Made by a program: the position numbers and the translations under genes | In this document: positions 1 to 64,000 of the stretch, one piece after another | How the letters are laid out: every line of letters starts with the position of its first letter | How positions within the stretch are numbered: the first letter of the stretch is position 1 | From: Candidatus Zixiibacteriota bacterium | GTDB taxonomy: Bacteria > Zixibacteria > MSB-5A5 > GN15 > FEB-12 | Direction of reading: 5' to 3' | NCBI GenBank assembly: GCA_020351995.1 | Contig: CP070674.1 | Location: 550,451-614,450, forward strand | DNA length: 64,000 nucleotides | The notes under the pieces: generated by a model | Databases searched by the model: none | Seen by the model: the letters and a program-made list of their open reading frames with translations, nothing else | Told to the model about the DNA's origin: nothing

Positions 1-788
1 TCGGTTTCGTCGATAGCGATCACGTTACCCGAAAAACCGAACGTCACTCCCAGCTCCTCAAGGCAGCAATTGATCATCGCGTTATGCTGTCCAAGCTTAA
101 GGTTGCTGCTACCGTCATATTCCCAGGTGAAGCAATAACGGGTAAACAGTTCCTCGGGTACCGTTACATTGGTATTAATCACGCCACAGCTATGAAATCC
201 GACCAGAGTCCCGCAGGTAGAGTCCGTCCACGGGGAACAGGTGCGGTCGACGATAATCTCCCCCGATGACCCGGAACCCTTGACGAGAATTTCGCATTCA
301 AGCGATTGATCTCCAGGGCAGTCTATGAGCTCATCGAGCCGCAAGACATACTTCCCGTTGGACAATCCGGTGACCCGGTATTCGATATCCACCAGGCACA
401 TGCCAAAGCAGTAGGGGCAGGGCAATTCCTGTATCGTGATCTCCCGATCAGTCAGATACACATTGGCCGAATATTCCGGGGCGGCATCGAGACCGGCATT
501 GATGTGACGCACGATAAGAGTCCCTTCCCCATCGCATTCCCATTGCATCGCAGTCTGGTTCGGCGGTAGCTCACCCTGAGGGAAGGGTGTGAAGCTCTTG
601 CAGTCGCTGAACCAGGTCACTTCAATATCCAGTTCCGGTCCAGGTTTGAGCTCGACGGCCTGAGATAGCGGCGAGGACGCTGTCGGGTCGCTGCTGTCGC
701 TGTTACAGCCGAAAGAAAGCAGCAGCGCAAGGGTGAGGATCGTCGTAAGGCAGAGAGTGATTGATCCGCCCACATGTTTGATATTCAT
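1..788 (-). CDS. Cysteine-rich repeat lipoprotein (partial)
   Basis: The gene runs off the left edge, so the C-terminus is missing. Translating the minus strand from the ATG at 788 gives a signal peptide ending in LLSFGCNSD, a lipobox-like site that would make this a lipoprotein. A GGGAGG ribosome binding site lies just upstream of the ATG. The mature part carries a repeat recognisable by a WE(C/Y)DG motif, a central cysteine cluster and a closing GLSNGKYVL motif; a second copy begins with WEYDG and contains NCC. The next gene (885-1814) has the same layout, so the two look like tandem paralogues. Function is unknown; I recognise no catalytic motif. A surface-exposed or periplasmic structural role is only a guess. 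Confidence 0.75.
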   Translation of the reverse strand, partial: MNIKHVGGSITLCLTTILTLALLLSFGCNSDSSDPTASSPLSQAVELKPGPELDIEVTWFSDCKSFTPFPQGELPPNQTAMQWECDGEGTLIVRHINAGLDAAPEYSANVYLTDREITIQELPCPYCFGMCLVDIEYRVTGLSNGKYVLRLDELIDCPGDQSLECEILVKGSGSSGEIIVDRTCSPWTDSTCGTLVGFHSCGVINTNVTVPEELFTRYCFTWEYDGSSNLKLGQHNAMINCCLEELGVTFGFSGNVIAIDET

Positions 789-884
789 GAAACCTCCCTT
801 AATGTATTTGCCTTTCATGCCAAGCGGCAGAATCGCGCGGATCCTGCCCTGCAATTACACGCGGCTTCTCACCGGGTGCATTTG

Positions 885-1814
885 TCAGTCAAAGCCAACC
901 TCACCGGACGGCTCGTTGATAAGGTCCACCGTGAACTCGACTGGCTCTAAATCCATGAAGCGGTTCAGCTTGATCAAATACTCCCCGGGGGGAAGATTCG
1001 ATATAAGCATGTCGATTTCAACCGTAACCATCAGTGTCAGAAATCCCATTTCCACGTTCTCCGTGATGACTATGGTGTTGGATGAGAAATCGAAATCGAC
1101 GGTTGGTTCCCCTAATATGCAGCAGGAGGTATATTCATTGCAGTGTGTCAGGCTCAAAGCACCTTCGCTGTATTCCCAAGCGGCACAGCCGCTATTAGGC
1201 CAGGGACAGGTGCATGTCGCAAGCTCGCAGCTTACCAGCTCACCGGTAGATCCTTCACCACCCCAGGGGTACACAGTGCGTTCGACCGCGCAGGAGCCCG
1301 AGGAACCATCACCTTTGAGAAGAATCTCGCATTGCAGCGGTTCATCGTCTCCGATCGGAACGGCTTCGTCGAACTGGAGCAGGTATTTCCCCGGCGGTAG
1401 TCCGGTGACTTGATAATTGGCTTCCAGGAGACACAAGCAGAAACAGTTACCGGAGTCGCGTTCGATCACAGTTATAGTTTTGTCATAGACCGATACTTCG
1501 CAATGCAACTCCGGGCAGCAGTTGAAACCAGCCGCGAAGTGGCGAAGATCGAGGGTGCCGTTGCCATCGTATTCCCATTCGACCAAAGTCTCGGTTACCG
1601 GGGCGAAAAACCAGATGCATTCACTGTGTGATATGAGTTCGCCGGATATTTCTATGCCTGGTCCCCAGCCCGGGGTCCCGATTATACTGGTCAGCAGTCG
1701 GGACCCGTCGCCATCACTTCCACAGCCAAATCCGACGATTAGCGCCAATCCCGCTAGTGCGAGCGGAATCACAAGTACAAGGTAATTCTTGCGAGCGGCA
1801 AAACACGTGTTCAT
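885..1814 (-). CDS. Cysteine-rich two-repeat lipoprotein
   Basis: 309 aa. The ATG at 1814 is chosen because GGAGG sits 5 nt upstream; a longer frame from 1835 lacks this. Residues 10-30 form a hydrophobic signal segment ending in GFGC, an imperfect lipobox, so Cys31 is the likely lipidated residue. Two copies of one domain follow at about residues 78-150 and 212-284. Each opens with WEY, has a CC pair about 18 residues later (NCC at 98-100, SCC at 230-232) and ends with LPPG(K/E)YL. The spacing between copies is about 133 residues. The upstream-edge gene 1-788 is a paralogue. No enzyme motif is visible and the function is unknown. The many cysteines suggest disulphides in an exported protein. 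Confidence 0.85.
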   Translation of the reverse strand: MNTCFAARKNYLVLVIPLALAGLALIVGFGCGSDGDGSRLLTSIIGTPGWGPGIEISGELISHSECIWFFAPVTETLVEWEYDGNGTLDLRHFAAGFNCCPELHCEVSVYDKTITVIERDSGNCFCLCLLEANYQVTGLPPGKYLLQFDEAVPIGDDEPLQCEILLKGDGSSGSCAVERTVYPWGGEGSTGELVSCELATCTCPWPNSGCAAWEYSEGALSLTHCNEYTSCCILGEPTVDFDFSSNTIVITENVEMGFLTLMVTVEIDMLISNLPPGEYLIKLNRFMDLEPVEFTVDLINEPSGEVGFD

Positions 1815-2003
1815 TTTTGCCTCCGTGATTAACAATGCTCCAAGTAAATGTCAAGCGTGAGGGGTTGCCCCACTGAAGAGAACGCCGAGCAGATCTGACG
1901 GGCGCTTGCCACTATGCTTACCTTACAAACGAAATATAACGCCAATTCGTGAAACAGTAAATAGATTTTTCAGGGGCGAATCGAGGGGGTGCCCGGAGTC
2001 CCC

Positions 2004-2765
2004 CTATACATCATGCTGGAGCTGGTGGCAGCGGGTGAAAAAACGGCGGATGGTCAACTCGACGGCCATCACAGAAGTAATAGTCACAGCCGACAGCAAC
2101 ATGTAGGCGACAACAATCTGAAACAGGACAGCATCCAGCGGCTCGGCTCCGGCCAGGATCATACCTGTCATGGCGCCCGGCAAAGCTACAATGCCGACCG
2201 TCTTCATGAAATTGAGCATCGACATCATCCCGGCGGTCGCCGAATTACGGATATACTTCTTTGATGCCACCCGCCACCCTTTCCCAAGGGCGAGCGCCGA
2301 CTCAATTGCCAGGCGGTTGTCTTTCAGGTCGGTAGTCAGTCTTGAGGCTGTCAGGGCTGAAGCATTCATGGAATTGCCGATGATCATGCCCGCCAGGGGA
2401 ATCACGTACCGGGCCTCGAACGATATGATCCGGGTCAGGATCATGACGGCAATCGTGACCAGCGAACCCACTGTCATAGCCGTCACGGTAATGACGAAAG
2501 GCCGTTTTACATCTTTCACGCGCCCGGCAGCGGCATGGGCCCCGACTATAATCATGACGGCCAGGGCCAGAAGTATCAGCCACGGTGATTGCAGATCAAA
2601 GATGACCTCGAGCGCATACCCGACCGCAACCAGTTGAACGAACGCCCGCACCGAGCCGAGGGCCATGTCTTTTTCGACCGGTATGCGCCAGTATCGGGCG
2701 ATTACGACGGCAATCACCACCAGTATTAGCGATATACCGACCTCGAGAAATCCCGGTGTGCTCAT
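2004..2765 (-). CDS. fetB: ABC transporter permease, FetB/YbbM family (UPF0014)
   Basis: 253 aa polytopic membrane protein with about seven hydrophobic segments. The central PLAGMIIGNSMNA stretch and the following SALALGKGW segment are hallmarks of the UPF0014/FetB family. The E. coli member works with FetA and is linked to iron export and oxidative-stress resistance. Its ATG overlaps the stop of the ATPase gene (ATGA, 2762-2765), so the two are translationally coupled and probably form one transporter in the inner membrane. The substrate is not readable from sequence; iron or another metal is inferred from family membership. Confidence 0.88.
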   Translation of the reverse strand: MSTPGFLEVGISLILVVIAVVIARYWRIPVEKDMALGSVRAFVQLVAVGYALEVIFDLQSPWLILLALAVMIIVGAHAAAGRVKDVKRPFVITVTAMTVGSLVTIAVMILTRIISFEARYVIPLAGMIIGNSMNASALTASRLTTDLKDNRLAIESALALGKGWRVASKKYIRNSATAGMMSMLNFMKTVGIVALPGAMTGMILAGAEPLDAVLFQIVVAYMLLSAVTITSVMAVELTIRRFFTRCHQLQHDV

Positions 2766-3487
2766 TTGAGTTGCCTTTGCTTATACAATTTACCCAATTC
2801 AGACTGCGGCTCGTTGATGACTTGGTTGATTTCCCCGGTTTCGACCAGCTTACCGTCCACCATAAGGAGCGCCTCCTTCCCGATTCTCAGCGCCTGCTCG
2901 GGACTGTGCGTAACCACTATAGCTGTCAGCTTCCCTTTGGCCACGATATCGACAATCAGTTTCTCGATAGCCTCGGTATAGCTCGGATCCAGCGCCGAGG
3001 TCGGTTCGTCGAGCAATACCACCTCCGGACATGTTGCCAGCAGGCGCGCGATAGCCACTCGCTGTTTTTCGCCACCCGAGAAGTTGTCGGTGGGGCGGTC
3101 GAGCTGCTCCGGTTTTAACTGCGCTTGCTCCAACAGGAGTTTGATACTTTCATCACTGAGATTTTTTGTGGCGTAGAGCAGATTGTCGCGCACAGTACCC
3201 TCGAATAGGTACGGTGTCTGGAACAAGTATCCTATCTTCTGTCGCAGTTCACAGGGCGGATAATCGCAGTGATCCTTGCCGTGAAAGACGACCTCGCCCG
3301 AGGTCGGTTCATCCAGACGGTTCAACAGCCGCAAGAGTGATGACTTACCGGAACCCGAAGGTCCGATGATAGTATAGATTTTATCCGGAAAGAAATTGTA
3401 CGAGATATCGTCAACGATCGATTTTACCCGGCCATCCTGAGTGACCGCCCGGCCAAGATTGTGTACTTCCAGCACCGGTGTAGCCAT
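2762..3487 (-). CDS. fetA: ABC transporter ATP-binding protein, FetA type
   Basis: 241 aa nucleotide-binding subunit. Walker A is GPSGSGKSS (about residues 42-50), the signature is FSGGEKQR, Walker B is VVLLDEP, and a switch histidine follows in VVTHS. The size and the coupled downstream fetB-type permease (4-nt ATGA overlap) mark it as the ATPase of a FetAB-like exporter. The exoribonuclease gene ends 8 nt downstream of its coding start on the same strand, so all three may share a transcript. The symbol rests on pairing with the UPF0014 permease; the ATPase alone would only be called a generic ABC subunit. Confidence 0.85.
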   Translation of the reverse strand: MATPVLEVHNLGRAVTQDGRVKSIVDDISYNFFPDKIYTIIGPSGSGKSSLLRLLNRLDEPTSGEVVFHGKDHCDYPPCELRQKIGYLFQTPYLFEGTVRDNLLYATKNLSDESIKLLLEQAQLKPEQLDRPTDNFSGGEKQRVAIARLLATCPEVVLLDEPTSALDPSYTEAIEKLIVDIVAKGKLTAIVVTHSPEQALRIGKEALLMVDGKLVETGEINQVINEPQSELGKLYKQRQLK

Positions 3488-3495
3488 ATCCCGTC

Positions 3496-4452
3496 CTACT
3501 GCTTGTCGCTTTCGTCCTCGCCAAAATACAGGTACCGATTTATCAGGGAGACATAGTCCGACCAGCCTTTGGCGTCGTGACGCTCACGGATACGCTCAAT
3601 AGCGCCCATCTTGCTGTCAATCTCATCGCAGTAGTAGACCACGAAGGCCTCGGGCATTTGCGGCACAATCGGAGTAGCGTATTCCAGTTCGCCCTGGTGG
3701 GAAAGGATGATATGGCGAAGCTTCATCAAGAGCTTTTCCGGGAAAGCCTCGATTTTTTCGGCCCTCTGGCAGATCCAGTGATCGACCAGACAAATATGGC
3801 CGACGAGTCGGCCCTCATCGGTATAGTCGATTACCATACCGGTCGAATACTGGTCAATCTTGCCGGCATCGTGAAAGAGCCCGCCGAATATCAGGTAATC
3901 TTTATTGAGAAAATCGTATCCGACCGACGCTCTCAGGGCCAGTTCGGCGACATTGGCGGAGTGTTCCGACAGGCCGCCGATATAGGCGTGATGCCACAGT
4001 TTCCCTGCCGCCGCGGTGAGATAGTCGTTGAGAAATTTGTCGTCGTTAAAAAAGGATTCAACCAACTGCCTGATATAGCTGTTTTCGATTTTCTCCACCA
4101 GGGCCATGATTCGGGCCCGACGCTGTTCTATGGATTGACTGGAATGAGCCAGAATCTGGTCGAGCGGATACTCATCCTCTTTGGCCAGCCGCATGAGGTT
4201 GATGACAATCTGTTTCCTGTTGTTGTACTCGCCAACAACGCCCCGGACCTTGACGACCATGCCTTCGGCCAGCTCGGTCAGGCAGAACTGGTCGGGCTCC
4301 CACATGACGGCGTTGATGCGGCCGGTGGCGTCACCCAGTTCGAGCGTCAGGTACTGACCCTTGGTATATTCGCGGACAGTCTTCTTTCTAACGGCAAAAA
4401 AGGATGTGATTTTGTCCTCGACGACGAGGTCTTTGACTTGCTTGTTTTCCAT
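3496..4452 (-). CDS. YhaM-type 3'-5' exoribonuclease (OB fold + HD domain)
   Basis: 318 aa from ATG 4452. A longer frame to 4566 exists, but homology-like sequence only begins near MENKQVKDL. Residues about 15-90 look like an OB-fold nucleic-acid-binding domain (LTLELGDATGRINAVMW). Residues about 150-300 form an HD phosphohydrolase domain, with LSEHSANVAEL and the diagnostic GGLFHDAGK (H194, D195). This architecture matches the Bacillus YhaM family, which degrades RNA and single-stranded DNA from the 3' end with a metal. It lies upstream of the FetAB-like genes with only an 8-nt gap and diverges from lptF. Confidence 0.85.
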   Translation of the reverse strand: MENKQVKDLVVEDKITSFFAVRKKTVREYTKGQYLTLELGDATGRINAVMWEPDQFCLTELAEGMVVKVRGVVGEYNNRKQIVINLMRLAKEDEYPLDQILAHSSQSIEQRRARIMALVEKIENSYIRQLVESFFNDDKFLNDYLTAAAGKLWHHAYIGGLSEHSANVAELALRASVGYDFLNKDYLIFGGLFHDAGKIDQYSTGMVIDYTDEGRLVGHICLVDHWICQRAEKIEAFPEKLLMKLRHIILSHQGELEYATPIVPQMPEAFVVYYCDEIDSKMGAIERIRERHDAKGWSDYVSLINRYLYFGEDESDKQ

Positions 4453-4542
4453 ATTGTCTGATAATAATACCGGCCGGTTTTGATGGCAAATCAAAGAATA
4501 ATGTTTTTGTTGGCGCGTATTTCGGCCTGTTTGAATATTATC

Positions 4543-4571
4543 TTGGCTGCTGTTTGTATAACTCATATATT
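4543..4571 (+). promoter_or_regulatory. Candidate sigma-70-type promoter of lptF
   Basis: TTGGCT (4543-4548), 17 bp, TATATT (4566-4571). The lptF ATG starts 11 nt after the -10 box, leaving a leader of only a few nucleotides. No Shine-Dalgarno sequence is visible. Confidence 0.4.
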
Positions 4572-4582
4572 ATTCGGTACTT

Positions 4583-5905
4583 ATGAAGATACTCAGCCGC
4601 TACATATTGAAGGAGCATATCGCACCGTTTCTGTTCGCTTTCTTCACGATAACATTTCTTCTCATAATAGATTACGTCCCCCGCATCACCGACCATGTCA
4701 TTGACAAGGATCTCTCCGTCTGGGTGGCGCTGGAGCTGTTGGCCCTGAATCTGGCCTGGATGTTGGCCCTGTCGGTACCGATGTCGGTGCTGGTGGCCAC
4801 CATGACGGCTTTCGGGCGGCTGACCTCGGATTTCGAAATAACTGCCATCAAAACCTCGGGCATCAACATGCTGCGGGTCATTCTCCCTCTGTTGGCGGCG
4901 GGAGCAGTATTGACGTTCGGAATGATTCAGTTCAATGATAAAGTTCTGCCCGATCTCAACAAGCAGGCGCGGGTCTTATGGGGTGACATCTCGGCCATGC
5001 GACCCACCCTTGTCTTTCGCTCAGGCGTGTTCATATCCGATATTCCAGGTTATATTGTCCTGATCGACCATATCGACCACAGGACCTCGCGGGTAGAAGG
5101 TATTCGGATCACGGATACCAAAGACAACACCAAGCCCAGGATCGTAGTGGCCGAGTATGGTTATCTGAAAATGACTGACAACAACAGGAACATGCGATTC
5201 ACGCTTTATAACGGCGAGATTCACTCGCTCGACACCGAGGACCCCGACAACTACCGCAAAGTAGATTTTGAAAATCAAATTATCAATATCTCCGGTACTG
5301 GCTCGGAGTTGAAAAGGACCGACCCGGAGTTTCGCAGTGACCGGGAGATGGCTATCGACCAGATGCGCGAGCGTGTAACCACCGCCGAGAAACAGATCGA
5401 GCCGTTCAGAGAAAAGATGATGGCCTCGCTGATGACCAAAATGAGTTATCTGATGGCCGACACATTCAAATTCATCAAGCCCGACACGGTTTCCGATTCA
5501 GCGGCGCTTTATACCGTCCGGACCAACTCCGACAACCTAGCGAGGCATGTGCAGCGAAGCAGTCAGCAGATAAAGGCGCAGCAACGCACCATGGACAGGT
5601 ACAATCTAGAGATTCAGAAGAAGTACTCTATTCCCGGGGCCATTATCGCTTTCATACTTGTCGGAGCCCCCCTAGGAACGATCTCACGGCGCAAGGGAAT
5701 GGGCGGCGCCATCGCGGTATCTATTGTGCTTTTCATCATCTACTGGGCGTTTCTGATCGGTGGGGAGGATTTGGCCGACCGGGGAATCGTGTCACCTTTC
5801 TGGGCCATGTGGAGCGCCAATTTCCTGATCGGTGCCCTGGGTCTGTACCTTTTGTATATCGTGGTAACCGAGAAACCAATCTTCGGGTATTTTAGAAAAC
5901 TGTAA
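4583..5905 (+). CDS. lptF: LPS export permease LptF (YjgP/YjgQ family)
   Basis: 440 aa. The N-terminus (MKILSRYILKEHIAPFLFA) and the six-helix arrangement, three helices before and three after a large periplasmic domain, fit the YjgP/YjgQ family. LptF forms the inner-membrane LptB2FG ABC complex that extracts LPS. The C-terminal helices contain the typical GAIIAFILVGAPLGTISRR loop. At 440 aa it is about 70 residues longer than E. coli LptF; the extra length is a charged, probably helical stretch at about residues 245-345, as in other FCB-type LptF proteins. It is followed 12 nt later by lptG, so the pair is one operon. Confidence 0.92.
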   Translation: MKILSRYILKEHIAPFLFAFFTITFLLIIDYVPRITDHVIDKDLSVWVALELLALNLAWMLALSVPMSVLVATMTAFGRLTSDFEITAIKTSGINMLRVILPLLAAGAVLTFGMIQFNDKVLPDLNKQARVLWGDISAMRPTLVFRSGVFISDIPGYIVLIDHIDHRTSRVEGIRITDTKDNTKPRIVVAEYGYLKMTDNNRNMRFTLYNGEIHSLDTEDPDNYRKVDFENQIINISGTGSELKRTDPEFRSDREMAIDQMRERVTTAEKQIEPFREKMMASLMTKMSYLMADTFKFIKPDTVSDSAALYTVRTNSDNLARHVQRSSQQIKAQQRTMDRYNLEIQKKYSIPGAIIAFILVGAPLGTISRRKGMGGAIAVSIVLFIIYWAFLIGGEDLADRGIVSPFWAMWSANFLIGALGLYLLYIVVTEKPIFGYFRKL

Positions 5906-5917
5906 CACGAGTCATCC

Positions 5918-7006
5918 ATGTTGTTCTTCAAAAAAATAGACCGGTATCTGATTCAGTATTTCTTTGTCTCCTTCCTGGTGGTCATGGTTGCTATCGGTTT
6001 TACAATAATAGTCATCAACATGGTCGGGGAGTTACGCGATTTTATCGACCACAGCGTTCCCGTCGTGGATATTCTCCAATACTACGTCTACTTTGGCGGC
6101 TGGGTTGTTAAGGCTTTCTTTCCCGTCTTTGTTCTCCTGTCGGCCCTGTTTTCAATTTCAGTACTGGCACGCAAGAACGAGATCCTGGCCATGAAAGCAT
6201 CGGGGCTGTCATTGTACCGCATCGCCTGGCCCCTGCTGATAGTGGCGCTGATCATGTCGGTGGGTCATTTCTATTACAGTGAATATCTCTTTCCACCGGC
6301 CAACAAGAAACGCCTCGAGATAAAAGAGTTCACGATCAAGAAACGTTCCAAGCATCGCTACCAGCAGGTTACCGACGTCTACCGGCAAATCGAGCCCGGG
6401 TACTTCTACACTATCGCCACCTTCAACGTCGGGCGGGGCGAAGGGAAAGACCTGAAGGTGTACCGGACCAAAGACAACCGCCTCAGTCAGATAACAACCG
6501 CCTCGCGCGTTGTCTTTATAGATCACGAGTGGGTCGCCGAGGATGGCATAGTGAGGTCGTTCGACGATTCGGCCCATGAATCCTTCACCCAGTTTGCCCG
6601 GCTGAGCCTTCCCGATATAAAAGATAAGCCGGTTGACCTGTCCAAAAGGATTGGCAAGCCGGAGGATATGGGGTTGGAGGAACTGCAGGGTTATATCGAT
6701 CTGATGAAGCGCACGGGGGGCCCATACATACGGGAGGCCATCGACCTTCGCCTTAAGTACTCATACCCGTTATCATCGTTTATTGTCATCCTGATAAGTA
6801 TTCCCTTCGCCTCGAACCCCCGTCGCGGGAGCATTGCCGTATCGTTCGCCGGCGGCGCCCTTATCGCCCTTATTTATTTTGTCCTCTTCCGAATACTTCA
6901 ATCAGCCGGGTACAATGAAAAGATACCTGCCTGGGTCGCCGTTTGGGGAGTGAACGGCGTTTTCTTCCTGGTCGGCGCGGTCTCGATGCTAAAAGCCAGA
7001 AAGTAA
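5918..7006 (+). CDS. lptG: LPS export permease LptG (YjgP/YjgQ family)
   Basis: 362 aa, the normal LptG length. It has three N-terminal membrane helices, a periplasmic domain (about residues 120-265) and three C-terminal helices with the motif SSFIVILISIPFASNPRRG. It is the second transmembrane half of the LptB2FG exporter and pairs with lptF 12 nt upstream. Which of the two is F and which is G is inferred from gene order and length. Its TAA stop overlaps the ATG of the next gene (TAATG at 7004-7008), coupling a methyltransferase to the operon. The ATPase lptB is not in this window. Confidence 0.9.
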   Translation: MLFFKKIDRYLIQYFFVSFLVVMVAIGFTIIVINMVGELRDFIDHSVPVVDILQYYVYFGGWVVKAFFPVFVLLSALFSISVLARKNEILAMKASGLSLYRIAWPLLIVALIMSVGHFYYSEYLFPPANKKRLEIKEFTIKKRSKHRYQQVTDVYRQIEPGYFYTIATFNVGRGEGKDLKVYRTKDNRLSQITTASRVVFIDHEWVAEDGIVRSFDDSAHESFTQFARLSLPDIKDKPVDLSKRIGKPEDMGLEELQGYIDLMKRTGGPYIREAIDLRLKYSYPLSSFIVILISIPFASNPRRGSIAVSFAGGALIALIYFVLFRILQSAGYNEKIPAWVAVWGVNGVFFLVGAVSMLKARK

Positions 7007-7794
7007 TGCCTGACAAAGACCACGAAATCAATCGCATCGCCTGGAACGAGATGGTCGAAGTGCACTTCAAACATCCAGGCTACAGGGTTAAGGAGTTTCT
7101 CGATGGGCAACAGATGCTGCAGTCGATCGAGATTGAAGAGGTGGGTGATGTGGAAGGCAAATCGCTTCTTCACCTATTTTGCCAGTTCGGCCTCGATACT
7201 CTTTCCTGGGCTCGTCAGGGAGCCACCGTCACGGGTGTGGATATATCAGATAAGTCAATCGAGTATGCCAACTTGCTGGCGGAAAAAGTCGGTATCCGGG
7301 CGACTTTTATTCGAAGCGACGTAGTGGATCTGATCGGCAAGATTGACGCCGCGTTCGACATAGTCTTTCAGTCTTACGGTACACTTTGCTGGATATCGGA
7401 CCTAGAAAGCTGGGCGCGTGTGGTGGCGCACTATCTGAAACCCGGCGGCCTTTTCTACATTGTCGATTTACATCCCATCCTGAGCGTGGTTCTCGAAGAT
7501 GAAGTGTCGTATTTCAAGAGAGGGCCATACCGGTATAAAGATAGTCCCGACTACTGCGATAAAGAATACCGAATCAAAAACGAATTGGTCGAGTGGGAGC
7601 ACAAGCTCTCGGACATCATTAACGTTCTCATCGAGGCCGGGTTAACGGTGGAGAAGGTGAACGAGTTCGATAAGACCGTTGACCCGGGTAACGAGGGATG
7701 GATTAAGCGCGAGGGTTATTATTACCCGCCGGATGGCCCATCAAGGTATCCGCTTATGTTCTCGATAAGGGTCCGAAAGCCGGCTCAGCCATAA
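7006..7794 (+). CDS. Class I SAM-dependent methyltransferase
   Basis: 262 aa from the ATG at 7006, which overlaps the lptG stop codon. The Rossmann-fold motif I is replaced by the sequence LLHLFCQFGLDTLSWAR, followed by VTGVDISDKSIEYA (motif post I), DIVFQSYG (motif II region) and LKPGGLFYIVD (motif III region). The C-terminal part (EWEHKLSDIINVLIEAGL) is typical of small-molecule methyltransferases that act at the end of the fold. The substrate is unknown. Coupling to lptFG raises the possibility of an envelope-lipid substrate, but this is only context. It ends 6 nt before the convergent MscS gene. Confidence 0.8.
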   Translation: MPDKDHEINRIAWNEMVEVHFKHPGYRVKEFLDGQQMLQSIEIEEVGDVEGKSLLHLFCQFGLDTLSWARQGATVTGVDISDKSIEYANLLAEKVGIRATFIRSDVVDLIGKIDAAFDIVFQSYGTLCWISDLESWARVVAHYLKPGGLFYIVDLHPILSVVLEDEVSYFKRGPYRYKDSPDYCDKEYRIKNELVEWEHKLSDIINVLIEAGLTVEKVNEFDKTVDPGNEGWIKREGYYYPPDGPSRYPLMFSIRVRKPAQP

Positions 7795-7800
7795 AATTTT

Positions 7801-8736
7801 TTACGGATTTCTATCCGAGTCCGGCCACGTTCCGGGTTTTCCTTCACGACGGTTGTCATAACGGCGTACGGTTGGATAGGCGAAATCGATGTCATCGGTC
7901 GTGCCGAACTCAGTCAGAATATCTTCCCATATACCCTGTTCCGTGCCCCGTCGATCCCGGGGATCACACAGATAGCGAATAGTCAGCATCACTCCGCAGT
8001 CTTTGACCGATGTGTACACCGTTGGGGTAAGCTTGGAGTAGAAAATCATGAATTTCTTAGAGGCTTCCTGAACTCTTCGGGCGGCAGCGTCGCTAAGATG
8101 CGCGGCGTGGAGCGACCCGATTTGCTCCAGGATATCCTTGGCCTTTGTCCAGTTGCTCTCGAAGGTGATCAGCACCGGGACCTCGTTCCAGATATACCTG
8201 AACCCCTTGCTGTAATTGGCCTGCATTTCGGTGAAGACCTTGCCGTTGGGAATATGAATGACGCGACCGGTGCTCTGATCAGCATCGACCCAGTTGCCGA
8301 TTTCCATCAGGGTGAACTGAAAAATCCGCAGATCGATGACGTCGCCGCGGTGCTCGCCGATCTGGATGCGATCCCCGACCTCGAAGGGGCGTCGCCAGAC
8401 AAGAAAGACCCAGCCGGCCAAATTTACCAGCGGGTCGCGCAGGGCGATGGCGATACCAGCCGAAAGCAGTCCGAAATATGTAGTCAATGCCCCGAATCCG
8501 GCGAACCAGACTCTACCGAGGATGATAAAAGCGAGAATGACAGCCACGTAGGTCGAGCTTTTTCGCCAGGAATAACGAACCCGGACGTCCTCCGTGCGGG
8601 CCCTTACGACGCGAATGACGAGCAAGCGAAGCAGCCAGAGCAGGACAACGATAACAATCGAGGTAATAAGCTTCACTACCGTCTCGTAGCTTACACCAAT
8701 TGAATTGGCTATGGTATCAATCAGATTGGTAATCAT
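7801..8736 (-). CDS. MscS-family mechanosensitive channel
   Basis: 311 aa. There are three N-terminal hydrophobic segments (about residues 20-48, 62-82, 86-118), the last being the pore-lining helix (GLLSAGIAIALRDPLVN). The MscS beta domain follows with PFEVGDRIQIGEHRGDV and VIHIPNGKVF, then a C-terminal mixed domain. These channels release solutes on hypo-osmotic shock. It is the last gene of a same-strand run after metK and ahcY, 78 nt downstream of ahcY, so it may be co-transcribed, but a functional link to the SAM cycle is not evident. Confidence 0.9.
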   Translation of the reverse strand: MITNLIDTIANSIGVSYETVVKLITSIVIVVLLWLLRLLVIRVVRARTEDVRVRYSWRKSSTYVAVILAFIILGRVWFAGFGALTTYFGLLSAGIAIALRDPLVNLAGWVFLVWRRPFEVGDRIQIGEHRGDVIDLRIFQFTLMEIGNWVDADQSTGRVIHIPNGKVFTEMQANYSKGFRYIWNEVPVLITFESNWTKAKDILEQIGSLHAAHLSDAAARRVQEASKKFMIFYSKLTPTVYTSVKDCGVMLTIRYLCDPRDRRGTEQGIWEDILTEFGTTDDIDFAYPTVRRYDNRREGKPGTWPDSDRNP

Positions 8737-8814
8737 AAAATCAAGAACCCGCCAACCACTACTCCCCCTTTGGGATTCTCGGCATGCCTAATATCTAAAC
8801 GTTGGACTGTTAGC

Positions 8815-10074
8815 CTACGTTCCCATTTCCCACGAAGCCAGATATTTCTTCTGTTCAGGAGTGAGACGGTCGATGGATATGCCCATGGATTTGAGCTTCA
8901 GGGCGGCAATGTCCCGGTCGACTTTCTCCGGCAAACTGTAGACCCGCTTTTGAAGTTTCCGATGATTATTCACCACGAATTCAGAAGCGAGGGCCTGGTT
9001 GGCAAAGGACATATCCATGACCATCGCCGGGTGACCTTCGGCGCCGGCCAGGTTTATCAAACGCCCCTCGGCCAGGATATAGATTTTCTTCTTGCCGATG
9101 GTGAATTCCTCGACATGAGGCCGAACAATCCGACGTCTGGAAGCCGCCTTGGTGATTTTGGGCAGGTCTATCTCGGCATTGAAGTGACCTGAATTGGCAA
9201 CGATGGCACCGTCCTTCATTCGGCGCACATGTTCCAGCCGGACGACATTGATGTCACCGGTAACGGTGAGGAAAAGATCTCCAATAGGCGCCGCCTTACT
9301 CATCGGCATCACCAAAAAGCCGTCCATGGCCGCTTCAAGAGCTTTGACGTGGTCAACTTCCGTTATAATGACATTGGCTCCCATGCCCTTGGCGCGGATA
9401 GCCAGTCCCCGGCCGCACCATCCGTAGCCGGCTATCACCACCGTCGAACCGGCGATGAGCATATTGGTGCATCGTAGCACGCCGTCGAGTGTCGACTGTC
9501 CGGTGCCATACCGGTTATCAAAGAAGTGTTTGGTTTTGGAGTCATTGACCGCAATAACGGCAAACAGCAGGGCATCATCTTTCTCCATCGCCCGCAGACG
9601 AATCACCCCGGTGGTAGTTTCCTCGGTGCCCGCCATCACATGTTTGGCTAGGGCTTTTCGCTCGGTATGTAGCGTCGAAACCAGATCGGCGCCATCATCC
9701 ATGGTAATGCGCGGTTTAATATCCAGCGCCTGATGAATGTGCCTGTAATAGGTTTTGTTGTCCTCGCCGTTTCTGGCAAACACGCTGATGCCGTACTCTT
9801 TGACGAGAGCCGCAGCTGTATCATCCTGCGTGGAGAGTGGGTTGGAGGCACACAGAGTGAGGTTAGCCCCGCCAGCTTTGAGGGCTCGCATCAGGTTAGC
9901 CGTCTCGGTGGTAACATGAAGACAGCAAGCCATGTTGATACCTTTGAGCGGTTTTTGTTTGGCGAAGCGCTCCCTAATCAGGCGGAGCACCGGCATGGAC
10001 CGTTCGGCCCACTCAATTTTCTTCTTGCCGTCCTTAGCCAGGCGGATGTTAGTAATATCGTGTCTCGTACTCAT
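8815..10074 (-). CDS. ahcY: Adenosylhomocysteinase
   Basis: 419 aa. The enzyme hydrolyses S-adenosylhomocysteine to adenosine and homocysteine using bound NAD. The NAD site is VVIAGYGWCGRGLA (GxGxxG), and catalytic surroundings include HVTTETANL and NSGHFNAEID. The length and the C-terminal ending YLASWEMGT match the short form of Thermotoga and archaea, which lacks the ~40-residue insert and C-terminal tail of the E. coli/eukaryotic-type enzyme. It lies 3 nt after metK on the same strand, an obvious SAM synthesis/recycling operon. Confidence 0.95.
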   Translation of the reverse strand: MSTRHDITNIRLAKDGKKKIEWAERSMPVLRLIRERFAKQKPLKGINMACCLHVTTETANLMRALKAGGANLTLCASNPLSTQDDTAAALVKEYGISVFARNGEDNKTYYRHIHQALDIKPRITMDDGADLVSTLHTERKALAKHVMAGTEETTTGVIRLRAMEKDDALLFAVIAVNDSKTKHFFDNRYGTGQSTLDGVLRCTNMLIAGSTVVIAGYGWCGRGLAIRAKGMGANVIITEVDHVKALEAAMDGFLVMPMSKAAPIGDLFLTVTGDINVVRLEHVRRMKDGAIVANSGHFNAEIDLPKITKAASRRRIVRPHVEEFTIGKKKIYILAEGRLINLAGAEGHPAMVMDMSFANQALASEFVVNNHRKLQKRVYSLPEKVDRDIAALKLKSMGISIDRLTPEQKKYLASWEMGT

Positions 10075-10077
10075 TAT

Positions 10078-11241
10078 CTACGCTTCCTTCGCCAGTATTT
10101 TGGCTTTGTCGGTCCGTTCCCAGGTGAACTCTCTCTCATTACGCCCAAAGTGCCCGTAGGCGGAGGTTTTGCCATAAATGGGACGAAGCAGGTCGAGCTG
10201 CTTGATGATGCCCCTGGGTGTCATATCGAAGTGCTTGTTAATTAGCTCGACAATTCGCTTTTCGGGGATCTTGTTGGTTTTGTTGGTATAGAGCATCATC
10301 GAAACCGGGCGGGCGACGCCTATGGCATAAGCCAGCTGTATATTACATTTATCGGCCAGACCGGAGGCGACAACGTTCTTGGCGATGTAACGGGCCATGT
10401 AGCTTGCGGAACGGTCAACTTTGGTCGGGTCCTTGCCGGAAAAAGCGCCGCCGCCGTGGGATGCCATACCGCCATAGGTATCGACAATTATCTTCCGGCC
10501 GGTCATCCCCGTATCCGATTGAGGGCCTCCGACTACGAATTTTCCGGTAGGGTTAACCCAGAACTTTGTTTTCCTATCAGTCATTTTGGCCGGTATGATT
10601 GGCAGGGCTATTTTCTCGATGATTTCCTCGATGGCTTTTTTGGTTATCTTCTTGCCGGATTTGTTAAGAATCTCTTCAGTGTGTTGTGTGGAAATCACCA
10701 CGCTGTCGACCCGGTAAGGCTTCTTCTCGCGATACTCAACTGTGACCTGAGATTTTCCGTCAGGTCCCAGATAAGGCAGAATCTTCTTTTTTCGCACGGT
10801 GGCCAACTGTCGGGTAAGTTTATGAGCCAGCATAATGGGTATAGGCATAAGTTCCCTGGTATCGCGTGTCGCGTAGCCGGACATGAGGCCCTGGTCGCCG
10901 GCTCCGCCGATATCCACACCCTGAGCAATATCAGGCGACTGAGACCCGATAGCATTCAGAATAGCGCAGGAATCATAGGCAAAACCGTACCTGCTGTCGG
11001 TGTACCCTACTTCCTTTACAATCCGTCTGACCAGCTTGTGAATGTCGACATATGCGCTGGTGGTGATTTCACCCCCGACTATCACAAGCCCGGTCGTTAC
11101 GAACGTCTCACAGGCGACGCGTCCGGTTCGATCCTGCTTAATGATTTCGTCCAGAACACCGTCTGATATCCTGTCACATAACTTGTCCGGGTGACCTTCG
11201 GTTACCGACTCCGAAGTAAAGAGGAAATTCCCCTCGGTCAT
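10078..11241 (-). CDS. metK: S-adenosylmethionine synthetase
   Basis: 387 aa, full length. It makes SAM from methionine and ATP. The N-terminal [18 protein letters not shown] motif and the central [16 protein letters not shown] motif are the two PROSITE-type signatures of the family. AAAGGAG precedes the ATG at a good distance. It is the first gene of a metK-ahcY pair, with a 3-nt gap. The 62-nt upstream spacer is too short and lacks the stems for a SAM riboswitch. Confidence 0.97.
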
Positions 11242-11303
11242 TATAGACTCCTTTAACTGATGTTCAAATCAAAATGCAGATATACAGAACGCCGCGAAAA
11301 TTA

Positions 11304-12275
11304 TCAACCGCTAATCTGAGTCGAATCGCCAATATTGAGAACTTTCTTCTCTCCCTTAACGGCAGCATCGTTACCGACAATGGATTTCTCCAGAATCAGG
11401 TTTTCCAGCCGGGCATCTTTGCCAATGATGGCGTCCGAAATGATACAGTTCCTGACCCGGGTCCCGGCGGCTATTGAGACATTGGGGCCGATCACCGAGT
11501 TCTCAATGCGGGCCTCTTCCGAGATATATACTGGCGGCTCCAGTGAGGTACCCTTTATCGGCGTGGGTTCGGGCATTTTCTCGAGAAAGTGGCGGTTGGT
11601 GGCGAGCATGGTTTCCTTTTTGCCGCAGTCAAACCACTTGTCAACCTCGAAAGGTGTGAACTTTATCTTTCTCTTGAGCATCCCTGCCAACGCGTCAGTA
11701 AGCTGAATCTCTCCCCTGGTTTTCTTCCCGGAGTCTACCAGTTGTCTCAGTTCGCGCTTCAATAATCCTGATTCGGAGAAGTAATAAAGGCCTATCAGAG
11801 CGAGATTTCCTTTGGGTTCCTTAGGTTTCTCCTCCAGGCTGACCACAGTATCGCGATTAATCTCGGCAATGCCGAACCTCTGCGGGTCTTCCACCGGGTG
11901 CAGGCCAAGAGTGTAATCGCCAGCGGTTACGAATTTCTTGAGGTCTCCCTCTACGACCGTGTCGCCGAGCAGGATTAGCACCGGGCTTTCGGTGAGAGCG
12001 TTCAGGGCGATGTGCAGGGCATAGCCCAGACCGAGCAGTTTATCCTGAGGTACAAAAGTGGCTTTGAATTCATAATTTCTTCGGACGTAGTCCTTTATCA
12101 TGTCGCCTTTGTACCCGATGACAAAAACCACCTCGTCCGGTTTGAGTCCGGTAATCGGCTCAAGCAGGTAGTCTATTATTGTCTTGCCGCCTATCTGCAG
12201 AAGCGGTTTGGGCTGTGTGAGCGTATGTGGTTTGAGTCTTGTCCCGACCCCTGCTACGGGAATAATCACTTTCAT
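11304..12275 (-). CDS. Sugar-phosphate nucleotidyltransferase with beta-helix tail
   Basis: 323 aa. The N-terminus has the nucleotidyltransferase signature VAGVGTRLKPHTLTQPKPLL, and GD in LGDTVVEGD is the metal-binding region. The last ~80 residues show hexapeptide-like repeats (ARIENSVIGPNVSIAAGTRV), typical of a left-handed beta-helix. Such proteins activate a sugar 1-phosphate to an NDP-sugar for glycan synthesis. The architecture resembles RfbA/RmlA-like and GlmU-like proteins, but the sugar cannot be told from sequence. It is upstream of metK on the same strand with a 62-nt gap. Confidence 0.85.
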   Translation of the reverse strand: MKVIIPVAGVGTRLKPHTLTQPKPLLQIGGKTIIDYLLEPITGLKPDEVVFVIGYKGDMIKDYVRRNYEFKATFVPQDKLLGLGYALHIALNALTESPVLILLGDTVVEGDLKKFVTAGDYTLGLHPVEDPQRFGIAEINRDTVVSLEEKPKEPKGNLALIGLYYFSESGLLKRELRQLVDSGKKTRGEIQLTDALAGMLKRKIKFTPFEVDKWFDCGKKETMLATNRHFLEKMPEPTPIKGTSLEPPVYISEEARIENSVIGPNVSIAAGTRVRNCIISDAIIGKDARLENLILEKSIVGNDAAVKGEKKVLNIGDSTQISG

Positions 12276-12442
12276 AAGAGCATCCAGTACCTGTCTGGCA
12301 CATAGTAGGAAAAGAAAGCGCCTTTGACAAGTGATTATCTAAGGTAAATCAGGTCTACATTTCTTACCGGTCGCCGCCGGAACAGATGACTCGGGTTAGT
12401 ATGAGAAGCGAGGGCCTGACGCGGCCGGAATTGGCGCATTCG

Positions 12443-13081
12443 TCAGAATATGGTGGAGAAACTGCCGATCCAGTCCTCAACCAAAAACTGGACCCGGCCG
12501 ATCAGCAGTGAAACACGACCCATGACGGTGTAGCCGAAGTGGGCACCGAATGATATCATTATGAACCAGATTCCGACCTTGGCAGCACCCCCGAATATAC
12601 CGGTATGTTCTTTGGAGAAATAGAAATAGATGAGGGTGGAGATAACACCTATCACGACAATTATGGCTAATATCGTGGCCGCGAATCCGTTTTCGCCACC
12701 GAGCGCCAGCATGGTCCACTGCATCTGTGGCAGAACCCTGCCATGAAGTTCGGTGACCAGAAATACTCCGGCCGTTGTTCCCATCACAAACGCCAGTGAT
12801 ATGCGCGATAGCCAGGATATTCGGGGCCAGAACCTTGCAAACATGAAGACTCCCAAAACGCCCGGCACAAGGAGCTGCCACTGCCCCGCACCTATCATGG
12901 GGTCCCAGAGCTTCTGCAAAATGATGGTATCCCAGATAAGGCCTACCTGATATCCAGCGGTAAGGCCAGCGAATATGTGTTCCGCAAGCTTATAGACCGG
13001 GTTGTCTTTATAAAGGAAGGAAAACAGAGCCAGCGTAAAGAAGGCCATCACCCATATTTGCAATAGCTCCATAAAGCTCAC
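12443..13081 (-). CDS. Unknown polytopic membrane protein (cassette gene 4)
   Basis: 212 aa with about six hydrophobic helices and short loops; no cysteines and no recognisable motif. The conserved-looking charged pieces are YKDNPVYKLAEH near the N-terminus and FARFWPRISWLSR in the middle. The ATG overlaps the stop of the preceding gene (ATGA, 13078-13081), showing translational coupling. It is the last gene of a four-gene membrane cassette (12443-15461) whose first gene is a DUF6754-type protein. I do not recognise its family; a membrane complex with its three neighbours is an inference from gene order and coupling. Confidence 0.75.
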   Translation of the reverse strand: MSFMELLQIWVMAFFTLALFSFLYKDNPVYKLAEHIFAGLTAGYQVGLIWDTIILQKLWDPMIGAGQWQLLVPGVLGVFMFARFWPRISWLSRISLAFVMGTTAGVFLVTELHGRVLPQMQWTMLALGGENGFAATILAIIVVIGVISTLIYFYFSKEHTGIFGGAAKVGIWFIMISFGAHFGYTVMGRVSLLIGRVQFLVEDWIGSFSTIF

Positions 13082-13917
13082 GCCGCCCTGCCTTTCCTGC
13101 GCTGGGCACGCCCTACAAAGAAAGCAATATTACCAACTATCACGAAGGCAATAATCAGAAAATGCACCAGGGATTGGATATCCATGCCGCGAAAAGCTGT
13201 ATCGGGCTGTCCCAGCAGGATTTCGTACTCGGCGGCGCCTTTCATTCCACCCAGAAGGCCGACGATCTGTTTGGAGCCTACGTAGGCATAATATTTGGGA
13301 GCCATTACCGCCGTCATGGCGACTCCCATAGGCACACCGTAGCCGGCATTGACGATGGATATCCAATAATCCGCCGTCGCATTATCGGCAACTTCGAAAA
13401 TAAAGGAAATCTGCCTGTAATTGGTGATTGAATCCATCATCGGCAGTTCGCTCAGGGGAGTGCCGCTGTTATCGGTGGGGAAAATGGACTCTATGGATTG
13501 CCCCATTCCCTTCAGAACCGATACATAGCCGTATTTATAACCGAGATTTACGAAGTCTTTGCCGTACTCCTTGCCCGTCTCAGCGGCGACTCTACGTGTC
13601 ACCGATTCGGCCATGGATGGCGCTCCATAGGGTATGTTGGTGAGGGTAATAATCTTGCAATGCTTGCGGAAGAGATGCCTCGCTCCAACTACCGCCATCG
13701 GCTCAGTTTCCGCGACGGTAGACGGGTAGTAATCAAAAACGAGCATGACGGTGCACGAGTCCGGCAAAGCTTCGACAGCGTCGTAGAAACTTTGCGCTTC
13801 GGGGCTCACGCTTACCGGAAACTTCATGGGAATGATAAAGGGGATGACAACAGCCAAGCCTACCAGCAAGTACACCCAGCGGCGGTCAATCTGTTCCATT
13901 TTTTCCCAGAAGGTCAC
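13078..13917 (-). CDS. Unknown membrane-anchored protein with large soluble domain (cassette gene 3)
   Basis: 279 aa. One membrane helix lies at about residues 15-31 and another at about 248-266, so the ~215-residue middle would sit on one side, probably outside the cytoplasm. That middle looks like an alpha/beta fold (TVMLVFDYYPS, IITLTNIPYGAPS, KDFVNLGYKYG). I recognise no family or catalytic signature. Its stop is coupled to the next gene by ATGA, and it starts 5 nt after the preceding gene, inside the cassette 12443-15461. A ligand-binding or sensor role is conceivable but unsupported. Confidence 0.75.
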   Translation of the reverse strand: MTFWEKMEQIDRRWVYLLVGLAVVIPFIIPMKFPVSVSPEAQSFYDAVEALPDSCTVMLVFDYYPSTVAETEPMAVVGARHLFRKHCKIITLTNIPYGAPSMAESVTRRVAAETGKEYGKDFVNLGYKYGYVSVLKGMGQSIESIFPTDNSGTPLSELPMMDSITNYRQISFIFEVADNATADYWISIVNAGYGVPMGVAMTAVMAPKYYAYVGSKQIVGLLGGMKGAAEYEILLGQPDTAFRGMDIQSLVHFLIIAFVIVGNIAFFVGRAQRRKGRAA

Positions 13918-13922
13918 TGTAT

Positions 13923-14585
13923 TTATCCCTTACCCATATAAGTTCGTTCAATCCCCAGGATAATACGAAGCGACATGGAGGCCGCCCCGAGTGCGGCGCC
14001 GACAATAATACCTCGCTGGACTGCCAGATTGGCTCCGTTCATGACGTAGGTGTTTATCAAATCGGGGATGTTTCCGGGGAGGAGATTAAGAAGCGCTTCG
14101 CCGATTGGCACTCGCCAGAGCATAACCAGGGTGGCTGTCAGAAGCAGGATAGTTGCTTCGGCGTTACGAGCACGGAAAGCACGATAAGCCGCGGAAGCTA
14201 TGTAGAACGCGAGGGTCGCAAACATGGTGGCCATCATAGGCGCCTGCAGATAGTTGAACAACCAGTCGAAGATTGATCCCCGGGCCCGGCCAAACAGGGG
14301 CGACCAGTCCGGCGATAGCACTGATGGGATCGCCGTGACGAAAATCGCGATAATGGTGAACAGTTTGTATATCCAACCGTCACTGCGACGTTTAACAGCC
14401 GCCCAATTGACCCGGGTAATGGAAACCAGGCCCAGAAGCAGGGTGAATCCGCCGACGATAATTACCCAGTCGAGCAGCTGGTGCGACAGTTTGCCTATCG
14501 TGGTGGTTTCTTCATTGAAGAAGAAGGCTACGACCAAAATTAAACCAGAGGCAAATGCAACGAAAACAGGGGCGGCAGTTCTCAT
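13923..14585 (-). CDS. Unknown polytopic membrane protein (cassette gene 2)
   Basis: 220 aa with about six hydrophobic helices. A basic loop (NWAAVKRRSDGW) lies after the second helix and another (RAFRARNAEA) before the fifth. It ends in IERTYMGKG. It lies 24 nt downstream of the DUF6754-type gene and 5 nt upstream of cassette gene 3. No family is recognised. Size, topology and position suggest a core membrane subunit of a complex encoded by the cassette. Confidence 0.75.
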   Translation of the reverse strand: MRTAAPVFVAFASGLILVVAFFFNEETTTIGKLSHQLLDWVIIVGGFTLLLGLVSITRVNWAAVKRRSDGWIYKLFTIIAIFVTAIPSVLSPDWSPLFGRARGSIFDWLFNYLQAPMMATMFATLAFYIASAAYRAFRARNAEATILLLTATLVMLWRVPIGEALLNLLPGNIPDLINTYVMNGANLAVQRGIIVGAALGAASMSLRIILGIERTYMGKG

Positions 14586-14609
14586 AAGTGTGTCAGACTT
14601 CCCAATTAC

Positions 14610-15461
14610 TCATACGGCTTCGAATAGTCCCAGAAACCTATCACTTACGTTGAAAGAGGCCAGGATAACCCCGATTACTATGAGAATTACGATTATTATC
14701 TTGATGAAATCCTGCCCTTTGAGTCCACCCAGCATGAGGGGTTCGTGGGAGAGATAGGCCGAAGCGGCATACAATTCTTCGCCCATCAGGGTGTAATCAC
14801 AGGCAGCGATGAAGAACGGAAGTTGTTCAGGCTTGGCGGTACCGGCGATCTGAATAGAGCCGGCGGCGTTGCCCGTTTCGGCCAGCAGCAGAGACTCGGC
14901 AAAGAATGCCCCCATATAAATGTTGGTCGCAGGCCTCTCCCTCATCATGTAACCGTTGACGTTGGCGGTAAAGGCAAACTGCTCCCCGGCCACATAGCGG
15001 ACAGCATCCCTGTCAAAGGCATCCGCCTTACCCATCTCCACATATGACTGCTCCACAACCTCCTGGGCAGCGGCATAAACCAGCGGATACCGCACAGGAA
15101 CCATCAACGGAGTATCATATTGCGCCGTGATTTTGGCCACACGTCCCAGAATGGAGACGCCGGCAATGGTTTCAATCTGATCCAGTTCATCAATACCGGG
15201 AACATAGAGCACCGGCCTTCCCATCTCGGTAGCTCGCCCCACGGCTTCCTCGACCGCTTGAAGTCCGGCGATTTTTCTCAGAAACAGTGGCTTGCCCTGT
15301 TTGGCCCAACGGGTATAGAGAAGTATGGCGACAGAGAATATTACTACGAAGACCAGCGCATTGAGCCGATCAGTCCGGAATATGTCATCAGGATTCTGGG
15401 CGAATGCTCGATCAAAGCTAAACAGCAGGATGAGTAATACGGTAATAAGTCTTGTTGACAT
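14610..15461 (-). CDS. DUF6754-type membrane protein (cassette gene 1)
   Basis: 283 aa from ATG 15461; a GTG at 15482 is an alternative. A signal-like segment ends in RAFAQN, a membrane helix follows at about residues 30-50, and a last helix lies at about 255-273. The soluble region between them has many family-like motifs: GRATEMGRPVLYVPGI, SILGRVAKI, ESLLLAETGN, IQIAGTAKPEQLPFFIAACD and GEELYAASAYLS. I match these from memory to DUF6754, whose function is unknown to me. It heads a tight four-gene membrane cassette and has a near-consensus promoter just upstream. Confidence 0.8.
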   Translation of the reverse strand: MSTRLITVLLILLFSFDRAFAQNPDDIFRTDRLNALVFVVIFSVAILLYTRWAKQGKPLFLRKIAGLQAVEEAVGRATEMGRPVLYVPGIDELDQIETIAGVSILGRVAKITAQYDTPLMVPVRYPLVYAAAQEVVEQSYVEMGKADAFDRDAVRYVAGEQFAFTANVNGYMMRERPATNIYMGAFFAESLLLAETGNAAGSIQIAGTAKPEQLPFFIAACDYTLMGEELYAASAYLSHEPLMLGGLKGQDFIKIIIVILIVIGVILASFNVSDRFLGLFEAV

Positions 15462-15487
15462 TTGGCGTACTCGTGATGGCACAGGGG

Positions 15488-15515
15488 AATATAACTGAGA
15501 ACCTTAAAATGTCAA
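15488..15515 (-). promoter_or_regulatory. Strong candidate promoter of the membrane cassette
   Basis: Read on the minus strand: TTGACA (15515-15510), 16 bp, TATATT (15493-15488). This near-consensus sigma-70 promoter would start transcription around 15481, giving a leader of about 20 nt before ATG 15461. No clear Shine-Dalgarno sequence is present. Confidence 0.6.
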
Positions 15516-15799
15516 TTTATATTAAGACCGACTCCTACAGATGGCTGTTGAATGAAAAGGCGCGACGCATCCTCCGTGAGATGTCGTTCGACCTGCGCCA
15601 GATCACGCAGAGGCTCACGCGGACGCCCACGATGACCCGAGTTATGATACGATGTGGCTGTCCCGGTTTCACTTACGAATCCAAGTAAACCTGGCGAGGA
15701 ACGGCGACGCAGGGACGAACCAAGATGCTGCCAAAAGAGGTTGTGAACGCCACAGAACCCGCACGGTGGATGAGTGAATAACTGGAGCGGGATTTCCCG
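15516..15799. other. Intergenic spacer without recognised gene
   Basis: About 280 bp between the cassette promoter and the tRNA-Glu terminator. A 78-codon plus-strand frame covers part of it (15452-15688), but it runs through the promoter, has no ribosome binding site and shows no recognisable protein motif. I see no repeat or RNA structure here. Confidence 0.5.
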
Positions 15800-15841
15800 A
15801 AAAAGAACCGGGTGTGAACGACGGAGAGCCGTTACACCCGG
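15800..15841 (-). terminator. Rho-independent terminator of tRNA-Glu
   Basis: An 8-bp outer stem (CCGGGTGT/ACACCCGG, 15808-15815 with 15834-15841) encloses an inner ACGG/CCGT stem with an AGAG-type loop. On the minus strand it is followed by TTCTTTTT. It starts 8 nt past the 3' end of the tRNA. Confidence 0.8.
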
Positions 15842-15848
15842 AGCTTTC

Positions 15849-15920
15849 CAGCGGTACGGGGGATCGAACCCCGGTTTGATGGCTGAGAACCACCCGTCCT
15901 AACCACTAGACGATACCGCC
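15849..15920 (-). tRNA. tRNA-Glu (anticodon CTC)
   Basis: 72 nt, folded by eye on the minus strand. The acceptor stem GGCGGTA pairs with TACCGCT (first pair G-U). The D arm is GTCT...GGAC. The anticodon stem GGTGG/CCATC holds the loop TTCTCAG, with anticodon CTC reading GAG (Glu). The T arm CGGGG/CCCCG holds TTCGATC. The discriminator is G and no CCA is encoded, so CCA must be added by nucleotidyltransferase. It is monocistronic, with its own promoter and terminator. Confidence 0.93.
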
Positions 15921-15953
15921 GTTCAATGCGCAATGCTAAAAAGCAACAGACAA

Positions 15954-15982
15954 AAATAAATAAACGGAATCAGACCTGTCAA
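15954..15982 (-). promoter_or_regulatory. Candidate promoter of tRNA-Glu
   Basis: On the minus strand TTGACA (15982-15977), 17 bp, TTATTT (15959-15954). Transcription would start roughly 28 nt before the mature tRNA 5' end. An A+T-rich -10 region supports the call. Confidence 0.55.
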
Positions 15983-16431
15983 GGGATAAGACCCTGTTGA
16001 TAATCAATGAGTTACAGCAATGCAATTCGTAATATTAAGCCCGCTAATAGCTTAAGAAATTGAGTAAAAATCAGATTTGTGAGGTTTTTTTGAGAATTAT
16101 TAAATGCCATTATGGCGCAACAGTTGTCGAAATGGCGCCCGGCCTCGCAAGCCTAATCCGGCCTACATATTAAGCACTGGTGGCCGTTCCGACCGCATAT
16201 TAATGAGGTGTGGAGTGGTCTATCAAATCGCATCACATCCTCTGCCGACTGACTCGACAGTATCAATTGTTGGCCCCGATGCCACCGCGCCTTACCATCC
16301 GATGCTTACGTCGAACCGAACGTATTCCTGACCGCATAGCCGGGGCCGAGGGCGGGGCAACTTTTTGTTTTTCTTAAGTGTCCACAGCCCATATATTACC
16401 GGTCCACAATTTGACTTAAATGGAGGCGAGT
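15983..16431. other. A+T-rich divergent intergenic region
   Basis: About 450 bp between the tRNA-Glu promoter and the LonC-like gene. The first 150 bp is A+T-rich. A 75-codon frame at 16104-16331 has no ribosome binding site and no recognisable motif, so I do not call it. TATATT at 16392-16397, 34 nt before the protease ATG, may be its -10 box, but the matching -35 is poor. I see no conserved RNA fold. Confidence 0.5.
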
Positions 16432-18909
16432 ATGGCAGCCAAGGGGCGCACAAAGGTAAAGAAAATAAAAGAGTTAAGTTTCAAGGAACTGAATTTCCGG
16501 GTAACTTATTCTCCCACCAAAATCCGAACTTCGCATGACGTAGCCCCTTGCTGTGGAATAATCGGCCAGACCAAAGCCATTGAGGCCATAAAGTTGGGAC
16601 TTAACGTTAAGAGTCCGGGCTACAATATCTTTGTGACCGGTCTGTCCGGTACTGGTCGCTCGACCACGATAAAGCTTCTGCTCCAGCAACTGGACCAGAA
16701 GCGTCCCCGATTGAACGACATCTGCTACGTCAACAATTTCAAGAACGAGGATTGTCCCAAGGTTCTGATATTCGCCGCCGGTGATGGTTCACGCTTCAAG
16801 AAGGACATGCACTACCTTATCAGTTCCATAAGAAAGGTTGTGCCGAAGATTTTCTTATCGGAGGATTACAAGGATCGTCAGAGTCGGATCATCCGTGAAT
16901 TCGAGGGCCGTCAGAAGGACCTGATAAACGAATTCGAAGAACGTCTTACCGATGCCGGTTTCGTTATGGTTCAGCTTCAGGTCGGTATGGGTGTCAGAAA
17001 TGAGATTCAGCCGCTGGTAGACGGGGAACCGAGTTCACTCGAGAAGCTTGAGAAATTGGCCAAGGACGGGCAGTTTTCCCTGTCCCGGCTGGATGAGATG
17101 CGGCGCCAGTGGGACAGTCTGCGTCGTGAGTTCGACACTGTGACGGTTGAGTCCAAGAAATTGACTAATAAGCTCGAGGATGCTCTTGGCAAGCTCGACC
17201 TGGCGATGCTGACCCCCCTGGTAGGCGACAAAGTCGCTTTGCTGAAGAAACGCTACCCCGATGAGAAGGTTCAGACTTACCTTGAGGAGGCCGAGGAGGC
17301 GTTGCTGAGTGATATTGATCGATTCAGGGAGGCCCAGCCCAGGCGGGGTGAGGAGGAGCCTCCGCCGTATCGCAAACGCGAGCCTTTTGAAGAGTTTTCG
17401 GTGAATCTCATTCTCGATAATTCCCAGGCCGACCATGTGCCAATAATTGTTGAGAGGTCCCCTTCGTACAAGAACACCTTTGGCTCGCTCGAGCGTGTTG
17501 TAGACAGATTTGGATACTGGCGCACAGACTTTACGCGTATTTTCTCCGGATCACTTTTGAAGGCCTCGGGCGGATTTTTCATAATCAACGCCACCGACCT
17601 TCTCAGTGAGCCCGGAATGTGGGTGTACCTGAAGCGCGCGCTGCGCAACCGGGAGATCGAGATCACCGGTTATGATCCTTTTTACATGATGGCCGGGGCG
17701 GGAATCAAACCGGAGCCGATACCGCTCGATGTCAAGGTTGTTCTTATCGGTGAACCGGAAATTTACCGCTTGCTATGGCGGCTTGACGAGGATTTCAAGA
17801 AGATTTTCAAAGTCAAGGCCGAGTTCGACAACGTCATGAAAAATACCAAATCGAACCTTCGCCAGTACTTCGAATTCGTCCGAAAGGTCATCAATGATGA
17901 AGGCCTGCCGCCATTTGACCTTAGCGGGATGCAGGCCGTATGTGAGTACGGTATGCGCCTCTCAGGCCGCCGTGATCGGCTGACGACCCGTTTCACACCG
18001 GTTTCCGACATAATAAAAGAGAGTTCCTTCTGCGCTGTCCAGCGAAAGAGCAAGGTGGTCAGCCGGGAAGACGTCTACTGCGCTATTCAGAACAGGAAGT
18101 CGCGCGTCAACTTGGTTGAAGAGAAGATTCAGGAGATGTTCGACGAAAACGATTTGCTCGTTACCACACGCGGCGCGGAGGTGGGGCAGATCAACGGTCT
18201 GTCGATTTATCATCTCGGAGACCATACCTTCGGTCGACCCACGCGCATTACTGTCAACACCGCCCTGGGCAAAGAGGGTATCATCAATATCGAACGTGAA
18301 GCGGATTTATCGGGGCCTATCCACAACAAGGGCGTTCTCGTTCTGACCGGGTATCTCAGGCAGATGTTCGCTCAGGACAAGCCCCTGGCCATCTCGGCAT
18401 CGATATCCTTCGAGCAATCTTATGTTGGTGTTGACGGCGACTCGGCGTCGTCAACCGAGATATACGCTATCCTTTCGTCAATATCCGGTATTCCCATCAA
18501 ACAGAATATCGCTGTCACGGGCTCGGTCAATCAAAAGGGCGAGATACAGCCCATTGGTGGTGTCAACGAGAAGATTGAAGGTTTCTTCGACGTATGTAAA
18601 AGCCGCGGCCTCACCGGCGATCAGGGTGTTGTCATACCGCAGCAGAATGTTTCGGACCTGATGCTCCGCCGTGACGTGATCGAGGCCGTGAAAACCCGCA
18701 AGTTCCACATATATCCCGTCAAGACAGTTGAGCAGGGCGTCGAGATTCTTACCGGCATCCCGGCCGGCCGGCGTATGGCCAGTGGGAAATTCACCGCCAG
18801 CACCGTCATGGGCAAGGTTGATGCGAAGCTTCATCAGATGGCGTTGACGCTTCAGAACTATGGCCGCGTTCAGAGCAACAACGATACCAAGACAAAAAAG
18901 AAACGTTGA
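16432..18909 (+). CDS. LonC-like ATP-dependent protease homologue
   Basis: 825 aa. ATG 16432 is chosen over ATG 16420 because GGAGG lies 5 nt upstream. The N-terminal half contains an AAA-type domain interrupted by a long helical insert (about residues 115-300). The Walker A-like loop is GLSGTGRST, with Arg in place of the usual Lys. The C-terminal Lon protease domain has the Ser-Lys dyad in GDSASSTE (S671) and GGVNEKIEG (K714). The 43-residue spacing equals that in E. coli Lon. This architecture is the YcbZ/LonC branch, some of which are reported not to need ATP. It probably degrades unfolded proteins. A short basic tail (KTKKKR) closes the protein. Confidence 0.9.
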   Translation: MAAKGRTKVKKIKELSFKELNFRVTYSPTKIRTSHDVAPCCGIIGQTKAIEAIKLGLNVKSPGYNIFVTGLSGTGRSTTIKLLLQQLDQKRPRLNDICYVNNFKNEDCPKVLIFAAGDGSRFKKDMHYLISSIRKVVPKIFLSEDYKDRQSRIIREFEGRQKDLINEFEERLTDAGFVMVQLQVGMGVRNEIQPLVDGEPSSLEKLEKLAKDGQFSLSRLDEMRRQWDSLRREFDTVTVESKKLTNKLEDALGKLDLAMLTPLVGDKVALLKKRYPDEKVQTYLEEAEEALLSDIDRFREAQPRRGEEEPPPYRKREPFEEFSVNLILDNSQADHVPIIVERSPSYKNTFGSLERVVDRFGYWRTDFTRIFSGSLLKASGGFFIINATDLLSEPGMWVYLKRALRNREIEITGYDPFYMMAGAGIKPEPIPLDVKVVLIGEPEIYRLLWRLDEDFKKIFKVKAEFDNVMKNTKSNLRQYFEFVRKVINDEGLPPFDLSGMQAVCEYGMRLSGRRDRLTTRFTPVSDIIKESSFCAVQRKSKVVSREDVYCAIQNRKSRVNLVEEKIQEMFDENDLLVTTRGAEVGQINGLSIYHLGDHTFGRPTRITVNTALGKEGIINIEREADLSGPIHNKGVLVLTGYLRQMFAQDKPLAISASISFEQSYVGVDGDSASSTEIYAILSSISGIPIKQNIAVTGSVNQKGEIQPIGGVNEKIEGFFDVCKSRGLTGDQGVVIPQQNVSDLMLRRDVIEAVKTRKFHIYPVKTVEQGVEILTGIPAGRRMASGKFTASTVMGKVDAKLHQMALTLQNYGRVQSNNDTKTKKKR

Positions 18910-19139
18910 GGTGCGTCGATGGCGTGAACGACGCCTTCTGGTGCACGCGATCGTCATTAACCGACGCATGAATCAATCGTGAGAGCCATCCGGCGCATTT
19001 GATCAATATCGCGCATCTCGAATCAAATTTCCTGCCTGAAAAAAAATTAAATAATTGCACATTTTTATTAAATTTTTTCTTGACATGAAATCAACGAAGA
19101 GTGTTTTTTTATTCAACAATCCATAATGGAGGACGTTCA

Positions 19140-19412
19140 ATGCGCAAAGCTAAAAAAACAACCAAGAAGAAAGTCGCAAAGAGGAAAGCGGCTCCGAAGA
19201 AAAAGAAGGTGACCAAGAAGAAAGCCAAGAAGAGAGTCACCAAGAGGAGAGTGGCCAAGAAGAGAGTCACCAAAAAGAAAGTGGCTAAGAAGAAAGCCAA
19301 AAAGAAAGCCACCAAGAAGACCCGTTGCGCTGCCAAGACGAAAGGCGGCAAGATGTGCAAGCGCTTCACGGATGGCAAATCCAAGTATTGCTCAGTGCAT
19401 AAGAAGAGGTAA
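19140..19412 (+). CDS. Histone H1-like lysine-rich protein with Cys/His tail
   Basis: 90 aa. The ATG at 19140 follows GGAGG at normal distance; a longer frame from 19101 is not needed. Residues 1-61 are almost entirely Lys, Arg, Ala, Val and Thr in repeats such as VTKKK and VAKKK, like the C-terminal tail of histone H1 and bacterial H1-like proteins that bind DNA. Residues 62-90 differ: C63, C73, C84 and H87 form a CX9CX10CX2H pattern, reminiscent of a small family (DUF5763-like) with a probable zinc site. A DNA-compacting or nucleic-acid-binding role is likely. A TTGACA at 19080-19085 may be its -35, but no good -10 follows. Confidence 0.85.
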   Translation: MRKAKKTTKKKVAKRKAAPKKKKVTKKKAKKRVTKRRVAKKRVTKKKVAKKKAKKKATKKTRCAAKTKGGKMCKRFTDGKSKYCSVHKKR

Positions 19413-19430
19413 AATAATTCTTCTGAAGAA

Positions 19431-19460
19431 AACGCGGTCGGTTTCCGACCGCGTTTTTTT
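19431..19460 (+). terminator. Rho-independent terminator of the H1-like gene
   Basis: A perfect 11-bp stem (19431-19441 with 19445-19455, AACGCGGTCGG/CCGACCGCGTT) with a TTT loop runs into a T tract up to 19460. The opposite strand also has a weaker T-rich tail, so it may serve the convergent gene ending at 19508. Confidence 0.9.
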
Positions 19461-19507
19461 ATGTCTGTCCTTTGGTCCGAAAGATAGGGCCGTAGTGCAG
19501 TGGCTTC

Positions 19508-22500
19508 CTAGAAGTCAGCTCCGAACGAGAAGTAGTAACTTGGCTTATCCGATATCGAGTGGAAATTGGTTGACCACGCCAGATCGTATCGCAGCAGGAA
19601 GAAGCCCAGATTCATCCTCATCCCGAATCCAAAGCCCACCTTGATATCCTGCAGCTTCTCGACACCACCCGCGGTTGTGCCACCCTTGAAGTTGCTTCCG
19701 AACCAAGCCGCTCCGATATCGGTAAAGATCGCACCGCCGACGCGGCTGATGACCAGATTGAGCGGGAACCGCATGGCGAAATAATCTATCAGCGGGAACC
19801 TGAATTCGGTATTTATCAATCCGTACCGGTCACCGGAAAGCTCATAATAAGGAATCCCCCGCAACGGCGTTACGACGTCCGAGAAGTACAGGTTCTCTAC
19901 CTCAAAAACTTCCGCATCGAGGGTCCTGTTGCCGATCCAGTTGGTGGTGCCGCCGAGGAAATAACGCTTGGGGGTTTTACCGAAGGAAGCCCCTCCGGAA
20001 ACCCGGAAGGCGAACGAGAAGGCGCCTTTGATATGCCAGTATTTTCGGTAATCAAATTCGGCCGCGGTGAATTCGATGTCTCGCGAATCAAACAGATTGA
20101 TACCGCCCGATATTCCCAGTTTGGCGCGACGACCGTTCAGCGGTCCGGTGATACCCCAGACAATGTTGTCAGTAACGTAGGCGAGCTGGGCCGTGGTGAC
20201 TTTGGAACTCCTATCCGGCCGGGGGTCGTCGAAATCATAGTATTGACGGTCAATAAAGAATTGTGATATGAACGCTTCCACGCGACTAAAAGTGGAGAAG
20301 GGCCGGGCGATGTAGGATTGGAAACCATAGAATCGATCCGAGAACAGGAAGTCGTCGCTGTCGAGGTAGAAATTCTTGGTGTGAAACAGGCCGACGCCAT
20401 AATTGGTGCGGTGTCTATTGTAGAAGTAGAAAGCCTGTATGTTCGACTGGTCGATGGTATTTACCAGATCGGTAGCCACGTATATCTGGTGATTGCCCAA
20501 ATAGTCGGAGAAGACAAAATATGATTGTCCTCTCAGGCCAAAGAAGGTATCGTAAGAAACACCGCCGCCCAGATAATCAGGCGTGAATTTCACCCGGTAT
20601 TTATGAATTTCGTAATCGCCATCCTCGGTCGGACCGGGGATAGAGTCAAACTGCGGCGGCTCCCGCATAACAGATCCGGGCAATGAACCGGCGGAGTCAT
20701 CGGGAATATCCACAAACAGCGAGGCGGCCGGGTCTTCGGACTCCCCGCTGACAAAAACATACTCGTCATCATAAATGCCGGTTTCTGTGATTACCGTGTC
20801 CGCCGCGGCTTCTTCATCGGTTGCCAGGGTGGTATCGGTCTGAGCGGTTACCTCGGAAGTATCGGCCGTCGCCGTCTCAATAGCTTCAGCCAGCGCCTCC
20901 GCCTCTACCTCATAGATTTCATAATCCGGAGCGTAAGCGTCGGTGGCGGTTTCCGCTTCAGCCAGAGCAGTTGAGTCACCGGGTTTAGCAGCGAGTTCCT
21001 TATCGGACCGCATCTTGTTAAGCAGGTCGTATTCTCCCTTGAAAAAGTCGGTCGCGACCAGTTCGCCCTCTTCGCCGACCGGAACAATATCCTTCATCAG
21101 GAAAACATCAAATGCCCCTTCATTGAAGGCCGAATAGGCTATTTCCTCGCCGTCGGGCGACCAGGAGAGCGAGGTTACGCCGGTCAAAATATCTGTCACG
21201 GCGAAGTATTTCAGCGAATCGAGATAGGCCACATAGATGTTGTCGATACCGTTACGGCCAGAGATGAAAGCCACTTTAGTGCCGTCCAGGGATACTTCGG
21301 GAGAGAAGTTCGACCCGGGGCCGACCTCAAGGGGGGTGGTCTTGTAGCCTGCCAGCTCCACGCGAAACAGATTGTAGAACCCGTATTGAAAATCGCCGGG
21401 CTGATAGGCACCCGCCCGCACATACAGGTGTTCCTCCCCTTCAACCACTCCGTTCGAGGGATGCGGGCGGTCCGAGGAGAAGATCAGCTCGTTCGAATTC
21501 GGGAGCCAGGCGGGATCGGAATCATCGTAACGGTCATCGGTGATCTGCTCGATAACATCGGCTTCGATGTGATACACATACAGGTCACGCTTGTGAGCCT
21601 TCAGGGCCGCAAAAGCCACTTTCTTGCCGTCCGGCGACCATGCTGGCGAGACCATATTATAAAAGTCAAAGCGTTTCTTCTTATATATCTTGCGTTTGCG
21701 CAGATCGTAGAACATCAGTGTTGGCTTACCGCCGGATTTTGCCACAAAGACAATCTTATCACCGCCGGGCGCCCACGACATTCCAGAAACAAACGAATGC
21801 AGGGACTCGAGGTCACCGGAACGCTGGGATTTGACCAGCCGCTTGACCAGTTTACCGCTCTGCGCCGACAACAGAACCAGTTCGGTATAATCGGATCGGT
21901 CGGTGAAAATGGCGATCCGGTCTCCATCCGGCGAGAATGCCGGTTGTTCGTTGAAGTAGGAGCCGTCCTGGCGGGCCTTGGTGAGCTGACGGGAAAATTC
22001 TTCCGCCTCTTTGCGCTCAGCTATCTCGGGCCAGTATCGGCGCCTCATCTCTTTGGAGAATTCTTCCCACAATTCTTCTTCGGTTTTACCGATTGTTTCT
22101 TTGAGGGCCCGGTTCATAGTCAGATGCACTTTACCCTTTTTGAGGATCTTGCCCAGCTGGTCCTCGCCATACTTCTCGGCGATATACTTGACCATCGCCT
22201 GTCCCTGTTTATAGGCCAGGAAGCCTGCCACGTACCAGGGCGGCTGAAGGTAGTTATTTATGGTCGCGTCCCGAACAAACATGTCGGAGCTGTAGTCCCA
22301 GCCGTGACGCGAGGAGTATTCAGCGTAGCCTTCGGCGAACCAGTCCGGCAACTGGAACAATCTCTGGCGCGATAGCAGGGTGCTGAACATGTTACCATAG
22401 AGCAAATCGTAAACCACGGCGTGGGTGAGCTCATGATGGAGAACGTGACGGAATTCTTCATATGAACCGGAAAAGGGGATGACAATCCGGTTTTTGAAGG

Positions 22501-22843
22501 CCTCGGTAAAGCCGCCCACCCCCTCGGGAATCAGCACAGGTATGATATTGGTTTGCTGAAAATCGTTGTGAGAATTGTACACGAACACCGGGACCCGTCT
22601 CTGAATCACGTAATTAAGTTCGTTGGTGACCTCGACATACGACGATTCCAGAACAGTGGCCGCGAATCTGGCGGTGGCGTAAGCATCTTCATAGAAGTGA
22701 ATATCGAAATGGCGCGTCTGAATATAACTCCAGTCGAAATCCTTGTATCGGACCTTGTTTTTCCCAAAATATGTCTCTTGAGCCTGAGCAGCGCCTGTAA
22801 AGAAGAGCGCTGACAGGGCTATCATGGCGACCAATTTCTTCAT
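19508..22843 (-). CDS. Peptidase MA-like / TolB-type propeller / Omp85-like barrel fusion
   Basis: 1111 aa. Residues 1-21 are a signal peptide (GAAQAQE). Residues about 30-270 form a gluzincin-type metallopeptidase: HELTH at 137-141 supplies two zinc ligands and the catalytic Glu, and WFAEGYAEY (E171) fits the third ligand. Residues about 290-610 hold PD40/TolB-like propeller blades (PAFSPDGDRIAIF, PAWSPDGKKVAFA). Residues about 640-760 are an acidic low-complexity linker. Residues about 775-1111 look like an outer-membrane barrel with a surface-antigen (BamA-like) pattern, including EFRFPLIDYFAMRF, and end in Phe as barrel proteins do. It is probably outer-membrane anchored with a periplasmic or surface peptidase. 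The substrate is unknown. Confidence 0.85.
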   Translation of the reverse strand: MKKLVAMIALSALFFTGAAQAQETYFGKNKVRYKDFDWSYIQTRHFDIHFYEDAYATARFAATVLESSYVEVTNELNYVIQRRVPVFVYNSHNDFQQTNIIPVLIPEGVGGFTEAFKNRIVIPFSGSYEEFRHVLHHELTHAVVYDLLYGNMFSTLLSRQRLFQLPDWFAEGYAEYSSRHGWDYSSDMFVRDATINNYLQPPWYVAGFLAYKQGQAMVKYIAEKYGEDQLGKILKKGKVHLTMNRALKETIGKTEEELWEEFSKEMRRRYWPEIAERKEAEEFSRQLTKARQDGSYFNEQPAFSPDGDRIAIFTDRSDYTELVLLSAQSGKLVKRLVKSQRSGDLESLHSFVSGMSWAPGGDKIVFVAKSGGKPTLMFYDLRKRKIYKKKRFDFYNMVSPAWSPDGKKVAFAALKAHKRDLYVYHIEADVIEQITDDRYDDSDPAWLPNSNELIFSSDRPHPSNGVVEGEEHLYVRAGAYQPGDFQYGFYNLFRVELAGYKTTPLEVGPGSNFSPEVSLDGTKVAFISGRNGIDNIYVAYLDSLKYFAVTDILTGVTSLSWSPDGEEIAYSAFNEGAFDVFLMKDIVPVGEEGELVATDFFKGEYDLLNKMRSDKELAAKPGDSTALAEAETATDAYAPDYEIYEVEAEALAEAIETATADTSEVTAQTDTTLATDEEAAADTVITETGIYDDEYVFVSGESEDPAASLFVDIPDDSAGSLPGSVMREPPQFDSIPGPTEDGDYEIHKYRVKFTPDYLGGGVSYDTFFGLRGQSYFVFSDYLGNHQIYVATDLVNTIDQSNIQAFYFYNRHRTNYGVGLFHTKNFYLDSDDFLFSDRFYGFQSYIARPFSTFSRVEAFISQFFIDRQYYDFDDPRPDRSSKVTTAQLAYVTDNIVWGITGPLNGRRAKLGISGGINLFDSRDIEFTAAEFDYRKYWHIKGAFSFAFRVSGGASFGKTPKRYFLGGTTNWIGNRTLDAEVFEVENLYFSDVVTPLRGIPYYELSGDRYGLINTEFRFPLIDYFAMRFPLNLVISRVGGAIFTDIGAAWFGSNFKGGTTAGGVEKLQDIKVGFGFGMRMNLGFFLLRYDLAWSTNFHSISDKPSYYFSFGADF

Positions 22844-22968
22844 ATGTAAATCACATCCTTCAACGGTAGTGGCGGATTGCCTGGTTTATCTATGTCCAAC
22901 CGGTATATCTATCATCGGCACTGAGAAACCAACGGCTCGGGCCGATTCTCTGTTCTGAATCCCGTGAC

Positions 22969-24231
22969 TTATTCGTTTCTTCTTTCTATGTCGGCTCCCA
23001 GCAACGACAACTTTTCTTCCATTTTGTTATACCCGCGGTCTATATGATAGACTCGAAGGACCTCTGATTTTCCACTGGCAGCTAAACAGGCGAGTACAAT
23101 GCCGGCTCCGGCCCTGATATCGGAAGCCATCACCTCGGCGCCGAACAATTCTTTGACGCCGTTTATCGTGGCTTCGTCACTCGAAACGTTTACATCCGCT
23201 CCCAGTCGCCGAAGCTCCATAGTATGCGAAAACCTATCTTTAAAAACAGTTTCCCTTATATGGGATGTTCCCGAAGATATGCAGCAGTTGGCCATGAGAC
23301 CGGCCTGGAGGTCGGTCGGAAAGCCCGGATAAGGGAACGTAGTCGCTGATACCGGGTTGGGTCTTTTCGGGCCCGTTATGGTGAGGCCATTTTTCGAGTA
23401 AGTGAGGCTACAGCCCATCTCCATCAGCTTATGATTCACCATAGTAAGATGGCTAGGATCAAATCCAGTGACTTTCACCTTTCCACCGGTAATAGCCGCT
23501 CCCAGCATGTAGGTTCCCGCCACCAGGCGGTCGCCGGATACGGTGTATTCGATGCTCTTAAGCGTCTTCACCGGTTCAATCGTGATATTGGGCGTGCCGG
23601 CACCACGGATTTTAGCTCCGGCCTTGTTTAGAAACTTAGCGACATCGATAATTTCCGGATCGCAGGCGGCGTTGGTGATCCGCGTTTTCCCTTTGGCCAG
23701 AACGGCACCGTAGAGGATGTTTTCCGTGCCGGTATGTGAAGGGCGGTCGAAGTATATCGATCCTCCCTGAAGCGGGCTGCCTTTGGCGAGGATATAGCCT
23801 CGCCGGTCGGTGATTTTGGCTCCCATCTGCTGGAAGGCCTTGATATGGAAGTCGACCGGCCGCGCACCGAGGACGCACCCACCGGGTAGTGAGACCTTTG
23901 CCTCGCCCATCCGGGCCAGCACCGGCCCCAGGACAAGAAACGAGGCACGCATCTGGCGCATCAGTTCGTAGGGCGCGGTGTTGGTATTGAGGCTTGAAGC
24001 ATCGACGGTCATGACATGGGCTTTGTCGTCGTAGGTTACCCTGGCTCCAAGGTGTTCGATCACTTTGACAATGGTGAAGATATCCCTGAGCGGGGGAATG
24101 TTTTTGATAACGGTTTCACCTCTTGGTATTAACAGGGAGGCAACGATAATGGGCAGAGCGGCGTTCTTGGAGCCCTCTACCTTAACATGGCCCTTCAGCG
24201 GCTTACCGCCTTTGATTACAAACTTATCCAT
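22969..24231 (-). CDS. murA: UDP-N-acetylglucosamine 1-carboxyvinyltransferase
   Basis: 420 aa, full length. It transfers enolpyruvate from PEP to UDP-GlcNAc, the first committed step of peptidoglycan synthesis. The N-terminal GSKNAALPI motif and the catalytic loop LPGGCVLGARPVD are present; Cys119 is the fosfomycin-reactive cysteine, so the enzyme should be fosfomycin-sensitive. PGFPTDLQA near residue 300 is also typical. AAAGGA lies 5 nt before the ATG. It diverges from the DUF4416 gene and is 125 nt upstream of the fusion protein gene on the same strand. Confidence 0.97.
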   Translation of the reverse strand: MDKFVIKGGKPLKGHVKVEGSKNAALPIIVASLLIPRGETVIKNIPPLRDIFTIVKVIEHLGARVTYDDKAHVMTVDASSLNTNTAPYELMRQMRASFLVLGPVLARMGEAKVSLPGGCVLGARPVDFHIKAFQQMGAKITDRRGYILAKGSPLQGGSIYFDRPSHTGTENILYGAVLAKGKTRITNAACDPEIIDVAKFLNKAGAKIRGAGTPNITIEPVKTLKSIEYTVSGDRLVAGTYMLGAAITGGKVKVTGFDPSHLTMVNHKLMEMGCSLTYSKNGLTITGPKRPNPVSATTFPYPGFPTDLQAGLMANCCISSGTSHIRETVFKDRFSHTMELRRLGADVNVSSDEATINGVKELFGAEVMASDIRAGAGIVLACLAASGKSEVLRVYHIDRGYNKMEEKLSLLGADIERRNE

Positions 24232-24446
24232 AAGTATCCTTTAGATATACGGTCGGGAAGGCTTTCCGGGTGAGGGAAAGCTTCTCCCCCATTATACTTA
24301 GACACGCATCTTCAGTAATTTGACTAACTGAACGTGAAAAATAAACAAGTTTTTTTCCTGAGCGATAGCACAAGAGATTTTCTATCTCCCAGGTCACACA
24401 TGAATGTCTACTTTTTCTGAATACCCGGGGCTTCGCCCAGTTTTTG

Positions 24447-24474
24447 TTGATTCTCAGCATCTGCATCGTATAAC
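24447..24474 (+). promoter_or_regulatory. Candidate leaderless promoter of the DUF4416 gene
   Basis: TTGATT (24447-24452), 16 bp, TATAAC (24469-24474), then exactly 6 nt to the ATG at 24481. Transcription would begin at or next to the A of the start codon. There is no Shine-Dalgarno sequence in the gap. Confidence 0.5.
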
Positions 24475-24480
24475 TATCCT

Positions 24481-25035
24481 ATGGCAAGGATACTGAAGCC
24501 ACCTCCGGGAAGACTGGTCGTCTCCATCATCTACTCCTCTATGGACGCCCTGGCCGATTCGGTCAAGACACTTGAAAAACGTTTCGGAAGAGTGCAGTAC
24601 GAAACGCTCGAAATACCGTGCGCCCAGCGAGATGAATACAAAGAAGAGATGGGCGAAGAACTGCTTCGCCGCTTTTACTCGTTCGAGAGCCCGGTGGCTC
24701 GCGACACACTGCCGGCCCTGAAAGCGGCCTGCTACAAGATCGAACCGAAATTTTCCGACACAGTCGAGGATTATCATTTCCGGACGGTCAATATCGATCC
24801 CGGCATATTGACACCGTCAACTCTGGTGATGGCCTCCCATAAAGAATACAATCATCGCGTTTACATACGCGACGGCGTATATGCCGAGATAGCGCTAATC
24901 CATGCCCATGGCAAGTTCTGCCGCCTGCCGTGGACCAACCCCGATTTTTGTGCCGACGAAGCGATTGATTTCTTCGAGCGCGTACGCTCGACTTTCGAGA
25001 TCATCGAACCCGCCGAGCCGGCGCCCAAGCAGTAG
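24481..25035 (+). CDS. DUF4416 family protein
   Basis: 184 aa soluble protein with no signal peptide. The family-like motifs are RTVNIDPGILTPSTLVMAS, HRVYIRDGVYAEIAL and FCRLPWTNPDF, which I match to DUF4416. The function of the family is unknown to me. The C-terminus ends in a Pro-rich stretch (EPAEPAPKQ). It diverges from murA and converges on a GNAT gene 12 nt downstream. The promoter appears to place the transcript start at the ATG itself. Confidence 0.85.
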   Translation: MARILKPPPGRLVVSIIYSSMDALADSVKTLEKRFGRVQYETLEIPCAQRDEYKEEMGEELLRRFYSFESPVARDTLPALKAACYKIEPKFSDTVEDYHFRTVNIDPGILTPSTLVMASHKEYNHRVYIRDGVYAEIALIHAHGKFCRLPWTNPDFCADEAIDFFERVRSTFEIIEPAEPAPKQ

Positions 25036-25047
25036 AAGCATTCGGAA

Positions 25048-25605
25048 TCAAGTCAGATCTCGTTTCGCCCACTCGTCCTCGAGAATCGAGTACATATAGA
25101 CACTAACATATTTCCCGCGCTGAACGAATCCTTCGCGGATCAATCCCTCGCGGGTAAAGCCACATTTCTCCAGGACGCGGATCGAAGCCTTGTTATCCGG
25201 GAATACATGCGCATATACCCGGTGAAGCTTGAGCGTCACAAAAGCGAATTCAACTATCTTCTCAATAGCTTCCGTTATAATACCCCGGCCCCAGAAAGGC
25301 TTGGCCAGCCAGTAGCCCAGTTCCGCTTTTCGGTGCATCGGGAAGAGAGCTATCAGCCCGATCATGCCGATAATCTGCCCGGTTTCCCTGTTTTCGAGTC
25401 CGTAGTGATAAGCCGCCTTTCGCTTGCGATCCGACTGTGTCAGCTTTACGAAGTCATAGGCGTCATCGAGATTATACGGATGGGGAATATGGGTGTACCT
25501 GCTTATGGCTTCGTCAGCGGCATACTGATAAATCGACAGAGCGTCGCCCTTGGTAATGAATCTCAGGTTGATCTTATCGCCCTCAATTCGGTCTTTGATC
25601 TTCAC
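25048..25605 (-). CDS. GNAT N-acetyltransferase, RimJ/RimL type
   Basis: 185 aa. The RimJ/RimL-type GNAT fold is recognisable from [16 protein letters not shown] at the start, [20 protein letters not shown] in the core, the acetyl-CoA pyrophosphate loop around [12 protein letters not shown] (a Q/R-x-x-G-x-G/A motif), and the closing [16 protein letters not shown]. It transfers an acetyl group from acetyl-CoA to an amine; the substrate (ribosomal protein N-terminus, small amine or antibiotic) cannot be told. It diverges from hutU. Confidence 0.88.
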
Positions 25606-25694
25606 GCCGTGCGATCCTTCTCCGAGTTGGCCAACTCACTTAAAGAGAACAAAATACAGTCCTGCCTGGGCTATGCCAAGCCAAAATAGAGCAA

Positions 25695-25723
25695 TTGACT
25701 TGGCATACCGCGGATTATATATT
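25695..25723 (+). promoter_or_regulatory. Candidate promoter of hutU
   Basis: TTGACT (25695-25700), 17 bp, TATATT (25718-25723). The leader of about 18 nt contains AAGGAG just before the ATG at 25748. It lies in the divergent gap with the GNAT gene. Confidence 0.6.
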
Positions 25724-25747
25724 CGCAATACTCATAAGGAGAAGATT

Positions 25748-27403
25748 ATGAAGGCCAAAAGAGTAAAAGCCGCCCGGGGCGTGAAAATATCCTGCAAAGG
25801 CTGGCACCAGGAAGCCGCCCTTCGCATGTTGAATAATAATCTTGATCCCGACGTAGCCGAGAAACCCGATGAACTCATAATATATGGCGGGTCAGGCAAG
25901 GCGGCCCGCAATTGGGACGCCTATAACGCTATCGTCAAATCTCTTAAGTCGCTGGGCAACGATGAGACGCTTTTGGTTCAATCCGGAAAACCGGTGGGCA
26001 TTTTCAAGACCCATGAACACTCACCGCGCGTGCTTATCGCCAACTCCAATCTGGTTCCGAAATGGGCAACATGGGAAAAATTCCGGCAACTCGATAAGCT
26101 CGGACTGATTATGTACGGCCAGATGACGGCCGGAAGCTGGATTTATATCGGCACCCAGGGTATTATCCAGGGTACATACGAAACCTTCGCGGCCGCGGCA
26201 GTCAGACACTTCAAAGGCGATCTTTTCGGAAAATGGATTCTTACCGGTGGCATGGGGGGTATGGGTGGCGCCCAACCGCTGGCCGGCACCATGGCGGGAG
26301 CATCGATTCTGGTAGTCGAGGTTGACGAATCACGAATCAATCGCCGCGTGAAGCAGGGTTTCTGCGACATAAAAGTAAAAAACCTGGACAAAGCCCTCAA
26401 ACTTATCAAAGAGCACACCAAATCAAAAGTCCCGGTATCAGTTGGGTTAGTCGGTAACTGCGCAGAAGTCTTTCCCGAAATCTTCCGCCGCGGTATTCTT
26501 CCCGACATGGTCACCGATCAGACCTCGGCTCACGACGAACTGAATGGCTACATACCCGACGGTTTGACCGTGATCGAGGCCAACCATCTGCGCAAGAAAG
26601 ATCCCAAAGCATATATCCAGCGTTCGTACGATTCGATGGTCAAGCATTGCGCGGCTATGATAAAGTTCCAGAAGGCAGGATCAATCGTTTTTGACTATGG
26701 CAATAACCTTCGCGGCCAGGCCAAAACCGGCGGATTGAAAAATGCTTTTGATTATCCCGGTTTTGTCCCGGAGTACGTTCGACCGCTGTTCTGCGAAGGA
26801 AAAGGGCCTTTCCGCTGGGCCGCTCTGTCGGGGAACCCGAAGGATATCGCCGTCACCGACGACCTGATTTTAAAGCATTTCAAATACAATAAGATGCTGG
26901 TTCGCTGGATCAAGATGGCCCGTGAAAAGATTCCTTTTCAGGGCCTGCCCTCCCGTATATGCTGGCTTGGCTATGGTGAACGGGCCAAATTCGGTGATAT
27001 CATAAACGACCACATCAAGAAAGGCAAAATCACCGGCCCCATCGTTATCGGCCGTGATCATCTCGATTGCGGAAGCGTTGCCTCACCCTACCGTGAGACA
27101 GAAGGCATGCGAGACGGATCCGACGCTATCGCCGACTGGCCGCTGCTGAACGGACTGCTGAATGCCATATCGGGGGCAAGCTGGGTATCGATTCACCACG
27201 GCGGCGGTGTGGGTATCGGGAATTCGATCCATGCCGGGATGGTGATTGTAGCCGACGGCTCTGACGAGATGGCTCTGCGGCTGAACCGGGTCCTCACGAA
27301 TGACCCGGGTACCGGCATTATGCGTCACGTCGACGCCGGGTATCCGGACGCAATCGCCTTCGCCAAAAAACATAAAGTCCAGATCCCGATGGTTAAGAAG
27401 TAG
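25748..27403 (+). CDS. hutU: Urocanate hydratase (urocanase)
   Basis: 551 aa. The ATG at 25748 follows AAGGAG; the same frame is open further upstream but that part overlaps the divergent gene. The enzyme converts urocanate to imidazolonepropionate with tightly bound NAD, step two of histidine degradation. Family motifs include [20 protein letters not shown], the glycine-rich [30 protein letters not shown] and [15 protein letters not shown]. hutI lies 1.7 kb downstream, separated by an opposite-strand glycosyltransferase. hutH and the glutamate-forming step are not in the window. Confidence 0.96.
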
Positions 27404-27486
27404 CCGATTGGTTTATCTGAAGAAGCTCACCAGGGCATTGGTAGGGCAAAAACTTCGAGCTACCTTGCGGTAATAACCGAAATAAT

Positions 27487-28944
27487 CTATTCGTTTCCTG
27501 CGGGCCGGTTCGTTTTCAAGATATAAATGCTGATCCTGTCATTTCCGAGCCGTTTTTCGAAAACGTCGGAGAACCGGTTTTCGATCTCACTTTCAGCCTG
27601 CTTTTCGGATCTCTCCACCAGCAGATAACCGTAGGTTGCTGTCTTTAGCAATTTCACAGCTTCGTCAATGTTCCCGATTTGTCGTAAATCAGAACGCCAG
27701 TACCATGCGGCTTTGGCTATCTGGTCCCAGGTCGGCGGGGGTGTTCCGGGACTGAGGCCATTTCGAGAAGGAAGGGTATCGAGCAATTTTGCCATGGGTT
27801 CATTCAGAGAATAAATCTCCGCAGTACGGAGCTCATGAACACGGACATCCGCCACTTTCACGCCGATCGCTGCCAGTATCCACAGAATGAAAAACCCGAA
27901 AGCGAGCTTCTTTACCTGTTTCTCGGTGAGTAGCAAAGCCACCGGTAAAGCCGAAATAGGTGCTGCCAGGGCGTACACCGGGCAGAAATAGTGATAATAC
28001 AGTTTAGCAGCCACAGATAGAAAGATGGCGAAGAATACGACCGTAATCATTATCGGATAGAGAGCATTGACGCGCTTTTTGATGGCAAAGTAAATGCCAA
28101 AGGGGAACAGGATTATGAACGGCAAATAGAGTTTGGCAAAACGGTAACTGAACTCCCACCATCGGCTGTCGCTATGGGGGCCGCCACCAAGGAATCGCTT
28201 GAAGACCTGTTTGAGGAAATAGTGCTGGGTAAAATGTCCGCCGGCAAAAGCCTGGTCCAAAAGAAGGTGTATACCCATTATCGCAATGGCCGCGGCCGGA
28301 GCGAGCCAGAACTCTTTCTTGCGCAGCCAGCGTCTGTTAAACAAAAGGCAGGTCAGTACAAGGGCGGCCCATGCCGGCCCGGAAACGACGCCTTTAGCAA
28401 GCCAGGCCAGGCCAAGAGCCGCGCCGGTCAGCAGGGCATTGGACGCGGTTACACCAAACTTTTGCATTTTGATAATACCGAGCATGGCTACCAGAACGAA
28501 AAACGTCATCGGCACATCAAGAAGTGTGGAGTTACCTATCTGAATGAAGTTGTATGTCAACAGCAAGGTAAGACCGGCGAGGAAGCCATAGTGCCTGCCC
28601 AGTATGTGACGCCCGATTCTATACACCACGAGAATCGAACCAAGCGTACAGAGGGCACCAATAATACGCGCGGTACTGTCACTCGAGCCAAACGCGAGAA
28701 ACACCAATCCCTGCAACCACATTACCAGCGGAGGATGTTCAGCGAACGCCGGATAGTAAAAGGCGGTGTAATGCGGCGTGAACCAGCCGCCGAAATCAGC
28801 CATGTTCCGAGCGATCGTCGCATAAGTAGCCGAATCCAGGTTTATCCCGTCCTGCCCCCAGCCCAGAAGCAGGTAAACCACAGCCGCCCCTCCCAGCAGA
28901 TAACCGGGTCGATTACTTAGCCACTCTAGCACTTTAGACATCAC
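27487..28944 (-). CDS. Glycosyltransferase family 39-type membrane protein
   Basis: 485 aa with about 11-12 hydrophobic helices followed by a ~110-residue soluble C-terminal tail. The first periplasmic loop contains GINLDSATYATIARNM, and AEHPPLVMWLQGLVF is the second family motif, as in ArnT/PMT-type enzymes. Such enzymes transfer a sugar from a polyprenyl-phosphate donor to lipid A or protein on the outer face of the inner membrane. The acceptor is unknown. It sits antisense between hutU and hutI, with no obvious relation to histidine use. Confidence 0.85.
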   Translation of the reverse strand: MMSKVLEWLSNRPGYLLGGAAVVYLLLGWGQDGINLDSATYATIARNMADFGGWFTPHYTAFYYPAFAEHPPLVMWLQGLVFLAFGSSDSTARIIGALCTLGSILVVYRIGRHILGRHYGFLAGLTLLLTYNFIQIGNSTLLDVPMTFFVLVAMLGIIKMQKFGVTASNALLTGAALGLAWLAKGVVSGPAWAALVLTCLLFNRRWLRKKEFWLAPAAAIAIMGIHLLLDQAFAGGHFTQHYFLKQVFKRFLGGGPHSDSRWWEFSYRFAKLYLPFIILFPFGIYFAIKKRVNALYPIMITVVFFAIFLSVAAKLYYHYFCPVYALAAPISALPVALLLTEKQVKKLAFGFFILWILAAIGVKVADVRVHELRTAEIYSLNEPMAKLLDTLPSRNGLSPGTPPPTWDQIAKAAWYWRSDLRQIGNIDEAVKLLKTATYGYLLVERSEKQAESEIENRFSDVFEKRLGNDRISIYILKTNRPAGNE

Positions 28945-29049
28945 TGTTGAGCTTCCTGAAAATACGGCACGGATATCCGGAAAATGTAGATGCCGATCCG
29001 GTTTCCGTCAACCTTTATATGCGCGCCGCCTCTGTTCTCAAATAATTGG

Positions 29050-29077
29050 TTGACTGTCATAAGCGCGTTGCTATTTT
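29050..29077 (+). promoter_or_regulatory. Candidate leaderless promoter of hutI
   Basis: TTGACT (29050-29055), 16 bp, TATTTT (29072-29077), then exactly 6 nt to the ATG at 29084. No Shine-Dalgarno sequence is present. The -35 box is identical to that of the hutU candidate promoter. Confidence 0.5.
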
Positions 29078-29083
29078 GTGGCT

Positions 29084-30352
29084 ATGCCAATCGAGAAAAA
29101 AGCCACTTTACTCATCAAGAACATCGGCCAGTTAATAACCATGGCCGGGGACGTTCCCCGGATCGGCCGGTCCATGTCCGATCTTGGGCTGATCGAGAAC
29201 GGCGGCATCGCTGTGGCGGGTGACGAAATTCTGGCTGTCGGTGTATCGGATGAGGTTCAGGGCCACGCACCGCTCGCGGAGGGCTGTTCCGTCATCGACG
29301 CCAAGGGTATGGTCGTCACGCCGGGGTTCATTGATCCGCACACTCACCCGGTATTTTCCATGACCCGCGAGAAAGAGTTCGAGATGCGCGTCCAGGGCAA
29401 AAGCTATATGGAGATCGCTCAGTCCGGCGGCGGTATCCGCGCTTCGGTAAGGGACCTGCGAACAACATCCACCGAGATCCTCATGGAAAGGACGAAAGAC
29501 CGGTTAGACCGTTTCCTTGCGCATGGCGTTACCACCATCGAAGCAAAGTCGGGATACGGGCTTTCGACTGAATCAGAGCTGAAGCAACTGAGAATTATCG
29601 ACGATCTCAATCAGCTTCATGCGATCGACATGGTCCCGACCTTTTTGGGGGCACATGAGGTCCCGGATGAGTACCGCGATGACCGCGAAGAATATATTGA
29701 CCTACTCATCAATGAGATGATCCCGGCTGTAGTCAGAGACAACCTGGCCGAGTTTTCTGACATTTTTTGTGAAGAGGATGTGTACGATATCGATGAATCG
29801 CGCCGGATACAGCAGGCCGCCCGCAGCGCCGGACTGGATCTGAAATTTCATGCCGACGAACTGAAGTCAACCGGCGGCGCGGAGCTGGCTGCCTCACTTA
29901 ATGCTCGTTCGGCTGATCATCTGGTTTATGTCTCCGAGCGAGGCATCAAAGCTCTGGCCGCTTCAAAGACAGCGGCCGTGCTTCTTCCAGGGACAACCTT
30001 TTCGTTGGGCGGCAAGCAGTACGCTCCGGCCAGAAAGATGATTGAAGAGGGAGTCATAGTGGCCCTGTCTACCGACTGCAATCCGGGTTCGAGTTACAGT
30101 GAATCGCTACCGGTAATCATATCTCTGGCCGCACTGCAGATGAAAATGATCGCGGCCGAGGCAATCTCGGCTGTGACGGTCAATGCCGCGTACGCGGTGG
30201 GCCGCGAGAAGAAAATCGGCCAGCTAACGCAAAATTACCAGGCCGATATAACTATATGGAACATGTCCGATTATCGTGAACTTCCCTATCACTACGGTGT
30301 CAACCTGGCCGCCCGGGTGATCAAGAAAGGAAAAGTGGTCGTTGACAGGTAA
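29084..30352 (+). CDS. hutI: Imidazolonepropionase
   Basis: About 422 aa from the ATG at 29084; a GTG two codons earlier is the alternative, but the promoter spacing favours the ATG. The amidohydrolase opens imidazolone-5-propionate to N-formimino-glutamate, step three of histidine degradation. The metal-binding signature GFIDPHTHPVF, the second-sphere motif FHADELKSTGGAEL and the STDCNPGSS loop are all present. It works directly after hutU, though the two genes have separate promoters and an antisense gene between them. lptE follows 40 nt downstream. Confidence 0.95.
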   Translation: MPIEKKATLLIKNIGQLITMAGDVPRIGRSMSDLGLIENGGIAVAGDEILAVGVSDEVQGHAPLAEGCSVIDAKGMVVTPGFIDPHTHPVFSMTREKEFEMRVQGKSYMEIAQSGGGIRASVRDLRTTSTEILMERTKDRLDRFLAHGVTTIEAKSGYGLSTESELKQLRIIDDLNQLHAIDMVPTFLGAHEVPDEYRDDREEYIDLLINEMIPAVVRDNLAEFSDIFCEEDVYDIDESRRIQQAARSAGLDLKFHADELKSTGGAELAASLNARSADHLVYVSERGIKALAASKTAAVLLPGTTFSLGGKQYAPARKMIEEGVIVALSTDCNPGSSYSESLPVIISLAALQMKMIAAEAISAVTVNAAYAVGREKKIGQLTQNYQADITIWNMSDYRELPYHYGVNLAARVIKKGKVVVDR

Positions 30353-30392
30353 TTGTACCGGAACGTACCGCATCGTGATTCGTTTAATCAGT

Positions 30393-30881
30393 ATGAAGCC
30401 AAAGTTCGTCCTCATTGGTGTCGTAATGGCGGTGCTGTCCGTTGGTTGTGGGGTTTACACCTTCACGCCCAGGGGCAAGTCAGACATCAAGTCGATCTCG
30501 GTGGAGCGATTTGATAACGAAACGGCCGAATATGGCCTTGAGGACCGCATGACCGATCAGATAATAGACGCCCTTCTGGCCGAGGGCACCCTGAAGGTAC
30601 TGTCGACGGAGTATTCCGACGCGGTACTGTACGGCACTTTGACCCGCTATGACAGAAATCCTTTTGATTATGACGAGAACGACCAGGTACAGACTTACGC
30701 CATAACGATGACTTTTGATATTACGCTCAAAAAAGCCGCCGATGACACCGAAATATGGAAAGAAAGTATTATCCAGAAGGGCGTTTACGATATTGCCAGT
30801 GAAACCGAAGAAGACGGACAGCAACGCGCTATCGACCTGTTGATTGAGGACATTATAAACAAAACCACAAAGAGCTGGTAA
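30393..30881 (+). CDS. lptE: LptE-family LPS assembly lipoprotein
   Basis: 162 aa from ATG 30393. A short signal peptide ends in the lipobox LSVGC, giving an outer-membrane lipoprotein. The mature part begins CGVYTFTPRG, then IKSISVERFDNETAEYG, and contains VLYGTLTRYDRNPF and ITLKKAADDTEIWKES, matching the LptE pattern. LptE plugs the LptD barrel and completes LPS insertion. lptD is not in this window. It lies 40 nt after hutI, with a separate promoter for the next gene downstream. Confidence 0.8.
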   Translation: MKPKFVLIGVVMAVLSVGCGVYTFTPRGKSDIKSISVERFDNETAEYGLEDRMTDQIIDALLAEGTLKVLSTEYSDAVLYGTLTRYDRNPFDYDENDQVQTYAITMTFDITLKKAADDTEIWKESIIQKGVYDIASETEEDGQQRAIDLLIEDIINKTTKSW

Positions 30882-30902
30882 ACGCTACGGGACTTTAAAG
30901 AG

Positions 30903-30931
30903 TTGACAGCACCGAGATGCGGCGCTATTAT
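30903..30931 (+). promoter_or_regulatory. Candidate promoter of the PorV-like gene
   Basis: TTGACA (30903-30908), 17 bp, TATTAT (30926-30931). It is near consensus in both boxes and spacing. The leader of about 16 nt carries AAAAGGAG before the ATG at 30954. Confidence 0.7.
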
Positions 30932-30953
30932 CGCTAAGATAAAAGGAGCCTAG

Positions 30954-31907
30954 ATGAAAAATCGCACATATATTTTAGCGGTCATCCTGACTGCGACGCT
31001 GCTGGTTGCCGGGGTAACCCCGGGAGCGGCCAAAGACATAAATTCCAACGCCGGGACCAGTGCTTTTCCTTTCTTGAAAATCAATATCGGAGCCAGAGCG
31101 GTGGCCATGGGGGGTGCTTTTACGGGGCTTGCCGACGATGAGGCCTCGCTGTATTACAACCCCGCGGGGATAGCGTCCTTTGAAGAGAAACGTTTCATTC
31201 TCGGATATCACAACTACGTAGCGGACATACAGACCGGTTTTGTCGGTTACATTCACAGCTTCGACGCCATTAAGTCAGCCGGACTATACGTGTCATATCT
31301 CAACTACGGCGAGTTCACTGAAACCGACGAGTTCGGTAACACCATCGGAGATTTCGGCGGAGGCGACTTCCTCATGGCAGCATCCTTCGCTTTCAAGACA
31401 GGTTATCACCTGTCTTTTGGAGCCACTGCGAAGTTTATATATGAGAAGGTTCAAGAGTTTTCAGCAACCGGCATGGCGATCGATATCGGCGGCAAATACG
31501 CGGCCGACCGCGATGTTTATTCGTTAGGCCTGATGATCCAGAACTTAGGCGCGCAGTTGTCGGCCCTTGGCGAGGAAAAGGACAAGCTGCCGATCTCGGT
31601 TCGAGCCGGGGGAGCCTACACTCCAAGAGGAGTTCCGATTACTATATCAAGCGACCTGATCCTGCCGTTCGATAATGATCTGGTCATCGCCATCGGAGGC
31701 GAATACCTGGCTCTCAGGCCGTTTTACGCCAGGGTGGGATGGAATACATTCGGATCCAATTTCCGCGCCGGGGATTCCGATGACAAGTGGGCCGGTTTCT
31801 CGGTGGGGATGGGCTTTGACATACGAAGAATCAATATATCCTATGCCTTTTCACCCTCGGCCGACTTAGGTGAAAGTCATAGAATAACATTAACGGGTGG
31901 GCTGTAA
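30954..31907 (+). CDS. PorV/PorQ-family outer membrane beta-barrel protein
   Basis: 317 aa. A signal peptide ends near GAAKD. The start of the mature protein (INIGARAVAMGGAFTGLADD, then EASLYYNPAGI) is the hallmark of the FadL-like PorV/PorQ group, and alternating strands follow to the end. In Bacteroidetes PorV serves type IX secretion, but many relatives in other FCB phyla have no secretion system nearby, and none is visible here. It has a strong promoter and is followed 1 nt later by a small lipoprotein gene. Confidence 0.87.
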   Translation: MKNRTYILAVILTATLLVAGVTPGAAKDINSNAGTSAFPFLKINIGARAVAMGGAFTGLADDEASLYYNPAGIASFEEKRFILGYHNYVADIQTGFVGYIHSFDAIKSAGLYVSYLNYGEFTETDEFGNTIGDFGGGDFLMAASFAFKTGYHLSFGATAKFIYEKVQEFSATGMAIDIGGKYAADRDVYSLGLMIQNLGAQLSALGEEKDKLPISVRAGGAYTPRGVPITISSDLILPFDNDLVIAIGGEYLALRPFYARVGWNTFGSNFRAGDSDDKWAGFSVGMGFDIRRINISYAFSPSADLGESHRITLTGGL

Positions 31908-31908
31908 G

Positions 31909-32364
31909 ATGAAGAGGAAGCAAGGCATATTCAGGTTTTTAGTCCTTATCATACTTTTGTTGACACTGACCGGCTGTTTGGGCTCGGGGCCATCAGATCC
32001 AAAATCGGCAGTGATTTCGATGTTTGGAGCCATGGAGAAAGACTACCAGGCGGCCCTGGCTCACCTTCTCGATTTGCCAGAACTGATGCGGACGATTAAC
32101 GAAGACTATGCGCTCAAACTGGACAGCCCACGGGAATTCACGAATCCGGTGCAGATTCTGGAGGACCTCACCGGCGACGGTCTGACCAAACAGCGCTGGT
32201 TCTCGCTCCAACGGATTATCGGCGATACCCATGTCACGGGTGAAAGCGCCACAGTCGAAGTGACCTTCGTCGACAAAGGAGCATCAGCCGGTTACCGCAC
32301 CAAGTTTGGCCTCCATGTGAAAAACGGCAAATGGAAGATTTACAGTTTCAAGGTCCTCCAATAA
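31909..32364 (+). CDS. Small lipoprotein of unknown function
   Basis: 151 aa. The ATG at 31909 comes 1 nt after the PorV-like stop, so translation is probably coupled. A signal peptide ends in the lipobox LTLTGC. The mature part starts with a short Gly/Ser/Pro linker, then DPKSAVISMFGAMEKDYQAALAHL, and ends in strands (VEVTFVDKGASAGYRTKF, GKWKIYSFK). The helix-then-sheet pattern with a final WKI strand resembles NTF2-like/DUF4878-type lipoproteins, but I cannot assign a family with certainty. The role is unknown. Confidence 0.75.
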   Translation: MKRKQGIFRFLVLIILLLTLTGCLGSGPSDPKSAVISMFGAMEKDYQAALAHLLDLPELMRTINEDYALKLDSPREFTNPVQILEDLTGDGLTKQRWFSLQRIIGDTHVTGESATVEVTFVDKGASAGYRTKFGLHVKNGKWKIYSFKVLQ

Positions 32365-32801
32365 TCAGGCGGTTAATCGCTGCACTGCTGTTACTATTTG
32401 CTTCATTAATAGTTTCACTCTGTGGCTCGTGCTCCCGTGAGTCCGGCAAGGGCGACCAGACTGTTATCCCCGCTCCAGCCATATCCACAACGGAACTTAG
32501 GCAACTCGTCGATTCGGGTGAAGACATTTTCCTGCTCGACGTTCGAAGAGACTCAGAGTATATAGCAGAACGGCTTAGTTTCACCGATCTTCGGATCACG
32601 CACGACAGTCTTAAAGCGCATCTTGAGAGCCTGCCTCCGGATAAAACGACACCGATCTATTGTTTTTGTCGGGGCGGGGTGCGCAGCGACCACGCTGCCC
32701 GCTATCTGATATCAATTGGCTACAAGAATGTTTTAAACGTTAGCAGGGGTATGTTGGCCTGGAAGGAAAACGGCTTTGAGACAGTCTCGGGCCCGCCGTG
32801 A
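32331..32801 (+). CDS. Rhodanese-domain lipoprotein
   Basis: 156 aa. The coding start overlaps the end of the previous gene by 34 nt. A hydrophobic segment ends in LCGSC, so it is probably an exported lipoprotein. The single rhodanese domain spans about residues 50-152, with LLDVRRDSEY, the active-site loop CRGGVRS (Cys in place for persulphide formation) and the closing MLAWKENGFE. Rhodaneses carry sulphane sulphur or act as sulphur or redox sensors. The true start may lie downstream in a non-ATG codon, since no ribosome binding site precedes ATG 32331. Confidence 0.8.
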   Translation: MEDLQFQGPPIIRRLIAALLLLFASLIVSLCGSCSRESGKGDQTVIPAPAISTTELRQLVDSGEDIFLLDVRRDSEYIAERLSFTDLRITHDSLKAHLESLPPDKTTPIYCFCRGGVRSDHAARYLISIGYKNVLNVSRGMLAWKENGFETVSGPP

Positions 32802-33108
32802 GCGCAGGATCCCAGGCGAGTTTTCTGGGGCGAGTAGATAATACATAACCCGATTATAGTCGCCCATTAAGAATTATCGTTAAAGGGCGAATCAATACCT
32901 GAATGCTCCGGTTTCTCGGGCCTCATAATCCTTTATTTAACAATAGGTTCACCATTTGGAAGGCGGTCCGGAGACCGGGTGCTTGCCAGGTGTTGCCGCG
33001 GCTATCGAAACAGGCTCACCGGGCTTTTTCACTGGAGAAAACGGCAGGAAAAAAATTGAATGAATCGGCTGGTGGGACGTCTTATAGTGAGCTCGCTCAA
33101 ATTTTGGG
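32802..33108. other. Intergenic region without recognised gene
   Basis: About 300 bp after the rhodanese gene. A 75-codon frame at 32903-33130 runs into the next promoter and has no ribosome binding site or known motif. I see no terminator hairpin with a T tract and no RNA structure I can name. Confidence 0.5.
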
Positions 33109-33137
33109 TTGTCTGATCTGGGCTGGTTAATTATATT
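33109..33137 (+). promoter_or_regulatory. Candidate promoter of the lipoprotein gene at 33174
   Basis: TTGTCT (33109-33114), 17 bp, TATATT (33132-33137). A leader of about 30 nt ends with GGGAG before the ATG at 33174. Confidence 0.55.
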
Positions 33138-33173
33138 GCGGCTTATTATTTTTGGAAAACACAGGGAGACGTT

Positions 33174-33647
33174 ATGAATAGGCTTACCAGAGGGTCCGTC
33201 TTTTGCGGATTGACAAGTATTTTAATTGTAATCGCGATTATTCTTGGGTGTTCAGACGACATAGTGCTGGAACCACTCCCCTCACTTCTCGGCGAATATG
33301 AAGGACGCTATCACTTCATCACCCGGTATGAGACAAGTCAACAGGTGACCGAGGAGTACTACATCGGGTGCAGATTCTCGGATCAGAATTACTGGATTTC
33401 GGACAACAGTGTCAGTGAAGCAGATTGTATCTGCGCGGCCTCCGGTGAATACGTGATGGGTGACAACGTAGAACTCATACAGAAATACGCGCCTTGCGCC
33501 GACTGCGTGTTTGATCCGGAAAAATTGCCTGTGGGATTTTTCAGTCTTCGTCGGCCACCCAATCCCACCACAGGGAAAGATAGTATTGTCCTGACTCAGA
33601 TTACGGGCGATACGTGCCGGGAGATATTACTTATACCGGCTGAGTAA
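33174..33647 (+). CDS. Hypothetical cysteine-containing lipoprotein
   Basis: 157 aa. GGGAG precedes the ATG. A hydrophobic signal segment ends in the lipobox IILGCSDD. The mature protein is beta-rich and begins LLGEYEGRYHFI, with scattered cysteines including CIC and CADC pairs that may form disulphides. I recognise no family. It stands alone, with its own promoter and a strong terminator, so it is a monocistronic expressed gene. Confidence 0.78.
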   Translation: MNRLTRGSVFCGLTSILIVIAIILGCSDDIVLEPLPSLLGEYEGRYHFITRYETSQQVTEEYYIGCRFSDQNYWISDNSVSEADCICAASGEYVMGDNVELIQKYAPCADCVFDPEKLPVGFFSLRRPPNPTTGKDSIVLTQITGDTCREILLIPAE

Positions 33648-33673
33648 CGCAATTTCTGTAACGCAAATTTCCC

Positions 33674-33706
33674 AAAGGCGACGGGCGAAGAGCCTGTCGC
33701 CTTTTT
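33674..33706 (+). terminator. Rho-independent terminator
   Basis: A 13-bp stem with one G-T wobble (33674-33686 with 33692-33704, AAAGGCGACGGGC/GCCTGTCGCCTTT) and a GAAGA loop ends in a T run to 33706. It lies 26 nt past the stop of the lipoprotein gene. Confidence 0.88.
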
Positions 33707-33917
33707 CCACGCTTGGAACCGTTCCCAGGAGCCACCCGGGTACTTACGGTATCAAATCTGACATGATTCTCATATTCAATTTAGACTGACAGCGCCTGAC
33801 AGTGTTATCCACCATATTGGTTCTAAAGTGAGGGTGGCGAAGGCGGCGCCTCACGTTAAAAAAGCAGGTCATTCAAGAGGGCCCGTCCATGAGGCCATAA
33901 AACAAAGGTTGGGTAAA

Positions 33918-35456
33918 ATGCTCTCAAAAGTGATATCGTCGGCGACCCTTGGGGTTGAAGCTTATCCGGTCGAAGTTGAATCGGACATTCAGCAGCAATT
34001 ACCAGCTTTCATAACGGTGGGACTGCCGGAAGGGGCGGTCAGAGAATCAAAAGAACGTGTGACTTCGGCCATCAAGAATTCCGATTTTGTGTTTCCATCG
34101 AAGCGAGTAACAATCAACCTTGCCCCGGCAGATATCAAGAAAGAAGGCTCAGCCTTCGATTTACCGATAGCGATCGGTATTCTGGCGGCCACCGGGCAGA
34201 TTCTTCGCGATCGATACGACGAGTACGTCATCCTTGGCGAATTATCGCTCGACGGAACACTGCGACCGATTCCGGGTGTATTACCGATGGTAATGCACTT
34301 CAAGGCAAATGACGGAATCAAGGGGATAATCGTTCCACGGCAAAACGCCAAGGAAGCCGGGATAGCAGGCACCCTGCCGGTATACCCGGTGGGCTCTCTT
34401 AAGGAAGCTGTTCATTTTCTTGAAGACGAATCCACCATCAAGAAGTTCGTGGTAGACAGGCGGGCGGTCTTTTCCGAGGCTCAGAGATACAACGTTGACT
34501 TTTCTGATGTCAAAGGGCAGGAGTCTGCCAAGCGAGCGCTCGAGGTCGCCGCGGCGGGTGGACACAATATCATTATGATCGGCCCGCCGGGCTCTGGCAA
34601 GACCATGCTCGCCCGTCGCATGCCTACCATTCTTCCGGACATGTCCCTGGAAGAAGCACTCGAAACGACGAAGATACATTCGGTTGCGGGAAGACTACCG
34701 GCGGACTCGGCTTTGATCGCCACCCGACCGTTTCGCGCACCTCACCATTCCATTTCGTACGCCGGCCTCATCGGTGGAGGAGCCATGCCCAAGCCGGGGG
34801 AAGTATCACTTGCTCATCACGGTGTTCTGTTTCTCGATGAACTGCCCGAGTTCAAAAAGGATATCCTGGAGATGCTGCGTCAACCCATGGAGGATAACGA
34901 AGTAACCATATCGCGGGCTACCACCACCCTGACATATCCGGCGGGTTTCATGCTCATATCCGCCATGAATCCATGCCCGTGCGGTTATTACGGCGACCCT
35001 AACCATGAGTGTAACTGCTCGACATCAGAGATCCAGCGCTATATGTCGCGGATTTCCGGACCTCTCATGGACCGTATCGATATTCACATCACGGTGCCTT
35101 CAGTAAAATTCAAAGAACTTTCGTCCAACGCCAACGGCGAGAGATCGAAGTTAGTGGCTGAGAGGGTAAACGCGGCGCGCAGGAGGCAGCTCGAACGCTT
35201 TAATGACGAGCCGACCATTTTCTGCAACGCTCATATGGAGCCGCGCGATATTCGAAAATACTGTTCCATCGACGAGAAATCGCAATCACTGTTGTCTCTG
35301 GCTATCAGCAAGCAGGGTCTTTCGGCAAGAGCATATGATCGAATTTTGAAAGTCGCGCGGACAATTGCCGACCTTGAAGGATCCGATGTCATAGGCATGG
35401 GGCACGTGGCCGAGGCTATCCACTATCGATCGCTGGATCGAAAATTGTGGTTGTAA
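33918..35456 (+). CDS. comM: YifB/ComM-family Mg-chelatase-like AAA+ ATPase
   Basis: 512 aa from ATG 33918; the frame is open to a GTG at 33828, but the family N-terminus is MLSKVISSATLGVEAYPVEVE-like. Residues about 15-140 form a Lon-substrate-domain-like fold. The AAA+ core has Walker A GPPGSGKTML and Walker B VLFLDELPEF, followed by the zinc-ribbon-like CPCGYYGDPNHECNCS. The C-terminal Mg-chelatase domain ends in YRSLDRKLWL. In Vibrio and others ComM is a hexameric helicase aiding branch migration during natural transformation. A comEA homologue and a PilM-like gene lie 21 kb away in this window. Confidence 0.9.
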   Translation: MLSKVISSATLGVEAYPVEVESDIQQQLPAFITVGLPEGAVRESKERVTSAIKNSDFVFPSKRVTINLAPADIKKEGSAFDLPIAIGILAATGQILRDRYDEYVILGELSLDGTLRPIPGVLPMVMHFKANDGIKGIIVPRQNAKEAGIAGTLPVYPVGSLKEAVHFLEDESTIKKFVVDRRAVFSEAQRYNVDFSDVKGQESAKRALEVAAAGGHNIIMIGPPGSGKTMLARRMPTILPDMSLEEALETTKIHSVAGRLPADSALIATRPFRAPHHSISYAGLIGGGAMPKPGEVSLAHHGVLFLDELPEFKKDILEMLRQPMEDNEVTISRATTTLTYPAGFMLISAMNPCPCGYYGDPNHECNCSTSEIQRYMSRISGPLMDRIDIHITVPSVKFKELSSNANGERSKLVAERVNAARRRQLERFNDEPTIFCNAHMEPRDIRKYCSIDEKSQSLLSLAISKQGLSARAYDRILKVARTIADLEGSDVIGMGHVAEAIHYRSLDRKLWL

Positions 35457-35607
35457 GCGTTTCTTCCCGAAGCCAATCTGATTTCGAGTCGCGGCACTCT
35501 CTTTCTCTCTCAAGCGCCCTGTCGCCATCAAGTTACCCCTTGCGTGACCCGCATTAATCTATTACCATGCGTAGTCGCATCCGGGGGGGCGGAGCGATAA
35601 TTTAGAG

Positions 35608-38109
35608 ATGAAACATACACTCGAAACAAGGTTTTTTCCCTATGTGATCAAACCGGGGCGATATGCCGGCGGCGAACCGGGGCAAATCGTCAAAGATCCC
35701 CGGGGAAAAGTCAAATATCTCCATGCCTTCCCGGACAAATACGAACTGGGCCAATCATATCTGGGCCTTCAGACACTCTACCACATTGTAAATAAGGACG
35801 ACCGTTTTCTTTGCGAGCGTGTTTTCGCCGTCGATAAGGATGCCGAGGAGGTCCTGCGCCGGGAGCAGATACCCCTGTTTTCTCTGGAATCTCAGAGGCC
35901 CGTGGGTGATTTCGACGCGGTCGGATTTACACTCACTTATGAACTGGTGTACACAAACGTCCTGGCTATGCTTGAACTGGCCCAGATTCCGCTTGGGGCG
36001 TCTGAGAGATCGGACACTCACCCTTTGATCATGGCGGGTGGTCCGGCGGTGTATAACCCGGAGCCGATAGCCGAAATCTTCGACCTTCTTTTTATCGGTG
36101 ATGCCGAGGAAGGCTTGCCAGAAATACTGGCGGTATTGCACGAAATGCCGGAGGCCGGTCGCCGCCAAAAACTCGAGCAGATCTGTCGCCGGGTTCGATC
36201 CGTTTATGTACCCGCATTCTATGATCACCAGCGTAAACCACAGGTTGACTTCGCCCCGGAGACAATCGAGGCACGGGTGGAGAAGGAACTTAAGCCGGAG
36301 TACTATCCCCGGCAACCGATAGTGCCGCTGATCGAAACCGCCCACGATCACCTCGCCGTGGAAATCATGAGGGGATGTCCGCAGGGTTGCCGGTACTGTC
36401 AGGCCGGACCGATTTACCGGCCCGTCAGGCAACGACCGCCCGTGGAAATCATCGAGCAAACCGTGGCCCAACTCGGCAACAGTGGTTACGACGAGATCAG
36501 CCTGGTTTCCCTGTCTTCCTCCGATTATCAGGAGATCGAACAGCTGACCTTATCGCTGTCACGGCGACTCGAGCAACAGAAGGTATCCATATCATTACCT
36601 TCGCTGCGCCCGGGTACAATCACGCCCGAGCTGCTCGATGCCGCAAGCAGGGTACGACGAGCCGGAATGACAATTTCGCCCGAAGCCGGTACCGAACGGC
36701 TGCGACTTTTCATCCGCAAAGAAATCCCCGATGCCGCAATCCTCGACACGTGCAGGATCGCTTTCGAGAGAGGCTGGATGACATTAAAACTGTATTTCAT
36801 GATCGGCTTGCCAACCGAATCGGAGGACGATCTGCATGGCATAGTGAAGCTTGTAAAGCAGATATATGACATCGGCTACGAATACCCCGGCCGGAAAACC
36901 ATCAATGTAACGCTCTCCCCTTTCGTGCCCAAAGCGCATACCCCGTTTCAGTGGGATGAGATGCTTGAAGCAGAAGAAATGTTGCGTCGAATAAATTACG
37001 TGAAGCGACACAACCGTATCAAACAGGTGAACTTCAAGTATCCCCAGGTCGAGGCCTCGTTCCTGCAGGGACTTCTAGGGCGGGGTAGCCGAGAGATGAA
37101 CGGCGTAATTGTTGCCGCTTACCGCAAAGGTTGCCGGTTTGACGGATGGAGCGAAGATTTCCGGTGGGATCTCTGGCTGGAAGCCTTTACGGAGAATGAT
37201 ATTGACATCGACAAGCGGAGGATGCCGCTTGCCTTCGACAGTCCGTTACCCTGGTCGCATGTAAGGAAAGGCGTATCCGTCTCCCAGCTGAAGGCCGAGC
37301 GCCAGAAGACCTCGCTTCAACTGACCCGTTATGAGGCTCGTCCGAAGAGGGATGAAAAGGAAGTAAACGCTGACACTGCCCCCGAGTTCGGTCGCGGCAA
37401 GAAGAAGGTGGCCGCCCGAAGCGCAGTTGCTCCGACCAAGAATACTGTCCGTATTCGCTGGGGTAAGGATGCCCGGTTAAGATACATGAGTCACCTTGAT
37501 AACATCCGGTTTATAGAGCGCGCTATTCGCCGGTCCCGGATCCCGGTTTCCTATAGCCAGGGGTATAATCCAACTATGAAACTCTCGTTCGGCCCACCCC
37601 TCCCGCTGGGTTTTACGTCGGAGGCCGAGTATTACGATATCACCCTCGACTCTAACCTTATGCCGTATATGGTAGAGAACCTGCGTCGGGCATATCTCAA
37701 GGGAATGAGTATCATTGAAGCCAGAGCGGTGGTCGGCAAGAATAAGTCCCTGTCAGCTTCGGTGAACCGCGCCGCTTACAGTATACCCGCAAATAAGATA
37801 CTAAAAGATATTGACTTAGAACGTAATATAGTTAGAATAATGGACGCCGATTCCTTGGAGGTCGAAAGGGTGGGCAAGAATCAGACAACCGTTGTCGACA
37901 TCCGCCCGGCCATATATGAGATCTTCTTAAGAGATGAAAATCTGCATATGACTCTGGGAATCGGCGAGGGCGGATACGCCCGGCCATCGGAGGTGATGGC
38001 TCTTTTAGCAGGGGGCAAAGGTTACGAGTACCTGATGTATTGTATACATCGGTACGACCTTTACAGGGTAGACCAAAGAGGGGAACAGATATCGGCCATG
38101 GATGTTTAA
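35608..38109 (+). CDS. B12-binding-type radical SAM protein with DUF2344 domain
   Basis: 833 aa. The N-terminal ~240 residues resemble the cobalamin-binding-like domain (YELGQSYLGLQTLYHIVN, GGPAVYNPEP). The radical SAM cluster site is RGCPQGCRYC (C257, C261, C264). After a charged linker (about residues 570-610), a C-terminal TIGR03936/DUF2344-type domain carries RLRYMSHLDNIRFIERAIRR and SYSQGYNPTMKLSFGPPLPL. In other bacteria the two halves are one gene or adjacent genes, often near rng. The reaction is unknown; an RNA or ribosome-related modification is often proposed. rsmB follows 6 nt later. Confidence 0.92.
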   Translation: MKHTLETRFFPYVIKPGRYAGGEPGQIVKDPRGKVKYLHAFPDKYELGQSYLGLQTLYHIVNKDDRFLCERVFAVDKDAEEVLRREQIPLFSLESQRPVGDFDAVGFTLTYELVYTNVLAMLELAQIPLGASERSDTHPLIMAGGPAVYNPEPIAEIFDLLFIGDAEEGLPEILAVLHEMPEAGRRQKLEQICRRVRSVYVPAFYDHQRKPQVDFAPETIEARVEKELKPEYYPRQPIVPLIETAHDHLAVEIMRGCPQGCRYCQAGPIYRPVRQRPPVEIIEQTVAQLGNSGYDEISLVSLSSSDYQEIEQLTLSLSRRLEQQKVSISLPSLRPGTITPELLDAASRVRRAGMTISPEAGTERLRLFIRKEIPDAAILDTCRIAFERGWMTLKLYFMIGLPTESEDDLHGIVKLVKQIYDIGYEYPGRKTINVTLSPFVPKAHTPFQWDEMLEAEEMLRRINYVKRHNRIKQVNFKYPQVEASFLQGLLGRGSREMNGVIVAAYRKGCRFDGWSEDFRWDLWLEAFTENDIDIDKRRMPLAFDSPLPWSHVRKGVSVSQLKAERQKTSLQLTRYEARPKRDEKEVNADTAPEFGRGKKKVAARSAVAPTKNTVRIRWGKDARLRYMSHLDNIRFIERAIRRSRIPVSYSQGYNPTMKLSFGPPLPLGFTSEAEYYDITLDSNLMPYMVENLRRAYLKGMSIIEARAVVGKNKSLSASVNRAAYSIPANKILKDIDLERNIVRIMDADSLEVERVGKNQTTVVDIRPAIYEIFLRDENLHMTLGIGEGGYARPSEVMALLAGGKGYEYLMYCIHRYDLYRVDQRGEQISAMDV

Positions 38110-38115
38110 CATAGG

Positions 38116-39480
38116 ATGACTCCAACTACACAAAATCACAGGCGGAAGAAATTTGACGTTGTCCGTGCGGCAGCACTTGAGGCCCTGATAGTCATAGAGC
38201 AGGGCCAGCAGACAGACAGTGCCGTTTCGAGTGTAATGCAAGGCAAGAATTTCAGGCCGATTGACAAGCGCTTTTTGTTGCAGCTGGTTAACGGCACGAC
38301 CAAAATGCGGCGAAGGCTGGATCATGAGATAAAGTTCTACCTGTCGCGACCTGGTACCGAGCTTCCGCCCAAACTGGCCAACATCCTCCGGCTCGGTTTT
38401 TATCAATTGCGTTTTACCGACCGAATTCCGGCGGCCGCGGCGGTATCTGAATCGGTTAACCTGGCCCATTACATGACAGGGCGATCCCGCGCCAATTTGG
38501 TCAACGCTGTGATGCGCGCCAGCCTGAGGGAACCGCAGAAGGTCAAGTTCTCTCGGAAAAGCGAAGATCCGGTCAAATACCTGGGAGATTATTACAGCTA
38601 TCCGGATTATTTTGTAGAGTATTGCCTTAAGGAGTTCGGTTATGAGCAGACGGAGCAACTGCTGCGGCTCAACAATCATCCCCCGCACGTAACTTACCGG
38701 GTTAACTCACTAAAAGTCAAACCGGACGAAGTGTCCAATATACTTCAGAAGAACGAGGTCGAGTTTTCCTATGGTCGCTATTTGCCGGAGTTCATTCATA
38801 TTGAGGAATCGGGATTGCCTCTTGACTCTGAATTGATAAAAACCGGGAAGGTTTTTGTACAGGATGAATCCGCGGGCCTGGCGGTTCGTCTGCTGGACCC
38901 TCAACCGGGCGAAGAGGCCATTGATCTCGCGGCGGCACCGGGTGGTAAGAGTACTTACATAGCCGCTCTGATGGGTAACACCGGACAACTGGTTTCAGTC
39001 GATAAGTCGCGTCACCGTCTGGCCGTACTCAGCGAGAACGCTAAGCGGCTCGGGATAAAGAATATCGAGCCGGTAGTTTCGGATCTTTTCAATCTCGGCA
39101 ATGACCGTTTATTCGATCGGGTGCTGCTGGATCCTCCTTGCTCCGGCTGGGGTACCGCCGGTAAACATTCCGATCTGCGCTGGGCAAAGACGCCGGACGA
39201 CATCAACAAGCTCGCACGAATACAGACGGCCATGCTCAATCGCGCGGCCAAGCTGATCAAGCCGGGAGGTGTACTGGTATACTCTACATGCTCCATCATT
39301 CGCGCCGAGAATGATGATATCGTACATGAGTTTGTGTCGCGTAACGAAGACTTTGAAGCCGAGTCGGCCGGGACTTACTTCCCCGAGGATGTGGTGGACA
39401 AGAACGGGTACATTAAGACCTATCCCTCGTTTGAAAAGCTTGACGGCGCCTTTGCCGCTCGTATAAGGCGGAAAGAATAA
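38116..39480 (+). CDS. rsmB: 16S rRNA m5C967 methyltransferase RsmB
   Basis: 454 aa. The N-terminal ~130 residues are a NusB-like helical domain (ALEALIVIEQGQQTDSAV). The catalytic domain has the SAM site IDLAAAPGGKST and two cysteines of the RNA m5C family: C342 in LLDPPCSGWGT and the nucleophile C392 in VYSTCSI. It methylates 16S rRNA at position 967 (E. coli numbering). It is 6 nt after the radical SAM gene and is followed by a PASTA protein, so these probably form one operon. Confidence 0.93.
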   Translation: MTPTTQNHRRKKFDVVRAAALEALIVIEQGQQTDSAVSSVMQGKNFRPIDKRFLLQLVNGTTKMRRRLDHEIKFYLSRPGTELPPKLANILRLGFYQLRFTDRIPAAAAVSESVNLAHYMTGRSRANLVNAVMRASLREPQKVKFSRKSEDPVKYLGDYYSYPDYFVEYCLKEFGYEQTEQLLRLNNHPPHVTYRVNSLKVKPDEVSNILQKNEVEFSYGRYLPEFIHIEESGLPLDSELIKTGKVFVQDESAGLAVRLLDPQPGEEAIDLAAAPGGKSTYIAALMGNTGQLVSVDKSRHRLAVLSENAKRLGIKNIEPVVSDLFNLGNDRLFDRVLLDPPCSGWGTAGKHSDLRWAKTPDDINKLARIQTAMLNRAAKLIKPGGVLVYSTCSIIRAENDDIVHEFVSRNEDFEAESAGTYFPEDVVDKNGYIKTYPSFEKLDGAFAARIRRKE

Positions 39481-39585
39481 GCGCCGGGCTCTTCCTTTCG
39501 GTTTTAAACTTGATTTTCCATGGAAATTTGTTCAATCTGCAGCTGTGAAAAGAGTTGTACTTTAACCTCGTAGGATGAGCGTAAA

Positions 39586-40389
39586 ATGACACCTGTTCAG
39601 GCATCCCGTCTGAGCCATAAGCAAAAATCTGGATTCCTCGCGGACAAATTGCCGCCCGGTTCAAGGCAAAGGAAGATCGCCTTCGGAGTCGGTATTCCGC
39701 TGCTGTCGCTGCTAATACTTTATCTTGTCGTTGACAGTATTGTCATGCCCATCATAACACGGCACGGTGACGAGTTTCCTTTGCCTGAATTCACCGGTCA
39801 GCGGGTAATCGAGGCTCAGGTTTTAATCAAGGATCTTGGTCTTGAGTTTGAAGTAAGTTCGGAGGAATACTCGCCGGGCGAAGAGAAGGGTATCATCCTG
39901 AATCAGTTCCCTATCGCAGGTACCGAGGTTAAAGAAGGGCGAGTGATAAAGTTCGTGGTGTCGCTGGGACAGAAAATGATACCGATACCGGACTTGGCCG
40001 GGCTTTCGGTGCGACAGGCGATACTGAACCTGGAAACCGCCAAACTGCAGCTGGGCGAGATCGCCTGGGCTTTCTCTGATACTCTTCCCGAGCGGGTGGT
40101 TGTCTTTTCTTATCCGGCGGCCGGTACCGACATACCGCTGGGCTCACCGGTCAACCTGATGGTCAACCGGGGACGGGCCTCGAACTTCACCTACATGCCC
40201 AGGGTAACAGGGTTGACGCTTGATGAGGCCATCGCGCGCCTCGAGGACAAACTTCTTAAAGTGGGAATTGTTACTCGGCGTACTGACGAAAACTATCTTC
40301 CGGAGACGGTGCTGGAGCAATCGGAGCCGGAAGGTACCGAGTTGGATGTCGGGACAGAGATAGACCTGGTGATTAGCAGCACGGACTAA
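39586..40389 (+). CDS. Membrane-anchored protein with three PASTA domains
   Basis: 267 aa. There is a short basic cytoplasmic N-terminus, one membrane helix at about residues 28-50, and three extracytoplasmic PASTA repeats at about 60-130, 131-200 and 201-267. Each begins with a P-x-(F/L/V)-(T/A)-G motif (LPEFTGQRV, IPDLAGLSV, MPRVTGLTL) and ends with an AGT/EGT turn and a final strand. PASTA domains bind peptidoglycan fragments. There is no kinase or transpeptidase domain, so this is a stand-alone sensor or scaffold. Confidence 0.88.
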   Translation: MTPVQASRLSHKQKSGFLADKLPPGSRQRKIAFGVGIPLLSLLILYLVVDSIVMPIITRHGDEFPLPEFTGQRVIEAQVLIKDLGLEFEVSSEEYSPGEEKGIILNQFPIAGTEVKEGRVIKFVVSLGQKMIPIPDLAGLSVRQAILNLETAKLQLGEIAWAFSDTLPERVVVFSYPAAGTDIPLGSPVNLMVNRGRASNFTYMPRVTGLTLDEAIARLEDKLLKVGIVTRRTDENYLPETVLEQSEPEGTELDVGTEIDLVISSTD

Positions 40390-40585
40390 GGCCTATCGTT
40401 GTCGAGTGCGATCTCACCGTTATCCACGCAGAACGACCAGTAAGATTCCCAAGCTCAGGCGCCATCAGAAAGACGGTCAGCTGCACGGTCGCGAGAATAA
40501 CTTCGACAATTTCTAACCATTTGTGGATGACTGTCTTATAACCCACGAATCGGGGATGCGGCTCGCGGTCAAACCCACAATTCTC
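40390..40585. other. Intergenic region upstream of ffh, first part
   Basis: With the ffh promoter and leader, the gene-free gap is 341 bp (40390-40730). A 78-codon frame at 40523-40759 encodes a hydrophobic stretch, but it overlaps the promoter and the ffh start and has no ribosome binding site. I looked for an SRP RNA and found no GGAA-type apical loop consensus. Confidence 0.5.
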
Positions 40586-40613
40586 TTGCCAATTTTGTCC
40601 ATTTTACTATATT
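40586..40613 (+). promoter_or_regulatory. Candidate promoter of the ffh operon
   Basis: TTGCCA (40586-40591), 16 bp, TATATT (40608-40613). It would give a leader of about 110 nt before the ffh ATG at 40731. Confidence 0.45.
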
Positions 40614-40730
40614 GTTGGGCTATTTCGGCCTTGATGGCCGTTTTAGTAATTGCAGGATTATGCCCTTTTTATTCGCGCCTGGCGATAAGCGCTTGGGCGA
40701 CAAGGGATCAAAATACGGACACATCAGCAT

Positions 40731-42059
40731 ATGTTTGGCCAGTTAAGCGACAGACTTGAGCAGGCGTTCAAAAAACTTCGAGGCAAAGGAGTTCTCACCG
40801 AGAAGAACATCAGGGACTCCATGCGTGAAGTGCGCCAGGCTTTGCTGGAAGCCGACGTCAACTACAAAGTTGCCAAGCGGTTCGTGGCCGCAGTGCAAGA
40901 GAAGGCGATCGGGGTCGAAGTTCTCAAGTCAATCGACCCGGGTCAACAGGTTGTAAAGGTTGTGCACGATGAACTGGTTGAGCTTCTTGGTTCGAAAGCC
41001 GAGCCGCTGATACCGCCCGACAAGTCACCGACCATTTACATGGTGTGCGGCCTGCAGGGTTCCGGCAAGACAACCCTCGTCGGTAAGCTTGCCCTGCAAA
41101 ATAAACGCAAAAACAAAAAGCCGCTGGTAGTTGCGGCCGATATTTACCGTCCCGCCGCGGTCAAGCAGCTCAAGGTGCTGGCGGATTCGATTGAGGTTGA
41201 ACACTTTTATCTCGACGACAAGAAACCACCGGAGATCTGCGCCGAGGCCGTGAAGCACGCGCAGAAGAATTTCTTCGACCTTGTCATTTTCGATACAGCT
41301 GGCAGGCTGCACATCGACGATGAACTGATGGTGGAACTGGAAGATATCAAACAGAAGGTCCAGCCGCATGAGATTCTTCTCGTGGCCGATGCCATGACCG
41401 GTCAGGATGCCGTTAACGTGTCAAAAGAGTTCCATGAGCGGCTGGGCTTGACCGGCGTGGTGCTGTCGAAGCTGGATGGTGATGCCAGAGGCGGGGCGGC
41501 TTTATCGATACGTGAGGTTACGGGTTGCCCGATCAAGCTGGCCTCCATCGGTGAAAAGCTGTCCGACCTGGAGGCGTTCCATCCCGATCGAATGGCTTCG
41601 CGAATTCTTGGCATGGGTGACATTGTATCCCTGGTTGAGAAAGCCGAGGAGACCGTTGACCTGGAGAAGGCCGCCCGGATGCAGGAGAAATTGCTCAAAG
41701 CCAAATTCGACTTCGAGGATTTTCTGGAACAGATGGGACAGCTCAAGAAGATGGGTCCGCTGGAATCGCTGGTGGGGATGATTCCGGGGGTAGGCAAGGC
41801 TCTTAAGAATATCCAGCTGGATGAGCGGCAAATGGAGCGGATGGTGGCCATAATCAAGTCAATGACGATTGAGGAGCGCCGCAATCCGAACATTATAGAT
41901 GGTTCCCGCAAGAAGCGCATCGCTCGTGGATCGGGCAATTCGGTGCAGTCGGTTAACCAGTTGCTCAAGCAGTTTTTCGCTATGCAAAAGATGTTTGGCA
42001 ATATAGGCAAGATGAAACTCAAGGGACTTCCCGCCGGGATGAACCCTTTTAAACTCTAA
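40731..42059 (+). CDS. ffh: Signal recognition particle protein Ffh (SRP54)
   Basis: 442 aa, full length. The N domain is a helical bundle, the G domain has GLQGSGKTTLVGKL (P-loop), DTAGRLHID and TKLDGDARGG-like LSKLDGDARGGAAL, and the methionine-rich M domain (about residues 300-442) ends in KLKGLPAGMNPF. It binds signal sequences on the ribosome and SRP RNA and delivers nascent membrane proteins to FtsY. It heads the ffh-rpsP-khpA-rimM-trmD-rplS operon, a conserved bacterial order. Confidence 0.97.
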   Translation: MFGQLSDRLEQAFKKLRGKGVLTEKNIRDSMREVRQALLEADVNYKVAKRFVAAVQEKAIGVEVLKSIDPGQQVVKVVHDELVELLGSKAEPLIPPDKSPTIYMVCGLQGSGKTTLVGKLALQNKRKNKKPLVVAADIYRPAAVKQLKVLADSIEVEHFYLDDKKPPEICAEAVKHAQKNFFDLVIFDTAGRLHIDDELMVELEDIKQKVQPHEILLVADAMTGQDAVNVSKEFHERLGLTGVVLSKLDGDARGGAALSIREVTGCPIKLASIGEKLSDLEAFHPDRMASRILGMGDIVSLVEKAEETVDLEKAARMQEKLLKAKFDFEDFLEQMGQLKKMGPLESLVGMIPGVGKALKNIQLDERQMERMVAIIKSMTIEERRNPNIIDGSRKKRIARGSGNSVQSVNQLLKQFFAMQKMFGNIGKMKLKGLPAGMNPFKL

Positions 42060-42074
42060 TGATGGAGGTTTTTT

Positions 42075-42518
42075 TTGGCAGTACATTTGAGACTTCTGCG
42101 CACAGGAGCTAAGAAACAGCCCTACTACCGAATTGTGGCGACTGATTCCCGTCGTTCGCGCGACGGCCGGTTTCTGGAGATTGTAGGGACCTACAACCCG
42201 ATTGCGAAGCCAGCGGAAGTGAAAGTGTTTGAGGACAAATTGACGACGTGGCTTAACCAGGGCGCACAGCCAACCGATACCGTCAGGTCACTCCTGACCC
42301 AGATTGGCTTTATTGAGAAATACTCGAAAGCCAAACGGGGCGAGGATGTGACCGAGATGGCTCTTAAGACGACGATTAACGAACGGCCCAAGAAGACGCG
42401 CAAGATGAGGAAGGCCGCTGTCGCCAAGGCAGAGACAGAGGAAGCAAGCGAAGCACCTGATCAGACTGAAGAGACCAAGGAAGCTGAACAAAGTGACGAA
42501 ACCCCGACCGAGCAGTAG
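42075..42518 (+). CDS. rpsP: 30S ribosomal protein S16 with acidic C-terminal extension
   Basis: 147 aa. The start is TTG at 42075, supported by GGAGG 6 nt upstream; the resulting MAVHLRLLRTGAKKQPYYRI is the canonical S16 start. Residues 1-85 are the S16 core (DGRFLEIVGTYNP). The remaining ~60 residues are a basic KKTRKMRKA piece followed by a Glu-rich tail ending in DETPTEQ. S16 is usually 80-90 aa. The TTG start may limit expression of this gene within the operon. Confidence 0.95.
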   Translation: MAVHLRLLRTGAKKQPYYRIVATDSRRSRDGRFLEIVGTYNPIAKPAEVKVFEDKLTTWLNQGAQPTDTVRSLLTQIGFIEKYSKAKRGEDVTEMALKTTINERPKKTRKMRKAAVAKAETEEASEAPDQTEETKEAEQSDETPTEQ

Positions 42519-42618
42519 CCTGTGCTATGGCAAGATGGGGAAAGGCAGCAGACGAGAACATGTTTGGTAAATCGGCACGGTATCTCAACTTCAAGTTCTA
42601 ATGGGAAAGGATGAAGTT

Positions 42619-42849
42619 ATGAAGGAATTTATCGAATTCATCGTGAAAGCTTTAGTCGACAATCCGGATCAGGTAGAAGTTAAAGAAGTACTTGGAAGTC
42701 GAACAACCGTTTATGAGCTTCGTGTCGGACAGGGAGATCTAGGTAAGGTTATCGGCAAGCAGGGCCAAACCGCGAAGTCCATACGCACACTGTTGGCTGC
42801 TGTCTCTGCCCGCCAGGGCAAGCGAGCAGTTCTTGAAATATTAGAGTAA
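42619..42849 (+). CDS. khpA: KH-domain RNA-binding protein KhpA
   Basis: 76 aa from ATG 42619, which follows an AAAGGA sequence; an in-frame ATG at 42601 is the alternative. It starts [20 protein letters not shown], the typical KhpA N-terminus, and carries the KH loop [15 protein letters not shown]. KhpA binds RNA, usually with KhpB, and influences division and cell-envelope growth in some species. Its place between rpsP and rimM is conserved in many phyla. Confidence 0.92.
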
Positions 42850-42852
42850 TAA

Positions 42853-43368
42853 GTGTCCGAAATTTACGTGACCGTCGGGAGACTGGGTCGCACCAGAGGC
42901 GTTAAGGGCGAAATATATATCATTCCCGAAACGGATTTCCCCTCACGCTTTCTGGAAATGAGCGAAATCTTCGTAAGGGACCGCGACCAGTGGGATAAGA
43001 TTCGACTCGACTCGGCCCGCGTTGTTTCCGGACGGGTGGTTATTAAGCTGGAGGGAATTGAATCACCGGAAGAGGCCGCGCGCTTCACGAACAGGGAAAT
43101 CGGAGTTCGGAAGGAAGAGATTGTAAAACTACCGAAAGGAGCTTTTTGGATACACGACCTGGTCGGATGTGAGGTGCTTGAGGAACACAGCGGCGGTGTC
43201 CTGGGCCAGATAACCGACGTCGAGAAGTACCCGGCCAACGACGTTTACACTATTAGATTGACAGACGGTAAGGAAATGGTTATAGCGGCGGTGAAACAGT
43301 TTATTAAAAGTGTGGATATTGAAGCCAGGAAGGTCATAATTGACAGGTCCGGGCTGTTGGAACCGTAA
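42853..43368 (+). CDS. rimM: 16S rRNA processing protein RimM
   Basis: 171 aa from a GTG start at 42853, 3 nt after khpA. The N-terminal domain has VTVGRLGRTRGVKGEIYI; the C-terminal PRC barrel has FWIHDLVGCEVLEE and the closing YPANDVYTIRL. RimM binds S19 and assists maturation of the 30S head. It is typical in length and position, next to trmD. Confidence 0.94.
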   Translation: MSEIYVTVGRLGRTRGVKGEIYIIPETDFPSRFLEMSEIFVRDRDQWDKIRLDSARVVSGRVVIKLEGIESPEEAARFTNREIGVRKEEIVKLPKGAFWIHDLVGCEVLEEHSGGVLGQITDVEKYPANDVYTIRLTDGKEMVIAAVKQFIKSVDIEARKVIIDRSGLLEP

Positions 43369-43387
43369 AACTGGATGCTGATGTTGG

Positions 43388-44149
43388 ATGAGATTTGAGA
43401 TTATTACGCTTTTCCCCGATTATTTCGGCCAGTCGCTGAGACAATCGTTGATCGGAAAGGCTGTTGATAAAAAGCTCTTTGAAATCAAAATCATAAATCC
43501 GCGCGACTTTGCCACTGATAAGCACCGCACCGTAGATGACACTCCTTTCGGCGGTGGCGGTGGGATGGTGATGATGCTCGAACCGCTCGACAGGTGTCTT
43601 CAGTCGCTGGGGTATTCCCCACGATCCGACCAGACGCAAAAGTCAAAACGTGACCGTATAATTCTCACCTCGGCGGCGGGAAAGAAGTTGGACCAGGCCA
43701 GAGCCATAGGGTATTCGCTCTGCGACCGACTTACCATCATTTGCGGTCATTACCTGGGCATAGACGAACGGACTACGCAGTTGTACGATATGGATGAATT
43801 GTCGATTGGGGATTACATTCTGACCGGCGGAGAGCCGGCAGCGCTGGTGGTTGTCGATGCCGTGGCAAGGTTAATTCCGAAAGTGCTGGGCAATTTTGAA
43901 TCCGCCCTCAAGGACTCGTACATGGATCAGCTTCTCGGGGCGCCGTCGTATACGCGGCCAGCCGAGTACAAAGGTTTGAAGGTACCCGAGGCGCTGCTTT
44001 CGGGGAACCATAAGGAGATAGAGAAATTTCGGCGGTTTGAAGCCCTTAAGAAATGTGTGCAGAACCGACCCGACCTTCTCAAAGGTGCAGATTTGACCGA
44101 CGATGAGATTGAGTATATAAGAACCATAGATGATAAGATTGAGTTATAA
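43388..44149 (+). CDS. trmD: tRNA (guanine-N1)-methyltransferase TrmD
   Basis: 253 aa, standard length. It begins MRFEIITLFPDYF and has the PFGGGGGMVM loop, the knotted SAM site with ICGHYLGIDER and SIGDYILTGGEPAALV. It methylates G37 of tRNAs that read CNN codons and prevents frameshifting. It is between rimM and rplS as usual. Confidence 0.97.
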   Translation: MRFEIITLFPDYFGQSLRQSLIGKAVDKKLFEIKIINPRDFATDKHRTVDDTPFGGGGGMVMMLEPLDRCLQSLGYSPRSDQTQKSKRDRIILTSAAGKKLDQARAIGYSLCDRLTIICGHYLGIDERTTQLYDMDELSIGDYILTGGEPAALVVVDAVARLIPKVLGNFESALKDSYMDQLLGAPSYTRPAEYKGLKVPEALLSGNHKEIEKFRRFEALKKCVQNRPDLLKGADLTDDEIEYIRTIDDKIEL

Positions 44150-44173
44150 TAAATCGTGAAAGGAACATGACCA

Positions 44174-44602
44174 ATGAAACGCTTAGCCCAGATTGAGAAG
44201 AGCTACCTGCGCGACGACCTTCCTCAGTTCAGTTCCGGAGATACGGTACGGGTCCATGTGAAGATTAAAGAAGGCGACAAAGAACGCATACAGGTTTTCC
44301 AGGGAACAGTCACCAGCCGCCGCGGCGGCGGCACCAATGCCACCTTTACGGTAAGAAAGGTGTCTTCAGGTATTGGTGTTGAACGTGTGTTCCCTCTGCA
44401 CTCACCAAATATAGCAAAGATAGAGCGGGTACGCGCCGGACAGGTGCGTCGCAAGAAGCTCTATTATCTCAGAGAGCTCACCGGCAAGTCAGCCCGGATC
44501 AAAGAGCAGATCACCGATCTCGAAAAAGGAAATAACAACAAGAAGGCCGAGGGTCAGGTTAAAGGTGACACCGGCGAGGAGTCATCCGAAGAGAAGGAAT
44601 AG
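44174..44602 (+). CDS. rplS: 50S ribosomal protein L19 with charged C-terminal extension
   Basis: 142 aa; standard L19 is about 115. The core has [32 protein letters not shown] and [17 protein letters not shown]. The last ~28 residues ([24 protein letters not shown] region) are a Lys/Glu-rich tail, paralleling the tail on S16 in the same operon. L19 sits at the subunit interface. A terminator follows 25 nt after the stop. Confidence 0.95.
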
Positions 44603-44627
44603 CTATTCAACGATATATGCTCATAAG

Positions 44628-44653
44628 AACGCCCGCAAGCCGGGCGTTTTTTT
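44628..44653 (+). terminator. Rho-independent terminator of the ffh-rplS operon
   Basis: An 8-bp stem AACGCCCG/CGGGCGTT (44628-44635 with 44641-44648), a CAAGC loop and a T run to 44653. Confidence 0.88.
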
Positions 44654-44701
44654 GGCATGAATCTCTGGGTAGTCATAAAGGGCAGGGGCACAGCGTACCC
44701 T

Positions 44702-45280
44702 TTACTGCTTCAAGACTGTAAAAGTCGTGTTGCCGTATTTTCTTCGCTGCCAGATTTCGAAATCCAGAAAGTCTATCTTTTTTGTTTCCGAGCTATCGTG
44801 CTGACAGAGAATAATACCGTCTTCAGTTGTGAGCGGATGCTCTTTCAGGCCAACCAGCGTTTGATCCACTATTCGCTTGTATTGCGGCGGAGCGATCATG
44901 ATAACATCGAATAGTTCTTTCTGAGCGTGGAGTTTCGGTATCGCTTCGAAAACGTCATCACGCAGACAACGCAGCCGGTCCATCACACCGTATTTTTCCG
45001 CCTGTTTGTTGATGGCGTCGACCAGCGCGGGTTCCAGTTCAATTCCCAGCGCCAGCCCTGCCCCGCGCGAGACAGCTTCGAACAAGTACGAGCCGGTGCC
45101 GCTAAACAGGTCGAGGTAGCGACCAGCTTCGATATATGGATTGAGGAAATCGAAAATGGCTTTTCGCAGCCGTGTGATGGGGGGACGGGTCACACCAAGG
45201 TCGGGTGCTTTGACCAATTTCCCTTTCAATTCGCCGGCTATTATGCGAAACTCGTGATTTGGCAGCCTTTTTTGGGTCAT
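44702..45280 (-). CDS. rsmD: RsmD-type 16S rRNA m2G966 methyltransferase
   Basis: 192 aa. The N-terminus FRIIAGELKGKLVKAPD and TRPPITRLRKAIFDFL are typical RsmD. Motif I is LDLFSGTGSYLFEAVSRGA. The catalytic (D/N)PPY motif is replaced by APPQY in VIMIAPPQYKR. I recall this variant from other lineages, so it is probably still a methyltransferase, but exact target specificity is less certain. It converges on the rplS terminator and diverges from rnhB. Confidence 0.87.
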   Translation of the reverse strand: MTQKRLPNHEFRIIAGELKGKLVKAPDLGVTRPPITRLRKAIFDFLNPYIEAGRYLDLFSGTGSYLFEAVSRGAGLALGIELEPALVDAINKQAEKYGVMDRLRCLRDDVFEAIPKLHAQKELFDVIMIAPPQYKRIVDQTLVGLKEHPLTTEDGIILCQHDSSETKKIDFLDFEIWQRRKYGNTTFTVLKQ

Positions 45281-45414
45281 AACAGGTGCTGTAAAAATAT
45301 CAGTTGGGCCGCGAAAAATCTAATAAAATCATGAAGATGGACCGATAGTTATAATATAAGTATTTTCTTGATTAGCGAGAATGCTGCCACCATTATAAGA
45401 GTGCGCAGAATGTT

Positions 45415-46056
45415 ATGAAGCTCGAATACTCAGAAAGCATGGCGCATCTGGAACAGATGTTGGCCGAAAAAGGCTATCGCGCTATCTGCGGAGTGGATGA
45501 AGTGGGCCGGGGACCTCTGGCTGGTCCGGTCGTCGCCGCAGCGGTCATCATGCCTCCCGAAATCGAGATCGTGGGATTGACGGACTCAAAGAAACTGTCC
45601 GCCCACCGGCGTGAGGAGATTTTTGAGGAGATTGTTGAACTGGGTCTGATATGTGCTGTCGGCGTCATCGATCACGAGACAATCGACCGCATAAATATTC
45701 TGAGAGCTTCGTTGATGGCCATGCGCAAAGCGGTGATGGAGCTCAAGCAGGCGCCGGATATTATCCTGGTGGACGGCAACTACCCGATCCCGAATATCGA
45801 GCAGCCGCAGTTTGCGGTGGTAGGCGGCGACCGTCAGTGCCAGTCGATATCGGCCGCCTCTATCGTCGCCAAGATCACCCGCGATCGCATTATGGACAAA
45901 TACCAGGCTATGTTCCCCTCATTTTCCTTCTCCAAGCACAAAGGTTATCCCACACCGGAACATATGGATGAATTAAGGGTGTACGGCCCAACGGATATTC
46001 ACCGCAAATCGTTCAAACCGGTTGCCGAGCTAATCAACAATTATGCCCTCTTCTAA
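45415..46056 (+). CDS. rnhB: Ribonuclease HII
   Basis: 213 aa. The catalytic acidic residues D28 and E29 lie in the signature GVDEVGRGPLAGPVVAA. ILVDGNYPIP and SIVAKITRDRIMD provide further active-site residues. It removes ribonucleotides and RNA from RNA-DNA hybrids. Its end overlaps the start of yraN by 14 nt, a common bacterial pairing. Confidence 0.96.
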   Translation: MKLEYSESMAHLEQMLAEKGYRAICGVDEVGRGPLAGPVVAAAVIMPPEIEIVGLTDSKKLSAHRREEIFEEIVELGLICAVGVIDHETIDRINILRASLMAMRKAVMELKQAPDIILVDGNYPIPNIEQPQFAVVGGDRQCQSISAASIVAKITRDRIMDKYQAMFPSFSFSKHKGYPTPEHMDELRVYGPTDIHRKSFKPVAELINNYALF

Positions 46057-46426
46057 CCGAGATCCCAACCTGAAAAAGAAAACTGTTGCCGTCGGTCGTC
46101 GATTCGAGGCGCGAGCAGAGACTTTTTACTCTGAAAACGGCTATGAGATAATCGAGCGTAACTGGCGGGCCGGACGAAAAGAGATTGACCTCATAGTCAG
46201 GAAGGACTCGGTGCTGGCATTTGTCGAGGTCAAAGCGGCGAGTTCGACAAGTTTCGGTCACCCCTCGGAAAAGGTCGACGAGAAAAAACGGGCTCATCTG
46301 ACTGAAGCCGCCCATCGCTTCATCGCCGAGCGCGGCATAAAGGGTGTGGATTTTCGTTTTGACGTCATTACTTTTGTGCGTGGAAAGCTGGAGCACTTTC
46401 CGGGGGCGTTCGAGGCTACCGGGTAG
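46043..46426 (+). CDS. YraN family protein (UPF0102)
   Basis: 127 aa. The nuclease-like fold is indicated by GYEIIERNWRAGRKEIDLIVRK-type spacing (E...D..V) and LAFVEVKAASSTSFG, the ExK-bearing core of the family. YraN proteins resemble Holliday-junction resolvases, but their role is unknown. The start overlaps rnhB by 14 nt, so translation is coupled. Its 3' end overlaps the convergent gene at 46416 by 11 nt. Confidence 0.9.
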   Translation: MPSSNRDPNLKKKTVAVGRRFEARAETFYSENGYEIIERNWRAGRKEIDLIVRKDSVLAFVEVKAASSTSFGHPSEKVDEKKRAHLTEAAHRFIAERGIKGVDFRFDVITFVRGKLEHFPGAFEATG

Positions 46427-46802
46427 TATCCCGAACCTGCCTGAGGCTGTCTTTTATGGCCAGCGCAAGCGAATCTTCGATTTCCAGAAGCGAATCAACA
46501 AAATCCTGAACCATGGTCATGAACGGTGTGAACCTTTCCGGGGTAGCGCTGTCAGCGTTAAGAAAGTTGAACACGCTGTCGCGGTTCAAGGAGCTCGCCG
46601 AGAGAAGTGAGTCACGAGCCCTGACGAACTTATCCGGACTGGCACGAAGCTTTGCCGAGGCTACCCAGATTTGAGCCGTAACCAGGGCGTATTCTCTATC
46701 GCGTTCAGCCTGCTCCTCCGCTACTTTCTGAGAGTACTGGAGATAGGCATAGATGCCCACGGCTATGATTACAAACGGCAACAGCCTTTTTAGCCAGATC
46801 AA
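46416..46802 (-). CDS. Hypothetical membrane-anchored helical protein
   Basis: 128 aa. One N-terminal membrane helix (about residues 5-22) is followed by a highly charged, mostly helical extracytoplasmic part (AEEQAERDREYALVTAQ, then Ser/Asp-rich segments). There is no known motif. It is convergent with yraN, overlapping its end by 11 nt, and divergent from ispG. Codon use and the clean hydrophobic N-terminus suggest it is real, but the function is unknown. Confidence 0.65.
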   Translation of the reverse strand: MIWLKRLLPFVIIAVGIYAYLQYSQKVAEEQAERDREYALVTAQIWVASAKLRASPDKFVRARDSLLSASSLNRDSVFNFLNADSATPERFTPFMTMVQDFVDSLLEIEDSLALAIKDSLRQVRDTTR

Positions 46803-46887
46803 GATTGGCCCAACTTTCCATTGCTAATAAGCGTAGAATTCAATAAGCTATAACTCGTGGTCATAGTAGTCAAGATATACCTGTGAA

Positions 46888-47976
46888 ATGGAACTTTCTT
46901 ATCCTATAAAAAGGCGTAAAAGCAAGGCCGTAAAGATCGGTGAAGTCATCATCGGAGGCGGCTTCCCGGTCGCCATCCAGTCGATGACAACCGCCGATAC
47001 CCGGGATGTAAAGGCCACGGTTTCTCAGATCAACCAGCTCTTCGAGGCCGGCTGTGAAATCGTCCGTATTTCGGTTCTCAACCACGATGCCGCCAACCAG
47101 CTAAAGAATATCCGCCAGCAGGTAGAGCGGCCGTTGGTGGCCGACATTCACTTTCAGTACAAGTTGGCTCTTAAGGCGATCAAGGCCGGTTTTGACAAAA
47201 TCAGGATCAATCCGGGTAATATCGGGGCGGAGTGGAAGGTCCGCGAGGTGGCCAAGGCGGCAAAGGATGCCGGGGTACCTATTCGGATCGGCGTTAATTC
47301 GGGCTCACTGCCAAAAGACCTTCTTGAAAAATTTAGCTCCGACGACCCGCAGGCTTTTGCCGAAGCAGCCATGCGTGAGATAACCACTTTCGAAGATGCA
47401 GGGTTTGACGACATTGTCATTTCGGTCAAATCCACCAACACACAGACCACATTCTGGGCCTATCACATGCTTGCCGAGAAGTGTGATTATCCATTTCATG
47501 TCGGAATAACCGAGGCCGGCACTCTGGAAACCGGCTCAATTAAGTCGTCGGTGGGCATCGGCGCTATTCTGATGACCGGCATCGGCGATACTATTCGGGT
47601 ATCGCTGTCGGCAGATCCGATTCATGAGGTCCGGGTAGCCAAACAGATCCTTACTGCCTGTAATTTAAAGCAAGAGGGTATCGAGGTTATCTCCTGCCCC
47701 ACCTGCGGCCGGTGTCAGTTCCATTTAATATCGCTGGCCGAAGCGATCGAGAAGAAAACACGCCTTATCAAGACTCACCTCAAAGTAGCCGTGATGGGCT
47801 GTGCCGTCAATGGTCCTGGAGAGGCAGCGGCGGCCGATATAGGCATCGCGGGTGGTGATGGTAAAGGATTACTCATTAAGAAGGGCGAGATCGTCAGGCA
47901 CGTGAGAGAGGACGAACTGGAAAAGACGCTGCTTGACGAAATAGAGTCAATGACCGGCGAAAAGACTGAACGATAA
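46888..47976 (+). CDS. ispG: 4-hydroxy-3-methylbut-2-enyl diphosphate synthase
   Basis: 362 aa. The enzyme makes HMBPP from MEcPP in the non-mevalonate isoprenoid pathway with a 4Fe-4S cluster. Cluster ligands are in ISCPTCGRCQF and GCAVNGPGE, and the TIM-barrel part has VAIQSMTTADTRDV and FDKIRINPGNIG. It is the direct (short) type without the insert seen in plant and Chlamydia enzymes. TATACC lies exactly 6 nt before the ATG, so the mRNA may be leaderless, although no good -35 is seen. Confidence 0.96.
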   Translation: MELSYPIKRRKSKAVKIGEVIIGGGFPVAIQSMTTADTRDVKATVSQINQLFEAGCEIVRISVLNHDAANQLKNIRQQVERPLVADIHFQYKLALKAIKAGFDKIRINPGNIGAEWKVREVAKAAKDAGVPIRIGVNSGSLPKDLLEKFSSDDPQAFAEAAMREITTFEDAGFDDIVISVKSTNTQTTFWAYHMLAEKCDYPFHVGITEAGTLETGSIKSSVGIGAILMTGIGDTIRVSLSADPIHEVRVAKQILTACNLKQEGIEVISCPTCGRCQFHLISLAEAIEKKTRLIKTHLKVAVMGCAVNGPGEAAAADIGIAGGDGKGLLIKKGEIVRHVREDELEKTLLDEIESMTGEKTER

Positions 47977-48052
47977 ACATACCATCGCCGTCAGAACATT
48001 GTCGACATTACCACAGAGCAATGATTCAACAACTTCGCGTTGGGGAGTAAGG

Positions 48053-49090
48053 ATGAAACAATACCTTATCATTATTCTAGCCCTGTCGTGCGTACCGCTA
48101 TCATCGACGACCGCGCAAAAGTCAGTGGAATTTTCCGTTTCGCCATCGGTTGGGCACAGTTTCGGCAAAACCGAATACATCCTGGAGGTCCAATCCGCTT
48201 TTGTGGACGAGGATGACGAGATTATAACCGACGAGTTCGGCAATACCGTCATCTTCCACGTAAAAAGCCAGCTTGAGTACCCCCTGGATGTGGTAATGGG
48301 CGGCGTTAACCTTCGGATCAATTCAGCCGATGACCCCGACCTCTGGTCCGTCGAAGCGGGAATTTTCACGAGCCTGAGCGATCCCGGTGGGACAATGAAG
48401 GATTCTGACTGGGATGGAGCGAGCGGAATCTACGATTTTACCCAGTGGAGTTATACTGAGTCAAGCGCGAAAATGAACTCGTTTATGCTTGACATCAGGG
48501 GGACGCGGCGGCTTTTTCGCCCCGAAAAGTTCAGCGTGTCCCTGGTAGCCGGTTTGAGGTACCACCGGATTGAGCAGGAGCTTTATGGTGTCAATGGCTG
48601 GCAAAGGCCCTTCAACGACGCAATACTCGCTTACGATGAGCCGCAGTTCTTCGCGGTCTTGCAGGACACTCTTGTGCTATACTACAAGGTAAAATATCTG
48701 ATGCCCCAGATAGGGCTGAGATCAAGAATCGATTTGCGGTCCGATTTGACAGTAGGTCTTGAGACCATCCTTTCTCCTGTCTGGTTCAGTGACGTTGACG
48801 ACCACATACTTCGCAACAAACTAAGCAAAGCGGACGGCTGGGGGCTGGGAATTATCGGTGCCTTCAACGCCCGCAAGCGATTTGGCTCTTCGGGTTCGCA
48901 GGCGGCGCCTTACATCGATTTATTCGCCGAGGTCACCACCATCTCGGCCAGTGGTGACCAGACACAGAACTGGTACGGCGACGACCCGTTCACACCAGAC
49001 GATGACACCGATATCGTTTTCCCAGGTATCCCCCACGATATTAATGCAACCCTGTTTCATGCCGGGATCAGATTGGGTCTGATTTTCTAA
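48053..49090 (+). CDS. Omptin-like outer membrane protease
   Basis: 345 aa; the ATG at 48053 follows GGAGTAAGG. A signal peptide ends near TTAQK. The rest alternates as beta strands and ends in LGLIF, as in outer-membrane barrels. It aligns by eye with OmpT: GHSFGKTEY with the first strands, MKDSDWDG with OmpT MVDQDW, and FSDVDDH with the OmpT NDEH region. The four catalytic residues are therefore D117, D119, D249 and H251. Omptins cleave between basic residues and need LPS. This assignment is from motif matching only, and the sequence is otherwise divergent. Confidence 0.75.
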   Translation: MKQYLIIILALSCVPLSSTTAQKSVEFSVSPSVGHSFGKTEYILEVQSAFVDEDDEIITDEFGNTVIFHVKSQLEYPLDVVMGGVNLRINSADDPDLWSVEAGIFTSLSDPGGTMKDSDWDGASGIYDFTQWSYTESSAKMNSFMLDIRGTRRLFRPEKFSVSLVAGLRYHRIEQELYGVNGWQRPFNDAILAYDEPQFFAVLQDTLVLYYKVKYLMPQIGLRSRIDLRSDLTVGLETILSPVWFSDVDDHILRNKLSKADGWGLGIIGAFNARKRFGSSGSQAAPYIDLFAEVTTISASGDQTQNWYGDDPFTPDDDTDIVFPGIPHDINATLFHAGIRLGLIF

Positions 49091-50754
49091 GCAGGTTTGG
49101 CAGGCGCAACCATAACGGACTTTTCACGTTCCACCGTAACCAACCCCGCTTTGGCTTTCCTTGGCTTGCGTACATACTTGCGCTGAGTATATATCACAGG
49201 AACCAGGGTGTCATTTTTGGCCTTGCTACAGTAGGCCGCTATCGCCGCCGTTTCTTCGATTTCCCTTCTCGAGGGTTCAAATGACTTATTGGGAAATTTC
49301 ATTACCACATGTGACCCGGCGCACTGCTGGGCGTGGAACCATAACTCATACGGCCTGGCGAACTCGAAGGTAGTGCGGTCATTGTCGGCACCGTCGCGTC
49401 CAATGAAAATCGTCAGGCCGGTCGAGAGTGTATGCGGGCGATATGGAAGCCGCAGCGCAACCTCGCCGAGAGCTGCCTGTTTGGGTATCAGTGAGGTTAT
49501 TTCGGGCCCGTAGCGCTCGAGGGCCGCTTCAAAATTTTGCTGAAGTTCTTTTTCAATTTTTAACAGTTCGTCCAGTTCGCCTCTGCTTATTTGCAGTCTT
49601 CGCTTAAGCAGATGCAACCCTTCCCGCCCTTTTCGGTAGCGCTTGAAATAAGACTCAGCGTTCTCATTGGGAGATAATGACGGATCGAGTGAGATCTCAA
49701 TCTTCTTTTGTGAATCGGAGTAAACGTCATCGACGACAATTGATGACATACCTTTCTTGATGCTCTTGAAGTTGATCTGCAGAAGCTCACCCATACGCCG
49801 ATACTCTTCATAATTGGCCGCCTGTTTGATATCTTCCTCGATTTTGCGCAGCCGCTTTTCAAGGCGCCGTACGGCTTTGCTGACCGCTCCGGTGACGGTT
49901 TTGATTTCATCCTGTTGTTCGGCTACGGACTCCCGCTGTTCGGCCGCAGCCATCACAGCCAGCGATAGTGTTTTGAACTTTTCCGGGGGCTTTTCGCACC
50001 ATGAAAATTTGAGAGGGTAAGCTTCGAACTTCCCGCCGATACGATAAAGGTATCCAGCGGAGGGATTTTCAAAGCTGTCGCACACCTGTCGGAGCGTCTT
50101 CTGGACCGCAGTCAACGCGGCCTGATCCAATTCACCGGCTTTGGCACCGGAGGCACCGGCTCGATGAGCAATCTCCCGGGCCAACGCGTAGTTGATGCCA
50201 AGTACCTGTTTTTCGAGGTAGTAAGCCAAAGAAACACCAGAATAGTTGTTGAAACTATCGGCGAAGCGGCTAATCGGCAGGTCAAAGGGGTTAAGTTTAC
50301 CTTCAAGCGGCGGTGCGCTGTATTTCTCGCCTGTCTGGAACTGTTTGCGGCGCAGCGTAGCCAGCTTGCAGCCATTGTGATCGAGCAGCCAGACGTTTCC
50401 GTTGGGGCCAATGGCTTCAATCACCAGCTTTAGAGTTTGTTTATCCTTCTTAAGAGTAAGCGTAAAGATACGGTCAAGGCCGAGCTGTTCGATGACAGTT
50501 ATCTCGCATCCCTGAATATCAAAAGCCGACCGGGGTTTCTCGCGGGTATCGATTTTCAGCTTCGAGGCCGGGACCAGATATGTGCCCCATCGAACCGGGT
50601 GATACACAAAGCCCAGGGCCATTTTCTGCTTCTTTTTGACTATCAGGTAAAAGGCCCGTTCTTTCCTGTAGAACTCGGTCGCGACTATTTTGCCACCCAA
50701 AATCTCGCTTTTCAGTTCACTTACCAGTGACAGTATGTGCAGGGCCGTTTGCAT
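49087..50754 (-). CDS. NFACT family protein (Rqc2/RqcH homologue)
   Basis: 555 aa from ATG 50754. This start is chosen because a TTGAGT-17-TATATT promoter lies 7 nt upstream; ATG 50760 and a longer frame to 50793 are alternatives. The NFACT-N domain (residues 1-~200) is followed by helix-hairpin-helix and coiled-coil segments (about 270-410), then NFACT-R with PYELWFHAQQCAGSHVVMK and YTQRKYVRKPRKAKAG. Bacterial RqcH binds stalled 50S subunits and adds alanine tails. The 3' end overlaps the convergent omptin-like gene by 4 nt. Confidence 0.9.
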   Translation of the reverse strand: MQTALHILSLVSELKSEILGGKIVATEFYRKERAFYLIVKKKQKMALGFVYHPVRWGTYLVPASKLKIDTREKPRSAFDIQGCEITVIEQLGLDRIFTLTLKKDKQTLKLVIEAIGPNGNVWLLDHNGCKLATLRRKQFQTGEKYSAPPLEGKLNPFDLPISRFADSFNNYSGVSLAYYLEKQVLGINYALAREIAHRAGASGAKAGELDQAALTAVQKTLRQVCDSFENPSAGYLYRIGGKFEAYPLKFSWCEKPPEKFKTLSLAVMAAAEQRESVAEQQDEIKTVTGAVSKAVRRLEKRLRKIEEDIKQAANYEEYRRMGELLQINFKSIKKGMSSIVVDDVYSDSQKKIEISLDPSLSPNENAESYFKRYRKGREGLHLLKRRLQISRGELDELLKIEKELQQNFEAALERYGPEITSLIPKQAALGEVALRLPYRPHTLSTGLTIFIGRDGADNDRTTFEFARPYELWFHAQQCAGSHVVMKFPNKSFEPSRREIEETAAIAAYCSKAKNDTLVPVIYTQRKYVRKPRKAKAGLVTVEREKSVMVAPAKPA

Positions 50755-50761
50755 AGGCATG

Positions 50762-50790
50762 AATATACGCCTGTTTAGGCAGTTACTCAA
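50762..50790 (-). promoter_or_regulatory. Candidate leaderless promoter of the NFACT gene
   Basis: On the minus strand TTGAGT (50790-50785), 17 bp, TATATT (50767-50762), then 7 nt to ATG 50754. The transcript would begin one base before the start codon. Confidence 0.5.
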
Positions 50791-50959
50791 CAACGGAGTA
50801 GCGCGTCGCGGGGCAAAGCCGGAATCGGGACAGCGCGAGCGCGGTAAACAGAAAACACGACAAAACCGGCCAACTTTTTTAACCCTGGTTGCGTTATAAT
50901 ATTGGACTTACGTTGCCGGGGGTGACGAAAGTCTGAATAGACTCCATGTGTTTTTATGC

Positions 50960-50989
50960 TAAGGGCGGAGCAAGGTGGCTCCGCCCTTA
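50960..50989. other. Perfect 12-bp inverted repeat
   Basis: TAAGGGCGGAGC (50960-50971) and GCTCCGCCCTTA (50978-50989) with a 6-nt loop, 30 nt past the fumC stop. There is no T tract on either strand, so it is not a classical intrinsic terminator. It may end fumC with Rho or protect the 3' end. Confidence 0.7.
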
Positions 50990-51019
50990 CGATATTATTA
51001 GCCGGCAAACCCGAACGGC

Positions 51020-52408
51020 TTATTTGGGGCCGATCATTTTCTCCGGCCGGACTTTCTCGTCGAATTCCTCAGCCGTCAGAAGTCCCAGCGCCACCGCGGC
51101 TTCCTTCAGAGTTGAGCCATCGGCGTGGGCCTTTTTCGCGATCTTGGCAGCATTGTCATACCCGACGTGCGGGTTAAGTGCCGTGACCAGCATGAGCGAG
51201 TTATCGAGGAATTTCTTGATGTTGGCCTGGTTCGGCTCAATACCCACAGCGCAATTGTCATTGAACATCTCACATGCGTCGGCGATGAGACGCACCGATT
51301 GCAGCAGATTGTAAATCATCACCGGCTTGAAAACGTTCAACTCGAAATTACCCGAGGAGCCGCCTACGTTGACGGACACATCGTTGCCGATCACCTGCGC
51401 GCAGACCATGGTCATGGCCTCGGGCTGGGTCGGGTTGACCTTACCGGGCATAATGGACGAACCCGGTTCGTTTGCCGGAATAGTGATTTCACCGATACCA
51501 CAGCGCGGGCCGGAGGCCAGCCAGCGAACATCGTTAGCCATCTTCATCAGCGAACAGGCGAGGGTTTTCATAACGCCGGAGGCTTCGACTATAGCGTCGT
51601 GCGCGGCCAGAGCCTCGAACTTGTTCGGCGCAGTGACGTATTTCTTGCCGGTCAATTTGGCAATTTGCGCGGCCGATTTCACAGCGAATTCCGGATGAGT
51701 ATTCAGCCCGGTACCAACCGCCGTGCCGCCTAAGGCCAGAGGGTACAGACGTTCCAGACACTCATCGATGCGCTTGAGACCAAGGGTTAGCGCCTCGACA
51801 TAGCCGCCGAACTCCTGCCCCAGAGTGAGCGGGACGGCATCCATAAGGTGGGTGCGGCCAATCTTGATAATGTCTTTGAACTCGTCCGCTTTCTTGGCAA
51901 GGGTATCGCGAAGCTGGGTAACCATCGGGATTAACCGGCGATGGATTTCCTCAACCGCCGCGATATGCATAGCGGTTGGGAAAGTGTCGTTGGAAGATTG
52001 GGCCTTGTTGTCATCTTCGTTAGGGTGAACCGGCTTTTTGGAGCCAAGCTCTCCCCCGGCCATCTCGATCGCCCGGTTAGCAACGACTTCGTTCACATTC
52101 ATGTTGGTCTGGGTGCCGGAACCGGTTTGCCAGATCACCAGCGGGAAGTGGTCATCGAGCTTACCGTCGATGACTTCGTCGGCGGCTTTGACAATCAAAT
52201 CCCCTTTTTCTTTGGGCAGGGTACCCAATTCCATGTTGACCAGGGCGGCGGCTTTCTTGAGGATACCGAATGCCCTGATAAGTTCGCGGGGCATGCGTTC
52301 ACCGCCGATGCGGAAATTCATCAGGGAACGGGCGGTCTGGGCGCCATAGTATTTGTCGGCGGGGACTTTTATCTCGCCCATGGTGTCGGTTTCTACACGA
52401 TATTCCAT
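51020..52408 (-). CDS. fumC: Class II fumarate hydratase
   Basis: 462 aa, normal length. The iron-independent fumarase interconverts fumarate and malate. The family signature [16 protein letters not shown], the [11 protein letters not shown] motif and [14 protein letters not shown] (substrate sites) are all present, and [17 protein letters not shown] is typical. GGAG precedes the ATG. It has its own promoter and lies apart from other TCA-cycle genes. Confidence 0.97.
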
Positions 52409-52457
52409 AGTATCTCCAGGTATTTTGAGGTATGATTTTTGAGTTTGCTATTGGGGG

Positions 52458-52485
52458 AATATAGCAATTTGGGCTTTGGCCGCAA
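52458..52485 (-). promoter_or_regulatory. Candidate promoter of fumC
   Basis: On the minus strand TTGCGG (52485-52480), 16 bp, TATATT (52463-52458). It leaves a leader of about 43 nt with GGAG before the ATG at 52408. Confidence 0.5.
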
Positions 52486-52595
52486 GCGACTTTGTGGGAT
52501 TTTTCACAATGAAGTCATTTGCAATAGAACGGGGTCCATCAGCTGAGGGACTCCGAGAGTTAAAACTGCTGCGGCCTTCTGCCGGGACGAATCAG

Positions 52596-53129
52596 CTATT
52601 CTATTATGATCTTCTCTGACGACAGGCGAACTGGATTCAGATACCGCACTTTTTCCCTCTCCAGTGCTGGTAATTGTTCGAGATCAACAAACACAATCCT
52701 GACTTCATCGTTGGAACCGGGATTAATGCCGATTGACTCTTCGGAAAGGGTGACGACAACTTCTTCGGGCGAAAGCTTATAAGCGGCACCGTTGCTGAAA
52801 TCGACAATAAGGCCGATGACGCCCCCAAGTAAAATGTTACCCCAGATCCAACCGTCACTCTTGCGCTCAATCACCATCTCTACCGGAGTAAAACCAGGCT
52901 TCGAGATTGTCACGTTGTACTCCTTCTTGCGCTTGAGTTCCAGCGTACAGGGAGTCTCACATGAGCCAAAAGATACTCCAAGCGACGTGGAAGCACTCAC
53001 GGACGCTCCGGCCGGACTTGATTGGAACGTAATGTCCTGCTTAGTGCCGTGTATGATGGAAGCGCACCCGAAGAAAAGGGCAGAGCCGACGATACACGCA
53101 ATGATCAAAATGAACGATCGCTTTAACAT
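52596..53129 (-). CDS. PEGA-domain lipoprotein
   Basis: 177 aa from ATG 53129, with GGAGGG about 8 nt upstream; a longer frame from 53261 is rejected. A signal peptide ends in LFFGCASI. Residues about 28-90 look like a PEGA domain (FQSSPAGASVSAS, CTLELKRKKEYNVTISKPGF). A glycine-rich hydrophobic stretch follows (WGNILLGGVIGLIVDFSNGA), resembling lipoproteins that carry PEGA plus one weak membrane segment. The role is unknown; PEGA domains are found in exported surface proteins. It lies alone upstream of fumC. Confidence 0.82.
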   Translation of the reverse strand: MLKRSFILIIACIVGSALFFGCASIIHGTKQDITFQSSPAGASVSASTSLGVSFGSCETPCTLELKRKKEYNVTISKPGFTPVEMVIERKSDGWIWGNILLGGVIGLIVDFSNGAAYKLSPEEVVVTLSEESIGINPGSNDEVRIVFVDLEQLPALEREKVRYLNPVRLSSEKIIIE

Positions 53130-53161
53130 TGGGAATCCCTCCATGTGTTCGAGCTTCAGAC

Positions 53162-53191
53162 AATATACCAGCGAGCTTACCCTCCCGTCAA
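53162..53191 (-). promoter_or_regulatory. Candidate promoter of the PEGA lipoprotein gene
   Basis: On the minus strand TTGACG (53191-53186), 18 bp, TATATT (53167-53162), about 33 nt before the start codon. Confidence 0.5.
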
Positions 53192-53303
53192 GTAGCATAG
53201 TGGATATCAGGGGGCCTTTTTCTGTAATTGCCAGGCATAGATTGGACGATCGAAATGACAAATCCGCCGGGACGAAACAACCAAGGCCGTTGCGCTCTCT
53301 GCT

Positions 53304-54872
53304 CTACAACTCTTTGTCTTCGCAAATCTTGGATAGTATCTGAGAAACCGGCACCGAGCCGTCGCCGAGCTCTTTCATGGCCGGGAAAAAGAGGACATCG
53401 CGAATAGAGTGCTGGTTGGTCAACAGCATGACCAGTCGGTCTATGCCAAAGCCAATTCCGGCGGTGGGAGGCATGCCGTAGGACAGAGCGGTGACAAAAT
53501 CGTCATCCAGAATCTGGGCTTCCTCGTCACCCGCCTCCAGCGCCTTACCCTGCTGCCTGAATCGTTCAAGCTGATCGACCGGGTCGTTTAGTTCGCTGAA
53601 GGCATTCCCCATCTCAAGGTTAGCGATAAAGAGTTCGAACCGTTCAGTGAGCCGGGGGTTGTCGCGATGTTTCTTGGCCAGGGGGGATATTTCCACCGGG
53701 AAGTCGACAATGAAGGTCGGCTGAATTAAGGTAGGCTCAACTTTGGCCTCCCAGACCGCGGCGATGACTTTACCCCAGTTGATCAGTTCTTCACCCTCTA
53801 TATCGATATCAGCAGCGGCTTTTTTGGCTTCTTCGCAAGACATTTCCGAGAAATCGATCCCCGTCTGCTCCTTGATTGAGCCCAACATGGTAACCCACCT
53901 GAACGGCGGTTCGAAATCTATCTCATGGTCGCCGTAAGGAATCTTATAGGTGCCATGAATTGTGTGAACGACATCACGCAGCAGCCTCTCAAACAGGGCG
54001 GCCAGGTCCTTGTAATCGGCATAGGCCCAGTACATCTCGATCATGCTGAATTCCGGATTGTGCAGACGGTCCATACCTTCGTTGCGAAAATCCTTGCAGT
54101 ACTCCCACACTTTTTCATAGCCACCGATAATCAACCTTTTCAGGTACAACTCGTCGGCGATACGAAGGTACATGTCACGGTCGAGGCGCATATAATGGGT
54201 CTGAAACGGCCGGGCGTTGCCTCCGCCATAGATAGGCTGAAGGATAGGTGTCTCGACTTCAAGAAAACCCTCGTTGTCCAAGAAATCGCGGATGGCCTTT
54301 ATGATTTTTGTCCTCTTGACGAACGTTTCGCGCACCTCGGGATTTACGATCAGATCAGCATATCGGCGACGGTAGCGCTGTTCCTTGTCGGTCAGGCCGG
54401 CGTGCTTATCGGGCAGGGGGTGGAGTGCTTTGGTTAGCAGCTCAAAGGTGCTCACTCTAAGCGTACGTTCACCGGTTTTGGTCACAAACAGGCTTCCTTC
54501 GCAGCCGATGATGTCACCGAGGTCAAGAGTGTTGAACAGGTCGAACTGTTCCTGCCCGACCACGTCCAGCTTGAGGTAAATCTGAATCTGTCCGGAGCTG
54601 TCCTGGATATGGGCGAAGAAAGACTTGCCCATTTTGCGTTTGAGCATGATTCGCCCGGCCATCCGTATAACGGTCTCCTTTTCGGCCAGTTGGTCGAAGT
54701 TCTCTAATGCCTGTTGAACGACGTGCGTCCGTTCATAACGATACGGGTAGGCGTTGATATTCTTTTGCCTGAGCTCCCGCACTTTATCGGCGCGGATTTT
54801 CATTAGTTCCGCAAGCGGAAGTTGTGGGGCTTCGGAATAACTCTGATCGTTTTTCTTATTATCCTGTGTCAC
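53304..54872 (-). CDS. lysS: Lysyl-tRNA synthetase, class II
   Basis: 522 aa. The N-terminal OB-fold anticodon-binding domain (about residues 60-165) is followed by the class II catalytic core: motif 2 YCKDFRNEGMDRLHNPEFSM and motif 3 GIGFGIDRLVMLLT. The enzyme charges tRNA-Lys. The ATG overlaps the coaD stop (ATGA, 54869-54872), so it is co-translated with coaD. A short Gln/Asp-rich N-terminal extension makes it slightly longer than usual. Confidence 0.97.
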   Translation of the reverse strand: MTQDNKKNDQSYSEAPQLPLAELMKIRADKVRELRQKNINAYPYRYERTHVVQQALENFDQLAEKETVIRMAGRIMLKRKMGKSFFAHIQDSSGQIQIYLKLDVVGQEQFDLFNTLDLGDIIGCEGSLFVTKTGERTLRVSTFELLTKALHPLPDKHAGLTDKEQRYRRRYADLIVNPEVRETFVKRTKIIKAIRDFLDNEGFLEVETPILQPIYGGGNARPFQTHYMRLDRDMYLRIADELYLKRLIIGGYEKVWEYCKDFRNEGMDRLHNPEFSMIEMYWAYADYKDLAALFERLLRDVVHTIHGTYKIPYGDHEIDFEPPFRWVTMLGSIKEQTGIDFSEMSCEEAKKAAADIDIEGEELINWGKVIAAVWEAKVEPTLIQPTFIVDFPVEISPLAKKHRDNPRLTERFELFIANLEMGNAFSELNDPVDQLERFRQQGKALEAGDEEAQILDDDFVTALSYGMPPTAGIGFGIDRLVMLLTNQHSIRDVLFFPAMKELGDGSVPVSQILSKICEDKEL

Positions 54873-55387
54873 TTCTTCTTCTTGTTGCGTCCGAGTTTCT
54901 TATCGAGGGCTTTCTTGACATTGTTCGGCACCAGATCGGTGACCTCGCCACCGTTAATGGCAACATCCTTGACGATGGTGGAGGAAAGATAGACCCATGA
55001 AAGAGCCGGCATTAGAAAGACCGTTTCCGCCTCCCTGGCCAGTTTCCGGTTCATCAAAGCCATCTGAAACTCATACTCAAAATCCGAAACCGCCCGCAGG
55101 CCCCGGATGATGGCCGTAGCTTTGAGTTGCCTGGCCAGGTCGGCCAGTAGGCCTTCAAAGCCAACTACCCGAACCCGGTCGGAGTAGGGTTTTTTCTCGA
55201 CCGCGCCTTTCATCAACTGGATCCGCTCCTCAAAGTCAAAGAAAGTGTTCTTGCCGGCGCTCATCGACACCGCCACTGTCACCTCGTCGAATAGATGCGT
55301 GGCGCGCTCAATCAGCGAAAGATGACCGTTGGTAACCGGGTCAAAGCTTCCGGGATACACGGCCAGGTTCTTTTTCTTTGTTGCCAC
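54869..55387 (-). CDS. coaD: Phosphopantetheine adenylyltransferase
   Basis: About 172 aa from a GTG at 55387; the open frame reaches 55438, but the family start is close to AVYPGSFDPVTNGHL, so the shorter form fits the usual ~160 aa. The (T/N)GH nucleotidyl-transfer motif (TNGHL), RGLRAVSDFEYEFQMA and the YLSSTIVKDVA motif are present. It makes dephospho-CoA, the fourth step of CoA synthesis. The tail is Lys-rich. It is coupled to lysS downstream by ATGA. Confidence 0.95.
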   Translation of the reverse strand: MATKKKNLAVYPGSFDPVTNGHLSLIERATHLFDEVTVAVSMSAGKNTFFDFEERIQLMKGAVEKKPYSDRVRVVGFEGLLADLARQLKATAIIRGLRAVSDFEYEFQMALMNRKLAREAETVFLMPALSWVYLSSTIVKDVAINGGEVTDLVPNNVKKALDKKLGRNKKKK

Positions 55388-55458
55388 GGGATCCTGCTCT
55401 GCTTTTAGATTGGTTTTACGGTCGCTAAAGATAAACAAGAAATCACTTCAAGGCAACC

Positions 55459-56316
55459 TTAATTGGCGGCTAAGCCTAACGCTACCAGATATTTTTCAAG
55501 CGGGACGTTGGTCAGGTCGGTCTGGCCGGAGAAGAACCCGGGGTTTATCGATGGTCGTGTCACATCAATCGAGAAGAATTCTCTCAGCCTCTCGAGAAAC
55601 CTATCGTCAACACCTTCCCCCGATACGAGCAGGTTCGAAAGCGGAGTTGTCACCCCGTCAGAAAACAGTGAAGCCATCCTGAAATTGATAAGAGTTTTTA
55701 GCTCAACGGCCATTTTCCTGAAGCCGTCGGAGGTACCCGGGTCAAATTTAGATAGCGGAAAATGACATAAGTCGATCAGTGCATTCTGATAAACAAATGC
55801 CAGTGATGCCGCTGAACCGATAAAGTCCGCCAGACATATAAGGTCCCCACCCGACTTGCGGCAGAACTCCGTGTAGCCGGCAGCCAGCGCGGCCGCTCTC
55901 ATTGTATGGCCGGCTTCGTCAAAGAGCTCTACCTTATCACCCAGGGCCTTGATCTTGTATTCCTGAAGCCGGTCGCGGCGAATGGCCATGCCCAGATAGC
56001 GCCCGTCCAGTCCAGACTCTTTGACATCGAAGAGATACTGGCTTGACTCTTCGGGTAGAGATTGGATGAACTCGAATTTTACGCGCTGGTCGATGTCATC
56101 CGAGCCATTGAGGTTGACTCGTTTGACCATGACCATTTCGTCCGGGACCGACAGAATCCCACGGCCTCCATTGAGTAAATGATGCTCGCCGAGATGCTCT
56201 CGTTCAAGCCGGAGCAGGGCTTTTATTTCCTGTCTCGCGGCGTGATGGTCAATCCGTGCGACATAGAACAAGTTATCACGAAAGTCAATACCGATTCTGC
56301 TTTCTGCGTCACTCAA
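55459..56316 (-). CDS. PilM-like actin-fold protein (probable)
   Basis: 285 aa, no signal peptide. The start RIGIDFRDNLFYVARIDHH looks like the first strand-turn-strand of an actin/PilM-type fold, and ILSVPDEMVMVKRVNL and VKFEFIQSLPEESSQYLFDV resemble PilM-family segments. PilM is the cytoplasmic part of the type IV pilus alignment complex. The ATG overlaps the comEA-type stop (ATGA, 56313-56316), which supports a pilus or DNA-uptake context. No other pil genes are in view. The assignment is moderate; a divergent GspL-like protein is the alternative. Confidence 0.6.
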   Translation of the reverse strand: MSDAESRIGIDFRDNLFYVARIDHHAARQEIKALLRLEREHLGEHHLLNGGRGILSVPDEMVMVKRVNLNGSDDIDQRVKFEFIQSLPEESSQYLFDVKESGLDGRYLGMAIRRDRLQEYKIKALGDKVELFDEAGHTMRAAALAAGYTEFCRKSGGDLICLADFIGSAASLAFVYQNALIDLCHFPLSKFDPGTSDGFRKMAVELKTLINFRMASLFSDGVTTPLSNLLVSGEGVDDRFLERLREFFSIDVTRPSINPGFFSGQTDLTNVPLEKYLVALGLAAN

Positions 56317-56684
56317 TACGGTTTCACTTTCAAATAAGGTTTAATCCGTTCATACAATTTCGGACCGATTCCCTTGACTTCGGTAATATCAATCTCGCTT
56401 TCGAATCTCTGTTCCTGCCGGTAGGCAACAATTCGATCGGCCAGAACCTTGCCGATACCGGGCAAAAGCTCCAGCGAGTCAGCCGGGGCCGTGTTTGGAT
56501 CAAGAACGAATACACCGGTAAATTGCCGTTGGTCTTCTCCCACGATCACTTCGAACGGAGGTGTTTCCGGTGACTGGTAAGCGTACGTTTTGACCAGCAG
56601 GTAGCCGCCCATCAGCAGGGCCGTGGCTGAGAGGATAGCCAGAAACTTCAACTGTCGGGACGTGAAATCAAAGTATCGGTTCAT
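56313..56684 (-). CDS. ComEA-type helix-hairpin-helix protein
   Basis: 123 aa. One membrane helix (about residues 13-30) anchors an exported part. Residues about 62-120 form two helix-hairpin-helix motifs: DSLELLPGIGKVLADRIVAYR and DITEVKGIGPKLYERIKPYL (each shown in shortened form as LPGIGKVLA and VKGIGPKLY). This is the ComEA DNA-binding domain that captures incoming DNA. It is coupled to the PilM-like gene and lies 120 nt downstream of lptC. Confidence 0.85.
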   Translation of the reverse strand: MNRYFDFTSRQLKFLAILSATALLMGGYLLVKTYAYQSPETPPFEVIVGEDQRQFTGVFVLDPNTAPADSLELLPGIGKVLADRIVAYRQEQRFESEIDITEVKGIGPKLYERIKPYLKVKPY

Positions 56685-56804
56685 GTTTCCGTAAGACGAC
56701 TGCGATTCATATTTTCCGGAAATATAGGCGATGGCCGGTAGAATATCAACTGCGGACAGTGGAGAACTTGATAGGGGTTATGAATCGAACCACATCCGGA
56801 AGGC

Positions 56805-57377
56805 TTACTCTTCCTGGAGCTTCTCGGGGTCTTTGATTTCCCCTGATACCTGGGAGAGAATCCTGAAGTCTTTGAGCCTGTTGTCGGCATCGAGACCCCA
56901 CCCGGCTATATCGACTTCATCACGCCTGGTGATGCGCACAAAGGCATCGGTCTTGATGCGGTCTGTGTTAGAGTCCCACCAGAGGTATTCTGTTTCCAGC
57001 ACGGTACTGTCATCGGTTACAGCCACTACGTTGCCGAAGATATTTACAAAACCCTTAGTTTCCCGGATAAAACCCGAGTCACCAACAACGTGGGTGGAAA
57101 CATTTCCGGCGGAGTCGAGAATGTCTATGTCCAGCCTGTAAGCGGCGGTGGAATCCTTGCCCTCGAATTTGATTATTTTCTCGGAATAAATCTCGCTGGT
57201 GATGCGGCCCTTATTGTAGAGGTAGATCCTGGCCCCGCTGACCTCCGAATCGGGCCGGGACAGGCTGTCGTCCGCACTGGACAGATTGCCGGTGTTGCTC
57301 TTGTCAGCGGAACATCCAGCCGTCAGGGCGACCAAAATAGCCGCCAAAATCAAGCATTTTAGACATCTTCCGGTCAT
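56805..57377 (-). CDS. lptC: LPS export lipoprotein LptC
   Basis: 190 aa. A signal peptide ends in LTAGCSAD, so this is the lipoprotein type of LptC rather than the membrane-anchored E. coli form. The mature part is beta-rich with GARIYLYNKGRITSEIYSE, GDSGFIRETKGFVNIFGNVV and LETEYLWWDSNTDRIKTD, a pattern typical of the LptA/LptC jellyroll family. It passes LPS from LptFG toward LptA. It follows the acyltransferase and kds genes on the same strand. lptA and lptB, normally next, are replaced by a comEA-type gene. Confidence 0.87.
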   Translation of the reverse strand: MTGRCLKCLILAAILVALTAGCSADKSNTGNLSSADDSLSRPDSEVSGARIYLYNKGRITSEIYSEKIIKFEGKDSTAAYRLDIDILDSAGNVSTHVVGDSGFIRETKGFVNIFGNVVAVTDDSTVLETEYLWWDSNTDRIKTDAFVRITRRDEVDIAGWGLDADNRLKDFRILSQVSGEIKDPEKLQEE

Positions 57378-57432
57378 GTTGGTACACTTTATAACAATAT
57401 CGGCGCTAAAGGTCTGAATTTTGGCTCAAATG

Positions 57433-58341
57433 TCAAGGGGTATTTTTCGGTTTGGTGCGCCACCGATTATGAAGCCAGACCCACTGCTCAGGATAGGTCC
57501 TGATTATTTCTTCTAAGGCGTTGGTACACTTGGAGGTGGCCTCGTAGATCTGCTCGTCGTCCGGCAGGTCGGGGTTGAACGTGACTTCCGGTTTTATGAC
57601 TATTTTGTAGCGGTTTTGGTGAGTCCGCAAGCAGGCCATCGGAACCAGCCCGGCACCGGTTCTGAGGGCCATAATCGTCTGGCCGACCGGGGTATTGGAA
57701 AGTCTGCCGAAAGCCGGTACGTGAATACCTCGGACTCGAGTCGAGTCGTTGTCAATCAGTACACCCACTGCCTTACCCTCTCTCAACCAACGGAAAACCA
57801 CCCTCGGCGAGTCGGTAGTGGCTATATTGGTTAATCCCAGAGCAGTACGGTTACCGGTCAACAGTTCATCGAGGCGCGGGTCGTATATCTCCCGTCCGAT
57901 CACGGCTATATCATAGCCAAGGTTGGCAATGTGAACCGCCAGAAGTTCGAAATTGCCGATATGCCCGGTCACCCCGACCAGTCCTTTTCCGCGCCCGTAG
58001 ACCGAGTCAAAGTGCTCCATCCCGTCGATCTCGACGAGATTTTTAAGCTCCGACGCATAGTGTTTTCGGAACCGGATGGCGTCGGCAAGGTTTTTTCCTG
58101 AGTAAACAAAGAAGGTTCGCCCTATCGAATAACGCTGGGCGGGGGTAAAGCGGTCCGTGAACACAGCTCCCAGGTGGCGCAGTGCTCTGTGGCGTTCTCT
58201 GACAAGCAACTGCCACGCCGCCAGGCCTACCATGGCGCCGGTGAACATGGCCATCGTCCGGGGAACGGCATTGAGCAGCCAGAACATGAGCCTGGCCAGG
58301 CCATAAACGGCATCCCTCTTTATCTTCTTTCTCAATTTCAT
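57433..58341 (-). CDS. Lysophospholipid/lipid A acyltransferase (LpxL/HtrB family)
   Basis: 302 aa. One N-terminal hydrophobic region (about residues 12-46) anchors the protein. The catalytic HX4(D/E) motif is GHIGNFELLAVH, followed by the family blocks GVLIDNDSTRVRGIHVPAFG and ALRTGAGLVPMACLR. It ends PEQWVWLHNRWRTKP, a classic LpxL/LpxM C-terminus. It adds a secondary acyl chain to lipid A or a related lipid. It is inside the kds-lptC block, which supports a lipid A role; which acyl position is unknown. Confidence 0.9.
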   Translation of the reverse strand: MKLRKKIKRDAVYGLARLMFWLLNAVPRTMAMFTGAMVGLAAWQLLVRERHRALRHLGAVFTDRFTPAQRYSIGRTFFVYSGKNLADAIRFRKHYASELKNLVEIDGMEHFDSVYGRGKGLVGVTGHIGNFELLAVHIANLGYDIAVIGREIYDPRLDELLTGNRTALGLTNIATTDSPRVVFRWLREGKAVGVLIDNDSTRVRGIHVPAFGRLSNTPVGQTIMALRTGAGLVPMACLRTHQNRYKIVIKPEVTFNPDLPDDEQIYEATSKCTNALEEIIRTYPEQWVWLHNRWRTKPKNTP

Positions 58342-58381
58342 GGCGAAAATAACAGGTCGATAGCAGCTTAAGCGGTATCTT

Positions 58382-59347
58382 TTATACCAGCTTGGACTTC
58401 AGGATGTCGTGGAGGTGGATAATCCCGCTTAATTTCCCCTCTCCGTCAACCGTCGGAAGCTGCGTGATAGAATACTTTTCCATAGTCGCCAGAGCAGCGT
58501 CGAGGACGGCTTCCACCGAAATCGATTTCGGGTTTTTTATCATCACCTCGGAAGCTTTGAAGTCGAAGAAGTCATCATGCTTTTCAGCAAGCCGTCTTAA
58601 GTCGCCGTCGGTGAATATTCCGCCCACCTCACCGTTGTCGTCTGTCATCACCACACATCCAAGCCTTTTTGATGTCATCTGAAGAATCATTTCTTTCATG
58701 GTTGCGTCGCGACTGACAAGAGGTATCTCCTCGCCGGTGTGATGTAGTTCGCCGACTTTCTTAAGCAGGCGTATTCCGATGAATCCGCCGGGGTGCAGAC
58801 TGGCGAAGTCCTCGGGTGAAAAATCGCGGGCTTGAAGCAGGGCCACTGCAAGCGCATCACCCATGACCATAGTCGCCGAGGACGAGGACGTGGGAACGAG
58901 ATTGTTGGGACAGGCTTCGCGTTCAACCGAGCAATCGAGGGCAATGTCGGCTCGCTCGTAAAGATCGGAGCCGACCGTACCGCACAGGACAATAATCTTG
59001 ACGCCGAGCCGTCGAGCCGTTGAAATCAAGAGGTCCATCTCACCCAGCTGCCCTGACTTCGATATAAGCATGAGGATGTCTTCTTTGCGCATCAGGCCCA
59101 GATCGCCGTGCATGGCCTCGGCCGGATGCAGGAAGAATGACGCGATACCGGTAGAATTGAAAGTTGCTGCCAACTTCTTTCCAATCAGCCCGGACTTGCC
59201 CATTCCGGATACGATGACGCGACCACGGCATTTGAGAATAGCATCGACAGCAAGATTGAAATTATCATCTAGCCGATCGGCCACCGCCGCGATTGCCTCG
59301 GCCTCGGTCCGAAAAACTTCTCTGGCAACATTCCGCATGTCCTTCAT
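58382..59347 (-). CDS. kdsD: Arabinose-5-phosphate isomerase (KdsD/KpsF family)
   Basis: 321 aa from ATG 59347, whose ATGA overlaps the kdsC stop; the frame also extends to 59392. The SIS domain (about residues 35-190) has GRVIVSGMGKSGLIGKKLAA and TSSSSATMVMGDALAVALL. Two CBS domains follow (about 205-320). The enzyme converts ribulose 5-phosphate to arabinose 5-phosphate, the Kdo precursor. It is coupled to kdsC and kdsA in order kdsA-kdsC-kdsD. Confidence 0.95.
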   Translation of the reverse strand: MKDMRNVAREVFRTEAEAIAAVADRLDDNFNLAVDAILKCRGRVIVSGMGKSGLIGKKLAATFNSTGIASFFLHPAEAMHGDLGLMRKEDILMLISKSGQLGEMDLLISTARRLGVKIIVLCGTVGSDLYERADIALDCSVEREACPNNLVPTSSSSATMVMGDALAVALLQARDFSPEDFASLHPGGFIGIRLLKKVGELHHTGEEIPLVSRDATMKEMILQMTSKRLGCVVMTDDNGEVGGIFTDGDLRRLAEKHDDFFDFKASEVMIKNPKSISVEAVLDAALATMEKYSITQLPTVDGEGKLSGIIHLHDILKSKLV

Positions 59348-59874
59348 ACCAGCAGACCCCGCGGATCGATGTTCCTGGCTTCGAAGTAGCATTCTATTAT
59401 TTCACGCACGGCTCCCTTACCGCCGCCCAGCGAGGTAATGTAGTCGGCCACTTCAATCAGTTCCGGGGCCGAATCAGCCACGGCCACGCCGACACCGGCC
59501 CTGGTGACCAGATCGATATCGAGAATCTCGTTACCAACAAAGGCGATATTCTCCAAAGTCAGGTTCAACTCCTCAAGCAACGGCTGGAGCATTTCTGCCT
59601 TGTCCTTCATTCCCTGCAGAACATGCTTTATACCGAGGTCCCTCATCCTTGTGTCGGTCGCCGGAGAGTATCGGCCGGAGACGATAGCCAGTTCCAGCCC
59701 GCTTCGAAGCGCCAGTACCATGAACAGACCGTCGGAAATATTGAATCTTTTTAGCTCGAAACCATCCGGTCCGAAATAGATGCTGTCGTCGGTCAGCACG
59801 CCATCGACGTCAAGAGCGAGCAACTGGATGTTCTTCAGTCGGTCCAGCAACTGGTGTCGGGTGAGTTTTGACAT
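59344..59874 (-). CDS. kdsC: 3-deoxy-D-manno-octulosonate 8-phosphate phosphatase
   Basis: 176 aa, no cap domain, as expected for this HAD subfamily. The nucleophile motif is LLALDVDGVLTDDSIYFG, with AIVSGRYSPATDTR as motif II, and AFVGNEILDIDLV as motif IV. It dephosphorylates Kdo-8-phosphate to Kdo. It starts 3 nt after kdsA and overlaps kdsD by 4 nt. Confidence 0.94.
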   Translation of the reverse strand: MSKLTRHQLLDRLKNIQLLALDVDGVLTDDSIYFGPDGFELKRFNISDGLFMVLALRSGLELAIVSGRYSPATDTRMRDLGIKHVLQGMKDKAEMLQPLLEELNLTLENIAFVGNEILDIDLVTRAGVGVAVADSAPELIEVADYITSLGGGKGAVREIIECYFEARNIDPRGLLV

Positions 59875-59877
59875 GGG

Positions 59878-60675
59878 CTATCGACTGGCCTTTCTAATAT
59901 CGATAACGGCCTTCAGGAGGTCGCCCATCTGGCTCAACGGAAGCATGGCTCCGGCATCGGACAGGGCCTCCGACGGCGAAGGATGAGTCTCTACAAACAG
60001 CCCGTCGATCCCGACCGCCGAGGCGGCTTTTGCCATCGGGATGATGTACTGGGGCTGACCGGTTGAGACACTGCCACCACCTCCGGGAAGCTGCAGCGAA
60101 TGAGTAGCGTCAAAGACTACCGGGTAGCCCGTTTCTCTCATGATCAACAGTGAACGAAAATCCACGACCAGATTGCGATATCCGAAAGTGGTACCGCGTT
60201 CGGTTAACATGACCTTCTTAGAGTTGGCCTTGGCGGCGATTTTGCCCATATCCTCCGGCGCCAGGAACTGACCCTTTTTGATATTTATCCATTTATCTGT
60301 AGCCGCCGCCTGAACAACCAATTCCGTTTGACGGCTAAGGTAGGCAGGTATTTGAAGTATGTCCACCACTTCGGCGACTGGTTTAATCTCCGCTGTCTCA
60401 TGAACATCGGTGAGCACCGATAGGTCGAATCTATCTCTAACCTTCTGCAGTATTTTAAGACCCTCTTTCATACCGGGACCGGAGTAGGAAGAGGCCGAAA
60501 GCCGGTTTGCTTTCTGATAGGAAGCTTTAAAGATATAGGGCAGGCCAAGTTTATCGCTCAGTTGCTTTAAATGACCGGCCACCTCAAGACAGATATCTTC
60601 GGACTCAATCACGCAGGGTCCGGCAATAACAAAGAACTCACCCTGCTCAACTTGCTGCAAAGCGCTTCGAGCCAT
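59878..60675 (-). CDS. kdsA: 2-dehydro-3-deoxyphosphooctonate aldolase (Kdo8P synthase)
   Basis: 265 aa. It condenses PEP with arabinose 5-phosphate. Motifs include FVIAGPCVIESED, FKASYQKANRLS, TDVHE and LQLPGGGGSVSTGQ; the QLPG and the Cys-containing GPCVIE favour a possible metal-dependent form, but this cannot be settled by eye. It heads the kdsA-kdsC-kdsD block and has a promoter whose -10 box is 7 nt before the ATG. Confidence 0.96.
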   Translation of the reverse strand: MARSALQQVEQGEFFVIAGPCVIESEDICLEVAGHLKQLSDKLGLPYIFKASYQKANRLSASSYSGPGMKEGLKILQKVRDRFDLSVLTDVHETAEIKPVAEVVDILQIPAYLSRQTELVVQAAATDKWINIKKGQFLAPEDMGKIAAKANSKKVMLTERGTTFGYRNLVVDFRSLLIMRETGYPVVFDATHSLQLPGGGGSVSTGQPQYIIPMAKAASAVGIDGLFVETHPSPSEALSDAGAMLPLSQMGDLLKAVIDIRKASR

Positions 60676-60682
60676 AGGCAGA

Positions 60683-60710
60683 AATATAAGGTGCCGACCC
60701 GAAAAATCCA
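60683..60710 (-). promoter_or_regulatory. Candidate leaderless promoter of kdsA
   Basis: On the minus strand TGGATT (60710-60705), 16 bp, TATATT (60688-60683), then 7 nt to ATG 60675. There is no Shine-Dalgarno sequence. The -35 is weak. Confidence 0.4.
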
Positions 60711-60751
60711 GCGATAATTAGTCACCGCAGGGAACTCGCAATGCCTTTGAA

Positions 60752-61150
60752 TCACTTACTGATACGGCGATAGTGCCATCGTACCGTATCGCCGTGTCTG
60801 GTCATATACCGGTCGGCCGCCACCCGCGGCATGCTGTAGTTTACCGAATACAGCCAGAAGAAACCCCGGCTGTTAGTGACCGAATCGATTCCCCGCACCA
60901 GGACGCCAGCGGCGGTAGAGAAATAGTCGACCTCGTGTGCCTTTAGCAGGACATCGAAAACAGTTAAAGAATCGATTCCATTAAGTTCGATCACCAGACT
61001 GTCGAACGGCTGATTTGCAGCCAGCGAGTCAGTGTGGTCAGGGGTTGAAGCCGTCTCGGAATCTCCGCTTTCGGAACAACCTGCCCCAAGCCAGATCGCG
61101 GAAGTCAGCAGAATCAGAGATATTGCGACGAAGTAAGGTTTTACCATCAT
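60752..61150 (-). CDS. DUF4430-type lipoprotein
   Basis: 132 aa; two adjacent ATGs (61150, 61147) follow AAAGGA and the second fits the spacing better. A signal peptide ends in LGAGCSES. The mature part has a Ser/Asp/Thr-rich linker, then a small beta-grasp-like domain (SLTVFDVLLKAHEV, FFWLYSVNYSMPRV, GDTVRWHYR) that I match to DUF4430, a domain related to the C-terminal part of cobalamin-transport proteins and found in exported proteins. The ligand is unknown. It lies downstream of nothing obvious and diverges from the 61294 gene. Confidence 0.78.
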   Translation of the reverse strand: MMVKPYFVAISLILLTSAIWLGAGCSESGDSETASTPDHTDSLAANQPFDSLVIELNGIDSLTVFDVLLKAHEVDYFSTAAGVLVRGIDSVTNSRGFFWLYSVNYSMPRVAADRYMTRHGDTVRWHYRRISK

Positions 61151-61228
61151 TTCCTTTTATTGACTTGTTCTTTTTCGCTCATTATTACGAGATTGGTGCC
61201 GAAAAATCAAATATTGAAAAATAATTAG

Positions 61229-61258
61229 TTGTTTTTGACCGATATAGTCGAATATAAT
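61229..61258 (+). promoter_or_regulatory. Candidate promoter of the membrane protein gene at 61294
   Basis: TTGTTT (61229-61234), 18 bp, TATAAT (61253-61258), a perfect -10 box. The leader of about 29 nt ends in AGGTGAG just before the ATG. Confidence 0.55.
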
Positions 61259-61293
61259 GGGCCAGTCCGAAGTAAACCAGTCAGGTGAGTCAA

Positions 61294-62190
61294 ATGGATT
61301 ATGGTCGAATCATAAGTAAGTCGTTCGAGATCGCGTGGAGGTACAAGTCGCTCTGGATTTTCGGAATGTTTGCCGGCGGCGGCTACTCCAACTTCAACAT
61401 CAATTTGCCAACTGAAGAATCCAGTTTCTTTGATCCCCAGCAATTCGGGTTTCCCCGGTTTTCAGAGGAGTTCTTGGGCCTGTTTGTGTTGGCCGCTGTG
61501 GCGGCCGGCCTGGTTTTCGCGGTGGCCAGCCTGATATCCCAGGCTGCGATAATAGACTCGGTGAATCGAATAACCCGAGGTGGCCGGTATCGTTTTGGCG
61601 ACGCTTTTTCCGCCGGTCTGGATTGCTTTTGGCGGTTTCTGGGTCTGACCATCCTTTTTGTTATCAGCTTGATGGCGGCGATTTTCGTGCTGGTGATCAT
61701 CGGCGTGATATTCTTCGCTGTACATACAATTCTCGGTATCCTGTCGCTGCTGGTACTGGTTCCCGGGGGTATCTTCATCTTCTTCTATCTTATCAGTGTC
61801 ATGAGTCTTGCCGAACGATCGATCGTGGTGCGCAATATATCCATCGGGGATTCACTGGAAGAAGCGTTTTATCTGGTAAGGAAGCATCTCGGCAAGGTAG
61901 TCGTGATGTTCTTCATTTTCCTTGCCTTTACAATCGGGTTCGCGATAGTCTCGCTGATAATATGGGGTATATTCGCTGTACCAGTAGCAGCTGTAGGGCT
62001 TATCGGCGATATGAATCCTATTCAGGCCATTCTAATGGGAATAGTCGCGGGTTTGCCCATCTCGCTTGTTATCGGCGGATTTCTAGGGGTGTTTTTCACC
62101 AATCTTTACACCCTGTTTTATTTTGAATTGGTGGAGCCGTCGGTGGTGCCGGTCGCGCAGCAGCCACCCCCGGCACCGACCATGGGTTAG
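61294..62190 (+). CDS. Polytopic membrane protein of unknown function
   Basis: 298 aa. ATG 61294 is chosen because AGGTGAG lies just upstream; a GTG at 61285 is the alternative. The N-terminus (MDYGRIISKSFEIAWRYKSLWIFG) is a short amphipathic region followed by about five or six hydrophobic helices. It resembles the large, loosely defined group of DUF4013/YciC-like membrane proteins, with FEIAWRYKSLW and AERSIVVRNISIGDSLEEAF as charged conserved-looking parts. It ends in a Pro-rich tail (QQPPPAPTMG). The function is unknown. The PDZ gene follows 44 nt later. Confidence 0.78.
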   Translation: MDYGRIISKSFEIAWRYKSLWIFGMFAGGGYSNFNINLPTEESSFFDPQQFGFPRFSEEFLGLFVLAAVAAGLVFAVASLISQAAIIDSVNRITRGGRYRFGDAFSAGLDCFWRFLGLTILFVISLMAAIFVLVIIGVIFFAVHTILGILSLLVLVPGGIFIFFYLISVMSLAERSIVVRNISIGDSLEEAFYLVRKHLGKVVVMFFIFLAFTIGFAIVSLIIWGIFAVPVAAVGLIGDMNPIQAILMGIVAGLPISLVIGGFLGVFFTNLYTLFYFELVEPSVVPVAQQPPPAPTMG

Positions 62191-62197
62191 TTTAGCC

Positions 62198-62226
62198 TTG
62201 CCATCAACCGCTATTGCCTGTTAATT
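62198..62226 (+). promoter_or_regulatory. Candidate near-leaderless promoter of the PDZ gene
   Basis: TTGCCA (62198-62203), 17 bp, TTAATT (62221-62226), then 8 nt to ATG 62235. No Shine-Dalgarno sequence is seen. Confidence 0.4.
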
Positions 62227-62234
62227 GTACCTTC

Positions 62235-63419
62235 ATGAAGAGCAAATTCTTCGCTATTGTAATGGTTGTCATAATGGGCGGGGCCTGCTCGGCCCAGGAC
62301 ACCTACTACTCCATATTCAGTTACAGTTACTTTATTCCCAGGGTACGCATCAACGACCGGGCAATATCGCTGCAGCAGAATGTCCTGCCTGAGCTTTACC
62401 GGGAGCGATCAGCGGCGCGCGATATGCGGTGGGTAGCTGAGAACGATAGCGCTATTACAACTTTCTGGCAACAGCAGGGAGACACGGTCCTTCACATCCT
62501 GAGAGAATTTTCCGGAATCGAGTGGTACGAATCCGAGTTTGATATATACTTGTTGAGATACTTTCCAACTATCGGTTCGCCGGATCCTCTAATAATCCCG
62601 GTCGGTGGTATGAAGCAGGGATCGCTCATTGAGGCGGCACCGGAGGGAAACCGGCTGATTTTCAATCTCGTGTTCCAGCTTGCCCGTCGTATGCTGGCAC
62701 AGGCCGATCAACGTGAGGATTCGGTTACGCTTTCAGTTGCCTATCATCCCCTGATGCGACCCGGGGCCTACCGGCTCGACAATCTGGCGTTGCTGTTGAC
62801 TTTCAACACGTGTCAGAATATCCTCGGGCTGGACTCAACCCTGGAAGCCTATGAATCGGCTTTTTGCAGGAACAAGTTTCCCGGGCGAGGGATCTTCGAA
62901 AACTACCTCAGGGACGCCTGGTTTCTATCACCAGATCAGACACTGGCGGACTGGATCGCCAGTGAACCCGCTAACTCCCAGCTGGTGTATGTGACGCGCC
63001 CGCCGCGGCGCGTGGAACCCGCTGCTGGAGATACGGCGGAGCAGTACGTTGAGGGTTTGCCCCTGAAGGGACGGTTGGGATTTTCTGTCAGACGGAGCGA
63101 AAGCAACCAGCTCGTTGTGGACAACATCGACATTTATCGACTGGCTTATGCCTGCGGACTGAGAACGGGTGATGTCATCAGACGGGTCGATGGCCGGGTG
63201 GTTAGAAACCAAAAGATTCTTATCGAAAATATACTGAACGGGTTGGAGAGAGGCGGTTCGGTAGTGCAGATTGTGAGGGAAGAACGCGCCGAAGAAGTGA
63301 TTATTCAGCCCATTTTGTTCGACCCGTTTTCGGAAGATTACCAGTTAGAAGAGGAGTACCTCGACGACTTTGATTCTCTTGACGTCGACACAAGCCTGAT
63401 ACCGACCGACGATTTCTGA
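62235..63419 (+). CDS. Exported PDZ-domain protein
   Basis: 394 aa from ATG 62235. A signal peptide ends near GGACSAQ, with the Cys leaving a lipoprotein possible. Residues about 25-265 form an alpha-rich domain with no known motif (MRWVAENDSAITTFWQQ, PVGGMKQGSLIEAAPEGN). Residues about 285-370 are a PDZ domain (GRLGFSVRRSESNQLV, IDIYRLAYACGLRTGDVIRR). The C-terminus is very acidic. No protease triad is evident, so it is more likely a peptide-binding or scaffold protein than a protease. Confidence 0.82.
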   Translation: MKSKFFAIVMVVIMGGACSAQDTYYSIFSYSYFIPRVRINDRAISLQQNVLPELYRERSAARDMRWVAENDSAITTFWQQQGDTVLHILREFSGIEWYESEFDIYLLRYFPTIGSPDPLIIPVGGMKQGSLIEAAPEGNRLIFNLVFQLARRMLAQADQREDSVTLSVAYHPLMRPGAYRLDNLALLLTFNTCQNILGLDSTLEAYESAFCRNKFPGRGIFENYLRDAWFLSPDQTLADWIASEPANSQLVYVTRPPRRVEPAAGDTAEQYVEGLPLKGRLGFSVRRSESNQLVVDNIDIYRLAYACGLRTGDVIRRVDGRVVRNQKILIENILNGLERGGSVVQIVREERAEEVIIQPILFDPFSEDYQLEEEYLDDFDSLDVDTSLIPTDDF

Positions 63420-63459
63420 TACATACTTACCGTTATCGAAATTTATGCAAGACATATGG

Positions 63460-63491
63460 CTCCGTCTTGATTTCGACGGAGCCTTTTTTCA
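63460..63491 (+). terminator. Rho-independent terminator of the PDZ gene
   Basis: A 9-bp stem GGCTCCGTC/GACGGAGCC (63460-63468 with 63477-63485), an 8-nt loop and six Ts to 63491. Confidence 0.9.
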
Positions 63492-63507
63492 ACTACACAA
63501 GTATTTT

Positions 63508-64000
63508 TTATTGTACCAACTTTTCTTCTGTTTTGGCGTCTAATTCAGACCCTTTGTCGCTGATACTCTTATCTTTCTTTATTTCGTCCCACCAGGCCGG
63601 GTGATGATGCTGCACTTCGCTGATCGTCATCTTGCCGGTCAACCAGGTGAACGACATCGGGTACTGTTCCGGGTGGAAGGCTACAAAGAAGAAGTGAAAG
63701 ATAGCGATAGCCAGGGTGGCCAGCCAGGCCTCGTAAAGGTGAATTGTCTCCGAAATCTTCACCACCCAGGCCGGCAAGAACGAGGTAAAGAAAGTCGGAT
63801 ACCACAAAACGAAACCGGTGAAAGCCATTACGAAAGTACCCCATACGAGAGCCCAGTACTCGGCCTTCATAGTGTAGTCGTAAAACCCGAACTTGGGTTT
63901 CTGATCGGTAAGTCCCAGATGGTATCTCAAATTCAAAAAGATGTCAGAAATATCCTTTTTCTCCGGGCGCAAGGCCTTGAACTGGTAGCGCCCGCGTTTG
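63508..64000 (-). CDS. Cytochrome b subunit, C-terminal part
   Basis: The gene runs off the right edge; only the last ~164 residues are in view. They include two membrane helices (about YWALVWGTFVMAFTGFVLWY and AWLATLAIAIFHFFFVAF) and the pieces ISETIHLYEAWLA, HFFFVAFHPEQYPMSF and LTGKMTISEVQHHHPAWW. Histidines in the helices would be heme ligands. The pattern fits the cytochrome b of formate dehydrogenase or related respiratory oxidoreductases (cytochrome b561 type). The C-terminus is Lys/Asp/Glu-rich. The catalytic partner is beyond the window. Confidence 0.85.
   Translation of the reverse strand, partial: KRGRYQFKALRPEKKDISDIFLNLRYHLGLTDQKPKFGFYDYTMKAEYWALVWGTFVMAFTGFVLWYPTFFTSFLPAWVVKISETIHLYEAWLATLAIAIFHFFFVAFHPEQYPMSFTWLTGKMTISEVQHHHPAWWDEIKKDKSISDKGSELDAKTEEKLVQ

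Follow-up and report, generated by a model that had tools for sequence, protein, structure and literature searches.

A widely conserved four-gene membrane unit led by a DUF6754 protein and its likely GlmL/MutL-family partner

INTRODUCTION

Several described systems each resemble a part of the locus considered here. The Pfam entry DUF6754 (PF20539) covers a single protein, and the lead gene product of our cassette (A) is a full-length member; the entry holds neither the three proteins encoded after it (B, C and D), nor the tandem unit types, nor the association with a MutL-like protein and a further protein, E. GlmL/MutL (PF13941) is the family of the methylaspartate mutase accessory protein. 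The ATPase-like partner described below belongs to it, but is ~610 residues long rather than ~450, sits with a membrane cassette and is sometimes fused to E, and its neighbours include no recognised mutase gene.

Rnf and Na+-NQR resemble our system in having two subunits of about six helices each, a protein with an outward-facing domain and a cytosolic protein with a barrel-sandwich-like domain, a putative one in E. They differ in that B and D are not members of their families, no redox cofactor motifs were seen here and the GlmL-type partner is an addition. ECF-type transporters are similar in that one ATPase-like pair goes with several membrane units per genome, some of them encoded far away, whereas the partner here has an ASKHA rather than an ABC fold and four distinct subunits make up the membrane unit; A to D gave no match to ABC or EcfT proteins, and the partner is of the MutL family. 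A literature search that took in few subscription journals and no preprints returned no paper on DUF6754, PF20539, PF13941 or this gene set.

We analysed a 64-kb stretch of DNA (the window), which contains no N runs and whose source, judged by the names of its relatives, is a member of the Zixibacteria. An earlier note on the window had proposed that four adjacent genes encode one membrane complex, and we compared these genes, their neighbours and their relatives across genomes.

RESULTS

A compact cassette behind a conserved promoter

The cassette is made up of the following features.

14610..15461, minus strand: gene A, DUF6754 (PF20539); ATG at 15461, alternative GTG at 15482; signal/first helix, helix 33-51, predicted cytoplasmic alpha/beta domain, helix 255-273; this copy without fibronectin-III (fn3) domain
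13923..14585, minus strand: gene B, six-helix membrane protein without known family, both termini predicted inside
13078..13917, minus strand: gene C, two helices flanking a 216-residue Rossmann-like domain, predicted extracytoplasmic
12443..13081, minus strand: gene D, six to seven predicted helices, without known family
15488..15515, minus strand: promoter TTGACA-16-TATATT, sigma-70-type; hexamers and spacer kept in congeners

The genes are packed as the earlier note had read them, with gaps of 24 nt between A and B and 5 nt between B and C and a 4-nt overlap of C and D. The family name that it had given for the lead gene is correct: A matches PF20539 with an E-value of 1.8e-118 (394.8 bits against a cut-off of 27, with 248 of 257 positions aligned). 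Alignment-averaged hydropathy likewise bears out its outline of A as a soluble domain between two helices, at residues 33-51 and 255-273, and of C as carrying a soluble domain of ~215 residues, which spans 216 residues (34-249) between two helices. By the same measure B has six helices and D six to seven, and a positive-inside reading of the alignments places the domain of A inside and that of C outside. Searches of Pfam, NCBIfam, PADLOC and PHROGs gave nothing significant for B, C or D.

The promoter proposed to precede gene A is present at 15515-15488 with 11 of 12 consensus matches, where 0.02 such promoters are expected by chance per 64-kb window. The promoter is very likely functional, because three congeneric genomes have kept both hexamers and the spacer of 16 nt unchanged despite the divergence of the flanking DNA. 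A transcription start ~7 nt downstream of the -10 box would leave a leader of ~20 nt before the ATG at 15461, which makes this codon probably a better start than the GTG at 15482. That the cassette may be strongly transcribed, as had also been suggested, is read from the promoter consensus only.

The unit is conserved across phyla and its subunits diverge together

DUF6754 proteins occur in 132 of 132 Zixibacteria genomes, mostly in 3-6 copies, and in 113 of 120 WOR-3 genomes. They were found in 50 of the 199 genomes of a Planctomycetes set and in 12 of 16 genomes of a group around a Gemmatimonadetes record, and were absent from all 14 well-known genomes used as controls.

Conservation of the gene order across phyla had been set beforehand as a test of the proposed complex. 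We fetched 80 named loci starting from A and sought all four families by profile, which yielded 109 complete, contiguous A-B-C-D units in 79 loci. The unit records carry the labels of about ten phyla in all, taken from the record titles of metagenome-assembled genomes: Zixibacteria, WOR-3/Stahlbacteria, Latescibacterota, Eisenbacteria, Coatesbacteria, Edwardsbacteria, Gemmatimonadetes, Planctomycetes, Cloacimonadota, Riflebacteria and Fermentibacteria. Intergenic gaps in the 109 units have a median of 3 nt, with 97.6% at or below 60 nt and 38% overlapping. The genes for A to D are thus neighbours nearly everywhere; in some Planctomycetes A and D stand at separate loci. In a relative within the Zixibacteria (L015:5541-7317), as well as in G030, G038 and G040, two adjacent A genes precede B-C-D, so that only the DUF6754 subunit is duplicated.

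Pairwise distances among the four proteins correlate at 0.77-0.84 overall, compared with at most 0.08 after shuffling, a procedure that ignores the shared ancestry of the organisms. A within-locus version contrasts units inside one genome: for the 23 loci with at least two units, r is 0.85-0.89, and shuffling of subunits within loci lowers it to ~0.3 (maximum of 500 shuffles, 0.64). Because within-locus shuffling lowers r, the subunits of one unit have diverged together, the pattern that would be expected of an obligate complex. The kept order and this co-divergence strongly support the earlier proposal of one multisubunit membrane complex, and none of the genes fits a separate known complex. 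We consider it very likely, from these comparisons of genomes, that A, B, C and D are four subunits of one complex.

Unit types and the surroundings of the solo copy

Genomes carry several paralogous unit types, often three in tandem, and the window holds a fourth, solo type. Duplication has nearly always been by whole four-gene unit. In a tree of concatenated units, the tandem units 1, 2 and 3 of Zixibacteria group apart, mostly with good support, and the groups of tandem type each span several taxa. Each tandem type lies close to units of other taxa in the tree, so the types are ancient. In types 1-3, A is extended at its N-terminus by a segment that matches fn3 domains. A separate clade with full support, made up of solo units, includes the window copy; nearly all of its records are named Zixibacteria, and A in this clade is without fn3.

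Most solo units are followed by genes for a nucleotidyltransferase, metK and ahcY, and many have a phosphoglucose/phosphomannose isomerase with a SIS domain upstream. In the window the isomerase is not found upstream, and a tRNA-Glu gene and a divergent Lon-like protease gene stand there instead. The neighbours in the window are as follows.

8815..12275, minus strand: nucleotidyltransferase with a hexapeptide tail, metK and ahcY, after the cassette
16420..18909, plus strand: Lon-like ATP-dependent protease (AAA_32, LonB LID, Lon_C), divergent from the cassette
19101..19412, plus strand: ~100-residue lysine-rich protein with histone-H1-like KKAK repeats and a short tail containing Cys and His

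The nucleotidyltransferase-metK-ahcY order is kept in most Zixibacteria solo loci that extend that far, and in congeners the start of the same Lon-like protease lies upstream of the cassette.

Envelope genes near the units (tol-pal, exbBD-tonB and TonB-dependent receptors) vary between phyla. Four WOR-3 loci (L050, L052, L058 and L060) have a fixed order downstream of D: a DUF4388 protein, two conserved proteins, ExbB, ExbD and TonB, a series that mostly ends in a TonB-dependent receptor. The two conserved proteins have no Pfam match and look roadblock/LC7-like by eye. There is no sign that the cassette belongs to a mobile element, because A was without a match in the plasmid collection (tblastn) and D without one in viral contigs.

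A MutL-like protein and E accompany the units

Clustering of neighbouring genes revealed a MutL/GlmL-family protein of ~610 residues near units in 23 loci and a protein of 375 residues, E, in 20 loci; a later profile pass added a few more. E is usually encoded directly upstream of A or near MutL, and a small protein of ~120 residues, F, often adjoins MutL. Fusion proteins of MutL and E, of ~930-990 residues, were also found. In G136 the gene order is F-MutL-E-A-B-C-D, which is the minimal system.

The partners follow the units at the level of whole genomes as well. E is present in 77 of 78 good Zixibacteria genomes, mostly as a single copy, and in 31 of the 32 genomes behind the cross-phylum loci, and MutL is present in 57 of 59 Zixibacteria genomes, normally as a single copy. 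Over the 199 genomes of the Planctomycetes set, with kinship uncorrected in both tests, presence or absence matches between A and D in 196 (Fisher p 1.6e-42) and between A and E in 191 (Fisher p 3.1e-35). Among the 16 genomes of the Gemmatimonadetes-record group, A, E and MutL occur together in 12. Two genomes lack all three, another has MutL with an E cut short by the end of a contig, and the last has only MutL.

The MutL-like protein matches PF13941 over the full 450 positions (E-value 1.7e-131, 439.6 bits) and has three conserved motifs of ASKHA type, DCGSTTTK, DIGGATTD and GSGG. It looks like a separate subfamily, because its scores fall under all of the NCBIfam GlmL-family cut-offs (242.4 versus 475, 233 versus 600 and 178 versus 204 bits). 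PADLOC profiles for anti-phage defence gave no matches to A to D, E, the MutL-like protein or F.

In the genome of the window, which is a scaffold with joins, MutL and E are encoded ~240 kb from the solo cassette, and owing to this separation their link to the window copy rests on genome-level co-occurrence. An apparent rearrangement in this genome (G000) and a congener, where the tandem cluster seemed to be split inside B or C genes, was rejected because the breaks are N runs:

L009:8531-9268, apparent cluster split, N run
L011:3113-3445, apparent cluster split, N run
L014:6691-7143, apparent cluster split, N run
L013:11827-13221, apparent cluster split, N run

Scaffold joins of this kind make distant synteny unsafe in these single-contig genomes.

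Extra genes for MutL-E fusions of ~930-990 residues lie at L098:10009, L099:9562, L101:9843, L102:9046, L103:5799, L104:9802 and L105:9556. Six of these seven stretches have no ABCD unit near; in L105, A is ~4 kb and B-C-D ~6 kb away. The extra fusions may represent a second MutL-E system. In several Zixibacteria, a secreted protein of ~260 residues with a C-terminal helix and a weak resemblance to PsbP is encoded between MutL and E:

L009:12848-13627, secreted protein, weakly PsbP-like
L064:652-1449, secreted protein, weakly PsbP-like
L073:4849-5622, secreted protein, weakly PsbP-like

Folds of the subunits and alternative explanations

AlphaFold monomer models of A (pLDDT 88.5) and C (pLDDT 94.8) each show an alpha/beta domain between single helices. 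No match at an E-value of 0.001 or better was obtained for either model with Foldseek against the PDB, and comparison of the profiles of A to D with the sequences of solved structures gave a single type of match, of the fn3 part of A paralogues to titin-like fn3. Profile comparison revealed no relation between A and C or between B and D, and no transport or catalytic motif was recognised. A has 26 polar positions conserved at 93% or more (50 sequences) compared with 13 in C. A is thus the more conserved of the two, which would fit a reaction or contact inside the cell that has stayed constant and a task outside that varies more.

A membrane-bound enzyme complex for sugar phosphates or glycans, in which A would bind a phosphosugar inside and C would act on the product outside, could account for some of these features. 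The nearest Foldseek matches of A, all below significance, include many SIS phosphosugar proteins (MurQ, MurR, GmhA) together with eIF2B-like sugar-phosphate isomerases; the 26 conserved polar residues of A are what a binding or active site would show; and the solo type is repeatedly flanked by the SIS-domain phosphoglucose isomerase and the nucleotidyltransferase. However, the query TM-score of these matches is ~0.3, Rossmann-like folds match many things, A has no Pfam SIS match, and the fn3-bearing types are mostly not beside sugar genes. We consider this explanation unlikely.

The ASKHA motifs of the MutL-like protein, and a weak MreB-like match, would also fit an anchor or scaffold in which this protein forms actin-like filaments that A to D tether to the membrane, so that the envelope is organised; tol-pal genes do follow E in some Zixibacteria. 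It is not obvious why such a scaffold should require two proteins with many helices, or a number of specialised unit types, and the GlmL family is not known to polymerise, so that we regard this reading as improbable.

A redox-driven ion pump like Rnf or Na+-NQR would cast E as RnfC/NqrA and B and D as the six-helix subunits. E has sub-threshold barrel-sandwich matches to RnfC_N (E-value 0.0013) and NQRA_N (0.0065), and B and D have ~210-220 residues and roughly six helices, RnfA and RnfE being of similar size and helix number. We nevertheless rejected membership of Rnf/NQR, since neither B nor D has a match to an Rnf-Nqr family in Pfam or NCBIfam. Cysteine is missing from the positions of B and D that are conserved at 93% or more, E is without a match to NADH- or Fe-S-binding families, and Rnf has no GlmL-type partner, which leaves a pump of this kind very improbable. 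It is equally hard to credit that the four proteins are independent and merely share an operon, given that their order is kept across phyla, that subunits of the same unit co-diverge and that duplication is nearly always by four-gene unit.

DISCUSSION

Our main reading is that A to D form one complex and that the MutL-like protein and E act with it, to which we give a joint probability of about 0.68. Taken on its own, action of the MutL-like protein and E with the ABCD complex is likely, judging from gene neighbourhoods and co-occurrence. Physical contact, ATP-driven action and a role in envelope transport are what we infer beyond these patterns.

In the arrangement that we propose, B and D would form an inner-membrane core of about 12 helices. 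A would set its highly conserved alpha/beta domain in the cytoplasm and couple the core to the cytosolic MutL-E pair, while C would set its more variable alpha/beta domain outside, facing the substrate, and most A paralogues would add an outer fibronectin-III domain. The complex would probably be driven or regulated from the cytoplasm by the GlmL/MutL-family ATPase-like protein (ASKHA fold) and by E, a putative barrel-sandwich protein whose C-terminus looks KOW-like by eye in the alignment, with the small F often joining. A single MutL-E pair would normally serve all of the ABCD units in a cell, the solo unit of the window included, an arrangement like that of shared-ATPase transporters, in which several membrane modules depend on one energising module. 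The most likely role would lie in the envelope, with a product linked to a sugar or lipid being transported or assembled; that the ABCD complex carries out ATP-driven transport or assembly is a tentative suggestion, well short of an even chance.

None of the systems used for comparison (Rnf/NQR, ECF, the GlmL equivalog and defence) accommodates the four-gene unit with its types and partners, which, on the evidence here, appear to be new. It is conceivable, at somewhat under even odds, that F-MutL-E-(ABCD)n is an undescribed ATP-driven envelope machine, with a single GlmL-type ATPase as the motor of several four-subunit complexes that are ancient and specialised. If so, a GlmL-family ATPase would, to our knowledge for the first time, be seen to act on a membrane complex.

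At least two phyla have the unit in almost all of their genomes and others have it in part, and it is very probably important in the cell envelope. A widespread envelope machine would thus appear to be unstudied, without a relative by sequence or fold among solved structures, and its partner hints that the GlmL/MutL ATPase family also has a role beyond cobalamin mutases. The four uncharacterised proteins of each unit, which add up to a dozen or more in a genome, would become one testable object with a minimal set of F, MutL, E, A, B, C and D.
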